Origin: Bacillota bacterium
GTDB lineage: Bacteria > Bacillota > Clostridia > Acetivibrionales > JAMNXU01
DNA length: 64,000 nucleotides
Assembly (NCBI GenBank): GCA_023623175.1
Contig: JAMNXU010000034.1
Span: forward strand, 62,001-126,000
Reading direction: 5' to 3'
The stretch's first letter is position 1. Each line of letters opens with the position of its first letter. Both the position numbers and the translations under genes were made by a program. The notes below the pieces were generated by a model that was not told the origin of the DNA, did no database searches, and was given only the letters and a program-made list of their open reading frames with translations. Positions 1 to 64,000 of the stretch are shown here, in pieces.

Positions 1-142
1 AAAAAACCGAATATGTAAAGCAAATGAGGAAGAACAGTGCAATAATCAAAAACATCGCAAAACGCAGCAATTGCTTTTTTGGAGGATTGTCGTCCGCTTC
101 CCTTTCTTCCAGTTCGTTCAGTATCCTGAAAAATAACTGCAT
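1..142 (-). CDS. Small membrane protein, N-terminal part only (runs off the left edge)
   Basis: Reading the minus strand from an ATG at 142-140 gives 47 open codons up to the window edge, with an upstream AGGTGG as ribosome binding site. The product begins MQLFFRILNELEEREADDN, then NPPKKQ, then a hydrophobic stretch ending ICFTYSVF. The same order of segments (FLNQLWEKD, NPPRKQ, a hydrophobic stretch, LICFSYSVF) occurs in the protein encoded at 2585-2929, so the two are clearly paralogues. The cytoplasmic-looking charged N-terminus followed by a transmembrane helix fits a small integral membrane protein. I do not recognise the family, and the C-terminus lies outside the window. Confidence 0.7.
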   Translation of the reverse strand, partial: MQLFFRILNELEEREADDNPPKKQLLRFAMFLIIALFFLICFTYSVF

Positions 143-174
143 AGCACCACCTGAAAAATAAAGAATTAACTTCC

Positions 175-247
175 GGGGCACAGGGACATGGGGACCACCG
201 GGACATGGGGACGGTTCTCCGGGACATGGGGACGGTTCTTGTGTCCC
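175..247 (+). repeat. GGGACA...TGTCCC palindromic repeat, tandem copies (plus orientation)
   Basis: Three partial or complete copies of a unit close to GGGACATGGGGACGGTTC, the last ending with TGTCCC. The ends GGGACA and TGTCCC are complementary, so each unit can fold into a hairpin. The same unit recurs at 317-393 (inverted), 901-929, 5686-5837, 14672-14742 and 41329-41351, always between genes. Short open frames across it are not genes. Confidence 0.9.
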
Positions 248-316
248 ACTTTTGGTAAAGGCAGCAAATGGTTCTTTCTGATCCCCCGGGCAACAAATCA
301 TAAATCGTTTTTTCAT

Positions 317-393
317 CTGGGACAAGAGAACCGTCCCCGTGTCCCACCCGTCTGGGACAAGAGAACCGTCCCCGTGTCCCACCCGTGTCCCTC
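317..393 (-). repeat. GGGACA...TGTCCC palindromic repeat, tandem copies (minus orientation)
   Basis: Two nearly identical units in the orientation opposite to 175-247, followed by a third partial copy of the GTGTCCC end, directly behind the stop of the VOC gene. With the block at 175-247 they form a large inverted arrangement separated by about 70 bp. A transcript from the VOC gene would read straight into these hairpins, so they may also act as its terminator. Confidence 0.9.
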
Positions 394-843
394 TCAGTCA
401 TTTTCGAGCAATTCAATTATTGTTTTGAGATCTTCGGTGCTGTCAATGTAAGCGTACCGTCCGCCGGTGTATTCTCCCTTCTGCACAACCGGCATGCCTA
501 TTTCCTGGAGCTTTGCAACCTTACCCTGCATGTCTTTGATTACGAAACCTATATGATGTATCCCTTCACCTTTGGTTTCAAGGAATTCCCGCCAGGTTGA
601 AGGGTTTTCATCGGGCTCGATAAGTTCAATGGTGAAGTTGTCCTGCATCTTGAAAAAGGCGAGTTTGGCCCGGGCCTGGGTTGCTTCTCCCCTGTACCGG
701 ATATGCGTTTTGTCAGGCGTATTGGTCATGGTAATCTCAGGAACATCAACCCCGAAAAACTCAGCAAATTTCGTTGCTGTCCTGTTTATATCCCGAACCA
801 CGATTCCAATTTGAACTACTGCTTTTGTGCCTAGAATACTCAT
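394..843 (-). CDS. VOC-family protein (glyoxalase / methylmalonyl-CoA epimerase-like)
   Basis: A 149-residue protein with the two beta-alpha-beta-beta-beta halves of the vicinal oxygen chelate fold: the first begins QIGIVV near residue 11, the second GIHHIGFVI near 95. Family members bind a divalent metal through residues at the start and end of these repeats. Here the candidates are Gln11 (His in many epimerases), His96 or His97, and Glu144 in TIIELLE. The ATG is preceded by AGGAGGGG at good spacing. The substrate cannot be told from sequence: the length and second half recall methylmalonyl-CoA epimerase, but no mutase genes are nearby. It stands alone between two repeat blocks. Confidence 0.8.
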   Translation of the reverse strand: MSILGTKAVVQIGIVVRDINRTATKFAEFFGVDVPEITMTNTPDKTHIRYRGEATQARAKLAFFKMQDNFTIELIEPDENPSTWREFLETKGEGIHHIGFVIKDMQGKVAKLQEIGMPVVQKGEYTGGRYAYIDSTEDLKTIIELLEND

Positions 844-900
844 TATTACCCCTCCTGGTTTAATGTTATTTATTTATGATATTTATTTTATTTATGAGAC

Positions 901-929
901 CGGGACATGGAAACGGTTCCTGTATCCCA
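901..929 (+). repeat. Degenerate single copy of the GGGACA...TGTCCC repeat
   Basis: A single 29-bp unit beginning GGGACATGGAAACGGTTCC and ending TATCCC, in plus orientation, with several substitutions relative to the consensus. It lies between the start of the VOC gene and the end of the MutS-like gene. Confidence 0.8.
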
Positions 930-974
930 GTCTGAGTAACTTAACACACGGTATTTGTCACACTCCCGGCTTTT

Positions 975-2561
975 TCACACAAGATCGCTTTTTTCCGCCA
1001 GTATGTCGTCTTTCGTCAGCCTGTATTTCCTTGCGATGTCATAGGCAAAACTCTCTCCCAAAACATCGCCCTTAACAATCTTGAAACTGCGTTCCCCCGT
1101 AGTTGCGTCAATTTGCGCCGACAGGTTCTCAACTCTCGATCTGTTCGACGAATCCGTATTTATCTCGCCAACCGTCCTGCACAGATCATGGAGATGCGTC
1201 GTGAAAATTCCCTTGCAACCAATACGGGCATAGGCAGACAATACTTCCTTTGCAATAACGGTTGACTCGACACTGCTTGTGCTCGACAGGCATTCATCGA
1301 ATAAAAACAGGCTCCTGCCCGTAATTTTCCTGCTTATCGCTGAAAGGTCAGCGCATTCCGTGGCGAAACGCCCCTTCCCGTAGCTTTCGGCTTTTCTTGC
1401 AGGAAAATACGTGAAAATGTTGTCCACTGGGCTCAGGCACGCTTCCCTTGCCGGCAGCAGCACACCCAGGTGGAGCATGGCATACAACAGCCCCACCGAG
1501 TACGTATATATGGATTTCCCGCCCTGGTTGGGTCCTGTAAGTATGTATATTCTGCCTTCATCGTCAAACCACAGGGAATTTCTCACCACTTCCGTCCTGG
1601 AGGAATGCAGCGCGAGGCCTGCATTATACAACTCGCTGACATGTTCTTTTTCGCCGAACCGTGCGCTGCAAAGCGGATAATTCTTTTCATACAATGTAAT
1701 CAACGGTTCCATGCATCCGATGATAAAGTAAAACTCGGGCAGCAGCCCGCACAGCCACGATATTTTCATCCCTGAATATGTTTTTATGGCGCTTTTCCAG
1801 CTTGCCATTGATCTCGAAAAAACACTGTAAATACCGCTGTTTATGGACATGGCCAAAGCTATTCTCTGTTCGTTGTTGAAACCTCTTTTAATGGGTTCCA
1901 GCGGAGCCATGCATTCAAAATCATTTTTGCTGAAATCGAGGCGCAGAATCTTGTCAATTACATTACCGGATACGTAGCTTTGGTCGTTTATACTGACAAT
2001 CCCCGCTTCCACGGGCATGAACTGCGCATCCAGATTGACGCCGACGGTAATGCTTTTAATATTGTTTATGTGATGATCGAGCTTTTCAGTTTGTCTGCAC
2101 AACCGCGCGAACTCGTCGCTGTTAAATATTTCATTAATAATGGCTACAAATTTCCCAAGCGACGGGCATTTTAATGACCTGTCCCTAAACAGCCCGTGGA
2201 ACTTCTTTATTACTTCAATATACATTTCCAGTTCCTTGATTGCATACAAATTGGCTTCTATGGTTTCATGCCCGTGCCTTATTTGATATAGCTGCAGGAT
2301 ATCCTCGAGAATTCCGACAAGCTCCTTCAGGTAATCAAATATGTCCCTGTTCTCCAGCAGATCCTGGAACAGTTCATTTCTGAGCGAAATTGTCTCCCTG
2401 TTTACCGTGAAGAAATCCCTAAGCTCCAGTTGTATGTCTCCTGCTTTCTTCATTGAATTGATGTTGAAAATTGTTTTCAGGTTTAAGTCGTCTATAAAAT
2501 TAAAATCGATGAAAGATTTCCTGTCATCCCCTGCGCTCCAGATTAAAGAAACCTGCTCCAT
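975..2561 (-). CDS. MutS-family ATPase lacking the mismatch-recognition domain
   Basis: A 528-residue protein whose last 200 residues are a MutS domain V ATPase: Walker A TGPNQGGKS (342-350), Walker B LFLFDE with Asp422-Glu423, a signature-like LSSTSSVES, and the switch histidine in FTTHLHDL (456). The first 330 residues are helical and resemble the MutS core/clamp region. There is no N-terminal mismatch-reading domain of MutS and no C-terminal Smr nuclease of MutS2. The Walker A has Gln where classical MutS has Met. Such short MutS homologues are known in Firmicutes but their function is unclear. The ATG follows GGGGGTG. It begins 23 bp downstream of the stop of the small membrane protein gene, so the two are probably cotranscribed. 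Confidence 0.85.
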   Translation of the reverse strand: MEQVSLIWSAGDDRKSFIDFNFIDDLNLKTIFNINSMKKAGDIQLELRDFFTVNRETISLRNELFQDLLENRDIFDYLKELVGILEDILQLYQIRHGHETIEANLYAIKELEMYIEVIKKFHGLFRDRSLKCPSLGKFVAIINEIFNSDEFARLCRQTEKLDHHINNIKSITVGVNLDAQFMPVEAGIVSINDQSYVSGNVIDKILRLDFSKNDFECMAPLEPIKRGFNNEQRIALAMSINSGIYSVFSRSMASWKSAIKTYSGMKISWLCGLLPEFYFIIGCMEPLITLYEKNYPLCSARFGEKEHVSELYNAGLALHSSRTEVVRNSLWFDDEGRIYILTGPNQGGKSIYTYSVGLLYAMLHLGVLLPAREACLSPVDNIFTYFPARKAESYGKGRFATECADLSAISRKITGRSLFLFDECLSSTSSVESTVIAKEVLSAYARIGCKGIFTTHLHDLCRTVGEINTDSSNRSRVENLSAQIDATTGERSFKIVKGDVLGESFAYDIARKYRLTKDDILAEKSDLV

Positions 2562-2584
2562 AAGCGCACCCCCGCGAATTGCTG

Positions 2585-2929
2585 TTATATAAACATTTCG
2601 TTAATTATAAAATTCAAAAAAACCGATATGGCCCTGCGTACCGCACTGCCCAGCAAAAACGCGCTCAACGCCACAGCCAGCGAAAAAACATGTATCAGCA
2701 GCCTGGAATACCTGAAAGACACCCAAACCTGTACGAACTGGTAGTAAACAAATCCCCAGTTCAACAATAAGAAGAGGGTTATATAGCTGAACACCGAATA
2801 GGAAAAGCAAATCAGGAAAAACAATATAACCAGCAAAACAAGTAAAAAAAGCAATATTTGTTTCCTGGGAGGGTTGATAAGTATGTCTTTTTCCCACAGT
2901 TGATTTAAAAAAGAGTAAAATCGGTCCAC
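2585..2929 (-). CDS. Small integral membrane protein, paralogue of the gene at the left edge
   Basis: A hydrophobic protein with about three predicted membrane segments and a short charged N-terminus carrying NPPRKQ. The frame stays open to a TTG at 2974, but that codon has no ribosome binding site. I prefer the GTG at 2929: it is preceded by GATGGTGAT, close to GGAGGTGAT, and the product then aligns from its first residues with the paralogue encoded at 1-142. That gives 114 residues. No enzymatic motif is visible and I do not recognise the family. It lies just upstream of the MutS-like gene on the same strand, so it is probably the first gene of a two-gene operon. Confidence 0.6.
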   Translation of the reverse strand: MDRFYSFLNQLWEKDILINPPRKQILLFLLVLLVILFFLICFSYSVFSYITLFLLLNWGFVYYQFVQVWVSFRYSRLLIHVFSLAVALSAFLLGSAVRRAISVFLNFIINEMFI

Positions 2930-3127
2930 CGTATCACCATCTACAAAAAGGCTATGTAGTTCAAATAGATTCAAAGGATACCAAAATTAATCGCATCAAA
3001 TTATGGCATCCAAAACTGGCACTCCCCAATGTTAGTTTATCATATATTTGCCAGGATTTGACCACATACCTGGGGTTTTTTTTGCCTATACCAGCCAGAC
3101 ATCCGCACATTGATTAAGTGATTCATA

Positions 3128-3177
3128 CACGTTTCTTATTTGATTTTTTATTCACGTTTCTTATTTGATATTTTATT
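3128..3177. repeat. Two tandem 25-bp repeats upstream of argJ
   Basis: CACGTTTCTTATTTGAT followed by an A/T tail occurs twice head-to-tail with one mismatch. It sits 30 bp upstream of the argJ promoter, in the 367-bp gap between the divergent small membrane protein gene and argJ. Confidence 0.85.
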
Positions 3178-3207
3178 CGCATATTTTCCGTTTTCGCGCA
3201 TATTTCA

Positions 3208-3237
3208 TTGAAACCGCTCTCGCTGTTGCAGTATAAT
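3208..3237 (+). promoter_or_regulatory. Putative sigma-A promoter of argJ
   Basis: TTGAAA and TATAAT separated by 18 bp, with the -10 box about 60 bp upstream of the argJ start codon. No other good promoter is seen in this gap. I see no clear ArgR box. Confidence 0.6.
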
Positions 3238-3296
3238 TTACCTGTTAAAGCATGTTTCTGTACGTAGCCTCAAATTTCACGTTCCGGAGGGATAGA

Positions 3297-4499
3297 ATGA
3301 AGATAATAAACGGCGGTGTCACGGCACCGGAAGGATTTTTCGCCACAGGAGTGGCATGCGGACTGAAAAAGGACGGTAAAAAGGACCTCGCCCTTGTTTG
3401 TTCGGAAGACCTCGCGGCTGCCGCGGGAGTATTTACAACCAATCTCGTTAAGGGTCATTCGCTGCAGTTGACCATGGAGCACATCAGAAACGGATTTGCC
3501 ACTGCAGTGCTCATCAACAGCGGCAACGCCAACGCGTGCGTTGGCGAGGTCGGGCTTGAAAACGCCAGGGAAATGGCGGCTTTAACTGCAAATTACCTGG
3601 AGTGCAGACCTGAAGACGTGCTCGTGGGTTCTACGGGAGTAATTGGTGTTCCTTTAAATATGGATGCAATCAGGAAAGGAATCGAGCTTGCGATAGAAGA
3701 ACTTTCTCCCGACGGAGGCCATGACGCCGTGGAGGCCATAATGACCACTGACCTTTTACCCAAGGAAATTGCCGTTGAGATAAATATCGGTGGAGAAAAG
3801 GTTGTCATCGGCGCAATGGCTAAAGGTTCGGGCATGATACATCCCAATCTCGCCACAATGATTGCGGTTATTACGTCCGATGTAAATATTTCGCCCGCCA
3901 TGCTCAACAGGGCCCTGAAAAAGGCCGTGAAACACACCTTTAACCGGGTGTCGGTGGACGGAGATACCAGTGTCTGCGACATGGTGATTGCAATGGCCAA
4001 CGGGCTTTCAGACAGCCCAGGCATCACCGAAGAGGACGGGAATTTCAACATTTTCTTCGAAGCCCTTGAATTTGTGTGCACCGAGCTTGCCCGAATGATT
4101 GCGCGCGACGGCGAAGGCGCCACCAAGCTGATAGAAGTGGTCGCCGAAAACGCTCCCACGGAGGAAGACGCGTATAAAATAGTCTGTGCAATCGCAAAAT
4201 CGCCGCTTGTTAAAACCGCCGTTTTCGGAGAGGACGCCAACTGGGGAAGAATTTTCACGGCAGCGGGATATTCCGGTGCTAAATTCAATCCTGATCTGAC
4301 GGACATATATCTCGGCGACCTGATGGTGTGCTGTAACGGCGTTGCCGTGCCTTTCGACGAAGCGGAAGCCGCCCGGATTCTACACGAAAAGGAGATAAAA
4401 ATCAGAGTCGATCTGAAAAGCGGAAACTTCAGCGACAGGATGTGGACCTGCGATTTCAGCTATGATTACGTAAAAATCAACGGAAGCTACAGGAGTTGA
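3297..4499 (+). CDS. argJ: Bifunctional ornithine acetyltransferase / N-acetylglutamate synthase
   Basis: ArgJ transfers the acetyl group of N-acetylornithine to glutamate and, in bifunctional forms, also makes N-acetylglutamate from acetyl-CoA, in cytoplasmic arginine synthesis. The product is 400 residues, the usual length. The family is an autoprocessed Ntn hydrolase: the cleavage site and nucleophile are seen in NLATMIAVITSD, with Thr187 the predicted new N-terminus of the beta chain. VFTTNLVKGH, INSGNANAC and GSGMIHPN are family motifs. The frame extends 15 codons further upstream, but the ATG at 3297 has a clean GGAGGG and matches family N-termini. No other arginine gene adjoins it. The end residues vary between mono- and bifunctional forms, so bifunctionality is inferred. 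Confidence 0.95.
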   Translation: MKIINGGVTAPEGFFATGVACGLKKDGKKDLALVCSEDLAAAAGVFTTNLVKGHSLQLTMEHIRNGFATAVLINSGNANACVGEVGLENAREMAALTANYLECRPEDVLVGSTGVIGVPLNMDAIRKGIELAIEELSPDGGHDAVEAIMTTDLLPKEIAVEINIGGEKVVIGAMAKGSGMIHPNLATMIAVITSDVNISPAMLNRALKKAVKHTFNRVSVDGDTSVCDMVIAMANGLSDSPGITEEDGNFNIFFEALEFVCTELARMIARDGEGATKLIEVVAENAPTEEDAYKIVCAIAKSPLVKTAVFGEDANWGRIFTAAGYSGAKFNPDLTDIYLGDLMVCCNGVAVPFDEAEAARILHEKEIKIRVDLKSGNFSDRMWTCDFSYDYVKINGSYRS

Positions 4500-4548
4500 A
4501 TTTTCCCGCTTATCCCCGCAGCTTGCAGTCGAATTATGACAGAATTCG

Positions 4549-4577
4549 TTGCCAAATTTAGCTATAATTGATATAAT
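4549..4577 (+). promoter_or_regulatory. Putative sigma-A promoter of cheW
   Basis: TTGCCA, 17-bp spacer, TATAAT, ending 64 bp upstream of the cheW start. It indicates that cheW has its own promoter and is not read through from argJ. Confidence 0.65.
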
Positions 4578-4641
4578 TAATTGAAAAACAGCCTTTCATT
4601 CAGCAAATCCATACTGTTAATACCTTTTCGGGGGGACGTTT

Positions 4642-5100
4642 ATGGCAAGCCAGAAATTATTAGTTTTTGACATCAACGACGAGAAATTCAGCGTGGACAT
4701 AACAAACGTTGACTCCATTCATGAAGCCATGGAAGTTTATAAAGTTCCTAACCAGCCTGAATGTATTGAAGGCCTTATCAATCTGAGAGGAAAAATTTAC
4801 ACGGTTTTCAACCTCAGGAAAAAATTCGGTCTTCCTGCAAAGGAACTGGACGAAAATGCGAAGATCATAATTATCAATTACGAAAATATGAAAGTTGGCT
4901 TTATTGTTGACCAGGTCAATGAAATTGCCACGATTGACAGCGGGAACGTCGAACCCGTACCCGATCCCATCGACAAGGCCCACCACAGGTACATGAGCGG
5001 AGTGGCAAAAAGGGAAAAAGATATTTTGCTGATACTTGATCTTGCAAAAATTCTCTCCATGGAAGAGGAAAAGGTTGCCGCTTCCATGACGCAGCAATAA
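4642..5100 (+). CDS. cheW: CheW-like chemotaxis coupling protein
   Basis: CheW couples chemoreceptors to the histidine kinase CheA at the cell pole. This 152-residue protein is one CheW domain from residue 5 to the end: LVFDINDEKFSVDI, IEGLINLRGKIYTVFNLRKKFG, and MKVGFIVDQVNEI followed by the C-terminal MSGVAKREKDILLILDL. RGKIYTVF corresponds to the conserved NLRG-x-hydrophobic segment. The ATG has GGGGGGA as ribosome binding site. No other chemotaxis gene is within the window, so it is an orphan and may serve a receptor array encoded elsewhere. It converges with the amidase gene, with only 7 bp between the stop codons. Confidence 0.92.
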   Translation: MASQKLLVFDINDEKFSVDITNVDSIHEAMEVYKVPNQPECIEGLINLRGKIYTVFNLRKKFGLPAKELDENAKIIIINYENMKVGFIVDQVNEIATIDSGNVEPVPDPIDKAHHRYMSGVAKREKDILLILDLAKILSMEEEKVAASMTQQ

Positions 5101-5107
5101 TCGATGC

Positions 5108-5638
5108 CTATTGCCATTTTCTGACGCCTTCAATATGCAAATATCTTATGCGTCGGTAATTATAGTTGCTGACCGGGTAATCAAGCCTGTCATAGGTGTG
5201 GGCGGCTATAAGGATATTTTCGGGAGACGGCACCGCTCCCGTTGAAACGATGACCGGTGAATGGTCAAAAATATCGTCCCCGTCATGAAAAGACAACTGC
5301 ACTATGTCTCCGGGCAAAACATCCTTAGCGTCCACTTCCGAGGCAAAGGGACCGACTCCCCTGTTTTGAGTCAGGAATTTATAGAGGTATACAACCGCAG
5401 TCCACGAAGGGCTGCGGTTATTTAAATTTATGTAATACCAGCCGTTTAATTTATCGTAGTTCATAACCCCGCTGCCAGCATATATTACCTGGGAAGCAAA
5501 ATTGGTACAGTCTCCGCCGAGCTTGTCAAAGTTATAATACCGCGGATTTCTTTTAAATGCCCATTCCCGCGCATACTGCACCGCTTTTGCCCTGTCATAG
5601 GGTACAATTTTAAGCTGCCTGACCACGTACCAGTACAT
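5108..5638 (-). CDS. Putative amidase domain protein (Amidase_6-like)
   Basis: The first 60 residues have the typical pattern of the clostridial 'putative amidase domain': YDRAKAVQYAREWAFKRNP, then NFDKLGGDCTNFASQ. Cys44 in GGDCTNFAS is the likely nucleophile, and His126 (FDHSPVIV) or His147 (AAHTYD) its partner, as in papain-like NlpC/CHAP-type amidases. Related proteins are often cell-wall or spore associated, but this copy has no signal peptide, only the catalytic domain. It is 176 residues long and starts at an ATG behind AAAGGG. The promoter must lie in or beyond the repeat block at 5686-5837. The substrate is unknown. Confidence 0.75.
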   Translation of the reverse strand: MYWYVVRQLKIVPYDRAKAVQYAREWAFKRNPRYYNFDKLGGDCTNFASQVIYAGSGVMNYDKLNGWYYINLNNRSPSWTAVVYLYKFLTQNRGVGPFASEVDAKDVLPGDIVQLSFHDGDDIFDHSPVIVSTGAVPSPENILIAAHTYDRLDYPVSNYNYRRIRYLHIEGVRKWQ

Positions 5639-5685
5639 AAATTGCCCTTTGCGATCATACCAATGGTTTCTGCTAACTACATATT

Positions 5686-5837
5686 ATGCGTGGCACATGG
5701 AGACGGTTCCCCCGGTGCATGGAAACCGTCCCAGTATCGCGACCCTGGGACAGAAGAACCGTCCCCGTGTCCCAGCTGCGGGACACCCGTGTCCCAGCTG
5801 CGGGACAGAAGAACCGTCCCCGTGTCCCGTCCGCACA
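5686..5837. repeat. Complex cluster of GGGACA...TGTCCC repeats in both orientations
   Basis: About 150 bp made of degenerate plus-orientation units (GGAGACGGTTCC, GGAAACCGTCCC), then two minus-orientation units reading GGGACAGAAGAACCGTCCC and ending GTGTCCC, separated by a short GGGACACCCGTGTCCC palindrome and CAGCTGC linkers. It fills the gap between the divergent amidase gene and the TIM-barrel gene, so here it lies in a promoter region rather than behind a gene. Confidence 0.9.
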
Positions 5838-5931
5838 AATGGACATGAGCCGCATTTTGTATTATTATTAAAAGGAATAATAAAGAAACAGGACGTTTTG
5901 AACAAAATAAATATTGGTTGGAGGTTCGGTA

Positions 5932-6705
5932 ATGAAAAACAAGATTTTCCTCGGTACCATATTGCTAGAAAAAAACCGTTGGACATCCCGCATCCCTTCC
6001 TACAGGGTCAGTGAATGGTATGAACGCATCGTGCAGGATGGATTTGACGGGATAGAGCTCTGGGAAAACCATTTTCTGAAGGCGGATGCTGAAGAAAAGT
6101 CAGCCCTTATTTCAAAAGCCGCTCCCGTGGCAGTATTCAATACCTATGACGAATTTACCGATGAAACGAAAGAATACAGGCTGCAGACGGCCGCCGCAAT
6201 CAATGATCTCAAAGCTAAAGCGGTAAAATTCAATTTCGGAAACGATCGTTCCAGGATTGATGAATATGTAAAGAACCTCGTGGAATGGGCAGCCCTTTTG
6301 CCGCCTGACTGCCGTCTGCTCTGCGAATGCCATCCCCATACCGTGATGGAGCATCGCGATATTGCCACCGAGGTCTTCAACCGTCTTGGCGACGAGCGCT
6401 ACCAGGCGATAATCCATGTATTTGAATCTCCCGAGTCAATAAATCCGTGGTTTGAAGCCATCGGAAGCCGCATCGTACATGCCCATGTCAGGATGACACA
6501 GGATAGCGCATATCTGAAGTTAAGAAAAAAGCCCGACAAGGTGAAAGAGGGTCTCGACTGCATGTTCAGAAATGGTTTCAACGGGACATTCACCATTGAA
6601 TTCACTGAAGGCGTAAGAACCCCGGATGAAAACATCGATGACCTGTATGCCTGTGCCCTTGATGACATGAAATTCCTGAGGGAGTGCCTTGCCCAAATGG
6701 GATAA
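5932..6705 (+). CDS. Sugar phosphate isomerase/epimerase-like TIM-barrel protein
   Basis: A 257-residue protein of the xylose isomerase-like / AP endonuclease 2 TIM-barrel family. Visible strand motifs are FDGIELWENHFL, AKAVKFNFGND, LLCECHPHTVMEH, IIHVFESPE, RIVHAHVRM and a final FTIEFTEG. The Glu, His, Asp/Glu and Glu at the strand ends fit a divalent metal site. Members interconvert sugars or cyclitols, but the family is broad and the substrate cannot be read from sequence. I place the start at the ATG at 5932 behind GGAGG; the frame continues six codons upstream. It is a single-gene unit ended by the hairpin at 6823-6848. Confidence 0.75.
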   Translation: MKNKIFLGTILLEKNRWTSRIPSYRVSEWYERIVQDGFDGIELWENHFLKADAEEKSALISKAAPVAVFNTYDEFTDETKEYRLQTAAAINDLKAKAVKFNFGNDRSRIDEYVKNLVEWAALLPPDCRLLCECHPHTVMEHRDIATEVFNRLGDERYQAIIHVFESPESINPWFEAIGSRIVHAHVRMTQDSAYLKLRKKPDKVKEGLDCMFRNGFNGTFTIEFTEGVRTPDENIDDLYACALDDMKFLRECLAQMG

Positions 6706-6822
6706 ACCCGGTTCAGGAGTGATTAAGTTTTAAGAGTTCTTTAAGTTCTAAAAGACATATAAATTCCGAAGGTAAAAAGCCCTATAAGTTCTGAAGGTAA
6801 AAGTGATCCAAAAGAAAAGTAG

Positions 6823-6848
6823 AGCCGCTGTCATTTAATACAGCGGCT
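6823..6848. terminator. Rho-independent terminator between convergent genes
   Basis: AGCCGCTGT and ACAGCGGCT form a perfect 9-bp stem with an 8-nt loop, followed by TTTTCCACTTTT on the plus strand and preceded by an A-rich run. It would stop the TIM-barrel gene and may also serve the Clp gene from the other side. Just upstream, at 6759-6808, two degenerate 25-bp direct repeats (AAGTTCTGAAGGTAAAA type) are seen. Confidence 0.8.
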
Positions 6849-6948
6849 TTTCCACTTTTCAATATTGTCTGCTGTTTTTGGTCGCTTGTTATTCGCTGTT
6901 ATTCATTATTTCAAATTATTTTTTTCTCCCATTGCAATTTTTTTATTC

Positions 6949-9309
6949 TCATTGCTCTTTCTTGGCGATATTCGCAGCGGCAGGGTTCAAAATCGCATTG
7001 TTCTGATTAATAAACACCAGGTTGCCGTCCCTGACATCAACGCCAATTGTGCATCCCTCGGTGAAAACACCCTTGAGATAGAGCTCTGCCAGTTCATCCT
7101 CGATATATCTCTGTATGGTCCGCCTCAGCGGTCTGGCGCCATACCTGGCGTCATAACCCTTGTCAAGAATGAACTCCTTGACCGCGTCGCTTACGACAAG
7201 TTCCATTCCCTTTTCGCGCACCTGGTCGATTACTTCCTTCAGCATCAGGTCAACAATCTGCCTGAGCTCATCCCTGTTCAGTTCAGTAAATACTATTACT
7301 TCATCAACCCTGTTGAGAAATTCGGGTCTGAAAGTTTCCCTAAGGGCATTTGTCACCTTGTCTTTCAGCGAGCCGTAGCTGTCCCCGGTAAAGCCTATGC
7401 TGTGGGACTTGAGGCTTGTGCCGGCATTCGAGGTCATTATAATGATCGTGTTCTCAAAATTGACCACACGGCCGTGGCTGTCCGTGAGCCTTCCGTCCTC
7501 CATGATCTGGAGCAGCATGTTGAACACGTCGGGATGAGCCTTTTCGATTTCATCCATCAATATTACCGAATAGGGCTTGCGCCTGACTTTTTCCGTAAGC
7601 TGCCCTCCGTCGTCATAGCCCACGTAACCCGGCGGCGAACCTATCAGCTTGGAAACAGTGTGCTTTTCCATGTACTCTGACATATCAAGCCTTATCAGCG
7701 CCTCTTCGCTTCCAAAAAGCTCGACCGCCAGGGCTTTTACAAGCTCCGTCTTTCCAACGCCGGTCGGTCCTATGAATATGAAGGACGTAGGCTTCTTCCT
7801 CTTCTTGAAACCGGCCCTGCTGCGCCTGATGGCCCTGGAAACGCTTTCCACGGCTTCATGCTGGCCTATAATCCTCTTATGCAGCCTTTCCTCGAGATTG
7901 AGCAGTTTTTCCGATTCCAGCTCGGTTACGCGCTGCACGGGTATCTTGGTCCACGATTCAATCACGTGGGCCACATCATCTATGGTTATTTCTACTTCCT
8001 TGCACTTTTCCTCTATTTTCTTGATCTTTTCAATGAGCCTGCATTCCCTTACCTTGAGATCCGCGGCTTTCTGGTAATCTTCGATTGAATCGGCCGAAAC
8101 GGCGTATTCCTTTTCTTCCTGGACCATCTTCAGTTCTTCCTTGAGGGATGCGAGTTCCGCCAGGTAGACATTCTTCAGGTTAGCCCTCGATCCGGCCTCA
8201 TCTATAACATCTATTGCCTTGTCAGGCAGAAAACGGTCGGTAATATACCTCTCCGAAAGCACCGCCGCGGCTTCAAGCACCTTGTCGGGTATTTTGACCA
8301 TGTGGTAGTCTTCGTAATAGTGCTTGATACCTTTCAAAATTTCAATGGTTTCCTCCACCGTGGGCTCATCGACCAATACGGGCTGGAATCTTCTTTCCAG
8401 CGCAGAGTCCTTTTCAATGTACTTCCTGTATTCATTGAGGGTTGTTGCGCCTATCACCTGGATCTCGCCCCTGGAAAGCGCCGGTTTTAGGATATTGGCG
8501 GCATTCATCGCGCCTTCGGCTTCACCGGCTCCCATTATATTATGAAGCTCGTCTATGACAAGGATTATATTTCCGTTAGCCTTCACCTCATCAATAATGC
8601 CTTTCATGCGGCTTTCAAACTGTCCCCTGAACTGGGTGCCCGCTACAATACTCGTAAGATCCAGCACATAGATCTCGACATTAAACAGCTTGGCCGGTAC
8701 CTTTCTCTCAACAATTCTAACGGCAAGGCCTTCGGCGATAGCGGTTTTACCTACGCCGGGCTCCCCTATAAGCACCGGGTTGTTCTTTGTCCTGCGGTTT
8801 AGAATCTGCACTACACGGTCTATTTCCCTCTGCCTGCCGATAACTGTATCAATTTTGCCCTGGCGGGCCAGTTCGGTTATATTGGTACCGTACATGTCGA
8901 GGTACTTCTTCTTTTTATTGCCCTTCTTTTCCTGGACCTTGGTTTTTGTGCTGTTCCTGCTATCCTTTTCCGCATCCTTGTGCATATTCTTTTCGTCCTG
9001 GCTGTCACTGTCCTTTGAAAATGCCCTGTTTATAAAGCTGAAAAACGGATTGATCCGTTCTGAATCCTGCAGCTGGGTCATATCTCCCATGCTTGTTTCC
9101 AGGCTTCCCAGGAAATCTCCCATCTGCCTGCTGAGATTATCCAGGTCTTCCTCGGTCATTCCGGTCTGTTCCAGCAGCTGGTTAATCGGCTGTATATTCT
9201 GTTTCCTCGCGCAGGACAGGCACAATCCTTCCTGCTTCTGCTGACCGTTGATTATTTTCGTTACAAAAACCACTGCTATATTTTGTTTGCATACTGAACA
9301 CAACATCAT
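6949..9309 (-). CDS. ClpE-like AAA+ ATPase with N-terminal zinc finger
   Basis: A 786-residue Hsp100 unfoldase with two AAA+ modules: first Walker [10 protein letters not shown] near 182 and Walker B VIDELH, then a coiled-coil middle region (about 385-440), then second Walker [10 protein letters not shown] near 514 and [18 protein letters not shown] after the second module resembles the IGF loop that docks ClpP. The N-terminus lacks the ClpC double repeat. Instead it carries a Cys4 finger (LCSVC, then LCLSC; Cys4, 7, 30, 33) and a charged linker of about 120 residues, which points to ClpE. The frame is open 24 codons further; I chose the ATG at 9309, nine bases after AGGAG, though three neighbouring ATGs compete. 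Role: unfolding of damaged proteins, probably for ClpP. No mcsA, mcsB or ctsR gene is adjacent. Confidence 0.85.
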
Positions 9310-9371
9310 TGCCATCATCTCCTGTCCAAATAACAGAGAACGCCGGGCAAAGTCAAATCTTAGCCCCTTTA

Positions 9372-9400
9372 AGTATACCACACATCAGGAAGTATGGCAT
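9372..9400 (-). promoter_or_regulatory. Possible promoter of the clpE-like gene
   Basis: On the minus strand ATGCCA, 17 bp, TATACT. The -10 box is good and the -35 matches 4 of 6. It lies about 60 bp upstream of the chosen start. The following AAGATTTGACTTTG slightly recalls a CtsR heptamer but lacks the proper direct repeat. Confidence 0.4.
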
Positions 9401-9470
9401 AACGTACAAATCTTTCCTGTCGGCACAATCAGGAAATTAAAGGTAATTTACTCCAGAAAACAACCGTTTT

Positions 9471-12335
9471 TTAAACGGCGCTTCTGCCTCCCGAAACCTT
9501 TGTCTTTTGGGGAGCCAGGATTTTTCTGAGGAACTGGCCTGTATAGGAATGCTCCACCATCGCCACTTCTTCCGGCGTTCCACTGGCTATAACATAACCG
9601 CCCCTGTCTCCTCCTTCCGGTCCGAGATCAATTATATAATCGGCGGTTTTAATAACATCAAGGTTATGTTCTATAACTACCACCGTATTGCCCGTCTCAA
9701 CCAGTCTCTGCAAAATATTTATCAACCTGTGAACGTCCGCTATATGGAGGCCCGTGGTGGGCTCATCAAGAATGTACATTGTGCTGCCCGTGCTTCTTTT
9801 GCTGAGCTCGGTGGCCAGCTTTACCCTCTGGGCTTCACCGCCCGACAGCGTCGTTGATGACTGTCCAAGCTTGATATAGCCGAGCCCCACGTCATACAGC
9901 GTCTCCAGTTTTCTCCTGACTCTCGGCAGATTCTCGAAGAACTCCAGCGCTTCCTCCACCGTCATGTCAAGCACATCGGCAATGTTCTTGCCCCTGTACT
10001 TGACTTCGAGCGTCTCACGGTTGTAGCGCTTGCCCTTGCAGACTTCACAGGGAACGTAAACATCGGGCAGGAAATGCATTTCGATTTTGATTATTCCGTC
10101 GCCGTTGCATGCTTCACAGCGTCCTCCCCTGACATTGAAACTGAAGCGTCCCGGTTTGTATCCCCTCATCTTCGCATCGGTCGTTTCGGCAAAGACTTCG
10201 CGGATTAAATCAAATACCCCTGTATAAGTGGCAGGGTTGGACCTCGGCGTTCTGCCTATTGGCGACTGGTCTATGTTTATGACCTTGTCAAGATACTCCA
10301 GTCCTTCTATTCCCGTATGCTCCCCGGGCCTGCATTTTGCGTGATTCAGATCCGCCGCGAGCCTTTTGTAAAGTATTTCGTTCACAAGGGAGCTTTTTCC
10401 CGAGCCCGAAACACCGGTTACGCACGTGAACACTCCGAGCGGAAAGTCCACGTCGATGTTCTTGAGATTGTTTTCGCGCGCTCCCAGTACCCTGAGCCAT
10501 TTGCCGTTGGGTTTGCGCCTCTGCTTCGGGATCTCGATGGTGCGTTTCCCGCTGAGGTAAAGACCCGTCAGCGACTCTTCACATTCCATTATATCCTCAA
10601 CTGTTCCCTGGGCTACTATATATCCCCCGTTTTTCCCTGCTCCGGGTCCCAGGTCTATAATATGATCCGCTTCAAACATCGTTTCTTCGTCGTGTTCCAC
10701 AACAATAAGAGTATTGCCGAGGTCGCGCAGTTTCTTTAACGTGGCGAGCAAGCGGCTGTTATCCCTTTGGTGCAGCCCTATGCTGGGTTCATCAAGAATG
10801 TAGAGGACTCCTGTTAATCCCGAGCCTATTTGGGTTGCAAGCCTTATTCTCTGCGCTTCTCCGCCCGACAGTGTTCCCGCGGGTCTCATGAGCGTGAGAT
10901 AATCGAGCCCCACATCGATAAGGAAGCCCAGCCTTGCGTTAATTTCCTTGAGTATCTGGTGAGCTATCATTTTCTGCCTGTCGGTAAGTTTCAATTCCTC
11001 AAAAAAGGTTTTTATGTCCGAAACGGGCATAGATGAAAGTTCAACAATGTTAAGGCCGCCGACGGTGACGGCAAGGCTTTCCTTCTTCAGGCGCGCTCCC
11101 TTGCAATCGGTGCAGAGATTTTCGGACATGAATTCCTCATAATACTGTTTCATGCTGTCCGATGAAGTCTCCGCATAACGTCTCCTGGCAATGTTTATCA
11201 CTCCGTCAAAGGTCGTTTCAAAGCTGTCCTCCCTGTGGTTCCTGTTGAAAACGACCTTTATTTTTTCTCCCCTTGTGCCGTAAAGAATTATATCCACGAT
11301 ATGGGGCGGCAGCTGGTAAACAGGCGTGTCAAGGCTGAATCCATAGTGCCTTGACAGGGCTTCAAAAATTGCCCTGCCGTATGCTTCCTCATCTTCAAGG
11401 TTCCAGCCGTTAATGGCAATTGCTCCTTCTGAAAGGGACCGGGACGGATTGGGTATTATCAAATCAGGGTCAAATCTCATGAACGTCCCAAGCCCGGTAC
11501 AGGTCGGACATGCCCCGTATGGATTGTTAAACGAGAACATCCTGGGCGTAAGTTCCTCGAGGGCTATGCCGCAGTCGCTGCAGGCGAAGTTCTGGTTAAA
11601 AATCAGCTCCTGTTTTCCGATTACATCAATGACCACAATCCCGCCGGTCAGGCGAAGTACCGTCTCAATCGAATCCACGAGCCTTTTTTCAATGCCGGGC
11701 CTTATAATCAGCCTGTCAACTACAATTTCTATCGTATGCTTCTTGTTCTTCTCAAGGTTTATTTCTTCATTTATATCCATGACCTCGCCGTCAATCCTGA
11801 CGCGGACGTAACCATTCTTCCTCGCGTCCTCTATGAGCTTGCGGTATTCACCCTTCCTGCCCCTGACAACGGGCGCAAGCACCTGTATGCGCGTGCCCTC
11901 CTCGAGCGTCATGACCTGGTCCACCATCTGGTCAATGGTCTGCCTCGAAATTTCCTTTCCGCAGGACGGACAGTGGGGCGTGCCTATGCGGGCGTATAGC
12001 AGCCTTAAGTAGTCGTAAATCTCCGTTACCGTGCCCACCGTTGACCTCGGATTCCTGCTCGTGGTTTTCTGGTCAATGGAAATGGCGGGCGAAAGCCCTT
12101 CTATATAATCCACATCGGGTTTTTCCATCTGCCCGAGAAACTGCCTCGCGTAGGAAGAAAGGGATTCCACGTAGCGCCGCTGCCCCTCGGCATAAATTGT
12201 GTCAAAAGCAAGCGATGATTTACCCGAACCGCTGAGGCCCGTGATAACAACGAGTTTGTTCCTTGGTATCTCTATGTCAATGTTCTTCAAATTGTGCTCG
12301 CGCGCACCTTTTATGTAAATTTTGTCAAATCCCAT
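9471..12335 (-). CDS. uvrA: Excinuclease ABC subunit A
   Basis: UvrA finds bulky DNA lesions together with UvrB and starts nucleotide excision repair. The 954-residue product has the normal length and order: first ABC half with [10 protein letters not shown] near 32; zinc modules from CPSCG and CSDCG...CPTC; signature [11 protein letters not shown]; second half with [10 protein letters not shown], the Cys4 loop CEACNGDG...[21 protein letters not shown] and LDEPTTGLH. The ATG is preceded by AAAGGTG. A LexA box overlies its promoter 137 bp upstream, so it should be DNA-damage inducible. Its usual partner uvrB lies 2.4 kb upstream on the same strand, separated by a gene in the opposite direction. 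Confidence 0.98.
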
Positions 12336-12447
12336 ACACTACACCTTTTTCATTTGATAAAATTAAGTAAACCATCAAATAATTAAATAACACCAAATCC
12401 GTTAAACTAACACAAAATAATTAGGGCAACAAATAAACACGGATAAT

Positions 12448-12475
12448 ATTATACCAGATTGAAATCAAATTGCAA
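12448..12475 (-). promoter_or_regulatory. Putative promoter of uvrA
   Basis: Minus strand TTGCAA, 16-bp spacer, TATAAT. The -35 element overlaps the LexA box at 12473-12486. The leader to the uvrA start would be about 100 nt. Confidence 0.65.
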
Positions 12476-12486
12476 ACGTTTGTTCG
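12473..12486 (-). promoter_or_regulatory. LexA (SOS) operator upstream of uvrA
   Basis: CGAACAAACGTTTG on the minus strand matches the Gram-positive LexA/DinR consensus CGAACRNRYGTTYC at 13 of 14 positions. It overlaps the -35 box, a position where bound LexA would block RNA polymerase. It agrees with the known SOS control of uvrA in Bacillus. Confidence 0.75.
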
Positions 12487-12697
12487 GATGTTTTTTCTTC
12501 TGACGGCAAATAAAGGATGTATAAAATTTGTTCAACTGAATTATGCCCATAATGGCAAAAGATCTATCACAAAATTGCGCCGTTGTTCTTTTTGTTTTAT
12601 TTCAATTATGCTATAATTCTCGTATTATACATAAACTGTCGTACAAATATAAAATTTCTATAAAATTTCCTTGAAGGACGGCAGGAGAAGCAGCAGA

Positions 12698-12733
12698 ATG
12701 AATCCATGGGGGTTGTGCCATTATGTTCTATGA
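12698..12733 (+). CDS. Possible 11-codon upstream ORF overlapping the glutamine synthetase start
   Basis: ATG at 12698 follows GCAGGAG at good spacing and encodes MNPWGLCHYVL then TGA. Its stop overlaps the first codons of the glutamine synthetase gene (ATG at 12723) in another frame. The ribosome binding site of the short frame is better than that of the large one, so translational coupling or a leader peptide is conceivable. Chance is also possible at this length. A TATAAT at 12612-12617 may be the -10 box of the transcript. Confidence 0.3.
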   Translation: MNPWGLCHYVL

Positions 12734-14651
12734 TGACAAAGGTTTCGACGAAAATCTGTTGTATATTATCGAGCCCAGGTTTCACACCAAGGAAGACCTG
12801 AGAGCCATTCTCAGTCAGCATCCCCAGATTAAATTCGTTTCACTCGCAGGTATAGATTTGAGAGGCAACGACACCGACGAAAAAATACCCATTGGTTGTT
12901 TTTTGCATGATATAGACGAGTTCCTCAGCGGAGGCGTCAGTACGGACGGTTCCAGCGTTGTGCTGCCCGGTATCGCCACGCTGAACGACGGCCAGGTTGA
13001 CCTTGTCGCCGACCTTTCGGTAAACTGGTATATCGACTATAATTTTGAGCATCTCGACGCCGTTACGGGAAGACCCGTGGGAACTCTCAGGATACCGAGT
13101 TTCCTGATACATAACGGCAGGAGAGTTGACTCCAGGTCCATTTTGCAAAATTGTATAGAATTCCAGAAGAAAGAAATAATGAACCTTCTTAAGGAAAATC
13201 CGAAGGCCGTCCTGTCCGCTGGCATAGACCCCGACGACATAGCCGACATAGAGCTTGTGGCTGCCACGGAACTTGAATTCTGGGTCAAGACCCCCGGCGA
13301 CAAGGCCGAGATCGAAGAACTTTCGGTTTCCCAGGTCCTCAAGGAACAGTATTGGAAAAGGACCAAGGGCAATGTCCGCACAGCCCTCGAAAAATCGCTG
13401 CTGATTCTTGAGCGATACGGACTGGAGCCGGAGATGGGCCACAAGGAAGTCGGCGGTGTCAAGGCGCAGATTTCCGGGGACGGGAGTCTCAGTCACATAA
13501 TGGAGCAGCTCGAGATTGACTGGAAATATTCCAATGCAATGCAGGCCGCCGACAATGAACTCCTTGCAAGGATTTTAATAAAGGAAACTTTCAGGCATCA
13601 TGGCCTCGAAGTCACTTTCATGGCCAAACCCATTGAGGGCGTGAACGGCAGCGGCGAACATACCCACCTGAGCATTATTGCCACGCTTAAAAACGGAAAG
13701 AAAGTCAACCTGTTCACTCCTGCGGACATGAAAAAGGATTACCTAAATGTTATCGGTTGGGGCGCCCTGATGGGATTGCTCAAAAACTACGAGGTTGTAA
13801 ATCCTTTCATTGCCTCGAGCAATGACGCAATCAACCGTTTAAAGCCAGGATTTGAAGCCCCGATCTGTATAGTTGCGTCTATTGGCAAAAACGTTGAAAC
13901 CCCTTCGAGGAACAGGACCGTACTGGTCGGTCTTGTAAGGGATACGGACAATCCTCTTTCCACAAGGTTTGAGGTAAGATCCCCGAATCCTCACACCAAT
14001 TCATTCCTGGCAATAGCCGCGCTTTACCAGGCAATGCTTGACGGAATAAAATATGCCGTGCGTTCAGGAAAGACCGCGCAGCAATTGCAGGACGAATTCT
14101 GCAAAAAACCCGGCGAAAAGGTGGATTACCTTGAAACCGAAAGAGCGTACAGAAGCGAAGAGGATGTATTTGAATATTATACCGAGCAGGAAAGGAATGC
14201 CATATTCGGAGTACCGCCTGCCACCGTGTGGGAGAATCTCAAAAACTTCGAAAAATACCCCGAAAAGGTGAAGGTGCTTTCAGAAGGCGGCGTATTTGAG
14301 AAACGCATTATCGATTCCTATGTCTCAGCCATACGCGAGCAGTGGCTGATGGAACTCAGCGAAAGGATCATCCACGAGAACCTGATGCTTGTAAAAAGCT
14401 GCATGAAAATTCACGACGTCGACGAGTTCAACGAATATGACGAGCAGCTTTGGGAAAAGATCAACAATCTGCGCCGCTACCTGATGAAGGATTCCCTTGC
14501 CGACACATCATTGTTCACAAGAATTCGCAAAGCCATTGAAGCCGCCGACTACGACACCGTTTCCTCGCTCCAGCAGGAAATGACACTGAAAGTCAACGAA
14601 CTCAGGAAGCTTTACGCAAAATACAGGAGAAACATAATGAACTGGAACTGA
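12723..14651 (+). CDS. Glutamine synthetase family protein, large form
   Basis: Glutamine synthetase joins ammonia to glutamate with ATP. This 642-residue product has the catalytic beta-grasp and barrel domains: ATELEFWV (metal and glutamate side), NGSGEHTHLSI near residue 308 (where GSI has NGSGMHCHQSL), LKPGFEAP and RNRTVLVGL. It is much longer than the 440-470 residues of GSI and ends in about 150 helical, charged residues (ERIIHENLMLV to the end). It does not look like classical GSIII, whose conserved N-terminal block I cannot find. An authentic synthetase is likely, but a related gamma-glutamyl ligase cannot be excluded. The start has GGGGGT; an in-frame stop at 12699 rules out an earlier one. 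It converges on uvrB. Confidence 0.8.
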   Translation: MFYDDKGFDENLLYIIEPRFHTKEDLRAILSQHPQIKFVSLAGIDLRGNDTDEKIPIGCFLHDIDEFLSGGVSTDGSSVVLPGIATLNDGQVDLVADLSVNWYIDYNFEHLDAVTGRPVGTLRIPSFLIHNGRRVDSRSILQNCIEFQKKEIMNLLKENPKAVLSAGIDPDDIADIELVAATELEFWVKTPGDKAEIEELSVSQVLKEQYWKRTKGNVRTALEKSLLILERYGLEPEMGHKEVGGVKAQISGDGSLSHIMEQLEIDWKYSNAMQAADNELLARILIKETFRHHGLEVTFMAKPIEGVNGSGEHTHLSIIATLKNGKKVNLFTPADMKKDYLNVIGWGALMGLLKNYEVVNPFIASSNDAINRLKPGFEAPICIVASIGKNVETPSRNRTVLVGLVRDTDNPLSTRFEVRSPNPHTNSFLAIAALYQAMLDGIKYAVRSGKTAQQLQDEFCKKPGEKVDYLETERAYRSEEDVFEYYTEQERNAIFGVPPATVWENLKNFEKYPEKVKVLSEGGVFEKRIIDSYVSAIREQWLMELSERIIHENLMLVKSCMKIHDVDEFNEYDEQLWEKINNLRRYLMKDSLADTSLFTRIRKAIEAADYDTVSSLQQEMTLKVNELRKLYAKYRRNIMNWN

Positions 14652-14671
14652 TAACCGGGATACGCAGACCC

Positions 14672-14742
14672 GGGACAAGGGAACCGGGACACGGGGACGG
14701 TTCTCTTGTCCCAGCGGGACACGGGGACGGTTCTCTTGTCCC
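14672..14742 (+). repeat. GGGACA...TGTCCC repeat, two perfect tandem copies
   Basis: Two identical 27-bp units (14686-14712 and 14716-14742) with a 3-bp spacer, preceded by a partial unit from 14672. Each begins GGGACACGGGGACGGTTC and ends TGTCCC. They occupy almost all of the space between the convergent glutamine synthetase and uvrB genes and stop five bases before the uvrB stop codon. They are the only hairpins available as terminators there. Confidence 0.92.
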
Positions 14743-14747
14743 AGCAA

Positions 14748-16727
14748 TCATGCCAGCCTCTTTTTCAGTTCGATTATTTTGTCCCTCAGCTCAGCGGCAC
14801 GTTCAAACTGCAAATCGGCCGCGGCTTTTTTCATATCGGCGGTCAGTTTTTCAACGAGCCTTTCCAGTTCATCGGCGCTCATCATGTCCATGTCGCCACG
14901 GGCCTGGAATTTTTCTTCCTCCTCGACCACCCTTGTGGCTTCTATTACATCCCTGACGGCCTTTTGCACGGTCTTTGGAGTAATATTGTTTTTAATGTTG
15001 TATTCCATTTGCAGGCGGCGCCTGCGGTTGGTCTCATCAATAGCCCTGCGCATGGAGTCGGTGATGGTGTCGGCATACATAATTACGCGGCCCTCAACGT
15101 TTCTCGCCGCCCTGCCTATGGTCTGTATCAGCGATGTCTCGGAGCGCAGGAATCCTTCCTTGTCTGCATCCAGTATGGCGACGAGCGAAACTTCCGGCAG
15201 GTCCAAACCTTCGCGCAAAAGGTTTATGCCCACGAGCACGTCAAAAACGCCAAGGCGCAAATCCCTGATTATTTCCATTCTCTCGAGCGTATCCACATCG
15301 GAGTGGAGATACCTGACCTTTATGTCCAGTTCTTTCAAATATTCCGTCAGGTCCTCGGCCATCTTCTTTGTCAGAGTTGTTACGAGCACCCTTTGGTTTT
15401 TTGCAACAACGCTGTTTATTTCTCCGATGAGATCGTCAATCTGGCCCTTGACTGGTCTCACTATAACTTCGGGATCCACAAGGCCCGTCGGCCTGATAAT
15501 CTGCTCCACGATGCAAACCGAGCGTTCCCTCTCATACTCGGCCGGCGTCGCGCTTACATATATCACCTGGTTAACGCGTTCTTCAAACTCCTCGAATTTC
15601 AGCGGCCTGTTGTCGAACGCCGAAGGCAGGCGGAATCCGTATTCCACCAGCGCTTCTTTCCTTGACCTGTCCCCGTTGTACATAGCCCTTATCTGGGGTA
15701 TGGTTACGTGGGACTCGTCTATTACGAGCAGGTAATCTTTCGGGAAATAATCCATCAGCGTGTAGGGAGGGCTCCCGGGCGCCCTGCCGCTGATATGCCT
15801 CGAATAGTTTTCTATGCCCTGGCAGAATCCGATTTCCTGCATCATTTCAAGGTCATACAAGGTCCTCTGCTGAAGCCTCTGGGCTTCCAGCAGCTTGCCC
15901 TGGCTTTTCAGGAACTCCACCCTTTCGCGCAGTTCTTCGCGGATGGAAACTATTGCTCTTTCCATCTTTTCCCTGGTCGTCGCATAGTGGGAAGCGGGAA
16001 AAACGGCAATATGGGACCTTGTGCCGATTATTTCCCCCGTCAGCGCATTAATCTCCACGATCCTTTCAATTTCGTCACCGAAGAATTCAACCCTCAAAGC
16101 CCTCTCCGACGAATCCGCCGGGAAAATCTCGAGAACATCGCCGCGGACCCTGAACTTTCCTCTTCTGAAATCATAATCATTTCTTTCATATTGGATCTCA
16201 ACAAGCTTCCTTATTACTTCATCCCGGTCCTTTATCATGCCGGGCCGGAGCGAAAGCATAAGATCGCGGTAATCCTCGGGGTCTCCCAAACCGTAAATGC
16301 ACGAAACACTGGCAACAATTATCACGTCCCTGCGTTCAAAAAGAGCTGCCGTGGCTGAATGCCTCAGCTTATCAATTTCATCGTTTATTGACGAGTCTTT
16401 TTCAATATAGGTGTCCGTTTCCGGAATATATGCTTCGGGCTGATAATAGTCATAATAACTTACGAAATACTCAACGGCATTGTTGGGAAAAAACTCCCTG
16501 AACTCCGAGCACAACTGGGCTGCGAGCGTCTTGTTGTGGGCAATTACAAGAGTGGGTTTCTGGACCCTTTCAATAACATTGGCTATTGTAAAGGTTTTGC
16601 CAGAACCTGTCACACCAAGCAGCGTCTGGTGCTTGTATCCCTTTTTTATTCCCTCGCTCAGCTGCTCAATTGCCCTTGGCTGATCGCCGCATGGCTTGTA
16701 ATCGGATACCACCCTGAATTCAGGCAT
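14748..16727 (-). CDS. uvrB: Excinuclease ABC subunit B
   Basis: UvrB is the damage-verifying helicase-like protein that receives DNA from UvrA and recruits UvrC. The 659-residue product shows Walker [11 protein letters not shown], the strand-separating beta-hairpin region [12 protein letters not shown], helicase motifs ([19 protein letters not shown]) and the C-terminal UVR motif [14 protein letters not shown] that binds UvrC. The frame is open to 16748, but the ATG at 16727 sits behind AGGAGG and matches family N-termini ([12 protein letters not shown]). No clear LexA box precedes it, unlike uvrA. Confidence 0.98.
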
Positions 16728-16832
16728 GACTGCCTCCTGTAACAGCAAAATTATCCGGTTTTGTATCGCCGGACATCTTTAAATATACCACCTTGTCGAT
16801 ATGAATAAAAAAGAAAGCTTTGCAAAGCCGCA

Positions 16833-17492
16833 TCACAGGCTCTCCAGCAACTCCCAGGAGATTTTCTTCATATCATCCACTACCACGTCAGCAAAAGACA
16901 AATCCTGGGGTTTCGTTTTCGGGTTCCTGAACGCAACGCACTTCATGCCGGCATTTTGCGCCGCCCTGACACCGTTGTCCGAGTCTTCGATAACAATACA
17001 TTCCTCCGGCCTGACACCGAGCTTTTTCGCTGCAAGCAGGAATGTGTCCGGCGCGGGTTTGCTCTTCGGCACCTCTTCGCCGCTGGCCACGGCTGCAAAA
17101 TATTGCCTTATATTAAATATATCCATCACGAGCTCAATCTCTCTTACGGGAGCCGATGAGCCGATGGCCAGTTTTACGCCCCTGCCTCTCAGTTCCCTTA
17201 TAAGGTCCAGCACGCCCGGTACCGGCAGTACGTCATTGTTTTCGTTACGGCGCAGATAATCAATGTATCTTTCATCTTTCATGTGAACCAGTTCATCCAC
17301 GCTTTGGCTCAAATTATATCTTTTCTTCAATATTTCGCACATATTTCTCGTGGTTGTCCCCACAAACGTGCAATGCACCTCAAACGGAACACTGATTCCA
17401 AGATCGCTGAACATTTTAACTTCAATCTTCTGGTGCAGCGGTTCGCTGTCAATTATTACTCCGTCCATATCGAAAATTACTGCTTTTATCAT
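16833..17492 (-). CDS. HAD-superfamily hydrolase, beta-phosphoglucomutase-like
   Basis: A 219-residue HAD protein of subfamily IA with all four motifs: nucleophile DMDGVIIDSEPLH at residues 9-21 (the second Asp is the acid/base), IGSSAP (motif II), the Lys in KSKPAPDTF (motif III) and VIEDSDNGVRAA (motif IV). The helical cap between motifs I and II is the small type seen in beta-phosphoglucomutases and sugar-phosphate phosphatases. The frame is open to 17603, but the ATG at 17492 has AGGTGAGG and starts where the family does. Substrate unknown; a sugar phosphate is likely. Confidence 0.88.
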   Translation of the reverse strand: MIKAVIFDMDGVIIDSEPLHQKIEVKMFSDLGISVPFEVHCTFVGTTTRNMCEILKKRYNLSQSVDELVHMKDERYIDYLRRNENNDVLPVPGVLDLIRELRGRGVKLAIGSSAPVREIELVMDIFNIRQYFAAVASGEEVPKSKPAPDTFLLAAKKLGVRPEECIVIEDSDNGVRAAQNAGMKCVAFRNPKTKPQDLSFADVVVDDMKKISWELLESL

Positions 17493-17645
17493 TTCTGCCT
17501 CACCTGTATAATATTTCAAAAACAAAATACCCTGCGACAGCAGTGTTATAATAATAGCATACATTGATCCTTTTTGCCACTTGCATGCAACAATTGGCCG
17601 CAACCGAATTTCCGCGGCAATAATTTTTCCGTCAATCGCTTTCCC

Positions 17646-18098
17646 TTATCTGTCCACTAGCTTGTGATACGCGTCGAGAAGCTCGATCATCCTCTCGCTG
17701 TCTCCTCCAAGATCCGGGTGATACTTTTTCGCCAGTTCGCGGAAGCGCCTTTTTATTTGTTCGTAGTCCGCGTCAGGCTTAAGGCCCAGAATGCCCAGCA
17801 AATCAGGATCATATACATTGGCCGGCATAATGCCGTTTTCCCGGTACACCTGGTAATATACCCTGTAAAAATATTCATCGATAATATCCTTCAACCGGGT
17901 TTTGTCCAATCCCTCAAGATCGTCAAGGATGTACTTTGCTCCAGCAGCATTGCAGCCCTTTCGGCAATCAGAAGTCGAAAAAAAGTCATCCCAAACAAGC
18001 CTGATCCTGCTGTCGCCGGGCATTACGCCCCCGAACCGGATTTTTATCTCGAGCTTTTTCAATTTCCGCAACCTGCGCTTAAGATCATCCCTTTCCAT
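17646..18098 (-). CDS. Protein with C-terminal J domain
   Basis: The last 50 of 150 residues form a J domain: LLGILGLKPDADYEQIKRR, the diagnostic His127-Pro128-Asp129 in KKYHPDLGGD, and MIELLDAYHKL. The J domain stimulates the DnaK ATPase. The first 100 residues are basic at the start (KRRLRKLKKLEIKIRFGG) and carry two cysteines (SDCRKGC) but no known domain. Having the J domain at the C-terminus, without Gly/Phe or zinc regions, separates it from DnaJ proper. It may direct DnaK to a specific client. Confidence 0.8.
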   Translation of the reverse strand: MERDDLKRRLRKLKKLEIKIRFGGVMPGDSRIRLVWDDFFSTSDCRKGCNAAGAKYILDDLEGLDKTRLKDIIDEYFYRVYYQVYRENGIMPANVYDPDLLGILGLKPDADYEQIKRRFRELAKKYHPDLGGDSERMIELLDAYHKLVDR

Positions 18099-18753
18099 AC
18101 AGCCCCCTGCTTTTGAAACCAGTGCTCATATGCACAGGAATCTGATAAAATCATTTTTCAAATCATTTGGAAAATAAGCGGTCCATTTTCTTCATCTGTT
18201 TTTATTGTTTAATATCATATAACAAATAACCGCGTATAACAAGGATGTCTCATACAAAACGCACACTCCTGCCATTTCCCTGTAAAACCGGCCTGCTGTT
18301 GACGGAGCAAAAGGAATATTTATATAATTATTTTTGTTTATGCATTGATGTTTGCGGAAAAGTATATTTATTTTATGCAAAATGCCGATGCACTGATCGT
18401 TAGTTTCAGAAAATATCGGTTGACAGCAACTCTTTTGCATTATTAATAAATGTTTTAATAAATATTTTGTTTAACAGTTACAATATTGATATTAAAACAT
18501 TATATGAAAACATTACAGGCCGGGTGATTTTACTGCAAAAACGAAATTTGCTTTAATGGTCCGTTCGTTTGAGACGCAAGGCGAGACGTTGCTGATTTCA
18601 ACGGATCTTTGCAAATTGAGTTTTTGCAGGAAAATCATCAACATTTATAAATTAAGATTGAATTTGAAAAGAACAATCCGGCAAAAGCGCTTTGGTATTT
18701 TGAACAAGTTTTTGTAAAACACAAATTACAGGATATTTTTCAGGAGATATATT
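18099..18753. other. 655-bp intergenic region with a palindromic element
   Basis: AT-rich DNA between divergent genes. The part up to 18480 contains only weak frames without ribosome binding sites. The 115-bp element at 18524-18638 sits in the middle. The promoter of the metallophosphoesterase gene must lie in the last 100 bp, but I see no convincing -35/-10 pair. Confidence 0.6.
18524..18638. repeat. 115-bp element with 28-bp imperfect inverted ends, copy 1
   Basis: The left end starts GTGATTTTACTGCAAAAAC and the right end is its near-complement (GTTTTTGCAGGAAAATCA...). 24 of 28 terminal positions match. An inner pair GGTCCGTT / AACGGATC allows the whole element to fold into one long hairpin. 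The centre has the short direct repeat GAGACG...GAGACG. A shortened second copy is at 36025-36107. It encodes no protein. The form is that of a MITE or a structured RNA. Confidence 0.75.
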
Positions 18754-19560
18754 ATGTTTTACTGGTTTGTTTTAGCGTTGGTTTTGCTCGCCGTGCTGCT
18801 GTACATGCGCTTTGAGGCGTCATTCCTGAAAGTGGAAAACATAAGGTTTACCAATGACAGCAAAGCCCTGAAAATAATGCAGATATCAGACATTCATATA
18901 AACAACCTGAAAGTGAAGCCCAAAAAGGTAAGGGACGCCATTGCAACCCGAAAGCCGGACCTTATAATTCTCACAGGCGATTATCTGCAGACCGCGGGCG
19001 ATGTTCCCAAATTTTTGGATTTTCTTGATTACATAACCGGATTCTGCCCTGTTTATTATGTTTTCGGAAATCACGACTACCATGCCTTCAGAAAAAATCC
19101 CGAAGGCATTGAAGATTTTGCAAAAGCCATTTCTGAGAAAGGAATCATTTCACTGCACAACCTCTGCATTCAAATTGAAAAAAACGGCAAGGTATATGAC
19201 CTTGCAGGGCTTGGAGACGTCCGGTATAAAAAACATGATTTTCAACAGGTTGCCTCCGGTTTTTCGAATAAAGCTTTTGCGCGCATAGGGTTTTCCCACA
19301 ACCCCGATATTGTGCTCGAGCTTCCGGAAAATGCGTTTGACTACATGTTTTGCGGGCATTTTCACGGTGGACAGATATGGGCGCCCTTTGCGCTGGAATT
19401 CAGGCTGCTGCGCAAGGACCTGCTGTGCAAGAAGGGCATATGCAGCGGCCTGCACAGGTTCAACGGCATCAACCTGTATATCAGCAGGGGGCTCGGCAAC
19501 GTGATAATACCGCTGCGTTTCCTTTCCAGGCCCGAGATTACGGTAGCGTATTTGCCATGA
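18754..19560 (+). CDS. Membrane-anchored metallophosphoesterase (YkuE/YaeI-like)
   Basis: A 268-residue protein with an N-terminal membrane anchor (residues 2-19) and a calcineurin-like phosphoesterase domain. The metal-binding motifs are in order: SDIHIN (Asp46, His48), LTGDYL (Asp77), GNHDYH (Asn107, His108), GFSHNP and CGHFHGGQ. Relatives such as YkuE and YaeI act at the membrane on lipid-linked or pyrophosphate substrates, but the specificity here is unknown. CAGGAG precedes the ATG. It is a single gene ended by a strong hairpin. Confidence 0.88.
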   Translation: MFYWFVLALVLLAVLLYMRFEASFLKVENIRFTNDSKALKIMQISDIHINNLKVKPKKVRDAIATRKPDLIILTGDYLQTAGDVPKFLDFLDYITGFCPVYYVFGNHDYHAFRKNPEGIEDFAKAISEKGIISLHNLCIQIEKNGKVYDLAGLGDVRYKKHDFQQVASGFSNKAFARIGFSHNPDIVLELPENAFDYMFCGHFHGGQIWAPFALEFRLLRKDLLCKKGICSGLHRFNGINLYISRGLGNVIIPLRFLSRPEITVAYLP

Positions 19561-19572
19561 TATAAAACGAAT

Positions 19573-19600
19573 AAGCCTGGCTCACGTCCAGGCTTTTGAT
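19573..19600. terminator. Rho-independent terminator between convergent genes
   Basis: AAGCCTGG and CCAGGCTT pair perfectly around a 7-nt loop, followed by TTGAT. It lies between the stop codons of the metallophosphoesterase and DUF1854 genes and can serve both. Confidence 0.75.
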
Positions 19601-19618
19601 CCTGAATGCAGGTAAATC

Positions 19619-20110
19619 TCACAGATCACCCGAAATCAGGTACTGGCTTTTTCTCGGCAGTTTCCTGTAATTCGGTATTTCGTAACGGTTGTCGTTGGCG
19701 TCGCGTATCAGCACCCTGCCGCTCGACAGCAGTTTTATGTCGCTGTGCCGGTGCTGTATGTCAAACTCGTAATCCCCGCGGTCTGTTTTAACCCACCACT
19801 TGAGCGATCCGAATTTCTCCTCGATACGCTTTATCTCTCGAATCTTAGGTATCAGGTAATACCTGTCAAGCGCCGTGGATATATTTTTGTAGGATTCCTT
19901 GTCAAGTTGCTTCAAATCCTTGATTATGAACAGTTCATTGTCTTCCTTGTCCACAATAAGTATAAACATGTCGGCGTTGCTAATGGGAAACATCCGCCTG
20001 GGTTCCACGTCATCATAAACCTGCCCGTCCCTGAGCGTAATCCTCAGGCTTATCCCCGTTTTCAACTCTATTCTCATATCTGCGGGATCAATATATTTCC
20101 GAGTATTCAT
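19619..20110 (-). CDS. DUF1854 family protein
   Basis: A 163-residue protein with the pattern I associate with DUF1854: ADMRIELKTGISLRITLRD, RRMFPISNADMFI, ALDRYYLIPKIREI and GSLKWWVKTDRGDYEFDI. DUF1854 genes commonly sit beside ABC exporters of the type found here. The start overlaps the end of the upstream exporter gene by 23 bp, which points to translational coupling. The ATG at 20110 follows GAGGAG; an alternative GTG lies four codons earlier. No catalytic residues are evident. A role as regulatory or assembly partner of the exporter is inferred from the coupling only. Confidence 0.75.
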   Translation of the reverse strand: MNTRKYIDPADMRIELKTGISLRITLRDGQVYDDVEPRRMFPISNADMFILIVDKEDNELFIIKDLKQLDKESYKNISTALDRYYLIPKIREIKRIEEKFGSLKWWVKTDRGDYEFDIQHRHSDIKLLSSGRVLIRDANDNRYEIPNYRKLPRKSQYLISGDL

Positions 20111-22370
20111 CCTTATCAACACTCCTCACGGTAAACATTCCGTCGCTCAGCGACTGGATCTGGACAAACCTGTAATACTTGCCTTCAAGGCTCATGAGTT
20201 CTTCATGGGTACCGGACTCAATAATCTTTCCGTCGTCAACGACTATTATCTTGTCTGCCTTCTTCAGCGTAGACAGCCTGTGGGCGATCATGATGGAAGT
20301 CCTGCCCTGTATCATCCTCTCGATAGCCTGCTGGATCAGGTTTTCCGTTTCCGAATCCACTGAAGCCGTGGCCTCGTCCAGTATCAAAATCGCGGGATCC
20401 TTGAGCACCGCGCGCGCAATGGAAATCCTCTGCTTCTCTCCTCCTGACAAGCCCACTCCCCTTTCACCAAGGAAAGTATCATAGGCATCGGGAAGCCGCT
20501 TTATGAAGTTATGGGCATTCGCCACGACCGCTGCTTCAATTACTTCTTCCACCGACGCATCAGGCTTGCTGTAGGCTATATTGCGGTAAATCGTATCGTT
20601 GAACAGCATCGGCTCCTGCAGTACGTACCCTATCTGCGACCTGTAATATTTCAGGTCAATATCCTTTATGTCAATGCCGTCAATGAGTATTTCACCTTCG
20701 TAGTTGTCATAGAAACGCATCAGCAGGTTAACTATCGTTGATTTTCCTGAACCCGTCGCTCCCACTATGCCGAGGCTCTGGCCCGGTTCAATCACAAAGC
20801 TTACGTTGTCCAGGACCTTCTTACCGCTCTCATAGCTGAATGAGACGTTCCTGAACTCTATCCTGCCCTTGATGGATTCAGGCTTGTAGCCTTTTCCGAG
20901 GTCCGTTTCCGGTTCGGCATCCAGGATTTCAAATATTCTTTCGGCCGAGGTCAGGGCGTTCTGGAATGTATCGCTAAGGCCGGCAAAGAACTGGATGGGC
21001 CCGTAAAACATATGGGTATAGGAAATAAAGGATACAAGAACACCGACGGTAAGCCTGTCAGGCGAGTTTATCACCCAATATCCGCCAAGGCCCCATATAA
21101 CGAGACCGCCGCACATTACGAGAAAGCTGACGACAGCCGGAAATGCGCTGGTAATTTTCGCTGCCCTTATATTCTCATTCAGCAAATCTTCTCCACATTT
21201 TTCAAAATGCTGCACAGCCCTGTCTTCCGAGGTGAAAGCCTTCACCACCCTGATTCCGGGCAGGGTGTCGGCAAGAATGGAGCTGATTCGCGAACGTCTC
21301 TTCCACAACCTCCTGTAAAATGGCCTTATGTGTTTTGAAAACACCCTTGACCCGTAAACGACAATCGGTACCGGCAGCAGCGAAAGAATCGACAGTTTCC
21401 AGTTCATGGCGAACATGATGGCCATAATGCCTATCATTGTGAAAACCTGGATTATTACATCCTGGCTTATCCTGATTATGAAGTTCTGCAGGTTCTGGGT
21501 GTCGCCGTTGATACGCGACATGACAGAACCGGTACTGGTCTTGTCATAGTATTTCAGCGGCAGCGTTTGAGCCTTTGCATAAACTTCGTTTCTCAAATTT
21601 GTTACTATTTTTTCTCCCGTTATTCTCAGGGTGAAATTCCTGACGGCGCCGATTCCGGCCTGGAATGCGTATATTCCGAGCAGGAGCAGGACAATTTTCC
21701 TCAAACCTGCGATATCTCCATTTTTTATGACATTATCGACGAGCTCCTTCGTCAGGTACGGAGGAATCAGCGTCGCAGCCGTTGTGGCGCTGGAAAGCAC
21801 CAGCGAAAAAATAAGAACGGGTATATAAGGCTTGACATAGCCGAATACCCTCGTCGCAAACCTCTTTTTATCCGCGCATTTAAGGCAAACCGGATTTCTC
21901 CTGGAAAGCCTGCGCCCGCATTTGGGACACGTCAGTTTCCTCTTCGTAAACCGTTCGCGGATTAACTCCAGTTGTTCTTCCGGATCCATGCCGCTGTTCA
22001 CATTGTTTATGTAATTGGCAGCGGCATCAAAAAGTTCAGTCACCGAATATGTAAACCGGTTTGTTTCTATCACGCCTTCATCGGTCTCTACACACAGCAC
22101 GGCATTGCTGTACATTCTTTTTACTTTTGCGTTTTTTATGCGGGATATGTCCAGTGTCAGAACGCCGGAAGGAAACGTAGGGTCCACTGAAATGATTCTC
22201 GAACGCGTAACTCCAAAAGTTGAATTTCCATAACTTCCATCCATCAACAGTTCTGCTGAAATGGCAAAAAGGAGTTCTTCTCCGTCACGCAGGCTTTCAT
22301 ACAGTTTCTTCTTAATATCTTCCGGTAACGGCTTGTTTACCAGCAACTTTGCTTCGACTTCATTACGCAT
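20088..22370 (-). CDS. ABC exporter with N-terminal PH-like domain and zinc ribbon
   Basis: A 760-residue fused half-transporter. Residues 1-130 look like a small beta-rich PH-like domain (SRIISVDPTFPSGVLTLDI), followed by a zinc ribbon (CPKCGRRLSRRNPVCLKC). Six membrane helices of the type I exporter domain follow (VFGYVKPYIPVLIFSL on). The ATPase has Walker A GATGSGKST, Q-loop LQEPMLFND, signature LSGGEKQRIS, Walker B ILILDEATAS and the H-loop IAHRLS. It probably works as a dimer that exports lipids, drugs or peptides. The extra N-terminal domains are unusual for the class. The ATG at 22370 has GTAGGAG; the frame is open 14 codons further. Coupled to the DUF1854 gene. Confidence 0.88.
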   Translation of the reverse strand: MRNEVEAKLLVNKPLPEDIKKKLYESLRDGEELLFAISAELLMDGSYGNSTFGVTRSRIISVDPTFPSGVLTLDISRIKNAKVKRMYSNAVLCVETDEGVIETNRFTYSVTELFDAAANYINNVNSGMDPEEQLELIRERFTKRKLTCPKCGRRLSRRNPVCLKCADKKRFATRVFGYVKPYIPVLIFSLVLSSATTAATLIPPYLTKELVDNVIKNGDIAGLRKIVLLLLGIYAFQAGIGAVRNFTLRITGEKIVTNLRNEVYAKAQTLPLKYYDKTSTGSVMSRINGDTQNLQNFIIRISQDVIIQVFTMIGIMAIMFAMNWKLSILSLLPVPIVVYGSRVFSKHIRPFYRRLWKRRSRISSILADTLPGIRVVKAFTSEDRAVQHFEKCGEDLLNENIRAAKITSAFPAVVSFLVMCGGLVIWGLGGYWVINSPDRLTVGVLVSFISYTHMFYGPIQFFAGLSDTFQNALTSAERIFEILDAEPETDLGKGYKPESIKGRIEFRNVSFSYESGKKVLDNVSFVIEPGQSLGIVGATGSGKSTIVNLLMRFYDNYEGEILIDGIDIKDIDLKYYRSQIGYVLQEPMLFNDTIYRNIAYSKPDASVEEVIEAAVVANAHNFIKRLPDAYDTFLGERGVGLSGGEKQRISIARAVLKDPAILILDEATASVDSETENLIQQAIERMIQGRTSIMIAHRLSTLKKADKIIVVDDGKIIESGTHEELMSLEGKYYRFVQIQSLSDGMFTVRSVDKDEYSEIY

Positions 22371-22447
22371 TTTGCTCCTACACCTGCCTGTGTTAAATTT
22401 GCCATATTGCAAAGCTGTTTAATTATAGCATATTGGCTTTTAAAAAG

Positions 22448-22469
22448 TAATCCACAAAACTGTGGATAA
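22448..22469. promoter_or_regulatory. Inverted pair of DnaA-box-like 9-mers
   Basis: TAATCCACA, AAAC, TGTGGATAA. The right half is an exact complement of the DnaA box TTATCCACA and the left has one mismatch. The two face each other across 4 bp, 78 bp upstream of the ABC exporter start. It may be a DnaA or other repressor operator, or a simple hairpin. Confidence 0.4.
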
Positions 22470-22599
22470 TTCTGTTTTCCATTAAAATGGCCTATTACAC
22501 CGGGTTTAAGAAAGAAAATCATCAAAATTGCAACTTTTAATCCCGATTCCTGCAATTTTCTCAATAAAGTATAATACTGCAAATAATCCGAAATAAAAA

Positions 22600-22635
22600 A
22601 CAAAAGCAGAGATGGCTTCAAATCTCTGCTTTTGT
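22600..22635 (-). terminator. Rho-independent terminator of pgi
   Basis: A perfect 14-bp stem (ACAAAAGCAGAGAT / ATCTCTGCTTTTGT) with an 8-nt loop. On the minus strand it is followed by TTTTTTATTT. It starts 13 bp behind the pgi stop. Confidence 0.9.
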
Positions 22636-22648
22636 CGGGTTCAAAGAA

Positions 22649-23998
22649 TCATTTTCCGAGCCTTTGCTCGATACGCCTTTTTTCCTCCTCGAAACCTGGT
22701 TTGCCGAGCAGCGCGAACATATTCCTTTTATATGCTTCAACGCCGGGCTGGTCGAAAGGATTTACCCCGAGCAGGTAACCGCTTATTCCGCAGGCTTTTT
22801 CAAAGAAATAGACGAGATTTCCGAAATAATAGGCGCTGAGCTCGGGTATCTCCACCGCAAGGTTGGGCACCCCGCCGTCGACGTGGGCCAGCATCGTGCC
22901 CTCCGCCGCCCTGCCGTTCACGTAATCCACGGTCTTGCCGGCGAGAAAGCCAAGGCCGTCGTTATCATCGCCGTCACTGATCACCATGTCCCTTCTCGGC
23001 TTCTTCACCCTGAGCACCGTCTCAAAAATGATCCTGAGTCCGTCCTGCACATATTGTCCCATGGAATGCAGATCCGTGGTAAAATCCACACCGGCGGGGA
23101 ATATTCCCTTGTGGTCCTTTCCTTCGCTCTCTCCGAAAAGCTGTTTCCACCATTCAGTAAAATAATGGAGCGCAGGCTCATAATTAACCATGATCTCAAT
23201 GAGCTTGTTCTTCCTGTAAAGCGCGTTTCTTACCGCGGCATAAGTGTAGCAGTCGTTTTCGCAAAGCCTGGGATTGCTGTAAAGCCTCATGGCATCAGCC
23301 GCTCCCGCCATTACTTCTTCTATGTCGATACCCCCGACGGCCATGGGCAGCAAGCCTACCGCAGTCAATACCGAGTACCTGCCTCCGACGTCGTCGGGAA
23401 TGACAAAACATTCATATCCCTCTTCGTCGGCGAGCTTTTTAAGGGCGCCCCTCGCCTTGTCCGTCGTTGCGTAAATTCTCGAACGCGCTCCTTCCTCCCC
23501 GTACCTTTTTTTCATATACTCCCTGAAAATTCTGAAGGCAATGGCCGGTTCCGTCGTAGTGCCGGATTTTGATATAACGTTTATTGACACTTCCCTGTCC
23601 TCGAGCAAGTCGGCCAGGTCGGACAGGTAGGTGGAACTCATGTTGTTTCCTGCAAAAAGAATAATCGGGGCCTGCCTTTTCTGTTTGGGGAGCATGTTAT
23701 GAAACGAGTGCCCCAGCATTTCAAGAGCCGCCCTGGCTCCGAGGTAGGAACCTCCTATCCCGATGACAACGAGAACATCCGAATATTCGCGAATCCTTGA
23801 CGCCGCCGCCCTGATGCGCTCGAACTCATTGCGGTCATAATTGGCAGGAAGGTCCACCCATCCAAGAAAGTCTCTGCCCGCTCCGCTGCGGTTGTGGAGC
23901 ATTTCATGGGCGGCCTTTACAAACTCTGCCATATTGTCTATTTCTGCCGTTGATATATAATCCAGTGCCTTTGAATAATCAAACTTAATAGCTTCCAA
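22649..23998 (-). CDS. pgi: Glucose-6-phosphate isomerase
   Basis: Interconverts glucose 6-phosphate and fructose 6-phosphate in glycolysis. The SIS-type sugar phosphate folds are evident: [27 protein letters not shown] and, towards the end, [12 protein letters not shown] with its conserved Gln, Glu and Lys. I choose a TTG start at 23998. It is preceded at normal distance by GGGAGGT, begins [12 protein letters not shown], and gives 449 residues, the usual Firmicute length; the frame continues 13 codons further upstream without a ribosome binding site. Monocistronic, closed by the hairpin at 22600-22635. Confidence 0.95.
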
Positions 23999-24181
23999 TC
24001 GCTCTACCTCCCTTGGCCGGATTAAGGATAAAAGCATTTATGGTTTAGTATACCATTTTATTTTGATTTTCTGTATAATGTTTTGCCTGATATCAATTTT
24101 TGATTTTGCCGCCAAAGCGAAATTTGATTATTAAAGATGAGCTGCAAAAACCAGCCGCCGGGCCGCAGCTCGAAACGCGGA

Positions 24182-25066
24182 TCACATCCGCTTTTCGCAG
24201 TCAACAAAATTACGAAGCCTGGAATATACTCTCAGCGCGTTTTCATAAAATACTTTTTCATGGTGTTCTTCGGGAATGAGCCGCCTGACAAAGTCTATAT
24301 AGGGCTTTACCCGGACAAGGGGCCAGTCGGTTCCGAAAAGGAACCTGTCATAGTTCGTTTCATATACAAGTCCCCTCGCGATATGGTCCATGAACAGCCG
24401 GTTTCCCGCGGATTCCTCCACTCCTGCAGGGTCGGCCACAATGAGCCCGGAAATGTCTGCATAAACATTGGGATTCTTGTAAATCACCGCGGCAGTATCC
24501 ATGATCCACGGATCTCCCATGTGGCATATCACAAAAACATTGTTCCTGAACTTCACCGCCAGTTCATCCACGTTCAGTGGATGGGAAAGCCTCAGCAATC
24601 CCCTCGGGGAATAAGTCGCTCCGCTGTGTATGGCCACGGGCAGCCCGTATTCTTCCGCAAGGCGGTACACCGGCGTGTACACGGGATGGCACAGGTCATA
24701 GTGATAATACCCTGCGTAAATTTTTATGCCGACCACGCGGGGTTTTGAAATTTCTTTTTCAATATTCTCCAGTTCCTTTTTCCTGTTGTCACTGTCAAGC
24801 CTCACGGGATTAATCCCGGGACACGTGCAGACAAAACCGGGAATCTCATCTTCCAGGTCGAGCCCCATGGGGTTAGGAGCGCGGCCATCCGGGAATCCGC
24901 CGCTTTCAACTTCCCTAAGTCCCATTGCAATGCCGGCTATGACACCATTTTCAGCGTACTCCTTTTCAAGGCCCGCCGAACTGTAGTCCACCCCCGATAT
25001 AAAATCGGCGGTATGTTTAAAAGACTGAATCCTGGAAAAATGGATATGGGCATCAATAATTTTCAT
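24182..25066 (-). CDS. Amidohydrolase 2 family protein (metal-dependent hydrolase or decarboxylase)
   Basis: A 294-residue TIM-barrel protein of the amidohydrolase-2 group: DAHIHF near the N-terminus (first two metal His), VGIKIYAGYYHY (where some members carry a Lys ligand), AIHSGATYS, VICHMGDPW and the terminal FGTDWP with the catalytic Asp. Members hydrolyse lactones or amides or decarboxylate aromatic acids; the substrate is not apparent. ATG at 25066 behind AAAGGGGA. It starts 37 bp after the stop of the GNAT fusion gene on the same strand, so the two probably form an operon. Confidence 0.82.
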   Translation of the reverse strand: MKIIDAHIHFSRIQSFKHTADFISGVDYSSAGLEKEYAENGVIAGIAMGLREVESGGFPDGRAPNPMGLDLEDEIPGFVCTCPGINPVRLDSDNRKKELENIEKEISKPRVVGIKIYAGYYHYDLCHPVYTPVYRLAEEYGLPVAIHSGATYSPRGLLRLSHPLNVDELAVKFRNNVFVICHMGDPWIMDTAAVIYKNPNVYADISGLIVADPAGVEESAGNRLFMDHIARGLVYETNYDRFLFGTDWPLVRVKPYIDFVRRLIPEEHHEKVFYENALRVYSRLRNFVDCEKRM

Positions 25067-25103
25067 ATTGTCCCCTTTCAATACGGTCATTTGTCTGCTG
25101 TAG

Positions 25104-28100
25104 TCACTTCCTGCAGGTGCCGAACCTGATGTTTCTCAAATCCTTCAGCTCCCGGGCGTCAATGAAGCTGTCGCCAAAGATGAGGAAGAAAGGATTCAAA
25201 AACTGACTTTCCCCGTTCCTCAGCACTATACTGTTTGACACTGAGGCGCTCACAAAATTAACATTCACAGACGCTCCAACGCTGGAAATCTCCTTGTTTG
25301 CATATATTTGAACAATACTGTTCCTTTCCGCTGAACCGACCGATACCGCGTCTTTACCCCAGGCGCCGCCGGGAACTTTCCCAGCCTTATATTTTCTGAC
25401 GTTGCCGTTTTCATCCTCGGCCATGATCCAGGAATTCCTGATATCGCCTGCGGGCTTGAAGAAGCATTCGGTATAAATCTTCTCAAATCCCATGAAACGT
25501 CCGGTATTTTGAACGACCTCGACAGCATGGCACAATACAGGAAGGTCCGGTAGCATCAGGAAATACTGGTGATACACGAGGCCTTTGTTCTGCTTATGTT
25601 CCCTGACTTCCACGCTTATTTTCAGTCCCGACCATGCATTGCCGTGATTGTCCTCAAGGTGCACGGCATCTGCCGATATTTTCTCACGCGAAAGTGAAAT
25701 ATTATTCATGTTGGACGGCTGCGTGATAATTCCTCCGAAAAAGGGATTCCACCAGTACCTGGGCCCTTTTTCCGGGAAGCCCGACTCAAGCCATTCCTCT
25801 CCCTTATATTGCAGTGAGAAAATGCCATAGGAATAGTCTGCCGATGCCGCTATCTTTATTAATCCGTTATCAGCCGCCACCACGGCCATGCCGCAGCTGT
25901 CGGACCGCTCGAATTTCACCGTGCCGGACCCATAACCGAATATGCCTTTTCTGACCGAGTAAACCTGGTCCTCTAAGTCAAAGGTGCATTTGATCGTATC
26001 GTACCCGGCCGGTGCCGCAGGCACAGTGAACACGGCCCTCGTTATGCCGTCCTCCTTTTCAAAGGATCTGCCCGTTTCTTCAAAAACGCCCTTTGCCGAT
26101 TCAATCCTGATTTCTCCTGCAAAACTTTTGTTTTTCCTTTCTTCTGCTACAATTTCAAATGCTCCCGCGACAAACGGGTTGCCGTTGTTAACTGTCAGCT
26201 CGGTGCTTTCGTGCGTCGGCAAATACTCCGTTGTGTGTTCTCCCAGCGCAAAGGCCCTGAAATCCTGCCATTTCCTGTATGTACCCAGTGACAGCGTGAT
26301 GGTGTCGCTTTCTGCACTGGAATTAGCCTTCATGCGGCCAAAACACTTTTCAAAACTGAGGCTGTACGATTCTATTTTCATCCCGGCGGATTTGGGCCAG
26401 CAAATGCCTCTCGGGAGCTCGCGGTTGCGCGCAAATATCCAGTTCTCGGATATTTTCCGGTAGTCCCAGTAGTGCAGGTCCTCTTCATTTTCTTCATTCA
26501 GCTCTATATATCTTCCTTCATAGGGTATTACTGCGTATTCCGGGTAAAAATACACATTGACGTCCAGGTAAATCTCGCGGTCGGCCTCCTCGTCGAGACT
26601 GTTCCTGACCTCGCATTTTTGCGTGAAAATGCCGTTGGGATAGAGCGTCATGATCCTGACGAGCTCGATTCCCCTGAACTCGCCCGAAGTATAATGGGCT
26701 TTCATTGTCACGGAATCGTCGCCGCTGTCGCCATAATCAAATTCGACCTTATCGGGCTTTTTCCGGTTGAATTCGTTTGAATAGGGACGCCCGAGTTTGG
26801 GCATGGGAAAACTGATTCCCCCGCCCGGCGCAAGGCACGACACGTACACGTTATTGTTGGTCTTGCTCAGCGTGGCCATGTAAAAACCGTTGGCCATCAG
26901 CCATGAGTGTACTCCTTCCCAGGTGAACCTTCCCCTGTTGCCCCTGAAAAAATGCGAAACCAGGCGGTTGAAGCATACAGTTGCACCGCCTTCCACGCGC
27001 GCGACAACGGGAACGCTCTTATGATATACTCCATAATCCCTGAGCCTGTACTTTACGGGAATGCTCTTTTTACCCTCGGCCTCGAGTCCGATTTCAAACC
27101 GGGTCTGTTCAAACTCGATAAATTCGTCCTCCGGAAGGGTAAATTCAAAAACGGCGCTCTTTTTGAAGTTGTTTTCAATCTCAATAAAGCACTCGTGCTC
27201 CACATCGGGATACCTTTCAACGGGCAGCGCGGTAATGCACATCAGGGCCGGAAATTTGACTTCTATGCCAGTTTTGAACGTCATGGCCTTCCCGTTGACC
27301 CTTATTTCCGAAACCACTGCGGGGTGGGTCTGCCAGGTATCCTGTTCCTTTTCAGTTTCACCGACGCTGAATTCTCCCTCTATTTCCGTCACTCCATCAA
27401 CATTCACGCAGGTTTCAAAGTCATACTTAATATTCTTGTCGTCCTTTCCGCGGATACAAACTTCCAGCGGGGCCCCGGACTTGTTTTCCAGGTGGTACTT
27501 TATCCTGTAGCTCATGCCGAATACAAGGTCATGCCGTTCAATTGACGTGTATATGAGATAATCGTCAGTTTCCGCAAGGCGCATGCCCCTTCCGGTCTTT
27601 TCAAACTGCACCCTGAGATTCCTGCCGTCCTTTTTCCATAAATACTCAAAATATGTAAAACCGCTTTCCTTGATGCCATCGGGCTTTACCTCGATTTTTC
27701 TCCTGGAGTCGTCATACCAGTGGGCATGGCGGAAAAACTCTTCAAAAGCTTCGGTTTTTAGAACCGTGGGAATAAAATTCATCAGGTGGGTCGAATCGTC
27801 CCTTTCCTCCCAGAAAAAGCCGCACTTTTTGTACAACGGAACGGCCTTGGTGTTGCCGGCCCAAGTATAAAGATCAAGCCTCGGCCACCCGAGTTCCACC
27901 GTTCTTTCCACGGCCTTCATTACAAGCGCTTTCCCGATCTTCCTGCCGTGATAATCGGGGCGAACGTTAAGAAGCGGTATGAACAATGCGCCCTCATCGG
28001 TCTGGTATTCCGAAAAACTGCAATATCCCACCACTTCATCTCCGTCCATGGCTATAAACACATTGAGGAAGGTGGCATTTTCGTGTTCCCTTATTATGCT

Positions 28101-28214
28101 CTCCTCCGTGCGCGGCGCGCTTTGCCCGCCCCAGGACTCGGCGCTCCTGTTCCACATGTCGGCGATGCCTTTTGCCAGTTTTTTATCATACTCAACAATG
28201 CGTATTTCTCCCAT
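25104..28214 (-). CDS. Very large protein: N-terminal GNAT acetyltransferase fused to a long beta-rich region
   Basis: Residues 1-150 of 1036 form a GNAT domain: MGEIRIVEYDKKLAKGIADMW, VFIAMDGDEVVGYCSF, LLNVRPDYHGRKIGKALV (acetyl-CoA loop, R/HGRKIGKAL) and LYKKCGF. The remaining roughly 870 residues match no family I can name. They are rich in predicted beta strands and aromatic residues, with Asn/Gly turns (WWNPFFGGI, GVHSWLMANGFYM, YWDYRKISENW), in the manner of aldose-epimerase or glycosidase accessory beta-sandwiches. No signal peptide and no membrane segment, so it is cytoplasmic. The ATG at 28214 has GGGGAGGGTG. It is followed closely by the amidohydrolase gene, which suggests a joint role in turnover of some metabolite or saccharide. 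Function unknown. Confidence 0.7.
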   Translation of the reverse strand: MGEIRIVEYDKKLAKGIADMWNRSAESWGGQSAPRTEESIIREHENATFLNVFIAMDGDEVVGYCSFSEYQTDEGALFIPLLNVRPDYHGRKIGKALVMKAVERTVELGWPRLDLYTWAGNTKAVPLYKKCGFFWEERDDSTHLMNFIPTVLKTEAFEEFFRHAHWYDDSRRKIEVKPDGIKESGFTYFEYLWKKDGRNLRVQFEKTGRGMRLAETDDYLIYTSIERHDLVFGMSYRIKYHLENKSGAPLEVCIRGKDDKNIKYDFETCVNVDGVTEIEGEFSVGETEKEQDTWQTHPAVVSEIRVNGKAMTFKTGIEVKFPALMCITALPVERYPDVEHECFIEIENNFKKSAVFEFTLPEDEFIEFEQTRFEIGLEAEGKKSIPVKYRLRDYGVYHKSVPVVARVEGGATVCFNRLVSHFFRGNRGRFTWEGVHSWLMANGFYMATLSKTNNNVYVSCLAPGGGISFPMPKLGRPYSNEFNRKKPDKVEFDYGDSGDDSVTMKAHYTSGEFRGIELVRIMTLYPNGIFTQKCEVRNSLDEEADREIYLDVNVYFYPEYAVIPYEGRYIELNEENEEDLHYWDYRKISENWIFARNRELPRGICWPKSAGMKIESYSLSFEKCFGRMKANSSAESDTITLSLGTYRKWQDFRAFALGEHTTEYLPTHESTELTVNNGNPFVAGAFEIVAEERKNKSFAGEIRIESAKGVFEETGRSFEKEDGITRAVFTVPAAPAGYDTIKCTFDLEDQVYSVRKGIFGYGSGTVKFERSDSCGMAVVAADNGLIKIAASADYSYGIFSLQYKGEEWLESGFPEKGPRYWWNPFFGGIITQPSNMNNISLSREKISADAVHLEDNHGNAWSGLKISVEVREHKQNKGLVYHQYFLMLPDLPVLCHAVEVVQNTGRFMGFEKIYTECFFKPAGDIRNSWIMAEDENGNVRKYKAGKVPGGAWGKDAVSVGSAERNSIVQIYANKEISSVGASVNVNFVSASVSNSIVLRNGESQFLNPFFLIFGDSFIDARELKDLRNIRFGTCRK

Positions 28215-28506
28215 GTTCACCCTCCCCGGCACATATTTTCCGCCGTTTCTAAAGGCATGAAATAACTAAAAAAATTATATTTCAGGCGTCAAAACACTGT
28301 CAAATGATAAAACATTTTAATTAATGTTTACAATTTATGAATTTATTAATGCGAAACATTTTTTTAAAAGAGCAAATGCTATAAATGCGCGTTGGATTAT
28401 CGATACGCCCGCAGTCTGCCAATATGTATGATGGTTTTCATGAGCTGTATACTGGCTGATGGCATGCGTGCAATGTATCGGTTTCCGGGCGAATCATAAA
28501 TGATTA

Positions 28507-28554
28507 ATGAAATATCACTAAAATGCAAAATATCATTAATGCAAAATATCGCTA
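28507..28554. repeat. Three tandem 16-bp repeats upstream of the spore protein gene
   Basis: Units ATGAAATATCACTAAA, ATGCAAAATATCATTA and ATGCAAAATATCGCTA, preceded by the palindrome AATCATAAATGATT (28493-28506). They end 88 bp before the start codon of the small acid-soluble spore protein, within the 427-bp AT-rich gap behind the GNAT fusion gene. I see nothing else in that gap. A forespore (sigma-G) promoter is expected but I could not place it with confidence. Confidence 0.75.
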
Positions 28555-28641
28555 ACAGCAACAACGCTGTTAAATGCGGTTAATGATGAAATGTGCCGGT
28601 TGTCAGTAATTTAATAATATAAAAAAGGCAGGTGAAATTGC

Positions 28642-28863
28642 ATGGCAAGGTCGAAGACGCCGCTTGTTCCCGAAGCAAGGGAAGCGCTCACCAGGTTCAA
28701 GATGGAATGCGCAAAGGAAATCGGGCATCTGCAGTGGGTAAAGGAAAACAATGACCATTATAAAGGCGACCTCCCGGCTAAGGTCAACGGTCAGCAGGGA
28801 GGTCCCATCGGCGGCCAGATGGTCAAGAAAATGATAGCCATGGTTGAAAGCCAGCTGCAGTAG
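28642..28863 (+). CDS. Small acid-soluble spore protein, alpha/beta type
   Basis: These proteins coat spore DNA and protect it from UV and heat; they are degraded by the GPR protease at germination. The 73-residue product shows LVPEAREALTRFKMECAKE, with the GPR-type cleavage region KEIG, and the C-terminal DNA-binding helix GGQMVKKMIAMVESQL (consensus GGxMVKxMIxxxExxL). The middle is altered: typical members have G-Y-x-G-x-L-T-S-R-E-N-G-S-V-G-G, here HYKGDLPAKVNGQQGGPIGG with an insertion before the last Gly-Gly. AGGTGA precedes the ATG. It indicates that the organism forms endospores. Confidence 0.93.
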   Translation: MARSKTPLVPEAREALTRFKMECAKEIGHLQWVKENNDHYKGDLPAKVNGQQGGPIGGQMVKKMIAMVESQLQ

Positions 28864-28994
28864 TTAATTTCTAAAGCATTCCTGTTTAAATTAATCTTTT
28901 GTTTATTAATCTTTTGTTTAAAATCAGTTTTAGTTAGAAAACAGTTTAGATACAGTTATTGTTTAACAGCAGTTTTTGTAAAAAAGAATTTGAA

Positions 28995-29021
28995 AAACGG
29001 GTGACCCGGGGTCACCCGTTT
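28995..29021. terminator. Terminator overlapping the stop codon of the URO-D family gene
   Basis: AAACGGGTGACC and GGTCACCCGTTT form a 12-bp perfect stem with a 3-nt loop. The stop codon (29012-29014) is inside the stem. On the minus strand it is followed by TTTTTCAAATTCTTTTTT; on the plus strand by TATTTCCTTT. It can end both convergent units. Confidence 0.85.
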
Positions 29022-30091
29022 ATTTCCTTTACAGCTTCTACGAAAGCCAGTATGTTGTCGATCGGCACCTCCGGCTCCAATACATGGGTAGGCGACAGTA
29101 TCAGCGCTCCGTCCCGTCCGACTTCGCTGACCATCCTTCTCACCATTTCCCTTACATCTCCCGCCGTTCCGAAAGGCATTACGGTCTGGGTTCCTATGGT
29201 GCCATCGAGCACAATCCTGTCGCCGTATTTCTTTTTTACTTCGACAGGGTCGAGGCATTCCGGCTGTATAGGGTTGAGTATGTCAACACCGATCTCGATG
29301 AGTTCCGGTATGATCAGGCTTATGTTGCCGTCGCTGTGATACCAGATCTTCAGATCGGGTTTTATGCTTTTCGCCGCCGCGTAAACCTCGGCCCAGCGGG
29401 GTTTCATGAACCGCCTCCACTGGTCGGGGGAAAACATCAGCGTAATCTGGTTGGCCACGTCGTCACCGGTCGTAATAACGTCAACACCTGCTTTTGCCGC
29501 TGCAACGGCCACCTTCATGTTCCTCTCCTTGATCCTGTCAAGAATATACTCGCACCATTCAGGCCGCAGTATCATGTCCTCGAGGAACTGCTCGTATCCC
29601 CTGATTTGCCAGGAATCCTCGTACATATGTCCGATCCAGCAAGAAGCAACCCTGCCCTGCGCGTGGATCCTGTTCACTTCCTGTTTCATTCCTTCATCAC
29701 TGAATCCTGAATAATCGGGGTACGGAAACTGCTCTATTTCCTCAAAACTTTGCGCGTTCCTCAGCGGACTGACGTAGTGGGTGAAATGATACATGCTCCC
29801 CGGAACGTGAAGAACGCCAATACTGTCTATGTATGCACCTTCAGGAATCTCCACGTCCCTGTAATAAACGCTGAAATCCGGCTCGGTATAATCTTTCGGC
29901 CGTTTCAGGCTGACATCTTCCGGGTTGTACATTCCAAAAAACTCCCTGAGGTCGGCATCTTTTTCCAAATTGAATTTTTTCAAAATTCTTTCCCTGAGGT
30001 CTGGCGTAAAATCGGCGTAAAACAGGTATTGACCCGTGTATTCATGCGCCGTGGCCTTTTTGAAAATTTCAAGCTGAGTCAGGTTACCCAT
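29012..30091 (-). CDS. Uroporphyrinogen decarboxylase superfamily protein
   Basis: A 359-residue TIM-barrel protein of the URO-D family, which contains true HemE and zinc-dependent methyltransferases such as MtaA and CmuA. Visible pieces are GVDVITTGDDVANQ, FMKPRWAEVYAAAKS, IWYHSDGN, GVDILNPIQPE and a final LILSPTHVLEPEVPIDNI. HSDGN and NPIQPE are typical of the HemE-like catabolic branch; true HemE has FAGG and RQAGR near the N-terminus, which are missing here. So it is unlikely to make heme. Substrate unknown. GGGGGAT precedes the ATG. Single gene ending in the hairpin at 28995-29021. Confidence 0.82.
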   Translation of the reverse strand: MGNLTQLEIFKKATAHEYTGQYLFYADFTPDLRERILKKFNLEKDADLREFFGMYNPEDVSLKRPKDYTEPDFSVYYRDVEIPEGAYIDSIGVLHVPGSMYHFTHYVSPLRNAQSFEEIEQFPYPDYSGFSDEGMKQEVNRIHAQGRVASCWIGHMYEDSWQIRGYEQFLEDMILRPEWCEYILDRIKERNMKVAVAAAKAGVDVITTGDDVANQITLMFSPDQWRRFMKPRWAEVYAAAKSIKPDLKIWYHSDGNISLIIPELIEIGVDILNPIQPECLDPVEVKKKYGDRIVLDGTIGTQTVMPFGTAGDVREMVRRMVSEVGRDGALILSPTHVLEPEVPIDNILAFVEAVKEING

Positions 30092-30168
30092 GGTTAATCC
30101 CCCGATAGCAGTTTTTCGTGCAGTGCCAGTTGCATTTCCCCCGGCCGCGTCCCGGCATCCCGGTTGTG

Positions 30169-32559
30169 CTATACTCTCAACTGTGCTCCCAGGTCGGCTT
30201 TGAGCGATTCAAGGATTTTTTCCATAACCCTGTTTACTTCGTCATCGGTGAGAGTCCGGTCGGCAGCCCTGAAGGTTATGGAGTAAGCCACGCTCTTCAT
30301 TCCTTCCGCTACCTGCCTGCCCTTGTATACGTCAAACAGTTTGAAGCTTTCCAGGATGCTTCCGCCTTTCTTTTTTATTATATCATCTATTTGCCTTACA
30401 GGAATCTCATCCTTCACCAGCAGCGCGATATCCCTTGATACTGCCGGGTACTTGGGCAGCGGTTTGTATTCCTTCCTCATGTCCGCGTTTGCAACCAGCG
30501 GTTCAATTTCCAGCATTCCCACATAGGTTCTTTCCGGCGTTTCGAAATTTTCGCTCACTATGGGATGGACCTCTCCTATTACTCCGACCTTCTTTCCGTT
30601 AACCAGCACGGATGCCGTCCTGCCCGGGTGGAATGACGGATTGTCCCTCTCGGGCTCGAAGTCGTATTTCTTTATACCCAATGCCATCATCAGTTCCTCA
30701 ACAATTCCCTTGAGTTCATAGAAATCCGTATCCCCGTACATCCCTATAGTCAAAACGGGCTTTTCTTCTGGCAGGGTGGTTACAGGAACGCTTTCGGGCA
30801 GATATACGAAGGAGATCTCAAACAGTCTCGCCGACTCCGCCCTCCTGTTGTAGTTGCGGCTGATATTCTCGAGCATATGGGGCAGAGTGGTCGTCCTCAT
30901 TATGCTGTAATCCTCGCCAAGGGGATTTAAAATGGGCACGGCCTTCCTCAGCGGGCTGTCTTCCGGCAGCCTGATCCTGTCAAACACCTTCGGGCTTGTA
31001 AAGGAATAGGTGCAGGTTTCATATAACCCGCATGAAACCATTGTATTCCTGATAATGTCCTCGATTTTCTGCTTACGGGTTTTTCTTCCCAGGGTCGGTG
31101 TTTTGCCTGAAAACAGCGTGGCCTCGATATTGTTGTAATCATGGAATCTTGCTATTTCCTCAGCAAGATCTGCCCATCTTTCGAGGTCAGGCCTGAAAGT
31201 CGGCACCGTTACTTTCAGATTTTCTTCGTCGACTTCGCATTCAACTTTCCTCAATATTTCGAACATCCTGCTTCGCTCAATGTTAGTTCCGAGGAACGCG
31301 TTGATTTTATCGGGGTCAAAACTGATTACCTTTCTTTCCTTCTTTCTTACGTAGCAATCCACCGCGCCCCTGCACACGGTCCCGGCTCCGAGCTCTTCCA
31401 CAAGCTGGACGGCCCTGTTCAGCGCCAGCATTACATTTTCGGCATCCTGGCCCTTTTCAAACCTTGAGGAAGCTTCCGTTCTCATGCCGAGCTTCTTGGC
31501 CGTCAGCCTGACCGATGTTCCGTCAAAATTGGCGGCTTCGAACAAAATGGTTTTAGTATCGTCGCTGATCTCCGAATTGGCTCCCCCCATTACGCCGGCC
31601 ACGCCTACAGCCCTTTCCGCGTCGGAGATCACGAGCATGGACGAATCCAGGACTCTTTCCTGCCCGTCGAGCGTCATCATTGTTTCTCCGTCGCGCGCAC
31701 GCCGTACAATAATCTCGGGACCCTTGATATAGTCGAGGTCATAGGCGTGCATCGGCTGACCGAGCTCCAGCATCACGTAATTAGTGATGTCCACGATGTT
31801 GTTAATCGGCCTGACGCCCGCAGCCCTGAGCCTGTCTCTCATCCATTTGGGGGACGGTTGTATTTTCACGTTTTTCACTATCCTGCCCGCAAACCTCGGG
31901 CAAAGGTCCGGGGCTTCTATTTTAACACTTATATAGTTGGAGCTTTCATCTTCGGTTTCGCTGAATTTTATTTCAGGCATTTTAAATTCGGTCCCCAGGG
32001 TTGCCGCCGCTTCGCGGGCTATGCCCACGATGCTCAGGCAATCAGGGCGGTTCGATGTGATTTCGAACTCTATAACGCTGTCTTCAAGCCCCAATACTTT
32101 TTTGATGTCGGTGCCGGGCACATGCTCTCCCTCAAGAATGAATATCCCGTCCTCGGCCGCGTTGGGGTAATCGTCCCTTGTCAGGCCCAGCTCATTTATG
32201 GAGCACATCATTCCATTGGATTCAATCCCTCTGAGTTTTCCCCTTGTTATCCTGACACCTCCCGGGAGCGTTGCGCCGTGAAGCGCGACGGGGATGTAAT
32301 CCCCCACCTTAATGTTTTTCGCTCCCGTTACCACCTGTATTGTCTCCGTTCCTACATCGACCTGTGAAACCAGCAGTTTGTCAGCATTCGGGTGCTTTTC
32401 AACTGTCAGTATTTTGCCCACTACAACGTTGCTGATTTCCGCGCCCTGGACTTCCACGCCTTCCACTTTTGACCCCGACAGCGTCATAGCGTCGCAGAAT
32501 TTTTTAATGTCTACATTTATATCAACATAATCCTTCAACCAGTTAAGAGGTACTTTCAT
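30169..32559 (-). CDS. pheT: Phenylalanyl-tRNA synthetase beta subunit
   Basis: Together with PheS it forms the (alpha-beta)2 enzyme that charges tRNA-Phe. The 796-residue product has the full bacterial domain set: N-terminal PheT segment MKVPLNWLKDYVDI, a tRNA-binding OB fold around 40-150 (GKILTVEKHPNADKLLVSQVD), B3/B4 editing region (EITSNRPDCLS), B5, the catalytic-like core with YSFTS, and the C-terminal ferredoxin-like anticodon-binding domain (YPAVSRDIALLV). ATG at 32559 with AAGGGAG; the frame continues six codons upstream. It is 75 bp downstream of pheS and is under the same T-box. Confidence 0.97.
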   Translation of the reverse strand: MKVPLNWLKDYVDINVDIKKFCDAMTLSGSKVEGVEVQGAEISNVVVGKILTVEKHPNADKLLVSQVDVGTETIQVVTGAKNIKVGDYIPVALHGATLPGGVRITRGKLRGIESNGMMCSINELGLTRDDYPNAAEDGIFILEGEHVPGTDIKKVLGLEDSVIEFEITSNRPDCLSIVGIAREAAATLGTEFKMPEIKFSETEDESSNYISVKIEAPDLCPRFAGRIVKNVKIQPSPKWMRDRLRAAGVRPINNIVDITNYVMLELGQPMHAYDLDYIKGPEIIVRRARDGETMMTLDGQERVLDSSMLVISDAERAVGVAGVMGGANSEISDDTKTILFEAANFDGTSVRLTAKKLGMRTEASSRFEKGQDAENVMLALNRAVQLVEELGAGTVCRGAVDCYVRKKERKVISFDPDKINAFLGTNIERSRMFEILRKVECEVDEENLKVTVPTFRPDLERWADLAEEIARFHDYNNIEATLFSGKTPTLGRKTRKQKIEDIIRNTMVSCGLYETCTYSFTSPKVFDRIRLPEDSPLRKAVPILNPLGEDYSIMRTTTLPHMLENISRNYNRRAESARLFEISFVYLPESVPVTTLPEEKPVLTIGMYGDTDFYELKGIVEELMMALGIKKYDFEPERDNPSFHPGRTASVLVNGKKVGVIGEVHPIVSENFETPERTYVGMLEIEPLVANADMRKEYKPLPKYPAVSRDIALLVKDEIPVRQIDDIIKKKGGSILESFKLFDVYKGRQVAEGMKSVAYSITFRAADRTLTDDEVNRVMEKILESLKADLGAQLRV

Positions 32560-32634
32560 AAACCAGTCTCCCTTCATTCATGCATGTACTATGTCCTTCA
32601 TGTTATGTCATTTTAATGCTTTTTTAATATTGAT

Positions 32635-33654
32635 CTAAAACTGGCTCAGGAACCTGATGTCATTTTCGTACAGGAGTCTCATGTCATCAATGTTGAACCT
32701 TCCCATGGCCGTTCTCTCGACTCCGAGCCCGAAGGCAAAACCGCTGTAAACCTCCGGATCGATGCTGCACATTTCAAGAACCCTCGGGTGCACCATTCCG
32801 GCACCGAGAATTTCAATCCATCCTTCACCCTTGCAGACCCTGCAGCCGCTGCCTCCGCATGCCCAGCATGAAACATCGACCTCGGCGCTCGGCTCGGTGA
32901 AGGGGAAATGGTGCGGTCTTAAGCGAATTTCCGTTTTTTCCCCGAACAAGCTGCGGGCAAACACCTTGAGCGTCCCGATGAGATCGCCCATGGTCACGCC
33001 CTTGTCCACCACGAGACCCTCAACCTGGTGGAAAATCGGTGAATGGGTCGCATCAACGGCATCGGAACGGTAAACCCTTCCGGGACAAATGATTCTTATT
33101 GGAGGTCTCCTGTTCTCCATGACCCTGACCTGCACGGGTGATGTCTGGGTCCTGAGCAGTATTTCGTCGGTTATATAAAACGTGTCCTGGACGTCCCTCG
33201 CCGGATGGTTTTTTGGCGTGTTCAGCGCTTCGAAATTATAGTAGTCGAGTTCTATTTCCGGTCCCTCGGCTATTTCGAAACCCATGCCTATGAAAACTTC
33301 CTTTATTTCATCAAGAACCAGCGTGAGCGGGTGTTTTTTCCCCAGGTACCTGCGCCTGCCGGGCATTGTGACGTCAATATACTCGCTTCTGAGTTTTCTT
33401 TCGAGCTCTTTCTCACCGAGTTCCTTTTTTACTTCGTCGATTCTTTCTTCTATAAATGTCCTTATTTCATTGGCAAGCTGGCCTATCACCGGCCTTTCTT
33501 CCGGCGAAAGGGCTCCCATGCCCCTGAGAACCGAAGTAAGTTCGCCTTTTTTCCCGAGAAATCGGATTCTTACGGCATCCAGATCCTGGATTGTGCTTAT
33601 TTTTGAAAGCTCTTCCGTCGCCCTTCTTTTAATGTCATACAGTTGCTCTTTCAT
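32635..33654 (-). CDS. pheS: Phenylalanyl-tRNA synthetase alpha subunit
   Basis: The catalytic class II subunit, 339 residues. It has an N-terminal coiled coil (1-90), motif 1 region [14 protein letters not shown], motif 2 ([27 protein letters not shown]) read as separate segments, the Phe-binding [12 protein letters not shown] and motif 3 [13 protein letters not shown]. Between them [14 protein letters not shown] is a Cys-rich insertion common in Firmicute PheS. GGAAGGAG precedes the ATG. First gene after the phenylalanine T-box. Confidence 0.97.
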
Positions 33655-33730
33655 AAATCAGGCTCCTTCCTTGCGTCAATTATTTATTAAAAATCTGTTT
33701 TAGTTATTTAATGCTTGTCGAATTACATAA

Positions 33731-34012
33731 TAAAAAAACCTTCGTCCCCAAATAAGGACGAAGGCATACTCCGCGGTACCACCCTAATTCCCGCCATTTC
33801 CGGCGGACACCTCAGGGGACTTCTGCCGACCGGCAGGTCAATCCCCGTTCAATGTAACGGTTTAATCCGGCATCTCCTACTTCTTTGTTCAGGATGCAGC
33901 TCCCGAGGGAACTTCAGCGGTTATCTCCATAAAGGCGCTTCCAGCCTGCGGCGCCTTCTCTCTGGATGGGTCATCGCCGCCTACTTTCCTCGTTCATGGC
34001 TTTTAAAGTCTG
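33731..34012 (-). promoter_or_regulatory. T-box leader (phenylalanine) controlling pheST
   Basis: On the minus strand, Stem I contains the AGTA of the loop E motif and AGAGA. The specifier loop reads GAAG-TTC just before the CCTCG that closes the stem with CGAGG, so the specifier is TTC (complement of 33909-33911), a Phe codon. The T-box sequence AGGGTGGTACCGCGG lies at 33771-33786, followed by the terminator CCTTCGTCC...GGACGAAGG (33739-33764) and seven T. Uncharged tRNA-Phe would stabilise the antiterminator. The promoter upstream is not clear. Confidence 0.93.
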
Positions 34013-34072
34013 ATTTTAAATTGTCTCATAACCATTAGGCTTCATATAATCTGTTGGGCATATTGCCGAAAC

Positions 34073-34158
34073 AATATGTGCCAAATATGTGCTTAAATAT
34101 ACTTAAATATGTGTTTAAATGTACGTTTAAATATGTGCTTATATTATATGTAATATGT
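34073..34158. repeat. Degenerate AAATATGTGCTT-type tandem repeats
   Basis: About seven imperfect 11- to 13-bp units (AAATATGTGCTT, AAATATACTT, AAATATGTGTTT, AAATGTACGTTT...). They fill part of the roughly 490-bp gap between the T-box leader and the membrane protein gene. The rest of the gap (34159-34502) shows no gene or clear hairpin. Confidence 0.6.
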
Positions 34159-34502
34159 ACCTGCAATTGATGTTTTTACTATATTATCCCCTGCTTCACG
34201 TTTTCTATAGAGTTTATCACAATTCCGTCCGGAATTCAACAATCCTGCCAGGTTTAATATGCGCTCCTTACTGCAAATCCCGGCTGCACGTAAAAAAGCC
34301 CTCAACCTGCTTATTGGGTTACTGGCTCATTTCCTCTTATTTTTATTAAAAACCGGGATTTATGGGTATCAATTCCGAAGGAACGGCCGGTTAGTAAACA
34401 AGGCTTGTACTCACTGAATTAAATTTTATAAAAGTTATTATGTGTTATAAGGAATGCTTTTTCTCCGAACATGCATTATAAACAATATTTGTTTAGCGAA
34501 AT

Positions 34503-35921
34503 TTACTCTTTTAGGTTTTCCACCAGATCTTTTATAAATTCTGCATTTAATGTTTCGGCCAGTGCCGATGCAAAATCCGGCTGTCCGGCAACCTGTCCCG
34601 CCGCGGCGGATGATGTGCCGAAACCTTCGGCGTTGCGCGCAATAGTAGCAACCGACAAATATGTATTCACCACGATGACTGCTATCAGGGCATAAGAGCC
34701 AAGTAAAGAAACAACTCCATATTTGGGCCGACGAAATTCTTTCACGCTTTCCCCGGCCTTATTGCTCCCGAAGCGTAACCGCCAGTCAACCCAGCAAAGT
34801 ACCAAAAATACGACCACTGCAACTGCAAGTACTATGGCCCCCTGGATGGTCAGAATGCCGAAATATCCTTTAAGCAGTCCCGCCAGCCAGTTTTCGAGGA
34901 TGCTGACGTTTGCTTCATCAATCTGCCGGGTTAAATTTGTTGCGTTTACGGCTTCGCTGACCAGTCCGTGTATAAACGCCGCTGACTTGCCGTAGAACCC
35001 TGCCGCCAGCGCTGCAATCCCGCAAATAGCTGATGCTGCAGCCATTGTCCTGTACAGTTTTACCGGTCGGGCCGCAGCGAGCAACGGAAGTATCAGCAGG
35101 CATATTGCCGCCACAATAAATATCTGCATACTGATCCTCTTTAGCGCAGCTACGCGGTTTTTCACGGCGGCAAGGGGATTGATTCCGTCCCCGTATGCTT
35201 TTTCCATGAAAACATTGAGATCAAATTCGTCATTTATAGTGTCAAACCTGAGGAAATCAGCCACAAGTCCATGGATGATTTCCCTTTCAATGGCCGAAGT
35301 GTCGGTCTTTACATCCTTGACATTGGAGTACTTGGCAATAACGTCTTTTACAAATTCAGTTTCGAGACCCAGCGCTTTTATTTCAGGTTTGCTCATAATA
35401 CTATCCAGGAAAGCGTCGCTCACGACACCGTTTTTTATAAAGCTTTTATACGGCCCGTTCAGCATGACAGCCGCAGTTTTAACAGTGTAAAAGGCGGCCT
35501 GGAGTTCCCGCATTTTCAGCAGCTCATCGGTGATTCCATTCACCAGCGAAGTTTTTAAAGGCCGGATATCCAAAACGGGAAGCCTGTCGGTATCAGAAAC
35601 AACATAACTGTAAATGCCGTTTGCTGTCTTGTCCGCAGTGTCTTCAATCCATTGGCGGTCCACCGATTCGGCAAGTTTTGTAACAACTCCGTCTACATCA
35701 ATGCCGGCCACTCTCAAATGCCCTTCAGGAAGGGAGCTTTCTGCCTTGTAAAGAATGTAGCCCGCAATCATGCTTTTTAAACCGGAGTTGACCATGCTCT
35801 TCCTGATATAGTCCGCCGACAGTAGCGTACTTTCCACCGCATGGTACACCATAAATCCAATAAGCCCCAAAACCAGCATAAATACTGCCATAACAGCGGA
35901 CAAAACCCTGAGCGCCTTCAT
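34503..35921 (-). CDS. Multi-pass membrane protein of unknown function
   Basis: 472 residues. One N-terminal membrane segment (about 5-27) is followed by a large extracytoplasmic region (28-265) with several amphipathic helices. Then come four membrane segments near 270-287, 293-314, 358-380 and 410-432, and a short soluble tail rich in Ala, Gly and Asn. No catalytic motif or known domain is evident to me. GGGAGG lies 11 bp before the ATG. Neighbouring genes (rRNA methyltransferase upstream, pheST downstream) give no hint. It could be an envelope or secretion accessory protein, but that is only a guess from topology. Confidence 0.75.
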   Translation of the reverse strand: MKALRVLSAVMAVFMLVLGLIGFMVYHAVESTLLSADYIRKSMVNSGLKSMIAGYILYKAESSLPEGHLRVAGIDVDGVVTKLAESVDRQWIEDTADKTANGIYSYVVSDTDRLPVLDIRPLKTSLVNGITDELLKMRELQAAFYTVKTAAVMLNGPYKSFIKNGVVSDAFLDSIMSKPEIKALGLETEFVKDVIAKYSNVKDVKTDTSAIEREIIHGLVADFLRFDTINDEFDLNVFMEKAYGDGINPLAAVKNRVAALKRISMQIFIVAAICLLILPLLAAARPVKLYRTMAAASAICGIAALAAGFYGKSAAFIHGLVSEAVNATNLTRQIDEANVSILENWLAGLLKGYFGILTIQGAIVLAVAVVVFLVLCWVDWRLRFGSNKAGESVKEFRRPKYGVVSLLGSYALIAVIVVNTYLSVATIARNAEGFGTSSAAAGQVAGQPDFASALAETLNAEFIKDLVENLKE

Positions 35922-36024
35922 ACCGACATATACCTCCCGTCCGTGCCGTCAAGCCGCAGCGTCGAAAACGATTCGCAGGCCGGATGCCCGCAAAAGGACC
36001 ACTCCTGGTGCAGGAGGCGCGTAT

Positions 36025-36107
36025 GTGATCCTTCCGTTTGAGACGCGAGGCGAGACGCTGCTGATTTCAACGAATCTTTGCAAATTGAGTTTTTGCAGTA
36101 AAATCAC
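36025..36107. repeat. 83-bp shortened copy of the palindromic element, copy 2
   Basis: From TTTGAGACG on, the sequence follows copy 1 (18524-18638) with about 90% identity and ends GTTTTTGCAGTAAAATCAC. The left end retains only GTGAT; about 30 bp of the left arm are deleted. TAT flanks both ends and may be a target-site duplication. It lies between the membrane protein and rRNA methyltransferase genes. Confidence 0.75.
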
Positions 36108-36242
36108 TATATCTTATTCTGTTTCTAAATCAAAAAATCCTTTAAAAACATCCGTTTATAAGTACATTCACTTTTTATGCAAAAAGTTTTCCCATATTGT
36201 TCTAAAATTAAAACACATATGCAACATTCTTGAGCCTGCGGT

Positions 36243-37058
36243 TCACACTGCAAGCCGCTGTCTCAGCGATTCATACATCAAAACGGCGGCAGCCACGGAA
36301 GCGTTGAGCGATTCCGCCCTGCCAGGCATGGGTATCGTGAGGATTTCATCGGCGAGAGAGGCGGTCTCTTCAGCAATTCCTGAAGCCTCGTTGCCTATTA
36401 TGAACGCTATATTATTTCCCAGTTCCGCATCATGGCAGTTTGTTGTCCCCCTGGGACTGGTTGCGTATATCCTGACGCCGCGGTTTTTTATTATGCTGAA
36501 GGCTTCTTCTGTATCGGTATAAAAATAAAGCGGCACGCGGAATACAGATCCCATCGTGCTTCGCAGTACCTTTGGGTTATAGGGATCCACGCAGCCGTGG
36601 GAAATGACGACGCCGTTAAATCCCATGGCATCGGCAGTCCTGATAATAGTACCCATGTTGCCGGGATCCTGCAGTCGCTCCAGTATGACAAGGCGGTTGT
36701 CGCCGTGGGGGAGATTCTCCAGCCCCGTTTTTTCCATCTTTACGACGGCAAGTATCCCCTGGGGCGTTTCAGTATCGGAAAGATTTTTGAAAATACGGTC
36801 AGCTACCGTGATTGTGTCCATTTTGCCAATTCTGAGCCTGATTTCATTTATCCTCGCGTCGCGGCCGGCCAGGAACCCTTCGGATACAACAACCTTGAGT
36901 ATATTGGCCCTTTCTTTCAGGGCTTCTTCAAAAAAACGGGCTCCTTCAATAACAAAACAGCCTTTTTCCTCCCTGTGCTTTTTTGATTTAAGAGCTGCAA
37001 TCTCTTTTACAATGGAATTTTGAGAGCTTGTTATAATGTCCCTTTTTGCTTCGCCCAT
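36243..37058 (-). CDS. SpoU/TrmH family RNA 2'-O-methyltransferase (YsgA/RlmB-like)
   Basis: A SAM-dependent knotted methyltransferase, 271 residues. An N-terminal substrate-binding domain (KGCFVIEGARFFEEAL) precedes the three SpoU motifs: NMGTIIRTADAMGF, FIIGNEASGI and IPMPGRAESLNASVAAAVL with the SAM-binding knot. It probably methylates a ribose in 23S rRNA. The position between rplT and pheST matches ysgA in Bacillus. ATG at 37058 with GGAGTGG; a TTG directly before it is in frame. It is separated from rplT by a terminator, so it needs its own promoter or readthrough. Confidence 0.9.
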   Translation of the reverse strand: MGEAKRDIITSSQNSIVKEIAALKSKKHREEKGCFVIEGARFFEEALKERANILKVVVSEGFLAGRDARINEIRLRIGKMDTITVADRIFKNLSDTETPQGILAVVKMEKTGLENLPHGDNRLVILERLQDPGNMGTIIRTADAMGFNGVVISHGCVDPYNPKVLRSTMGSVFRVPLYFYTDTEEAFSIIKNRGVRIYATSPRGTTNCHDAELGNNIAFIIGNEASGIAEETASLADEILTIPMPGRAESLNASVAAAVLMYESLRQRLAV

Positions 37059-37092
37059 CAAACCACTCCAAGCAATCCTGTGAATTGAAAAA

Positions 37093-37112
37093 AAGGGCTT
37101 TTTACAGCCCTT
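37093..37112 (-). terminator. Terminator of the infC-rpmI-rplT operon
   Basis: AAGGGCT and AGCCCTT with a 6-nt loop, followed on the minus strand by TTTTTTT. It lies 27 bp behind the rplT stop. Confidence 0.88.
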
Positions 37113-37138
37113 CCCTTCTGAAACCCATATTTTTTAAC

Positions 37139-37492
37139 TTATTTGGCGGCCTTTACCCTTTCAACCAGCTGGCCGAACGCCTCGGGGTCGTTTACCGCCA
37201 TGTCTGCGAGAACTTTCCTGTTCAAGGTGATACCTGCTTTTTTAAGTCCGCTCATGAACCTGCTATAAGATAAACCGTTCATTCTTGCAGCGGCATTGAT
37301 TCTCGTTATCCACAGCTTTCTGAAATCCCTTTTCCTGGCCTTTCTGTCCCTGTAAGCGTACACGAGGGACTTCATCACAGCCTGGTTTGCGGGTCTGAAC
37401 AGCTTGCTCTTCGCTCCGAAGTAGCCTTTCGCAAGCTTCAGTATCTTTTTATGTCTTGCGCGGGTTCTGTCCGCACCTTTTACTCTGGCCAT
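37139..37492 (-). CDS. rplT: 50S ribosomal protein L20
   Basis: A basic 117-residue protein beginning [19 protein letters not shown] and carrying [14 protein letters not shown], as in all L20. It binds 23S rRNA and is needed early in 50S assembly. In Firmicutes L20 also represses its own operon by binding the infC leader. It lies 14 bp downstream of rpmI and is the last gene before the terminator. Confidence 0.98.
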
Positions 37493-37506
37493 ACTAATCC
37501 TCCTTT

Positions 37507-37704
37507 TTACTTATATGGAATCAGCGCTCTTACTCTTTTTTCGTCAGCCTTGGAAACGTATGCACCAAGCCTGTGGTGCTTCCTGGCTTTTCTGCTCTTA
37601 GAAACGAGCCTGTGGCTTCTGAAGGCATGACCCATTTTTATTTTTCCGCTGGCAGTAACCTTGAACCTTTTCTTCGACGCACTGTGTGTCTTGAGTTTTG
37701 GCAT
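37507..37704 (-). CDS. rpmI: 50S ribosomal protein L35
   Basis: 65 residues, very basic, [20 protein letters not shown] and then [17 protein letters not shown], as expected for L35. A GGAGG element precedes the ATG. It sits between infC and rplT with short gaps, the standard bacterial order. Confidence 0.97.
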
Positions 37705-37720
37705 ATTTAATCTCCTCCTG

Positions 37721-38242
37721 TTATTTGCTGATTGGGTTGATCACCATTGTCATGTTTCTGCCTTCCATCTTGGGCTTCTTTTCCACAACCCCTGCTTCCT
37801 TTATTGTCTCTGCAAATCTTTCGAGAACTTCCTGTCCTCTTTCGGAGTAATTCATCTCCCTGCCCCTGAACCTCACGGAAACTTTGACCTTGTCCCCGTC
37901 TTTCAGAAACTTGATGGCGTTTCTCACCTTCACATTGAAGTCATGTTCGTCAATAGTAGGTTTAAGCCAAACTTCCTTAACATTAATGACCTTCTGGTTC
38001 TTTCTGGCTTCCTTCTCTCTCTTGGCCTGCTCAAACAAATGCTTTCCGTAATCCATGATCTTGCAAACCGGGGGGTTTGCCTGTGGCGCTATTTTCACCA
38101 GGTCAAGGTTTTTGTCGTAAGCCAGTTTCAATGCCTCCTTAACGGGAACGATACCTATCATTGTACCGTCCTCATCAATAAGACGCACTTCCTTGTCCCT
38201 GATTTGCTCGTTGATCATTAACTGATTTCTACTACTGCTTAT
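37721..38242 (-). CDS. infC: Translation initiation factor IF-3, ATA start codon
   Basis: IF-3 binds the 30S subunit, blocks 50S joining and checks the start codon. The 173-residue product has the N-domain (INEQIRDKEVRLIDEDG), a basic linker (AKREKEARKNQKVI) and the C-domain (WLKPTIDEHDFNVK, VRFRGREMNYSERG). No ATG, GTG or TTG stands behind a ribosome binding site at the right place. The perfect GGAGGT at 38256-38251 is followed after 8 nt by ATA, giving MSSSRNQLMINEQIR. Rare AUU/AUA starts are the rule for infC and let IF-3 repress itself. An ATG eight codons further downstream has no site of its own. Confidence 0.93.
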   Translation of the reverse strand: MSSSRNQLMINEQIRDKEVRLIDEDGTMIGIVPVKEALKLAYDKNLDLVKIAPQANPPVCKIMDYGKHLFEQAKREKEARKNQKVINVKEVWLKPTIDEHDFNVKVRNAIKFLKDGDKVKVSVRFRGREMNYSERGQEVLERFAETIKEAGVVEKKPKMEGRNMTMVINPISK

Positions 38243-38436
38243 AACTGAACACCTCCAATAGTATTTGCAGGAGACTTTGGCTTCCCTTGACAGAAGCAAA
38301 ACTCACCCGGATAATAAAAAAGTGGATTGCAAAGTCAATCCACCGGAAAGCATAACTCAAGAATTAAAACTTTCGCTATTAACCTCGGCAAATTTCTTCG
38401 CCGGGTGAGAAGTGGACGACTTCTGCTTTGTTTTGC
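38243..38436 (-). promoter_or_regulatory. L20-type leader/attenuator of the infC operon
   Basis: The roughly 190-nt leader contains a rho-independent terminator (GTGGATTG / CAATCCAC at 38322-38343, then TTTTTTATT) 70 bp upstream of infC. An upstream region (CACTTCTCACCCGGCGAAG, ATTTGCCGAGG) could form an alternative fold. It corresponds in position to the L20 leader of Bacillus, where L20 causes premature termination. The exact L20-binding fold was not worked out. Confidence 0.7.
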
Positions 38437-38442
38437 TCTACT

Positions 38443-38472
38443 ATAATAGCAGATTGCCAATATCTTTGTCAA
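38443..38472 (-). promoter_or_regulatory. Promoter of the infC operon
   Basis: Minus strand TTGACA, 18 bp, TATTAT. Consensus -35 and near-consensus -10, directly in front of the leader. Confidence 0.75.
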
Positions 38473-38487
38473 CAAATATACTGAATT

Positions 38488-39498
38488 TTATTTACTGTAA
38501 TCAATGATGGTCTCCCTGATCCTGCCCCATTCGAGGGCGTCGGCAATGCCTTTCTCTATGGGAAGCTCCGCCTTCCATCCAAGCAGTTTCCACGCCTTGT
38601 CGGCATTGGCGTAAGCTCCGGCCACGTCTCCGGGCCTTGGCGGGGCTTCGCGCTTTTTAATTTTCCCGTAAACTTTTTCAAAGGCATTGACAAGTTCGCG
38701 CACGGTTACCCCGTTGCCCGTGCCCAGGTTGATCACGAGATAGTTGGTGTTTTCTCCGGCGCGTTCAAAAGCTTCATCAAACTGTTCCACGGCCTTGATA
38801 TGGGCCATGGCAAGATCCCACACGTGGATGTAATCCCTGATTCCCGTGCCGTCGCGCGTATCCCAGTTCACGCCCGTAATCACAAATTCAGGGAGCTTGC
38901 CCGTTGCCACATCTACAAGCTTTCCGAGAACATGGGAGGGCTCCTTTACATGAACGCCCGAACGCATCTTGGGATCGGCGCCAATCGGATTGAAATACCT
39001 CAGCGCAATTCCCTTCATTCCATAGGCGTTGCACATGTCCTTCAGCACCATTTCCATCATGTATTTTGTCCGCGCATACGGGCTGCGGGGATTCAGTGGC
39101 GACTCCTCCGTAACCATGAATCCCGGCACATCATCATATATCGATGCCGATGAACTGAAAACAATTTTTTTGCATCCGAGCCTGTTCAAATTGTAAAAAA
39201 GCTCGAGGGACTTGGCGACGTTTTCACGGTAATACTCGTAAGGTTTCTCCACCGATTCCGGAACCACTATCAGCGCGGCACAGTGGATTGTAACCTCTAT
39301 ATCACCGTGTTCCCTGAAAATCTTTTCAAGAAGTTCAGTGTCCGCAATGTCACCCTTGTAAAAAATCCTGTTTCGCGTAAATTCAACCCTTCCGGTCACA
39401 AGGGAGTCAAGTATGACGGGGATATGCCCGTTGTCCTCCAGCGCCGAGCAGATGGTACTTCCAATATATCCGGCGCCGCCCGTAACCAATACCTTCAT
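38488..39498 (-). CDS. galE: UDP-glucose 4-epimerase
   Basis: Interconverts UDP-glucose and UDP-galactose (or their N-acetyl forms) for the Leloir pathway and wall polysaccharides. The 336-residue extended SDR protein has the NAD motif VTGGAGYIGS at residues 5-14, the Ser of SSSASIYD, the catalytic pair YARTK (YxxxK) and RYFNPIGAD. The C-terminal part RPGDVAGAYANADKAWKLLGW is typical for GalE. The ATG has GGAGG. No other galactose gene is adjacent and it seems to be a single gene. Confidence 0.93.
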   Translation of the reverse strand: MKVLVTGGAGYIGSTICSALEDNGHIPVILDSLVTGRVEFTRNRIFYKGDIADTELLEKIFREHGDIEVTIHCAALIVVPESVEKPYEYYRENVAKSLELFYNLNRLGCKKIVFSSSASIYDDVPGFMVTEESPLNPRSPYARTKYMMEMVLKDMCNAYGMKGIALRYFNPIGADPKMRSGVHVKEPSHVLGKLVDVATGKLPEFVITGVNWDTRDGTGIRDYIHVWDLAMAHIKAVEQFDEAFERAGENTNYLVINLGTGNGVTVRELVNAFEKVYGKIKKREAPPRPGDVAGAYANADKAWKLLGWKAELPIEKGIADALEWGRIRETIIDYSK

Positions 39499-39614
39499 GC
39501 TGATTCCTCCACGTTTTCAAAAATTCAACCTTCAAAAAACGATGCAAAAAGTCGCTGGTTATTTCTAGTTATTTAATGAATATCCATTCGCACCCCGAAT
39601 ATTTCCTGATCCCG

Positions 39615-40103
39615 TCACTTCCTTGCATATTTCAGGAAACGAAAAGGTATGCCATTATAAAATTTATTCCCGCCCGAATAAACCAATTCCCAGTTTTCGT
39701 CCTCGTCAAGGTTGGGAAAGAACCTGTCGGCGGTGTAATGCTTCTCTATTTTCGTAATATGAGCCTCGGTGCAATAGGGCAAAAGTTCCCTGTAAACCGA
39801 CTCGCCCCCGATGACGAATACATCATCGGGATTGTATTTCCCGAGCTCGTCAAAAAGCTCTTCGAGTCCGCTGCAGACGGTAAGTCCCGGTGTCCTGAAA
39901 TCCCTGTTCCTGCTCAGCACGATATTTACCCTGTCTTTGAGGGGCTTTTTCCCCGGCAGCGTCTCAAAGGTCGCCCTTCCCATTACGACAACCTTTCCCG
40001 TTGTCATCTCCCTGAAGTATTTCAAATCTTCAGGTATGCGTTCGAGCAGATCGCCCTTATAGCCGATGCCCCAGTCCAGGTCCACCGCGGCAATTGCTTT
40101 CAT
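39615..40103 (-). CDS. folA: Dihydrofolate reductase
   Basis: Reduces dihydrofolate to tetrahydrofolate with NADPH, restoring the cofactor used by ThyA. The 162-residue protein shows MKAIAAVDLDWGIGYKGDLL (substrate loop, where WGIG is standard), the acidic residue in IPEDLKYFREMT, VMGRATFETLP and FVIGGESVYREL. The frame is open to a TTG at 40124 inside the ribosome binding site; the ATG at 40103 behind GAGGATAAT is the better start. It lies 101 bp downstream of thyA on the same strand. Confidence 0.95.
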   Translation of the reverse strand: MKAIAAVDLDWGIGYKGDLLERIPEDLKYFREMTTGKVVVMGRATFETLPGKKPLKDRVNIVLSRNRDFRTPGLTVCSGLEELFDELGKYNPDDVFVIGGESVYRELLPYCTEAHITKIEKHYTADRFFPNLDEDENWELVYSGGNKFYNGIPFRFLKYARK

Positions 40104-40204
40104 ATTATCCTCATTATCCTCCAAAAAGCTGTTGTGCCTGCCTTACAATATATACCTCATTTTAATCCTGTTGTCAATTTCTGAAAATTCATTGAACCGC
40201 CGGA

Positions 40205-41035
40205 CTATATGGCAACGGGAATGTTCCTTATCTGTTCATGCGCCCGGTAGCCTTCCAGGACAAAATCCTCAACCCTGAAATCGTAGAAGTTCTTTACCTC
40301 AGGGTTAATAACCAGCCGCGGAGCGGGATAGGGCTCCCTTTTCAGAAGTTCTTTTACCATGTCTATATGCCTGTCATAAATATGGGCGTCAGCAATAACA
40401 TGGATCAGTTCTCCCGCCTTAAGGCCGCTTACCTGCGCAAACATGTGCACCAGGACCGCATACTGTACCACGTTCCAGTTGTTGGCCACGAGCACATCCT
40501 GGGAACGCTGGTTTAGTATGGCATTAAGCCTCCCCCTTGTAACGTTCAGCGTTAAACTGTAGGCGCAGGGGTACAGGTTCATCGCGTGCAGGTCGCTGTG
40601 GTTGTACATGTTCGCTATTATTCTCCTGCTGTACGGGTTGTTTTTCAAATCGTACAGGATCCTGTCGACCTGGTCGAATTCCCCTTCGGGATACTTGTGC
40701 TTGATTCTGAGCTGGTACCCGTAGGCTTTCCCGATTGAGCCGTTCTCATCGGCCCAGCTGTTCCAGATGGAACTGTTCAGGTCCTTTATATTGTTGGATT
40801 TCCTCTGCCATATCCACAGGATCTCGTCAACTGCGGCACGGAAATTGGTCGGGCGCAGCGTAAGAATCGGAAATTCTTCCGAAAGATCGTACCGGTTTAT
40901 AACTCCGAATTTCTTGATTGTATGGGCCGGTGTCCCGTCAGCCCATCTTGCCCTTACGATCTCGCCATGGGTAAATTCCCCGTTTTCAAGTATATCCGCG
41001 CACATTTCCTTAAAAATCAAATCCGCCTTGCTCAT
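40205..41035 (-). CDS. thyA: Thymidylate synthase
   Basis: Makes dTMP from dUMP with methylene-tetrahydrofolate. The 276-residue product has RPTNFRAAVDEILWIW, the catalytic Cys in NLYPCAYSLTLNV, the phosphate-binding NQRSQDVLVANNWNVVQYAVL and the closing HIYDRHID. The motif around Cys is PCAYS rather than the widespread PCH. GxPFN of typical ThyA reads NNWNV here, so it is a divergent but complete form. Next to folA, as in many bacteria. Confidence 0.93.
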   Translation of the reverse strand: MSKADLIFKEMCADILENGEFTHGEIVRARWADGTPAHTIKKFGVINRYDLSEEFPILTLRPTNFRAAVDEILWIWQRKSNNIKDLNSSIWNSWADENGSIGKAYGYQLRIKHKYPEGEFDQVDRILYDLKNNPYSRRIIANMYNHSDLHAMNLYPCAYSLTLNVTRGRLNAILNQRSQDVLVANNWNVVQYAVLVHMFAQVSGLKAGELIHVIADAHIYDRHIDMVKELLKREPYPAPRLVINPEVKNFYDFRVEDFVLEGYRAHEQIRNIPVAI

Positions 41036-41215
41036 ACGCTACACCGTCATTTTAATTTTATTTTCAGGTGTTATCACCGTTTCAGCACGTATAAATATCA
41101 GGTCAGGCACATTTTTAAAAAGCATTTTTATATTCTGCCGTTAGCATTATTTAGAATTTTACCATAAACACAAAAATATAAAAACAGCAAAATAAAATAT
41201 AAACGTTACAAAAAA

Positions 41216-41270
41216 ATATATACATTTAGAATAAACACTACAATATATACATTTCAGAATAAACACTAAA
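41216..41270. repeat. Two tandem 27/28-bp AT-rich repeats
   Basis: ATATATACATTT, then (C)AGAATAAACACTA, occurs twice head-to-tail with one insertion and one substitution. It lies in the 321-bp gap between thyA and thrS, which otherwise holds only AT-rich DNA and the hairpin at 41329-41351. Confidence 0.8.
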
Positions 41271-41328
41271 GGAATATGCCCTGGAAAAAGTGAAAAACGG
41301 GAAAAGCAAAAGATATGCATAAATTGAA

Positions 41329-41351
41329 GGGACGGTTCCGGGAACCGTCCC
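41329..41351 (-). terminator. Perfect GGGACGGTTCC palindrome, probable thrS terminator
   Basis: GGGACGGTTCC and GGAACCGTCCC are exact complements around a single base, directly 5 bp behind the thrS stop. The arm is identical to the core of the GGGACA...TGTCCC repeat family, so this may be a decayed repeat acting as terminator. The tail on the minus strand (TTCAATTTATGC) is only moderately T-rich. Confidence 0.65.
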
Positions 41352-41356
41352 CCTGA

Positions 41357-43306
41357 TTATTTCGCCTTTGTTTCGATCTCGTAGACAATCTTTTTTATGA
41401 AGTCCTCCAGCGGCATTGCTCCAAGGTCCCCTTCCTTCCTGGACCTTACTGCAACCTGGCTGTTCTCGGCTTCCTTGTCCCCTACAACAAGCATGTAGGG
41501 TATTTTCTCCATTTGGGCTTCGCGGATCTTGTACCCTATTTTTTCATTTCTTTCGTCAACTTCTGCCCTTATGCCCTTTTCACGCAGAGCCGCAAGAACT
41601 TTTCTCGCGTATTCATGGTGCTTGTCAATAATCGGCAGCACCCTCACCTGCACGGGTGAAAGCCACGTAGGCAGCGCGCCGGCGTATTTCTCGATGAGCA
41701 GCGCGAGCGTTCTCTCGTAACAGCCGATGGAAGTCCTGTGAATGACGTAGGGATGCTTTCTCTGCCCGTCCCTGTCGATGTATTCCATTCCGAATTTTTC
41801 AGCAAGCAGGAAGTCAATCTGGATCGTAATCAGCGTATCTTCCTTGCCGTGGACATTCTTTATCTGGATATCAAGCTTCGGGCCGTAGAAGGCAGCCTCT
41901 CCTTCCGCCTCGGTATACGGAATTCCCAGCTTGTCAAGAATCTCGCGCATGCGGCCCTGGACTTCCTCCCATTGCTCCTCGGTGCCTATATACTTTTCCT
42001 TGTTTGCCGGATCCCACTTGGAAAAACGGTAGGTCACGTCGGTATCCAGGCCCACAGTCTTCAGCATGTAGTTTGCCAGGTCCACGCACCCGGCAAATTC
42101 CTGCTCCAGCTGCTCCGGCATGCAGGCAATGTGTCCTTCGGATATGGTAAACTGCCTTACCCTTATAAGCCCGTGCATTTCTCCCGAGGCTTCGTTGCGG
42201 AAAAGCGTCGAAGTCTCATTGAACCTCATGGGAAGCTCGCGATAGCTTCTCAGTTTTGACAGGTAAACCTGGAACTGGAAAGGACAGGTCATGGGCCTTA
42301 AGGCAAAAATCTCGGCATTTTCATTTTCGAAATCCTCGGGATCGCCGATTATGAACATGCCGTCGCGGTAATGATCCCAGTGGCCTGATATTTTATACAG
42401 CTCGCGCTTTGCCATGAGCGGAGTCTTTGTGAGCATGTAGCCTCGGCGCTCTTCCTCGTCCTCGACGAATCTCTGCAGTATCTGTATGACTTTCGCTCCC
42501 TTGGGCATCAGGATCGGAAGCCCCTGCCCTATATAATCGACGGTGGTGAAATAGCCGAGCTCGCGTCCAAGCTTGTTGTGGTCCCTCTTTTTAGCCTCTT
42601 CAAGCCTGGTGATATATTCATCAAGCTCGCTCTTTTTGGGGAACGAAGTTCCGTAGATTCTCTGCAGCATCTTGTTCTTTTCATTGCCTCTCCAGTAGGC
42701 TCCTGCCACCTGCAGCAGCTTGAACGCCTTGATCTTGCCCGTGGAGGGAATGTGCGGTCCAGCGCAGAGGTCCACAAAATCGCCCTGCCTGTAGAAAGAA
42801 ATTTCCTCTCCCTCGGGCAGTTCCCTAATCAACTCAACCTTGTACGGCTCGTTCCTTTCCTCCATGAACCTGATGGCTTCTTCCCTGGGCAGAACAAACC
42901 TCTCGAGCGGAAGGTCTTCCTTGATAATCTTCTCCATTTCCTTCTCAATGGCAGCCAGGTCTTCGGGAGAAAAAGGTTTCTCCACGTCAAAGTCGTAATA
43001 GAACCCGTTTTCTATGGCAGGGCCAATGGCAAGCTTCGCATCGGGATACAGCCTTTTTACGGCATGGGCAAGCACGTGGGACGTGGTGTGCCTGTAAGCA
43101 TTTCTGCCTCCCTCCGAATCAAAGGTCAGTATATTGAGGTTGCAGTCCTTTTCCAGTTTGTAACCGAGGTCCCTGACTTCGCCGTCCACTTCGGCGGCCA
43201 GCGCCGCCCTTGCCAGTCCCGCGCTGATTCTTTCCGCTACTTCCCCTGCAGTGATTCCGTTATCAAATTCCATTACCGATCCATCTTTCAAAGTTACTTT
43301 AATCAT
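41357..43306 (-). CDS. thrS: Threonyl-tRNA synthetase
   Basis: Charges tRNA-Thr. The 649-residue product has the TGS domain (1-60), the editing domain with the zinc-like HTTSHVLAHAVKRL and FVDLCAGPHIPSTG, the class II core (motif 2 FNETSTLFRNEASGEMHGLIR in parts, zinc ligands in RPMTCPF, motif 3 IGCYERTLALLIE) and the C-terminal anticodon-binding domain (VRVLPIIDKHHEYARK). ATG at 43306 behind GGGAGG; the frame is open 33 codons further, through the leader. Preceded by a threonine T-box and ended by the palindrome at 41329-41351. Confidence 0.97.
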   Translation of the reverse strand: MIKVTLKDGSVMEFDNGITAGEVAERISAGLARAALAAEVDGEVRDLGYKLEKDCNLNILTFDSEGGRNAYRHTTSHVLAHAVKRLYPDAKLAIGPAIENGFYYDFDVEKPFSPEDLAAIEKEMEKIIKEDLPLERFVLPREEAIRFMEERNEPYKVELIRELPEGEEISFYRQGDFVDLCAGPHIPSTGKIKAFKLLQVAGAYWRGNEKNKMLQRIYGTSFPKKSELDEYITRLEEAKKRDHNKLGRELGYFTTVDYIGQGLPILMPKGAKVIQILQRFVEDEEERRGYMLTKTPLMAKRELYKISGHWDHYRDGMFIIGDPEDFENENAEIFALRPMTCPFQFQVYLSKLRSYRELPMRFNETSTLFRNEASGEMHGLIRVRQFTISEGHIACMPEQLEQEFAGCVDLANYMLKTVGLDTDVTYRFSKWDPANKEKYIGTEEQWEEVQGRMREILDKLGIPYTEAEGEAAFYGPKLDIQIKNVHGKEDTLITIQIDFLLAEKFGMEYIDRDGQRKHPYVIHRTSIGCYERTLALLIEKYAGALPTWLSPVQVRVLPIIDKHHEYARKVLAALREKGIRAEVDERNEKIGYKIREAQMEKIPYMLVVGDKEAENSQVAVRSRKEGDLGAMPLEDFIKKIVYEIETKAK

Positions 43307-43411
43307 ACCAATCCTCCCGTCGTTAACTTTATTGTAGTTCACATCGTATTTTAAATTTCTTTTTTTGCATATTAGACAAAATTTCTTTTTCGAAACGGTA
43401 AACAATTAAAA

Positions 43412-43622
43412 AGCTCTCATCCCTGCGCAAGGGACGAGAGCCTGCTCCCGTGGTTCCACCCTAATTTTTTACTCATTGGATTATAACGTAATCACCGTCC
43501 CGGCTCAGAGGTGGTCTTCAGTTGCCGTTTCCTGCAGTACTTCCAGCCAAGGTACCGCTCTCTGTGAGGAAGTGCTGACAACCTACTCGTCTCATCATTG
43601 CCGAGTAAGAAAATCAATTTTT
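43412..43622 (-). promoter_or_regulatory. T-box leader (threonine) controlling thrS
   Basis: Minus strand: Stem I with GACGAGTAGG and AGAGAG, then specifier loop CTGAAG-ACC. ACC (complement of 43513-43515) is a Thr codon at the same place relative to GAAG as TTC in the pheST leader. The T-box AGGGTGGAACCACGGGAG is at 43445-43462. The terminator GCTCTCGTCCCT...AGGGATGAGAGC is at 43412-43441, with TTTTT behind it. Confidence 0.93.
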
Positions 43623-43628
43623 CAATCA

Positions 43629-43657
43629 ATTATATGCATTTGGCACTCCTTTGTCAA
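43629..43657 (-). promoter_or_regulatory. Consensus promoter of the thrS T-box transcript
   Basis: Minus strand TTGACA, 17 bp, TATAAT: a perfect sigma-A promoter just ahead of the T-box leader. It starts four bases behind the stop of the beta-helix gene. Confidence 0.88.
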
Positions 43658-43661
43658 GTCG

Positions 43662-44987
43662 TTATTTGGTAAACTGCCATGCTCCGAGGTCAATTTTGCC
43701 CGCCGGTCTCTTTTTGCCGAACAGGTCATCCGTAACTTCCCCGAGGTTTTCTCCCTGTCCGACTTCTTTTTGGGCAGCCTCGGTCAGCCTGAGGTCACCG
43801 TTGACAGCGTCGGTGAACCATTCAATCGGGGCTTTTACAATATTACTGCTTACCGTGACCTCACCCGTTGCCTCGATTTTTTCAACAATCTCCCCGGCTA
43901 CAATATTGTTCTTAATCGTAAGTCCTTCTGACCTTTTTCCGTATTGTATAGCCCTGTCAACGCCGGTTTCGCTGACAACGGTATTGTTGTATATCTTGAC
44001 TTCGGGAGCATCAAAGGCTTCGATGCCAACCTTGATGTCAGGAGCGTAAATGAAGTTGTTGCGGACTATTCCGCCCTTATGATGGTACCTTTCCTCCTCG
44101 GAATACTGGTCATAATTGGTTGCCCCGCCGGGATTGCCGACGCCTATGCCCTTGTCGCAGCCTATGATTACATTTCTCTCGATAATCGTTCCGCTGCTGT
44201 GGTTCCAGACAAATATCGCAGCGTCAGCTCCGCCCTTGGCGCCGTGAATATTCTTGAACACATTGTCCCTTATGATCCAGTTCTTGATCTTGTGGCAGTC
44301 AATTCCCCCGGTGTAGTCTCCTCCCTTGGAGTCGTCTCTTCCCACGGGGATGTCGTAAGTCTGCTCAAAATAGCAGTACTCTATAATGCCGTTCTCCGGC
44401 GCAGGTCTGTCAATAGGACCGCCGTTGCATTTGAAGTTCTGCCGCCCGTTGTTGATGAACGCGACATTAAATACATGCAGTCCGTGGGGCGTCGGATCCT
44501 GCCATCCCTGTACCGCTATGGCATGGATATTGAACTCGGTGAGCGTCATGTTTGCGATTGTTACATTTACTCCGCCCCCGGCTATATTGATTCCCTGCGT
44601 GGGACCGAAGTTTTCTTCAAAGAATCCCAGGCCTCTCAGCACTACCTTGCTCCTGTCATAGGATTCACCCATCAGGGTGATGCCTTCCTTGTTCATGGTT
44701 AAACTTTCGCCTATAACATAGGTGCCCTCTTTGAGAATAATTGTTGTGTAGGGCTCGGCTTCTTCCAGGGCCGTGTACAGGTCGTTGACATTATCCACGT
44801 AAACAACCTTTCCCTTGGGCTCCGGAAGTTTTGGTACCTCCTTGCCAAGCCATTCCAGCTCCGGCGCAAGCATATATCCTGATCCTTCTGCGCCGCTTTC
44901 CCTGTTTACGAAAAAGTAGGTTCCCAATCCGATCCCTCCGATTGCAATAATCACAATTGCCAAAATAAGAATTCTCCTGAGTCTCAC
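43662..44987 (-). CDS. Exported right-handed parallel beta-helix protein (pectate lyase-like fold)
   Basis: A 441-residue protein with an N-terminal signal anchor (RLRRILILAIVIIAIGGIGLG) followed by repeated beta-helix coils: VNVTIANMTLTEFNIHAIAV, KIKNWIIRDNVFKNI, TIIERNVIIGCDKGIGV, IVRNNFIYAPDIKVGIEA and VKIYNNTVVSETG. The fold is shared by pectate and alginate lyases and by many glycan-binding proteins. No lyase active site can be named. The start is a GTG at 44987 behind GGAGGGGG; the frame continues much further upstream without a site. It lies last in the carbohydrate group, so an extracellular polysaccharide is the probable target. Confidence 0.75.
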   Translation of the reverse strand: MRLRRILILAIVIIAIGGIGLGTYFFVNRESGAEGSGYMLAPELEWLGKEVPKLPEPKGKVVYVDNVNDLYTALEEAEPYTTIILKEGTYVIGESLTMNKEGITLMGESYDRSKVVLRGLGFFEENFGPTQGINIAGGGVNVTIANMTLTEFNIHAIAVQGWQDPTPHGLHVFNVAFINNGRQNFKCNGGPIDRPAPENGIIEYCYFEQTYDIPVGRDDSKGGDYTGGIDCHKIKNWIIRDNVFKNIHGAKGGADAAIFVWNHSSGTIIERNVIIGCDKGIGVGNPGGATNYDQYSEEERYHHKGGIVRNNFIYAPDIKVGIEAFDAPEVKIYNNTVVSETGVDRAIQYGKRSEGLTIKNNIVAGEIVEKIEATGEVTVSSNIVKAPIEWFTDAVNGDLRLTEAAQKEVGQGENLGEVTDDLFGKKRPAGKIDLGAWQFTK

Positions 44988-45102
44988 GATACCCCCTCCT
45001 AACAAATAATGGGCTAAACCCTGATTAACCTGAAAAGGCGGTGTAACACCGGGATTTAATATGATTATACTATACTTTTCCATTTCCACGACAGGCAAAA
45101 AA

Positions 45103-46410
45103 TCATTTCGGCGCTGCAATTTCCGAAACGTCCCGACCTCTTGTCACCGTGCCGAGCAGTTCTATTATAAGCAGGAGGTTTCTCGCAATATGATACGGAT
45201 CTTTTACGGGCAGCGCCACAACCTTGCTCTCGGGCTTGCCGAAACGGTCCCTTATCTGTATCCATTCGCCCGTTTTTGCATCGGGGTTGGGGAAAACCCT
45301 GAAGGTGTATTCATGCACTTTTTCGTACAGTTCAAGGTACCTGCCGTCATCGGTCAGGCAGTAGGCAAGAAGCAAAGTGTAAAGCGCCTCGGAATGGGGC
45401 CACCAAAGCTTGTTGCTCCAGTCATTTGTTATTTTCCGTGCCATTTCTTCCGTTTCATATCCGCTTACATCGCCGCGCGGCCTGCCGCCTTCCATGTCGG
45501 CGAACAGCAGGATGCCGCCGTATTCGTTGTCCCAGCCTATGTCCAATGCCTTTTCAGCTACGCGGCACGCCTTTTCGATCAACCGGCTGTTGCCGGTCTT
45601 CAGCCCATGATGAATTACAAACCACATGTCTTCCACAGTGTGGCCCGGGTTTACATAACGGCCAAAAAGGGTGCTGTCTTCGAATTTTCCGTCTGCCGTC
45701 TTCATTTCATGGAGCACAAGGTCATCATCTACAAACCCGTCCATTATGTGGCACGCGTTCACATCGGCAACGCCGAGGAGTTCTCGCTGGTATGAATCGC
45801 CGAAACTGCGCGCCGCCAGTTCCATTTCCGAGGACAGATCCAGGAGCCCCATGAATCGGCCGTGCATTACATATCCCCGGGGGACGGGATAGGGATGGGA
45901 CTTGTAACTGCCCGATTCAAGGCGCGCCTTTATCGACTTGTACAGTTTTTTTGCGAATTCATAGGCCTCCCGGTCCTGCGCTTTTGCTGCATAGCAGCAT
46001 ATACCCTGGGCCGCGAACCTGTCGGCGCTTACGCTTATGTCGAGCTCGCTGCCCGGTTTGATCGGTTTGGGTCTGCCTTCCCGGTCCATTAAAAAGGTGC
46101 AGTTGCCGTTTTCCAGCAGGCAGTGTTCCATGAGAAAACGGGCGCCCTTTCTGGCCCATTCCAGGTATTTTTCACGGACGGTTTCGTCAAAACAATCCAT
46201 GCCCGACAGGCGCGTCAGAAGCCAGACCATTCTGCCCTGGGACCACGTGTATTTATCGGTGCTGACAAGTTTCGTGCCTTCATTGTTGAAACAGGTGTAA
46301 AATCCGCCGTATTCATGGTCGATGGCTTCCCTCTCCCAGAACGGCAGTATTACGTTTTTCAGGTGGTTTTCGTGGAATTCCAGCAACTCTTTCAGTCTTT
46401 CATGATTCAT
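45103..46410 (-). CDS. N-acylglucosamine 2-epimerase (AGE) family protein
   Basis: An (alpha/alpha)6-barrel protein of 435 residues. AGE-family signs are FWEREAIDHEYGGFYTCFNNEG, YTWSQGRMVWLLTRL, NPGHTVEDMWFVIHH with the catalytic-type His, GWDNEYGGILLF and WWPHSEALYTLLLAY with the second His. Members epimerise or isomerise free sugars (GlcNAc/ManNAc, cellobiose, mannose/fructose). The specificity cannot be told. GGGGGGG precedes the ATG. With nagA and a ROK kinase on the same strand, N-acetylhexosamine is a reasonable substrate guess. Confidence 0.82.
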   Translation of the reverse strand: MNHERLKELLEFHENHLKNVILPFWEREAIDHEYGGFYTCFNNEGTKLVSTDKYTWSQGRMVWLLTRLSGMDCFDETVREKYLEWARKGARFLMEHCLLENGNCTFLMDREGRPKPIKPGSELDISVSADRFAAQGICCYAAKAQDREAYEFAKKLYKSIKARLESGSYKSHPYPVPRGYVMHGRFMGLLDLSSEMELAARSFGDSYQRELLGVADVNACHIMDGFVDDDLVLHEMKTADGKFEDSTLFGRYVNPGHTVEDMWFVIHHGLKTGNSRLIEKACRVAEKALDIGWDNEYGGILLFADMEGGRPRGDVSGYETEEMARKITNDWSNKLWWPHSEALYTLLLAYCLTDDGRYLELYEKVHEYTFRVFPNPDAKTGEWIQIRDRFGKPESKVVALPVKDPYHIARNLLLIIELLGTVTRGRDVSEIAAPK

Positions 46411-46440
46411 TAAACGTGTTCCCCCCCATTAAATCCTGGT

Positions 46441-46499
46441 TTTCCTGTAAAAACTCTTTGAAAAGATTTTATATAGTCTGATTTCGTTTTTACAGGAAA
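46441..46499. repeat. 14-bp perfect inverted repeat upstream of the AGE gene
   Basis: TTTCCTGTAAAAAC (46441-46454) and GTTTTTACAGGAAA (46486-46499), separated by 31 bp. It lies 31 bp upstream of the AGE-family start, where an operator would be expected. Confidence 0.6.
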
Positions 46500-46656
46500 T
46501 ATCAATCCTGCAGCAAAAATTCTGCATGCATAACTCCTGCCCATATTGATTAATGCTACCTGTAAATGAACCTGCTGACTGCCATAATTAATCTGTTTAA
46601 TCCTGCCTGCAGGTCCATCCTGTCCGGGTCAAATACAGCCAGAATTGACTAAAATT

Positions 46657-46681
46657 AAGTCCACTCGGCAAGAGTGGACTT
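46657..46681 (-). terminator. Terminator behind the alpha-barrel gene
   Basis: AAGTCCACTC and GAGTGGACTT pair perfectly around a 5-nt loop, followed on the minus strand by AATTTTAG. It lies 23 bp behind the stop codon and divides the carbohydrate genes into two transcripts. Confidence 0.85.
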
Positions 46682-46704
46682 GATAATTACTAACGTGATT
46701 TTAA

Positions 46705-47892
46705 TTAGTCCATGAGATATACGGAATTCTTTTTTATTGCCTGGGACAGCGACAGCCCCGCGAAGCCGGTGGACTGCACGGCAAAAGCCCCGTAGGATTC
46801 CTCGGGATCGGACATGACGCCGCTCGCCCTGCATTTCAGCGGATGACACAGGTATTTTAACGCCCGCTCGGTCTTTTCGCGAAGCACAGGATTGTCTTCA
46901 ATGTTGTCGAGGTAATAAAGGAATTGAGAAATGATGCCGTTGGATTTTGCCATCTCCCAGCCCAGGCGGATGTGACTCATTCTTGAAGCAATCATACCTT
47001 CGGGCAGTTTCTCCCATGGCACCGCTACGACCATGAAGTTGAACCAGGAATCTCCCCACTGGGTAAGAATTCCCTTTTCACCGAAAATCCACTGCCTCAT
47101 TCTTTCCTCGATCAGCTTTTTAAGCTCCTCATCCTTCGTAACCGAATGAGTCCAGGTCATGCCTTCGAGCAAATAGAAGGTGTGGCCGAAGTCGGTCAAA
47201 ACCTGCTCATGGGGATAGCTGTAGCTGTCGAAATTGATCGGCCTTCCGTCATCAAGCCAGTGGTTGCACTGGAAGCGGATGGCGTTTTCGGCCGTTTCTA
47301 TGTATTCGTATTCACCGGTAACTCTTCCGAAAGCCGCGAGCGCCGCGGAAGTAGTGCCTATGGCGCAGGTGTACGGACCTTCGCTCGGACGTCCGCCCCA
47401 CAAACCGTTATTGAATCCTCCCTCGGGCAATACCCATATGCACACCCAGTCATCAAACCATTTCCGCGCGGCATCAAGGTACTTCTGCCTCTTTTTCCCC
47501 GTAACGTACTCGGACGCCTGCACAATCGCAAGGACATTGGAGCCGTTGTCAGCAAGGTTTACATTGGCAGTGCGCATAACTTCCTTGATTTGGCTCTTGG
47601 TAAGACTTGCGGTGGGCGTTCTCCTGTAAGTGGACGTAAATCCGCCGTTGGGCAGCTGCTCCGTAAGATATATGTCTACGTACTTCAGTGCCGCTTCTAT
47701 GTATTTGGGCTCATTAAGAAGCTTGCCGCCCAGGAGCAGCGTCCTTACCGGATAGAACACCATGTACCATTCATACATGGGCCTTCCTCTCTCAAATACC
47801 CGGAAGAAGTCGTCGGTTCTCTGCTCCAGGAGCCAGTCGCAGTAAACCTTCAATGCTTCACGGGGTTCCAACTGACGATAGGGTATCTCCAT
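46705..47892 (-). CDS. Probable six-hairpin (alpha/alpha) barrel protein, glycosidase-like
   Basis: 395 residues, soluble, rich in Trp and Tyr. Repeated helical hairpins with Gly-rich turns (PNGGFTSTYRR, PEGGFNNGLWGG, GPYTCAIGTTSAALAAFGRV, LTDFGHTFYLLEG) resemble six-hairpin glycosidase folds, but I do not recognise a defined family. No signal peptide, so it acts inside the cell on imported sugars if at all. AGGAGG precedes the ATG. It is in line with the 2-hydroxyacid dehydrogenase, nagA and ROK genes upstream, at a 170-bp gap. Confidence 0.55.
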   Translation of the reverse strand: MEIPYRQLEPREALKVYCDWLLEQRTDDFFRVFERGRPMYEWYMVFYPVRTLLLGGKLLNEPKYIEAALKYVDIYLTEQLPNGGFTSTYRRTPTASLTKSQIKEVMRTANVNLADNGSNVLAIVQASEYVTGKKRQKYLDAARKWFDDWVCIWVLPEGGFNNGLWGGRPSEGPYTCAIGTTSAALAAFGRVTGEYEYIETAENAIRFQCNHWLDDGRPINFDSYSYPHEQVLTDFGHTFYLLEGMTWTHSVTKDEELKKLIEERMRQWIFGEKGILTQWGDSWFNFMVVAVPWEKLPEGMIASRMSHIRLGWEMAKSNGIISQFLYYLDNIEDNPVLREKTERALKYLCHPLKCRASGVMSDPEESYGAFAVQSTGFAGLSLSQAIKKNSVYLMD

Positions 47893-48062
47893 GTCTTTTA
47901 CCTCCTGGTTTAATTTATCATTTATGATATGATTTCAGGCCGTATCCATGTTTATGTTCAGCTTCCGTGGCCTGCGGCGCTGAACGCTCCTTTGCAGACG
48001 GGTCGCAGTCAGCGCCCCGTCCGCTTGAATCCGACCTGGCTTGTACAATCGTATTGCGCTCA

Positions 48063-49076
48063 TCACGTGCTTCTCAGGTACCTTGTCCTGTCCATCACGA
48101 AGCGAAGCGGCTCTCCATTGATGAACCTTTTTATGTTGTCAATGCATATCTGCTCGTAATTCGTCAGCGACTTGCTGCTCTTGGGCAGCGTCTTGCTTCC
48201 GCTGATGGTGTGGTGCGTAAATATGCAGTTCTCCCATTTCCTTGCAGGATTTCCCACGGGCAGGCGGTCCGACCCGTCGAGAACGTCAATACCCGCCCTG
48301 AGCCTTCCGCTTTCAAGTTCCCTGAACAGGGCATCCTGGTCAATTATTCCGCCGCGCGCGGTGTTTATTATAATCCCGTTGTCGGGAAGCATGGCCAGCA
48401 GTTCAGCCGTGACCGAGCCCCGCGTTTCGTCCGTCAGACCGCAGTGTATTGCCACGGCTTCCGACTGGCTGAAGAGTTCTTCAAGGCTGTTTACTTTTAT
48501 GCAATAATCGGGAACGTCAGTAACGTAAGGGTCATATACGCGTATAACCGGGCCGAAAACCCGCGCCATTTCGGCAAAGCGTCTTCCTATGACACCAAAT
48601 CCGTATATACCGAGATTAAGGCCCTGTAAAGTCCAGCTTTCATGGGTGTCCGGAGTAAAATGCACGATGTCGTTCCTGATGGCCTGTATGCGCTTGTGCA
48701 AATCCTTGATCATGGCCAAGAGAAGCACCATGGCTCCTTCGGCAACTCCGTTGGCCGGCGCGTCTCCCCAGTTCGTTACAATTATTCCCGCATCAATAAT
48801 TTTCAATGAAACATAGGGTTTCACTTCACCAGTAACATGGCATATATATTTCAGATTTCCCGGATCGTCAGCAATTTCGTCGGGCACGCGCATTGCCTGC
48901 CAGTGGGTTAACAGGATGTCAGTCTCCCTGTAAAGCCTGATCCTTTCCTCGAGCGGCATTTCGCTTCCATCGGGAATAAGCGTCAGATCGCCGAGTTTTT
49001 TCAGTTCGTCGACAAAAAGCCCGCTCGTGGGCATTTTGGATGTTTTGTCCCCTATGTAAAGTATTTTGGGTCTCAT
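48063..49076 (-). CDS. D-isomer-specific 2-hydroxyacid dehydrogenase family protein
   Basis: 337 residues with an NAD-binding Rossmann domain inserted in the substrate domain: GIYGFGVIGRRFAE near 156, and the motif HCGLTDETRG ending in NTARGGIIDQDAL, whose Arg is catalytic in the family. His in FTHHTISGS fits the catalytic His. The usual Glu in DVFE-EP is not present: the sequence here is GIDVLDGSDRLP, so Asp would have to replace it. This makes the exact reaction doubtful. It lies 29 bp behind nagA and is probably cotranscribed. It may oxidise or reduce a sugar-derived acid. Confidence 0.8.
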   Translation of the reverse strand: MRPKILYIGDKTSKMPTSGLFVDELKKLGDLTLIPDGSEMPLEERIRLYRETDILLTHWQAMRVPDEIADDPGNLKYICHVTGEVKPYVSLKIIDAGIIVTNWGDAPANGVAEGAMVLLLAMIKDLHKRIQAIRNDIVHFTPDTHESWTLQGLNLGIYGFGVIGRRFAEMARVFGPVIRVYDPYVTDVPDYCIKVNSLEELFSQSEAVAIHCGLTDETRGSVTAELLAMLPDNGIIINTARGGIIDQDALFRELESGRLRAGIDVLDGSDRLPVGNPARKWENCIFTHHTISGSKTLPKSSKSLTNYEQICIDNIKRFINGEPLRFVMDRTRYLRST

Positions 49077-49105
49077 TGCTGTCTCCTCCTGTATTTTAAC
49101 GATAT

Positions 49106-50236
49106 TCAGGCCCTGATGCCCTTCACGTAAACGCAGTCGATTGTATCGTCGCCGTTGAGGATTACCAGGTCCGCCCTCTTGCCTTCTTCGATGCTGCCCG
49201 TGATATGGTCAATGCCTATGAATCTTGCGGGATTTATAGAAGCCATCTGAACGGCTTCTTCAAAGGTCGCAGCCGTAAACTCCGTCATGTTCCTTACCGC
49301 CCTGTAAAGCGTGAGCGTGCTGCTGGCGAGTCCGCCGTCCTCATTGCGCGCGATTCCGTTCTTAACAATCACTTTTGAACCACCGAACATGTACTCCCCG
49401 TCCCCGAGACCTGTCGCGAGCATGGCGTCAGTGACAAGCACGATCCGGTCTTTTCCCTTCAGCCTGTAAACCATGTCAACCATGTGCCTGTCTACATGGA
49501 CTCCGTCGCAAATCAGTTCCACGTAGGCGTCGGACAGGAGAGCGGTACCGGCCGTTCCGGGCTCCCTGTGATGAATTCCGCGCATGCCGTTGAAAAGATG
49601 GGTGAAGCCTGCCGCTCCGGCCAAAAGTGCATTGCACACCTCGTCATAATTGGCGTTGGTGTGCCCGATGGCCACGGTATCGTTCTTGCCGCGGACATAC
49701 CGGATAAAATCGAGGCTCCCTTCAATCTCGGGCGCCAGGGTGACGTGGAACTTCAGATCCCCGGCAATGGCGCGGAACTTCTCATACTCGGCTATGTCGG
49801 CCCTTTTCATTTTTGTGGTGTCATGGCATCCCTTGTAAAGCTCATTAAGATAGGGACCCTCGATATGCACGCCTTCTATTGATGAGCCGCTCCTTTGCCT
49901 CGAGGCCGCTTCGCGTATATTGGCCAGCGCGGACTCTATATCTTCTATGCCGGCGGTAATTGTGGTCGGCAGAAAAGATGTCGTGCCCTCTTTTGCGAGA
50001 AAATCCGCTATTTCAAGTATCTGTTCCGGCGTGGCGTCCATTACGTCATAACCCACTGCGCCGTGGAAATGAACGTCTATCAGCCCCGGGATAACCCTTT
50101 TGCCGTTCAGGTCAATCTGCTCATCATCGCCTTCTATTCCCTTCCCGATTGACTTAATTAAACCGTCGCGAACCAGGATGTCTCCTTCCTTGAAAGTGCC
50201 GTCCCTGTCAAGGTATACAGCATTTTTCAGCAACAT
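49106..50236 (-). CDS. nagA: N-acetylglucosamine-6-phosphate deacetylase
   Basis: Removes acetate from GlcNAc-6-phosphate, giving glucosamine 6-phosphate for glycolysis or wall synthesis. The 376-residue amidohydrolase has PGLIDVHFHGAVGYDVMDA (metal site, HxH), IEGVHIEGPYLN, VTLAPE (metal Glu), IGHTNA and HLFNGMRG (His ligands), and LVTDAMLATG with the catalytic Asp. Length is typical. The start lies 3 bp after the stop of the ROK kinase gene and the ribosome binding site is within that gene, so the two are coupled. nagB is not in the window. Confidence 0.95.
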   Translation of the reverse strand: MLLKNAVYLDRDGTFKEGDILVRDGLIKSIGKGIEGDDEQIDLNGKRVIPGLIDVHFHGAVGYDVMDATPEQILEIADFLAKEGTTSFLPTTITAGIEDIESALANIREAASRQRSGSSIEGVHIEGPYLNELYKGCHDTTKMKRADIAEYEKFRAIAGDLKFHVTLAPEIEGSLDFIRYVRGKNDTVAIGHTNANYDEVCNALLAGAAGFTHLFNGMRGIHHREPGTAGTALLSDAYVELICDGVHVDRHMVDMVYRLKGKDRIVLVTDAMLATGLGDGEYMFGGSKVIVKNGIARNEDGGLASSTLTLYRAVRNMTEFTAATFEEAVQMASINPARFIGIDHITGSIEEGKRADLVILNGDDTIDCVYVKGIRA

Positions 50237-50239
50237 GTC

Positions 50240-51220
50240 TTAATTTGCCCCCTTTCCCTCGAGGCATTTGCGGGCCAGCGCCAGCGCCCCGTACATGCCG
50301 GCTTCTTCTCCGAGTTCAGCCCGCACAATGCTCAATATTTCCTGTGAAGGACGCGGAATCCTGGGGTAGACGACATACTCCCTGATCCTGTCGAGCAATT
50401 TGTCCCCCATGTTCGAGATACCGCCTCCGATTATTACGCGTTCAAGGTTTAAAAGATTAATCAAATCGCAAATGGCTATGGAAATATATTTGTACATATC
50501 TTCCATGATCCTTGTGGCGAGCTTGTCTCCACGGTCGCTGGCTTCTTCGATCACCTTCGGAGTAATTTTTTCGAGGTCTCCCTGTGTCATTTCCTCCATC
50601 AGGCTTTTCTCGCCGCGGGAAATACTCTCCTTTGCAATCCTGACCATGCCGTAGGATGAAGCATAGGCTTCAAGGCAGCCCCTGCTTCCGCAAAGACAGG
50701 GGTCTCCGTCGGGAACGACGTTTATATGGCCCAGTTCACCGGCCAGTCCTGCCGGGCCTTTGAACAGTTGCCCGTTGAGCACGAGACCTGATCCTATTCC
50801 TGTGCCTATGGTAATGCATATAAAATTGCGGATTCCCCTTCCGGCGCCATACTTGAGCTCGCCCAATGTAGCAACCCTTACATCATTATCCATGACCACG
50901 GGAATTCCCAAAGCCTCTTTAAACGGCTCCAGAACCTGCAGGTTCACCCATCCCAGGTTGTGGGCAGAAATGCAAATACCCTTTTCAGAATCCTGTTGTC
51001 CCGGTATTCCAAGTCCCAGGGCCGCCAGTTCATCCACGCGGGCTCCGTTCTCAGCAAGAATGTCCCGTATGCTCTGAATCATTCTGCCGATTACCCTGTC
51101 GCTTCCTTCGGCAGCCCGTGTTTCATTTTTTGTTTTTGCAATAATGTTGCCGTCGAGGTCGGCCAATATTGTGGCAAATTTTGTTCCACCAAGATCAATT
51201 CCCGCCAGATATTTCCTCAT
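50240..51220 (-). CDS. ROK-family sugar kinase
   Basis: 326 residues with the ATP-binding GIDLGGTKFATIL (8-20), GIPGQQDSE, the catalytic Asp in VVMDNDVRVA, IGTGIGSGLV, AGELGHINV and the zinc signature CLCGSRGCLEAYASS. There is no N-terminal helix-turn-helix, so it is an enzyme, not a repressor. It phosphorylates glucose, GlcNAc or ManNAc; coupling to nagA favours an N-acetylhexosamine. First gene of the operon. In the 438-bp gap before it I see only AT-rich repeats and the hydA terminator. Confidence 0.9.
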   Translation of the reverse strand: MRKYLAGIDLGGTKFATILADLDGNIIAKTKNETRAAEGSDRVIGRMIQSIRDILAENGARVDELAALGLGIPGQQDSEKGICISAHNLGWVNLQVLEPFKEALGIPVVMDNDVRVATLGELKYGAGRGIRNFICITIGTGIGSGLVLNGQLFKGPAGLAGELGHINVVPDGDPCLCGSRGCLEAYASSYGMVRIAKESISRGEKSLMEEMTQGDLEKITPKVIEEASDRGDKLATRIMEDMYKYISIAICDLINLLNLERVIIGGGISNMGDKLLDRIREYVVYPRIPRPSQEILSIVRAELGEEAGMYGALALARKCLEGKGAN

Positions 51221-51508
51221 GTTACTCCAACCCTTTTCATATATGTTGTTCTTTTTGTTAAATAAGCTTAAACATGTTTATTAAAGAGCTTCCACATATG
51301 TAAAGAAATCCAGCGCAAAAGGCTAAATTTTCTGCAGTCATATTAATTATACTACTTGTCAGCATAAATAAATGCAACATTTAAACAATTATTGAACATT
51401 ATTTTGTTTTATGGGTCTGCATGTCGCAGCATGTCGCTTTTTAAACCGGTTCAAAACCTTCGGGGAAGGCAAAGCCTCCGGCTCGTTTTTACCCACATTT
51501 AAAAAATT

Positions 51509-51546
51509 TTAAAATGCTGTTTGATAAATTAAAATGCAGCTTGATA
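51509..51546. repeat. Two direct 18-bp repeats, TTAAAATGCWGYTTGATA
   Basis: Two units (51509-51526 and 51529-51546) with two differences, a period of 20 bp. They lie just behind the hydABC terminator. A second short duplication, GCATGTCGC, is near 51420-51440. Confidence 0.7.
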
Positions 51547-51570
51547 CAAAAAAACCAGTTAAAAAATAAA

Positions 51571-51610
51571 CGGGGAAAGCGCCTGGACAATGTCCGAAAC
51601 GCTTCCCCCG
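51571..51610 (-). terminator. Terminator of the hydrogenase operon
   Basis: CGGGGGAAGCG and CGCTTTCCCCG pair with one bulge, and an inner GGAC/GTCC extends the stem. On the minus strand TTTATTTTTT follows. It lies 49 bp behind the hydA stop. Confidence 0.8.
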
Positions 51611-51658
51611 CAATATTTTAGTCACGGCTTACGTCAGCAGTGTATCCTGAGGCCTGTG

Positions 51659-53455
51659 TCAGCGGTGCCTGCCCTGCAGCAGCTCGTTGAATATTCCCCT
51701 CCTTGTATAAGCAGTGTGCAACAACTCGTGGGATTTGTGTCCCAGGGGTTTTACGAGGAATTCCTCGTAAAGCTTGATTATGAACGGGTTTTCATGGGAT
51801 TTCCTCAGCTGCTTGTTTTCGTCCTCGCGGTAAATTGCATCCATGCGTTTTTTCCTTATTTCATCGTCGGTGGGACGCGGCTGGCCCCCGCCGCTGATGC
51901 ATCCCCCGGGACAGCCCATTACCTCGATGAAATGGTAAGGGGACTCGTTGGCGGATACCTGGTCCATCAGCATTTTCGCTCCCTTAAGGCCGCTTGTCAC
52001 GGCCACTTTCAGCTGCACGCCGTCAAGGAATTTGTATTCATCCTTCGGATTTTCAATCAGCAGTTCAGCGGTTTTAACGGTATCCAGTCCCATTATTGAT
52101 TTCACGTGCAGATTTTCAAACGGGAGCTCCCTTCCTGTTACAATTTCATAGACTGTCCTGATGGCGGCTTCCATGACTCCGCCCGTGGTGCCGAAGATAT
52201 CCGCCGCTCCCGTGGAAATGCCCAGGGGATTGTCAAATTCGCCATCCCCGAGGCTCCTGAAATCAACCCCGGCCTCCTTTATCATGCGCGCAAGCTCCCT
52301 TGTCGTAAGCACCGCGTCCACGTTGGGACATCCGTTATTGACCATTTCCGGTCTCGTAATCTCAAATTTCTTGGCGGTGCAGGGCATGACGGAAACAACG
52401 AAAATCTTGCGCGGATCAATGCCAATTTTATCGGCATAGTAGGACTTGGCCAGCGCGCCCAGCATCATGTGCGGCGATTTGCAGGTCGACAGGTGGTCGA
52501 GTTCGTCCGGGTATGTGTGTTCCACGTATTTTATCCACCCGGGACTGCAGCTTGTTATCATCGGCAGCGTGGCAGGCTTGCCGTTCATGGCTTTTGTCAG
52601 CCTGTCAAGGAGTTCGTTTCCTTCTTCAATAATCGTCAGGTCCGCCGCGAAGTTGGTGTCGAACACGGCGTCAAACCCCAGTTCCCTTAAAGCAGTCACC
52701 ATTTTCCCCGTAACGAGCGTGCCTGGTTCATAGCCAAATTCCTCGCCCAGTGCCGCCCTCACGGCCGGGGCGGTCTGGACAACAACGTGCCTGCCATTGT
52801 CATAGAGGGCGTCCCATACGGCCTGCAGCGAATCTTTTTCCTGCAGCGCCCCGACAGGGCACACTACGGTACACTGTCCGCACATGACGCAATTCACGCT
52901 GTTAAGGGGAAGATCGGCGCCGGGGCCTATCACGGTTTTAAAACCGCGGTTCTGGGCGTTCAGCACTCCCACTCCCTGGATTTCGTTGCACACCGTCACG
53001 CATCTCCTGCACAGTACGCATTTGGACATGTCCCTGATTATCGACGGCGAAGACGCGTCAATTTCGGATTTGGATCTTTCCCCTTCGAGCCTTCCATCTT
53101 CGGCGTGAATCAGCTCACCGAGTTTCTGGAGCTCGCAGCTTTGGTTCCTTGCGCATGTCAGGCAGTTTTTGGGATGATCCGACAATATAAGCTCATAGAG
53201 CATTTTACGGGCCTTTTTAACCCTCTCGGAATTGGTGTGTATTACCATTCCGTCCCTTACCTTTACCATGCACGAAGCCTGCAAATTCCTCGCGCCTTCC
53301 ACTTCAACGACGCATATCCTGCATGATCCGAAACGGTGCACGTCTTTCATGTAGCAGAAATTAGGAATGTTTATGTTATTTGCCCTTGCGGCTTCAAGAA
53401 TCGTCATGTCATCGTCCACAAGAAGCTTTTTGTTGTTTATAGTAACCTGTACCAT
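51659..53455 (-). CDS. hydA: [FeFe]-hydrogenase catalytic subunit HydA
   Basis: Reduces protons to H2. Domains of the 598 residues, in order: a [2Fe-2S] plant-type ferredoxin (CYMKDVHRFGSCRIC), a His-ligated cluster (DHPKNCLTCARNQSC), two [4Fe-4S] clusters (CVLCRRCVTVC and CVMCGQCTVVCPVG), and the H-cluster domain. The latter shows all three signatures: TSCSPGW (Cys303), MPCTAKKFE and GCPGGCISGGGQP. The small-subunit region ends in NPFIIKLYEEFL. This is the group A3-like layout of trimeric, NAD-linked enzymes. AGGAGG precedes the ATG, and only 3 bp separate it from hydB. Maturation genes hydEFG are not in the window. Confidence 0.96.
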   Translation of the reverse strand: MVQVTINNKKLLVDDDMTILEAARANNINIPNFCYMKDVHRFGSCRICVVEVEGARNLQASCMVKVRDGMVIHTNSERVKKARKMLYELILSDHPKNCLTCARNQSCELQKLGELIHAEDGRLEGERSKSEIDASSPSIIRDMSKCVLCRRCVTVCNEIQGVGVLNAQNRGFKTVIGPGADLPLNSVNCVMCGQCTVVCPVGALQEKDSLQAVWDALYDNGRHVVVQTAPAVRAALGEEFGYEPGTLVTGKMVTALRELGFDAVFDTNFAADLTIIEEGNELLDRLTKAMNGKPATLPMITSCSPGWIKYVEHTYPDELDHLSTCKSPHMMLGALAKSYYADKIGIDPRKIFVVSVMPCTAKKFEITRPEMVNNGCPNVDAVLTTRELARMIKEAGVDFRSLGDGEFDNPLGISTGAADIFGTTGGVMEAAIRTVYEIVTGRELPFENLHVKSIMGLDTVKTAELLIENPKDEYKFLDGVQLKVAVTSGLKGAKMLMDQVSANESPYHFIEVMGCPGGCISGGGQPRPTDDEIRKKRMDAIYREDENKQLRKSHENPFIIKLYEEFLVKPLGHKSHELLHTAYTRRGIFNELLQGRHR

Positions 53456-53458
53456 GTT

Positions 53459-56400
53459 TTATTCCCTCCTGTCGCACCTCAGGCATCTCATGGCTTCCGC
53501 CATGGCATTGAGCTTGTGGAATCCCAGTGAAACCTCGTCGAAGCAGTGTTTCCTCGTTTCCGGATCCAGGTATTTGAGCGGGAAGCGTTCATGCTCCACT
53601 ACCTCGCCCTCATCGCTTGCCCTGGGTATTTCAATGTCCTCACCGGTATTGAGGACGCCATTTCCTCCCAGATACCTGTCTATGGCCCTGGCGGCCTCCT
53701 TCCCGTCGGCAATGGCAGTTATCACCGTGTCAGATCCCCTGACAACGTCACCGCCTGCGAAAACGCCCCTGAGCCGCGTCATCATCGTATCCCTGTCGGT
53801 GACAAAGGTTCCCCAGCGCGTCATCTCGACCTCATCCCTGTTAATGAAGGGCAGGTCTGAATGCTGGCTGACCGCGGGGATTACCATGTCCACGGGAATG
53901 GTGTATTCGGAGCCCTCAACGGGCCTGGGAGCCCTGCGCCCGCTCAAGTCGAATTCCCCGAGTTTCATCCTTGTGCAGACGATTCCTTCGACTTTTTCAT
54001 CTCCGACAAACCTGACGGGAGCCGTCAGCTCAATAATCTCAATGCCCTCTTCCATGGCGTCCCTGACTTCTCTGGGATCTGCAGGCATATCTTCAATAAG
54101 CCTTCTGTAGATAATCATCACCTTTTCAGCTCCAAGGCGCACTGCCACGCGCGCCGAGTCAATCGCTGTGTTGCCGCCGCCTATAACCGCAACGGTCTTC
54201 CCAATCCTGACTTCTCTCCCGAGATTGACATCCCTGAGGAAATCAAGACCGTAATACACTCCCTTAAGGTCTTCGCCGGGTATGCCGATCCTGTTGGAGA
54301 ACTGGGTTCCCGTCGCAATGTATACTGCGTCGTACTTGTCACGGAGATAATAGAACGTAATATCTTTTCCGACCTCGGTATTCAGGTGTATATTGACTCC
54401 CGCCTGCTCGATCAGCTTGATTTCATGCTGGAGAATTTCCTGGGGAAGCCTGTATTCGGGAATGCCAAAGGCAAGGATACCCCCTGCCATGGGCTGAGCT
54501 TCAAATACATCGACCTCGTATCCGAGCCTTGCCAGGTAGTAGCCGCATGTCAGGCCCGAAGGTCCGGCCCCTATTATTGCAACTTTCTTGTCCTTTTTCG
54601 GGAAAACGAGGTCCATGTACGGTTCTTCATGTTTCAGCATGTAATCGGCCACATACCGTTTCAGATCAGCTATTGCGATGGGTTCGTCCAGCTGCCCCCT
54701 CCTGCACTTGCTTTCGCACGGGTGGGTGCATACCCTTCCGCAAACCGCGGGGAAGGGATTTTCCTTTCGTATGAGATTGTACGCGTCCCTGATCCTGCCT
54801 GCGGCTATCAGCGCAATGTATCCCGGCACGTTCACGCCGGCGGGGCAAGCGTTCTGGCATGGCGAAATGAAAAGGTCGGCGCAGACTCCTGCCCTGCAAT
54901 ACTTGTACCTGATATGTTCCTCGAACTCCTCGCGGAAATTCTCAATCATGCTCAGGACGGGATTCGGTGCGGTCTGTCCCAGGTTGCACAGCGCCGTGTC
55001 CTTTATCGCCTGTCCTATTTCTTCCAGCAGTTCAATATCTCCCTGCCTGCCTTCGCCCCTGGTTATCCTCTCGAGTATTTCGAGCATCCTCTTGGTGCCG
55101 AGCCTGCACGGTATGCATTTGCCGCAGGATTCATCCTGGACGAATTCCATGAAATAACGCGCCATGTCCACCATGCAGGTGTCCTCGTCCATGCTTATCA
55201 GTCCGCCGGAACCCATGATGGCGCCCAGCTTTGCCAGCGATTCATAATCCACGGGCACATTCAGGCAGTCCTTCCTTATGCATCCTCCTGATGGTCCGCC
55301 GATCTGGGCCGCCTTAAACTTCTTGTTTTTCGGAACGCCGCCGCCGATGTCATGAATTATGTCGCCAAGCGTTATGCCTATGGGGACCTCAACTATTCCC
55401 GTATTATTGATGTCTCCGGCCAGCGCGAACACCTTTGTTCCCTTGCTTTTTTCCGTTCCCGTTGCCGCATACCACTCGCTGCCTTTCATAATAATAGCGG
55501 GAATGTTTGCGAGCGTCTCCACGTTGTTGATTATCGTGGGCTTTCCGAACAATCCTTTTTCGAACGGGAACGGCGGCTTCTGCTTAGGCTCGCCCCTTTC
55601 TCCTTCCACGGAAGACATGAGGGCCGTTTCCTCGCCGCATACAAAGGCGCCCGCACCGATTCGGATTTCGATGTCAAAATCAAAACCGCTTCCCAGGATG
55701 TCCTTACCGAGCAACCCGGCTTCCCTGGCTTTTTTTATCGCAAGGCTGAACCTTTCTATCGCGAGCGGGTATTCCGCGCGGACATAGATGAAACCCCTGT
55801 TTGCTCCGATGGCATAACCCCCGATCAGCATACCTTCAATGACCGAATGGGGATCGCCTTCGAGGATACTCCTGTCCATAAAGGCGCCGGGGTCTCCCTC
55901 GTCGGCGTTGCAGATAATGTATTTGCAATCGCCTTTCGCCCTGTACCCGGCTTCCCATTTCAATCCCGTGGGAAATCCGGCTCCGCCGCGTCCTCTCAGC
56001 CCCGATTCCTTTATTTCTTCAATCACTTCCATCGGCTGCATTTCAAGCAGGACTTTCGCGGCGGCTATATATCCGTCCCTTGCTATATACTCTTCCAGCG
56101 ACGCGTAGTCAACGTAGCCGCAGTTTCTCAGCGCAATCTTAACTTGCTTGTTGAAATACGGTATATCCTTGATGTAAGGTATATGCCGTTTCTGCGTTTT
56201 GTCGTAATAGGTTTTCCCAACGGGAACTTTTCCGTTAAGCAAATGGGAAACAACTATTTCCTCCATGTCTTCCGGCCTGAGCCTGGTGTAAAAAACGCCG
56301 TCGGGTTCTACAAGCGCCACGGGGCCGAGGTCACAGGTTCCTATGCATCCCGTTTCGGATACAGCCACATGATGCCTCAGGCCATACTTGTCAATGCATT

Positions 56401-56554
56401 GCAGCAGCGCGTCGCGTACCTCGTGGCAGTTGGAGGAAATGCAGCCGGCGCCTGCGCATACAAAAACTCTGAACTTGTAACCCTGCATTTTAGCATTGAA
56501 ATCGCTCCTGACCTTTTCCAAGTCGGCCCGGTCTTTTATGCGAACAGCGCTCAT
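53459..56554 (-). CDS. hydB: HydB (NuoF-like) hydrogenase subunit fused to a GltD/NfnB-like flavoprotein module
   Basis: 1031 residues, against about 600 for usual HydB. Residues 1-115 form a thioredoxin-like [2Fe-2S] domain (CAGAGC, CIGTC). A NuoF part follows: RGRGGAGFPTGLKW and NADEGDPGAF bind FMN and NADH, then an SLBB domain and SCGKCIPCRLGTKR for a [4Fe-4S] cluster. At the point where HydB normally has a ferredoxin domain, a GltD/NfnB-like module begins: CQNACPAGVNV, CGRVCTHPCESKC, the FAD motif VAIIGAGPSG (from 658) and the nucleotide motif VAVIGGGNTA (from 788), with IIYRR as in NADPH-binding relatives. So it could pass electrons among NADH, NADPH, ferredoxin and HydA. Between hydC (13 bp) and hydA (3 bp). 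Confidence 0.93.
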   Translation of the reverse strand: MSAVRIKDRADLEKVRSDFNAKMQGYKFRVFVCAGAGCISSNCHEVRDALLQCIDKYGLRHHVAVSETGCIGTCDLGPVALVEPDGVFYTRLRPEDMEEIVVSHLLNGKVPVGKTYYDKTQKRHIPYIKDIPYFNKQVKIALRNCGYVDYASLEEYIARDGYIAAAKVLLEMQPMEVIEEIKESGLRGRGGAGFPTGLKWEAGYRAKGDCKYIICNADEGDPGAFMDRSILEGDPHSVIEGMLIGGYAIGANRGFIYVRAEYPLAIERFSLAIKKAREAGLLGKDILGSGFDFDIEIRIGAGAFVCGEETALMSSVEGERGEPKQKPPFPFEKGLFGKPTIINNVETLANIPAIIMKGSEWYAATGTEKSKGTKVFALAGDINNTGIVEVPIGITLGDIIHDIGGGVPKNKKFKAAQIGGPSGGCIRKDCLNVPVDYESLAKLGAIMGSGGLISMDEDTCMVDMARYFMEFVQDESCGKCIPCRLGTKRMLEILERITRGEGRQGDIELLEEIGQAIKDTALCNLGQTAPNPVLSMIENFREEFEEHIRYKYCRAGVCADLFISPCQNACPAGVNVPGYIALIAAGRIRDAYNLIRKENPFPAVCGRVCTHPCESKCRRGQLDEPIAIADLKRYVADYMLKHEEPYMDLVFPKKDKKVAIIGAGPSGLTCGYYLARLGYEVDVFEAQPMAGGILAFGIPEYRLPQEILQHEIKLIEQAGVNIHLNTEVGKDITFYYLRDKYDAVYIATGTQFSNRIGIPGEDLKGVYYGLDFLRDVNLGREVRIGKTVAVIGGGNTAIDSARVAVRLGAEKVMIIYRRLIEDMPADPREVRDAMEEGIEIIELTAPVRFVGDEKVEGIVCTRMKLGEFDLSGRRAPRPVEGSEYTIPVDMVIPAVSQHSDLPFINRDEVEMTRWGTFVTDRDTMMTRLRGVFAGGDVVRGSDTVITAIADGKEAARAIDRYLGGNGVLNTGEDIEIPRASDEGEVVEHERFPLKYLDPETRKHCFDEVSLGFHKLNAMAEAMRCLRCDRRE

Positions 56555-56567
56555 GGAATTCCCTCCT

Positions 56568-57068
56568 TCAATAGTACTTCTCGAGAATTGACTGTAACTT
56601 GTCGGGATTCACCTGCTTATAGACACGGTCATTAATCATCATTGCCGGAGCCAGTCCACATGCGCCTATGCAGCGCATGACTTCCAGGCTGAATTTGCCG
56701 TCGGCCGTAGTGCCTCCGACTTCGACGCCGAGGATTTCCCGAAGCTTTTCAACTATCTTTTTGCCTCCGCGCACGTAGCATGCGGTACCGAGGCAAACCC
56801 TTATGGTATTTTCACCCCTGGGTTTGGTGGAGAAAAACGAGTAGAATGTCACCACTCCCGAAACCCTGGAAAAAGGCAGACCCATTTTTTGAGCAATGAA
56901 CCTCTGAAGCTCCACGGGCAAATACCCGTATATCCCCTGTGCCATATGAAGCACCTGTATGAGACTGCCTTCCCTGTCCTTGTACTCCTCTATTACCTCG
57001 GCGATCCTTTCGTACTTTTCCGCCTCCGTCTCTTTTTTGCACCTGCATTGGATGACAGAATTACTCAT
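56568..57068 (-). CDS. hydC: HydC (NuoE-like) [2Fe-2S] subunit
   Basis: The small electron-transfer subunit of NAD-linked hydrogenases and of complex I. The 166-residue product has an N-terminal helical bundle (YERIAEVIEEYKDREGSLIQ, HMAQGIYGYLP) and the thioredoxin-like cluster site CLGTAC...CIGACGLAPAMMIND. The frame is open for 52 more codons, but the ATG at 57068 has GGGAGGG and fits the family. The N-terminal CRCKKE contains two extra Cys. First gene of the operon; the control region is in the gap upstream. Confidence 0.95.
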   Translation of the reverse strand: MSNSVIQCRCKKETEAEKYERIAEVIEEYKDREGSLIQVLHMAQGIYGYLPVELQRFIAQKMGLPFSRVSGVVTFYSFFSTKPRGENTIRVCLGTACYVRGGKKIVEKLREILGVEVGGTTADGKFSLEVMRCIGACGLAPAMMINDRVYKQVNPDKLQSILEKYY

Positions 57069-57739
57069 CAAATCCCTCCCGTAATTGCGTAATTGTTCGA
57101 TTGTTAAATAACAAACAAATAAACCCGTAATTATTCCGCGTTCAGCATTGTTGAAGGCGCATGAATACCGCGCATAAAACCGTGCAAGTACAGTACCTCG
57201 TGACAAACTGCGCTTAAACAGCATGAATACCGGTAATTATTAAGTTGTAACCGTCGGAGATTTCTTTCGTATGCCTGGAAGCTTTTGTGGTTTGTTCCTG
57301 CAGAAATGCCTGAAAAGATGTTATGGATGTATTGTTAATTTTTTAATAATCTGTGCCAAAAAAATTTAATAGAATCTGGAACATATAATGAAATGAATGT
57401 GTTTATATTAATTTTTCGTACGCGCTTAATTTCTTTAAATATGAGCTGATGAACATTTTGTGTATGCACTGGAGTGCATTAAGTGTATCATTAATACCAA
57501 ATGTTTACCCTATGCGAGTGCTAATTCCATGTATGTATTAATGTACATTTTACTTATGTATTAATTTTTCTACTTCCTGTATTAATGTTTTTAAATATGA
57601 ATATATTTGAGTTCCCTTTTCGAACCTGCTTTTATATTTGCACGATACCATTGTTACATGAAACCCTGAACCGGAATATCGTGCCGGAATGTCTGAGGCG
57701 ATGTCCCTGGCAGGTGCCGGCTGCAACGTTCGTCCGCCT
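57069..57739. promoter_or_regulatory. 671-bp region upstream of the hydrogenase operon
   Basis: No gene is seen. Candidate control sequences: TTGTTAAATAACAA (57101-57114), 33 bp ahead of hydC; the 12-bp direct repeat GCATGAATACCG at 57159-57170 and 57221-57232; GTAATTATT near 57126 and 57233; and the palindrome ATGCACTGGAGTGCAT at 57464-57479. Three TGTATTAAT words lie at 57530-57590. I could not place a convincing promoter. Confidence 0.45.
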
Positions 57740-57994
57740 TTAAATTTTGCCCCTTACGTCCCGGCTTTCAAGTTTTGAAGCTTCCACGAGCTTTGACATG
57801 ATGGTTTCCCGTATCGCTTCAGGCTCCTCTTCAATACCGAATTTCTCGCGGATTTTTTCCAGCATTTCGTCGTTAAACTCCTCGAGATCGACAAATATGC
57901 TGTCGTTGCCGCCATGTAACCAGAACGTACCCTTGTAATTGTAAAAATCCTCGGTGATACTTAACCCCACGACCCTGAGATCTCTGCTTTTCAC
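57740..57994 (-). CDS. Hypothetical 84-residue protein
   Basis: The GTG at 57994 is preceded by GGGGGTGATC, a near-perfect ribosome binding site. The product starts MKSRDLRVVGLSITEDF and is soluble and acidic in its second half (VDLEEFNDEMLEKIREKFGIEEE), with no cysteines or known motif. It looks like a small alpha/beta protein. I do not recognise it. It stands alone, with 670 bp of empty DNA behind it. Confidence 0.65.
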   Translation of the reverse strand: MKSRDLRVVGLSITEDFYNYKGTFWLHGGNDSIFVDLEEFNDEMLEKIREKFGIEEEPEAIRETIMSKLVEASKLESRDVRGKI

Positions 57995-58489
57995 CGGATC
58001 ACCCCCTTCTACGCGGATAGTTTATTACTATTATATGACAATACTATTATATGATATCTGTGTATAAATTCCAATACAATTATGTAAATAAAAGTGAATA
58101 ATTTAACTTGCCCCTTATTGATAAATGTTTATATTAACGCGGCTTTGGCACTTCCTTTCAGTCGGGCTTCAAAATTGTATTAATTTTCATACATGTAGTT
58201 TTGTATTTATTTTAATACATAATTTACAGCCAGGTTTTATGACATAACAATGTGATAATGTGGCAATATATGGGCAATTTTGCCACCGCAGTATTTATAT
58301 GTTATAGTTTTATTGCCGCGGATGTTTTGCCGGTGGTGAAACAAGCGTTTAAAATTGCCCGTTATACAGGATAAAAAGCCCATTCGGGCAGCAAAATAAA
58401 TGGGTAACGAAATTAAATTGCTTAATATTTGTTGCACTTTAAATCGCTGTGAAGCTTACGGGTGTTTATGGAATGGTGGGGTATTCGTT
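57995..58489. other. 495-bp AT-rich intergenic region
   Basis: No supported gene or terminator. It contains repeated words such as ACTATTATATGA (twice near 58028-58052) and TTTTAATACAT. The promoters for the divergent small genes on both sides must lie here, but none is clear. Confidence 0.5.
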
Positions 58490-58645
58490 ATGAGGACAAA
58501 GAGATATGTTAAATTTAAAAAATACAGGCAAAAAAGACGGCGCAGGATTTTCGTCTTTTTCGTCCTGCTGCCGTCCTCATTGCTCCTGATCGGTTATTTG
58601 CTTACATCCCTGTCTGTTTTGCCGGCATTGCCGGCGGGAAGGTAA
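58490..58645 (+). CDS. Possible 51-residue membrane-anchored peptide
   Basis: The ATG at 58490 follows GGTGGGG at 8 bp. The product has a very basic start (MRTKRYVKFKKYRQKRRRR), one membrane helix (IFVFFVLLPSSLLLIGYLL) and a short Pro/Ala/Gly tail. The longer open frame beginning at 58400 has no ribosome binding site. The layout recalls the N-terminal anchor of sporulation or cell-wall proteins whose outer domain is missing, so it might be a gene remnant. It converges with the GerMN gene, 9 bp between stops. Confidence 0.45.
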   Translation: MRTKRYVKFKKYRQKRRRRIFVFFVLLPSSLLLIGYLLTSLSVLPALPAGR

Positions 58646-58654
58646 ACAGGGCTG

Positions 58655-59332
58655 TTATCCCTGCAGGGGTTTGCCCTGTTCATCGAACCGGAATCTTTCC
58701 ATGTCCCCGATGGGTTCGCCGTTCGGTCCCTTGAGGGGCCATCCCTCAACGAGGATCCTTACCTTGTCCACAGCTTCAAATTCGGTCAGCGTATTTACTA
58801 TTGATCCTCTCAGCACTGTATCGGCCACGCCGCCGGCTGTCTGGAATTCTTTCGAGAAATCGACAATTGCCATTTTGTCCACAAGGTTTACACCCAGCAG
58901 CTTGGTTCCTTCGGGGAAAGGATTTCTCAGCCCGGTTCCTTTCGGTCCTTCCATCAGCGCCATTACGGCGGCCTTTATTACAGCACCGTCGGTAACCTCC
59001 ACTTCCCTGCTTTCCTTTTTCAGCGCTTCATTTGCGCTGTCGGGGAAATAGAGTACCATGCTGATTTTTGATACTTTCCCGGTTTCCTTGGTGGTGGTCT
59101 CTTCCTGTTGCGTTCCCGGCGTTTGCGTTGTTTCCGGCTCCATGGCCGGCTCTTCCGTCGGGGTTGCCTCCGGTGTGACAATGTTCTCCGTCGTCACGGT
59201 CGGATCCGGCTCCACGGTCTGCTCCTGCTGACTGTCATTGTTCGCCTGTTTCTTAATAAAGCTGCAGCCCGAAGCGACCAGAACCACCGCGAGCATGAAT
59301 ACCAGCAATTTTATGCCCTTTTGTGTTTTCAC
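58655..59332 (-). CDS. GerMN-domain lipoprotein
   Basis: 225 residues. A lipoprotein signal with lipobox VASGC (Cys23) is followed by a Thr/Glu/Pro-rich linker (about 30-85) and one GerMN domain: VLYFPDSANEALKKESREV, AVIKAAVMALMEGPKG, GVNLVDKMAIVDFSKEF and the closing KVRILVEGWPLKG. GerMN proteins such as GerM of Bacillus act outside the membrane in sporulation and germination. This one has only one copy of the domain. GTG start behind a purine-rich GAGAAAAAG, so translation may be weak. A weak hairpin (AACAGGGC / GCCCTGTT at 58645-58680) overlaps its end. Confidence 0.85.
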   Translation of the reverse strand: MKTQKGIKLLVFMLAVVLVASGCSFIKKQANNDSQQEQTVEPDPTVTTENIVTPEATPTEEPAMEPETTQTPGTQQEETTTKETGKVSKISMVLYFPDSANEALKKESREVEVTDGAVIKAAVMALMEGPKGTGLRNPFPEGTKLLGVNLVDKMAIVDFSKEFQTAGGVADTVLRGSIVNTLTEFEAVDKVRILVEGWPLKGPNGEPIGDMERFRFDEQGKPLQG

Positions 59333-59795
59333 CTTTTTCTCACTACCTTTCAGTTTTCATTTTTCCAGTTTCTCACCAGTTTGTTTTGACATCCGAACTG
59401 AGCGTCAATGCTGTTCCGTCCGACATGCACTTTTTCGGCCGTCATGCTTCCGCATTTCAGTCACCATAATTCTGCTTATATAAGTCATCATAATTCTTGC
59501 TATTTCCCTGCCGTTTTATACATATTTTTCCGCCAGTTAACATGTATTTTTTCAACTTACTATTTTTTTGCATATAAAGCTCAGTTAATGCAGTTGTTTC
59601 TGTTTATACGAATTTTTTCAGCTTTTTTTCTTCTTCTGTTTTTTAACTTTTTAAGCTTTTTTAGCATTTAGACTTTTAAGCTTTTTAGCCTTTTCGGTTT
59701 ATACGTCTTTTTCAGAGCATAGAATTATTTCGTTTTTTAATTTTAAATAAATATGTTTTGCAATTTTAAATAAATATTTTTTTAATGCCGATTTT
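59333..59795. other. 463-bp T-rich intergenic region with a 22-bp tandem repeat
   Basis: Plus strand very rich in T. AATTTTAAATAAATAT with a T/G tail occurs twice (59739-59761, 59762-59783) directly behind the comEA-like gene, and words like CTTTTTAAGCTTTTT recur at 59640-59690. No gene seen. Confidence 0.5.
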
Positions 59796-60635
59796 TCAGT
59801 TCACACATATTTTATCCTTAATTTTTGAAAACCGGCTTTCCTTTATCCCCGGAACCTTCATTATGTCCGATATTTCGCTGAAAGGTCCGTTCTTTTCCCT
59901 GTATTCAATTATATCCCTTGCCGTTTGCTCGCCAATGCCCGGAAGGGTTTTCAGTTCTTCAGCAGTGGCTGTGTTTATATTAACCAGTCTTTCAGGTTCT
60001 CTTGCCGGAGAAGTGCGTATAACGGCTCCTCCGCTGTCCCTGATCACGGCGGACGGGGTATTGCCGCCCTGGACGCTCCCTGTCCCGGATCCTGCTGCCT
60101 GTTGCGACGAATCCTTTTTGGAAGGAATCCTGATCATGTCATTGTCGCTCAATTCGAATGCGAGGTTAATGTTCTCCAGGTCTGCATCGGCAGTGGGCCC
60201 TCCGGCAGCTTTGATTGCATCCTCTATAATACTCCCTTTTTTAAGCCTGAAAACACCGCTGTTCTTTACGCAACCGGAAACATAAACACGGATTAAATCC
60301 TCGTCCACAGCCGTGTTTTGCTGCTTTGTACCCGTATCATTATTCACTCCCGTCTGACCGTCCGCGCCTTCCCCGCGGATTTCCCTGATTTCACTGTTAC
60401 CGTTGTTATTGTTGTTTCCATTGTTTTGGCCATTTTCAGCCTGCCCGCTGTTTCCGGCAATGTCCACGCCGCTTGCTGCATTGATTCCGGTAGGGTCAGC
60501 GGTTATCACAAGGTCGCTTTTTTCCCGTGTCACCGCCGAAACAGCCGCCGTCAGCGCCACAATGGCTAAAAACGCCGTAATCGCCGAGATCCTGATATCA
60601 ACCACAATGACTTTGCTAAAATATTTCAGCTTCAT
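59796..60635 (-). CDS. ComEA-like protein with SLBB and helix-hairpin-helix domains
   Basis: 279 residues with an N-terminal membrane anchor (about 12-36) and an Asn/Gly/Gln-rich linker (70-110). An SLBB/soluble-ligand domain follows (LIRVYVSGCVKNSGVFRL, DAIKAAGGPTADADL), then a second linker and a C-terminal double helix-hairpin-helix (LVNINTATAEELKTLPGIGEQTARDII). ComEA binds incoming DNA at the outer face of the membrane during transformation. comEB/comEC are not adjacent, so competence is not proven. GGAGGGG precedes the ATG. Confidence 0.9.
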   Translation of the reverse strand: MKLKYFSKVIVVDIRISAITAFLAIVALTAAVSAVTREKSDLVITADPTGINAASGVDIAGNSGQAENGQNNGNNNNNGNSEIREIRGEGADGQTGVNNDTGTKQQNTAVDEDLIRVYVSGCVKNSGVFRLKKGSIIEDAIKAAGGPTADADLENINLAFELSDNDMIRIPSKKDSSQQAAGSGTGSVQGGNTPSAVIRDSGGAVIRTSPAREPERLVNINTATAEELKTLPGIGEQTARDIIEYREKNGPFSEISDIMKVPGIKESRFSKIKDKICVN

Positions 60636-60740
60636 AGCCCCTCCATCATTTGCTAATTTTACTATTTTATATATTATTCTACTTTAATTTCATATTTCCT
60701 TTTTTGCATACCTGTTTTCCTTTTTTTTACTATGATTTTT

Positions 60741-60771
60741 TTGGCACATTCACTCTGTTTTTTGGTATACT
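60741..60771 (+). promoter_or_regulatory. Possible promoter of the dacF-like gene
   Basis: TTGGCA, 19 bp, TATACT, ending 34 bp before the start codon. The spacer is longer than optimal. A sporulation sigma factor may be used instead, as for dacF in Bacillus. Confidence 0.35.
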
Positions 60772-60804
60772 TTATTCTGCATATCGCAAAAGACGGAGGA
60801 ATTT

Positions 60805-62187
60805 ATGAAGAAACCAATGAAGAAAGCTGTTTTATTAATTTTCACGGCAATGTACATTCTCGCCTGCGCAGCCAATGCAGCGGCCTTTGAAAAAGCCGCA
60901 AATGCCGAAAATGCGGGTGATTTACAGGCAACGGGCTTTGGCAAATTGCAGGCCGTGGAAATAGACGCGCCGTCCTATGTTCTCGTTGACATGAAAACCG
61001 GAAGAGTACTCCTGGAAAAAAACGCTGATGAAATCCGCTATCCTGCAAGCACGACAAAAATAATGACTGCCATCGTAGCCATCGAAAACGGCGACCTCAA
61101 CGCTGAAATGGTTGCGAGTGCCGAAGCCGTGGCCGATATTGGCGACGGGGGTTCAAATATAGGCATTATGCCCGGCGAAGTCCTTACGCTCAGGCATCTT
61201 CTTACTGCGATGCTTGTCAGTTCAGCCAATGAAAGCGCGAATATAATCGCAGAAAATATATGCGCCGGTTCCGCAAATCCCCGGCAGGAGTTCATCAGTC
61301 TCATGAACAGGCGCGCGATGGAGCTCGGCGCTCTCAATACCCATTTCGTAAACACCTGCGGAATACACGACCCCGACCATTATACCACCGCAAAGGACCT
61401 CGCCGTTATCGCCCGACATGCGATGACTTTGCCGGCTTTCAGGGAGACAGTAAAAACCTCGCATTACTCTCTTCCCGCCACCAACAAGCGCGAAGCCTGG
61501 GACGCGCTGCCTGTAACGAACAGGTTTTTAAATCCTTTTTACGGCGGCGTTTACAAACCCACGGATTTTGAAATCACGGGAATTAAGACGGGTTTTACAA
61601 CCCCCGCGGGAAGCTGCCTCGTCACATCGGCTGTAAACGATGAGGGAGAAGAACTGCTCGCCGTGGTGCTGGGAGTGACGGGCAGGGATCAGTCCAACGA
61701 TGTTTACGCCTGCACGACGCAACTGCTTGAATGGGGTTTTAATACCTTCTCCTACCAGCAGGCAGTCCCCGCCAACAGCATTGTCCTGGAAACACGGTTC
61801 AGGGGCGCCGCAAAGACCAGGACGGGCCTTGTAACAGAAAAAGCCGTCGAGTGCCTTCTTCCCGTTGACAGAGATCTCTGGAATCTCGAGGAAGAAATCC
61901 ACTGGACGCGCAAACTTGAGGCTCCGGCAAAAGCGGGAGAAATTATGGGATACATGGAATACAGCATAAACGGATTTCCCGTCGCCCAGGTCAATGTCGT
62001 TACCTCCGAAGCCGTAAAACTGAAACTGTATCTTAAGATTTTCAACGTAATTAAAAAAACGTTTTTCGCGGTTTTTTCACTGAAAACGCTGTCGGTAACT
62101 CTTGTTGCAATCGCGCTGTTTATTATAATGCGCGCAACTTTAAGGTTCATTTCCAGGAGCATCAGGCTGAGAAAGCGCCATTACTGA
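60805..62187 (+). CDS. D-alanyl-D-alanine carboxypeptidase (DacF/PBP5-like)
   Basis: A penicillin-binding protein that trims the terminal D-Ala of peptidoglycan stem peptides outside the membrane. The 460-residue product has a signal peptide (1-27), the S11 motifs YPASTTKIM (Ser82, Lys85), SAN (140-142) and KTG (261-263), a C-terminal beta domain (300-410), and a hydrophobic membrane segment (about 423-443) with a basic tail. In spore formers DacF-type enzymes set cortex crosslinking, but a vegetative role is equally possible. GGAGG lies before the ATG. Confidence 0.92.
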   Translation: MKKPMKKAVLLIFTAMYILACAANAAAFEKAANAENAGDLQATGFGKLQAVEIDAPSYVLVDMKTGRVLLEKNADEIRYPASTTKIMTAIVAIENGDLNAEMVASAEAVADIGDGGSNIGIMPGEVLTLRHLLTAMLVSSANESANIIAENICAGSANPRQEFISLMNRRAMELGALNTHFVNTCGIHDPDHYTTAKDLAVIARHAMTLPAFRETVKTSHYSLPATNKREAWDALPVTNRFLNPFYGGVYKPTDFEITGIKTGFTTPAGSCLVTSAVNDEGEELLAVVLGVTGRDQSNDVYACTTQLLEWGFNTFSYQQAVPANSIVLETRFRGAAKTRTGLVTEKAVECLLPVDRDLWNLEEEIHWTRKLEAPAKAGEIMGYMEYSINGFPVAQVNVVTSEAVKLKLYLKIFNVIKKTFFAVFSLKTLSVTLVAIALFIIMRATLRFISRSIRLRKRHY

Positions 62188-62547
62188 GCACTTGTTACTT
62201 AAATTTAAATAAACAGTTATTATTGTTAATTCAGGTAAATATAATATATAATTAGACTATGTATAATTTATTGACCGATAGATTTTTGGGCTCAATAATT
62301 TGACATTAATAAGCTGGCAGACTGATTAATTTTCATAATTCGTTTAACTTTTAGTTTATTGAATTCTTTATTTAAAAATTAAATGGTTAATGCCTTTTCG
62401 CAGGTTGGGGATGTCAATTTGCTTACTGGCATTTATGAGCCGGTCTGAAATTGTCCCTCCGGTCGGTACTTGCCCGGCCGGTCGGCAGGTTTGCTGATTC
62501 TGAACGTCGGGCTGATTGGTAAAGCTCATGTAAAAGGGGGTAATTTT
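62188..62547. other. 360-bp intergenic region
   Basis: AT-rich from 62188 to 62390, then a GC-rich stretch (62450-62520) with the duplicated word CCGGTCGG (near 62460 and 62480) that could fold into a hairpin ahead of the acyl-CoA synthetase gene. No gene, no clear terminator for the dacF-like gene. Confidence 0.5.
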
Positions 62548-64000
62548 GTGCAAAAACCTTTATACAATGTAAGACCCATCAGGGACCTGAAAGACATGCT
62601 ATGCCAGAGCCAGAAACTGTTCGGAGAAAGAAACGCTTTTTTGATAAAGGAAAAGGACGATAAATACAAGGGAATAACATTCACGGAATTTAAGAACGAT
62701 GTCGATGCATTGGGCACGGCATTTCTTAGTTTAGGCCTGAAAGACGCTTTTATAGCTGTTATGGGCGAAAACCGCTATGAATGGTGCCTGACCTACCTGG
62801 CAACCGTGAACGGCACCGGTGTCATCGTACCGCTGGACCGGGAACTCCCGGCCGATGAAATACAAAATCTCCTTCACCGTTCAGGAGCGCAGGCAATAGT
62901 ATATTCAGGAAAACACGATGAAGCAATCCAAAATATCTCATCTTCGCTTCCCTGCCTTAAATACCTGATAAACATGGATGCCACGGAGGACAGCGACAAC
63001 TGCCTGTCGCTCAGAAAACTTGTGGAAAAGGGCAAGGCGCTGATTAAATCCGGGGACAGGTCCTATATCGACGCGCGCATTGATCCTGATGCGCTGAGCG
63101 TCCTGATTTTCACGTCGGGTACCACGGGCATTCCCAAGGGAGTCATGCTCTCCCACACGAACATCTGCGCAAACATGATGGCGGTTTGCTCTGCCCTGTA
63201 TATCGACAGCAGCGACTCCGCCCTTTCGATCCTGCCGCTGCACCACACCTACGAATGCACGGCCGGTTTTCTTGTCATGACCTATAACGGCTGTGCCGTT
63301 TCATTCAACGAAGGTCTCAAGCATATTTCAAAAAATTTGAGGGAAACGCGCCCCTCAATCCTTATGCTTGTTCCGCTGATAATTGAAAACATGTACAGGA
63401 AGATATGGGAACAGGCGCGCAAGAAGAAAACCACCTATATCAAGCTTAAAACGGCTATTTTCATATCAGATTTGCTGTATAACGTGTTCGGCCTCGATAT
63501 CAGGAAAAAGCTGTTCAGGACAATCCATGAAAGTATCGGCGGAAGAGTGCGCCTGATAATATCCGGCGCCGCAGCTCTCGATCCCGAAGTCTCAAAGGGA
63601 TTAAGGTCGCTGGGTATTACGGTGCGGCAGGGCTACGGCCTGACTGAATGTTCTCCCATAGTTACGGTCAACCGTGACCACGAATTTAAGGATTCGTCCA
63701 TAGGTCTCCCTCTTCCCGGCGTCGATGTTAAAATTGTGAATCCCAACGAGGAAGGAATCGGAGAACTTGCCGTCAAAGGCGACAACGTAATGCTCGGGTA
63801 TTACAACAATCCCGAAGAAACCCAGAAAGTCCTCAGGGACGGGTGGCTCTACACCGGCGACCTGGGTTACTGCGACGATGACGGCTTTTTCTACATTACT
63901 GGACGCAAAAAGAATGTCATTGTCACCAAGAATGGAAAGAACATCTATCCCGAAGAACTGGAAGCGCTGCTCGCCAAAAGTCCCTATATCCTGGAATCAA
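62548..64000 (+). CDS. Long-chain acyl-CoA synthetase / AMP-forming ligase, truncated by the right edge
   Basis: A GTG at 62548 behind AAAAGGGGG opens a frame of 484 codons with no stop in the window. It is an ANL-superfamily enzyme: P-loop FTSGTTGIPKGVMLSH near 187-202, YGLTECSP (A5), GELAVKGDNVMLGYYNNPEET, YTGDLGYCDDDGFFYITGR (A7-A8) and TKNGKNIYPEELE. It activates a carboxylic acid as acyl-AMP and forms a thioester with CoA. The gap structure and N-terminal region fit long-chain fatty acyl-CoA ligases, but the acid is not known. About 70-100 C-terminal residues are missing. Confidence 0.88.
   Translation, partial: MQKPLYNVRPIRDLKDMLCQSQKLFGERNAFLIKEKDDKYKGITFTEFKNDVDALGTAFLSLGLKDAFIAVMGENRYEWCLTYLATVNGTGVIVPLDRELPADEIQNLLHRSGAQAIVYSGKHDEAIQNISSSLPCLKYLINMDATEDSDNCLSLRKLVEKGKALIKSGDRSYIDARIDPDALSVLIFTSGTTGIPKGVMLSHTNICANMMAVCSALYIDSSDSALSILPLHHTYECTAGFLVMTYNGCAVSFNEGLKHISKNLRETRPSILMLVPLIIENMYRKIWEQARKKKTTYIKLKTAIFISDLLYNVFGLDIRKKLFRTIHESIGGRVRLIISGAAALDPEVSKGLRSLGITVRQGYGLTECSPIVTVNRDHEFKDSSIGLPLPGVDVKIVNPNEEGIGELAVKGDNVMLGYYNNPEETQKVLRDGWLYTGDLGYCDDDGFFYITGRKKNVIVTKNGKNIYPEELEALLAKSPYILES

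Follow-up and report, generated by a model that had tools for sequence, protein, structure and literature searches.

A MITE-like relative of the TwoAYGGAY RNA in a Bacillota genome carries paired GGA loops that may serve as CsrA sites

The genome of Bacillota bacterium GCA_023623175.1 (2.85 Mb in 39 contigs) contains two related palindromic repeats within the 64,000-bp stretch analysed here (C26:62001-126000; referred to below as the window), which raises the question of whether they represent a chance duplication, a transposable element or a structured RNA, and what such an element might do for its host. The first-pass annotation had taken the first repeat for an element of 115 bp and the second for a deleted copy beginning at 36025. 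A search of the host genome with the 115-bp sequence showed that, compared with the window repeat, other copies have about 100 additional bases between the left arm and the right part, and the alignment of the host-genome copies yielded a parent element of 214 bp with 27-bp terminal inverted repeats. The 214-bp consensus matched about 30 places in the host genome at E ≤ 0.001, comprising copies and fragments of the element, which refutes the reading of two copies produced by a chance duplication; ten host copies are near full length, with 76-96% identity to the consensus. Both window repeats are worn derivatives of this parent, neither of them full length, and the window holds two further remnants:

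18524-18639, plus strand: copy 1, an internally deleted derivative in which consensus 1-33 is fused directly to 134-215
18525-18551, plus strand: left terminal inverted repeat of copy 1, TGATTTTACTGCAAAAACGAAATTTGC
18611-18638, plus strand: right terminal inverted repeat of copy 1
24101-24175, plus strand: fragment from the left end, 83% identical to consensus 2-75
35945-36106, plus strand: copy 2, consensus 53-214, without the left 52 bases (consensus 1-52)
35975-35991, plus strand: hairpin 1 region of copy 2, GCAGGC-CGGAU-GCCCGC, with GGA at 35982-35984
36008-36020, plus strand: hairpin 2 region of copy 2, GUGC-AGGAG-GCGC, with GGA at 36013-36015
36080-36106, plus strand: right terminal inverted repeat of copy 2
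46437-46504, plus strand: 68-bp derivative, hardly more than the two terminal inverted repeats

Copy 1, which was correctly located (18524-18638/9, with inverted ends of about 28 bp), lacks the 100 internal bases 34-133 of the consensus; it has kept both terminal inverted repeats and lost both GGA hairpins, and its RNA folds at -48.6 kcal/mol (z = -5.3 relative to shuffles). The extent of 115 bp is accordingly that of a deletion derivative rather than of the element itself. For copy 2, the shared centre and right end were rightly recognized, but the left limit moves from 36025 to about 35945, as the copy has 80 bases on its left side that are absent from copy 1; its core scored 114.7 bits (35935-36071) with a covariance model built from the host-genome copies (R1). 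The original observation was therefore real in part and truncated relative to the true element. The element is without coding capacity, the longest stop-free frame in the host copies being 51-70 amino acids, and a search for an internal promoter or terminator gave nothing convincing. In the Rfam scan of the window, a T-box leader (RF00230; 33751-34006, minus strand, 116.5 bits) was the sole family above the cut-off, with no match at the repeats and none to the CsrB model RF00018.

Among 119 related genomes, a clear relative of the element was found only in G011 (same order, other family, Clostridia). This relative is 207 bp long, with the same ends as the host element (TGATTYTACTGCAAAAAC) and a largely different interior, and is present in roughly 100 copies, of which at least 40 were scored; the end pattern of the terminal repeats gave 220 matches in G011. 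Scanning named genomes with the right-end pattern placed 18 of 20 matching stretches in the metagenome-assembled genome of Clostridia bacterium isolate SKW22, evidently the same as G011, and the other two, single matches in unrelated taxa, were read as chance. A scan of genome contigs with the GAGACG-centre pattern gave no match outside the host genome, and weak one-off matches in G005, G060 and G105 were set aside as chance or isolated scraps. Many G011 contigs (for example C4, C18, C28, C95, C112 and C118) end in or beside a copy, so that the assembly appears to break at the element and the true copy number is probably higher.

Mobility of the element was assessed from the flanks of the 33 copies that have both ends. 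Exact 4-bp target duplications were present in 11 of them compared with 0.78 expected from shuffling the right flanks among copies (0 of 5,000 shuffles reached 11), and no excess of exact flank matches was found at 2, 3, 6, 8 or 9 bp. The signal comes mostly from G011; the host contributes two of its ten copies (L033 and L034, with AATA and TTTA). Because intact copies carry 4-bp target duplications, the host and G011 elements are non-autonomous, MITE-like transposable elements, and the earlier suggestion of a MITE holds for the intact parent with its terminal inverted repeats; the TAT suspected at copy 2 does not qualify as a target duplication, since the left end is missing there and the duplications of intact copies are 4 bp long. 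Furthermore, G011 holds forms of 90-107 bp without the whole apical part, one of them with the exact duplication GATA, so that movement appears to require the ends alone.

An autonomous element with the same ends, which the first-pass annotation had proposed to look for, was not found with a transposase in either genome: the end-pattern scan of the host genome gave no widely spaced pair of matching ends, and two widely spaced end pairs in G011 enclose housekeeping genes with no transposase among the matches listed. Otherwise the scans of the host genome, G011 and G054/G035 returned only pairs about 200 bp apart. Bacterial MITEs, such as the RUP, ERIC and Correia elements, are likewise small and non-coding, with terminal inverted repeats, a target duplication, many intergenic copies and internally deleted forms. 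The present element differs from bacterial MITEs in general in its 4-bp duplication, in having no identified parent transposon and in an interior that forms a conserved, covarying, RNA-like fold of two hairpins across genera.

This fold was determined with RNAalifold from ten host copies (alignment A1) and 24 G011 copies (A2). Both alignments fold alike, with a basal stem of about 50 pairs formed from the two halves of the element, followed by two adjacent hairpins. Pairs altered on both sides numbered 17 in A1 and 14 in A2 relative to shuffle means of 6.2 and 5.8, none of 500 shuffles reached these counts, and the signal disappeared when the partners were slid by 1-3 columns; the counts are inflated by shared subfamilies and are taken as supportive rather than as a probability. 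The check for covariation of the stem was thus positive, and the structured-RNA alternative raised at the outset also holds for the intact parent. Covariation extends into the ends: at one and the same position, five copies have C-G or U-G in place of A-U. In A1 and A2, both ends of single copies change together (for example TACTGC/GCAGTA and TCCTGC/GCAGGA), as though each inverted repeat served to correct the other or a hairpin constrained both.

In both consensus sequences, the GGA of each apical loop has an unpaired probability close to 1, and all remaining GGA triplets are paired; the two loop GGAs are spaced 31 nt apart in the host and 27 nt in G011. Of the 24 G011 copies, 23 have ANGGAN as loop 1, with an invariant GGA and all four bases at both N positions, and loop 2 reads CAGGANG in most copies, with GGA changed to CGA in seven of the 24. 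In the host, nine of ten copies have CGGAU or UGGAU in loop 1, and AGGAN or UGGAG is found in loop 2 in the same proportion (9/10); in the most diverged host copy (L041) both loop motifs are lost.

The two-hairpin fold leads to TwoAYGGAY (Rfam RF01731; Weinberg et al. 2010, PMC2864571), which is listed in Rfam as a cis-regulatory RNA and belongs to clan CL00106 together with CsrB. Like the host element, TwoAYGGAY has a long basal stem and a neighbouring pair of hairpins whose apical loops contain GGA; its loops are AYGGAY, whereas those of the host are CGGAU and AGGAN and loop 1 of G011 is ANGGAN. The RF01731 model found no match in the host genome and scored the G011 copies at 30.9-47.1 bits, several of them above the cut-off of 43. 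We therefore compared the elements through covariance models built from the cores only, with the ends excluded, one from the host genome (R1) and one from G011 (R2). R2 matched seven host copies over the full model length (53-61 bits, E-values of 1e-13 to 1e-15), gave a weak score with the truncated copy 2 of the window (16.8 bits) and also matched loci of TwoAYGGAY in other genera (24-105 bits); reciprocally, R1 scored the G011 copies at 42-58 bits. Escherichia coli csrB was matched by neither model, and Rfam matches to STnc50, mir and snoRNA families at high E-values were dismissed as chance.

As judged from these model scores, the host element belongs with TwoAYGGAY as a divergent, mobile relative, the kinship running through the G011 relative of the same order. 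The initial statement that no named family has this sequence needs amending to that extent, and it stands insofar as Rfam's own model finds no host copy. Under stricter filters R1 matched the host genome alone among 58 genomes of the order, indicating that the host branch is narrow; TwoAYGGAY itself is present in 29 of the 58, in many of them in multiple copies. In over half of 22 TwoAYGGAY loci the inverted repeats outreach the Rfam model, above the shuffled control, and the ends of these inverted-repeat elements differ between genera; in G054, for example, at least seven such elements, each about 200 bp long, are bounded by TTTTAGTGTCAAAYGAC. TwoAYGGAY as described in Rfam is an RNA, whereas here it is seen as a mobile element whose terminal inverted repeats lie outside the Rfam model.

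What the paired loops might bind is suggested by a motif survey of 2014, in which TwoAYGGAY was proposed to bind CsrA (PMC4333381). The target loop of RsmE is ANGGAN, the repeat of CsrB is CAGGA(U/A/C)G and the distance bridged by a CsrA dimer is 10-63 nt (PMC7652899). Like CsrB, CsrC, RsmY and RsmZ, the element carries GGA in hairpin loops; loop 1 of the G011 relative has the RsmE consensus, loop 2 of most G011 copies resembles the CsrB repeat, and the spacing of 27-31 nt falls inside the range of the CsrA dimer. RNAs of the CsrB type gather many sites at one locus, whereas the element has two sites in dispersed mobile copies with no promoter or terminator recognized. Loop 1 of the host (CGGAU) lacks the A that CsrA/RsmE prefers two bases ahead of GGA.

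To evaluate the co-occurrence with CsrA, we used 393 class-wide Clostridia genomes with a completeness of at least 90%; within the host's order, csrA is nearly universal and provides no contrast. TwoAYGGAY was detected in 35 of these genomes and CsrA in 135; 33 of the 35 TwoAYGGAY genomes have CsrA relative to 12 expected (Fisher P = 8e-15, with relatedness, genome size and motility uncontrolled), as do all 25 genera with TwoAYGGAY (9.3 expected) and all 14 families. In the two TwoAYGGAY genomes with no csrA found (G215 and G331), the congeners have csrA, and the absence is possibly due to assembly gaps.

The host genome has one csrA (89 amino acids), which directly adjoins fliW and lies near a flagellin gene. 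The leader of the host flagellin (L134, G000:C3) contains the hairpin GGGAA-AGGA-UUCCC upstream of a ribosome-binding site with GGA (AAGGAGG); a CsrA target of this leader-hairpin type is known in Bacillus (PMC7652899), and the flagellin leader is, by this resemblance, a likely CsrA target, so that the host probably uses recognition of GGA loops. The 9-mer GGCCGGATG of element hairpin 1 recurs further upstream in the same leader.

Taken together, the element is in our view probably a divergent MITE of the TwoAYGGAY type, with an RNA that offers a binding site to a CsrA dimer. Its mobility, fold and kinship with TwoAYGGAY are observed, and CsrA binding, the best-supported function, is inferred from the loop sequence, spacing, fold and phyletic pattern. 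CsrA would occupy both loops of a GGA-strand transcript simultaneously, and transcribed intact copies would thus provide dispersed CsrA sites that may act as decoys in the manner of CsrB; alternatively, an insertion could place a CsrA target inside any transcript that receives it. In the window, copy 1 should be inert because both hairpins are lost, and copy 2 retains both predicted GGA hairpins.

It appears rather unlikely that the element is a MITE and nothing else, with a fold that arises as a by-product when a transposase copies a long palindrome, GGA loops that are functionless in the host and CsrA irrelevant, despite several observations that agree with such an account. The ends alone seem enough for movement, as indicated by the hairpin-less G011 derivative with the GATA duplication, and copies decay with their loops included, as in L041. 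In the host copies, G-U mismatches are as frequent as A-C mismatches, which gives no sign that the GGA strand is selected there; in G011, G-U is favoured (P = 0.02-0.05). In addition, the GGA strand is mostly not co-transcribed with host genes: with flanking genes called by simple ORF picks, 10 of 18 host copies have it antisense to both neighbours and no copy has it in the sense orientation to both (sign test P = 0.002), and in G011 the counts are 7 versus 7, with no strand bias toward neighbours. Read-through in the host would consequently give mostly the strand without GGA loops, which is ill-suited to abundant read-through decoys. The bias may reflect selection against sense insertions, which would suit an active RNA, or a bias of insertion. 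Against the by-product account, the GGA at the loop core is kept in the 24 G011 copies while the neighbouring loop positions vary freely, genera with differing ends and stems share the two-loop architecture, and occurrence is almost entirely confined to csrA genomes.

Another improbable account is that the hairpins work on behalf of the element: transposition would be controlled by CsrA or the transposase acting on its RNA or hairpin DNA, and any effect on the host would be incidental. The tie of the family to csrA genomes would fit, as would the many tested Clostridia TwoAYGGAY loci that also lie within longer inverted-repeat elements, but a target duplication is found on the derivative without both hairpins and no autonomous partner is known that could reveal such control. 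A stand-alone structured regulatory RNA (an sRNA or a leader) that became repetitive by duplication rather than transposition is very improbable: the strong covarying fold and the cis-regulatory class of TwoAYGGAY in Rfam would be expected of it, yet it is contradicted by the 4-bp target duplications, by terminal inverted repeats that run to the element ends and are all that derivatives keep, by copies that sit between unrelated genes in several orientations, and by the roughly 100 copies in G011. The literature on CsrA gave no report linking it with MITEs or transposable elements.

The divergent TwoAYGGAY-type MITE with a probable CsrA site bears on an RNA family that has had no assigned function since its description in 2010 (PMC2864571). 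The family is indicated as mobile, by members residing in inverted-repeat elements and by target duplications in two genomes, and is extended to a branch missed by Rfam; its near-exclusive occurrence in csrA genomes provides independent, testable support for the proposal of 2014. More tentatively, TwoAYGGAY and the host branch could possibly constitute a class of transposable elements that disperses CsrA-binding RNA modules in Clostridia, as mobile decoys or CsrA-response elements, and thereby a Gram-positive counterpart of CsrB where FliW is the sole recognized antagonist. If CsrA binding is true, a transposable element would spread docking sites for a global RNA-binding regulator, offering a route to rewire or titrate a post-transcriptional network.
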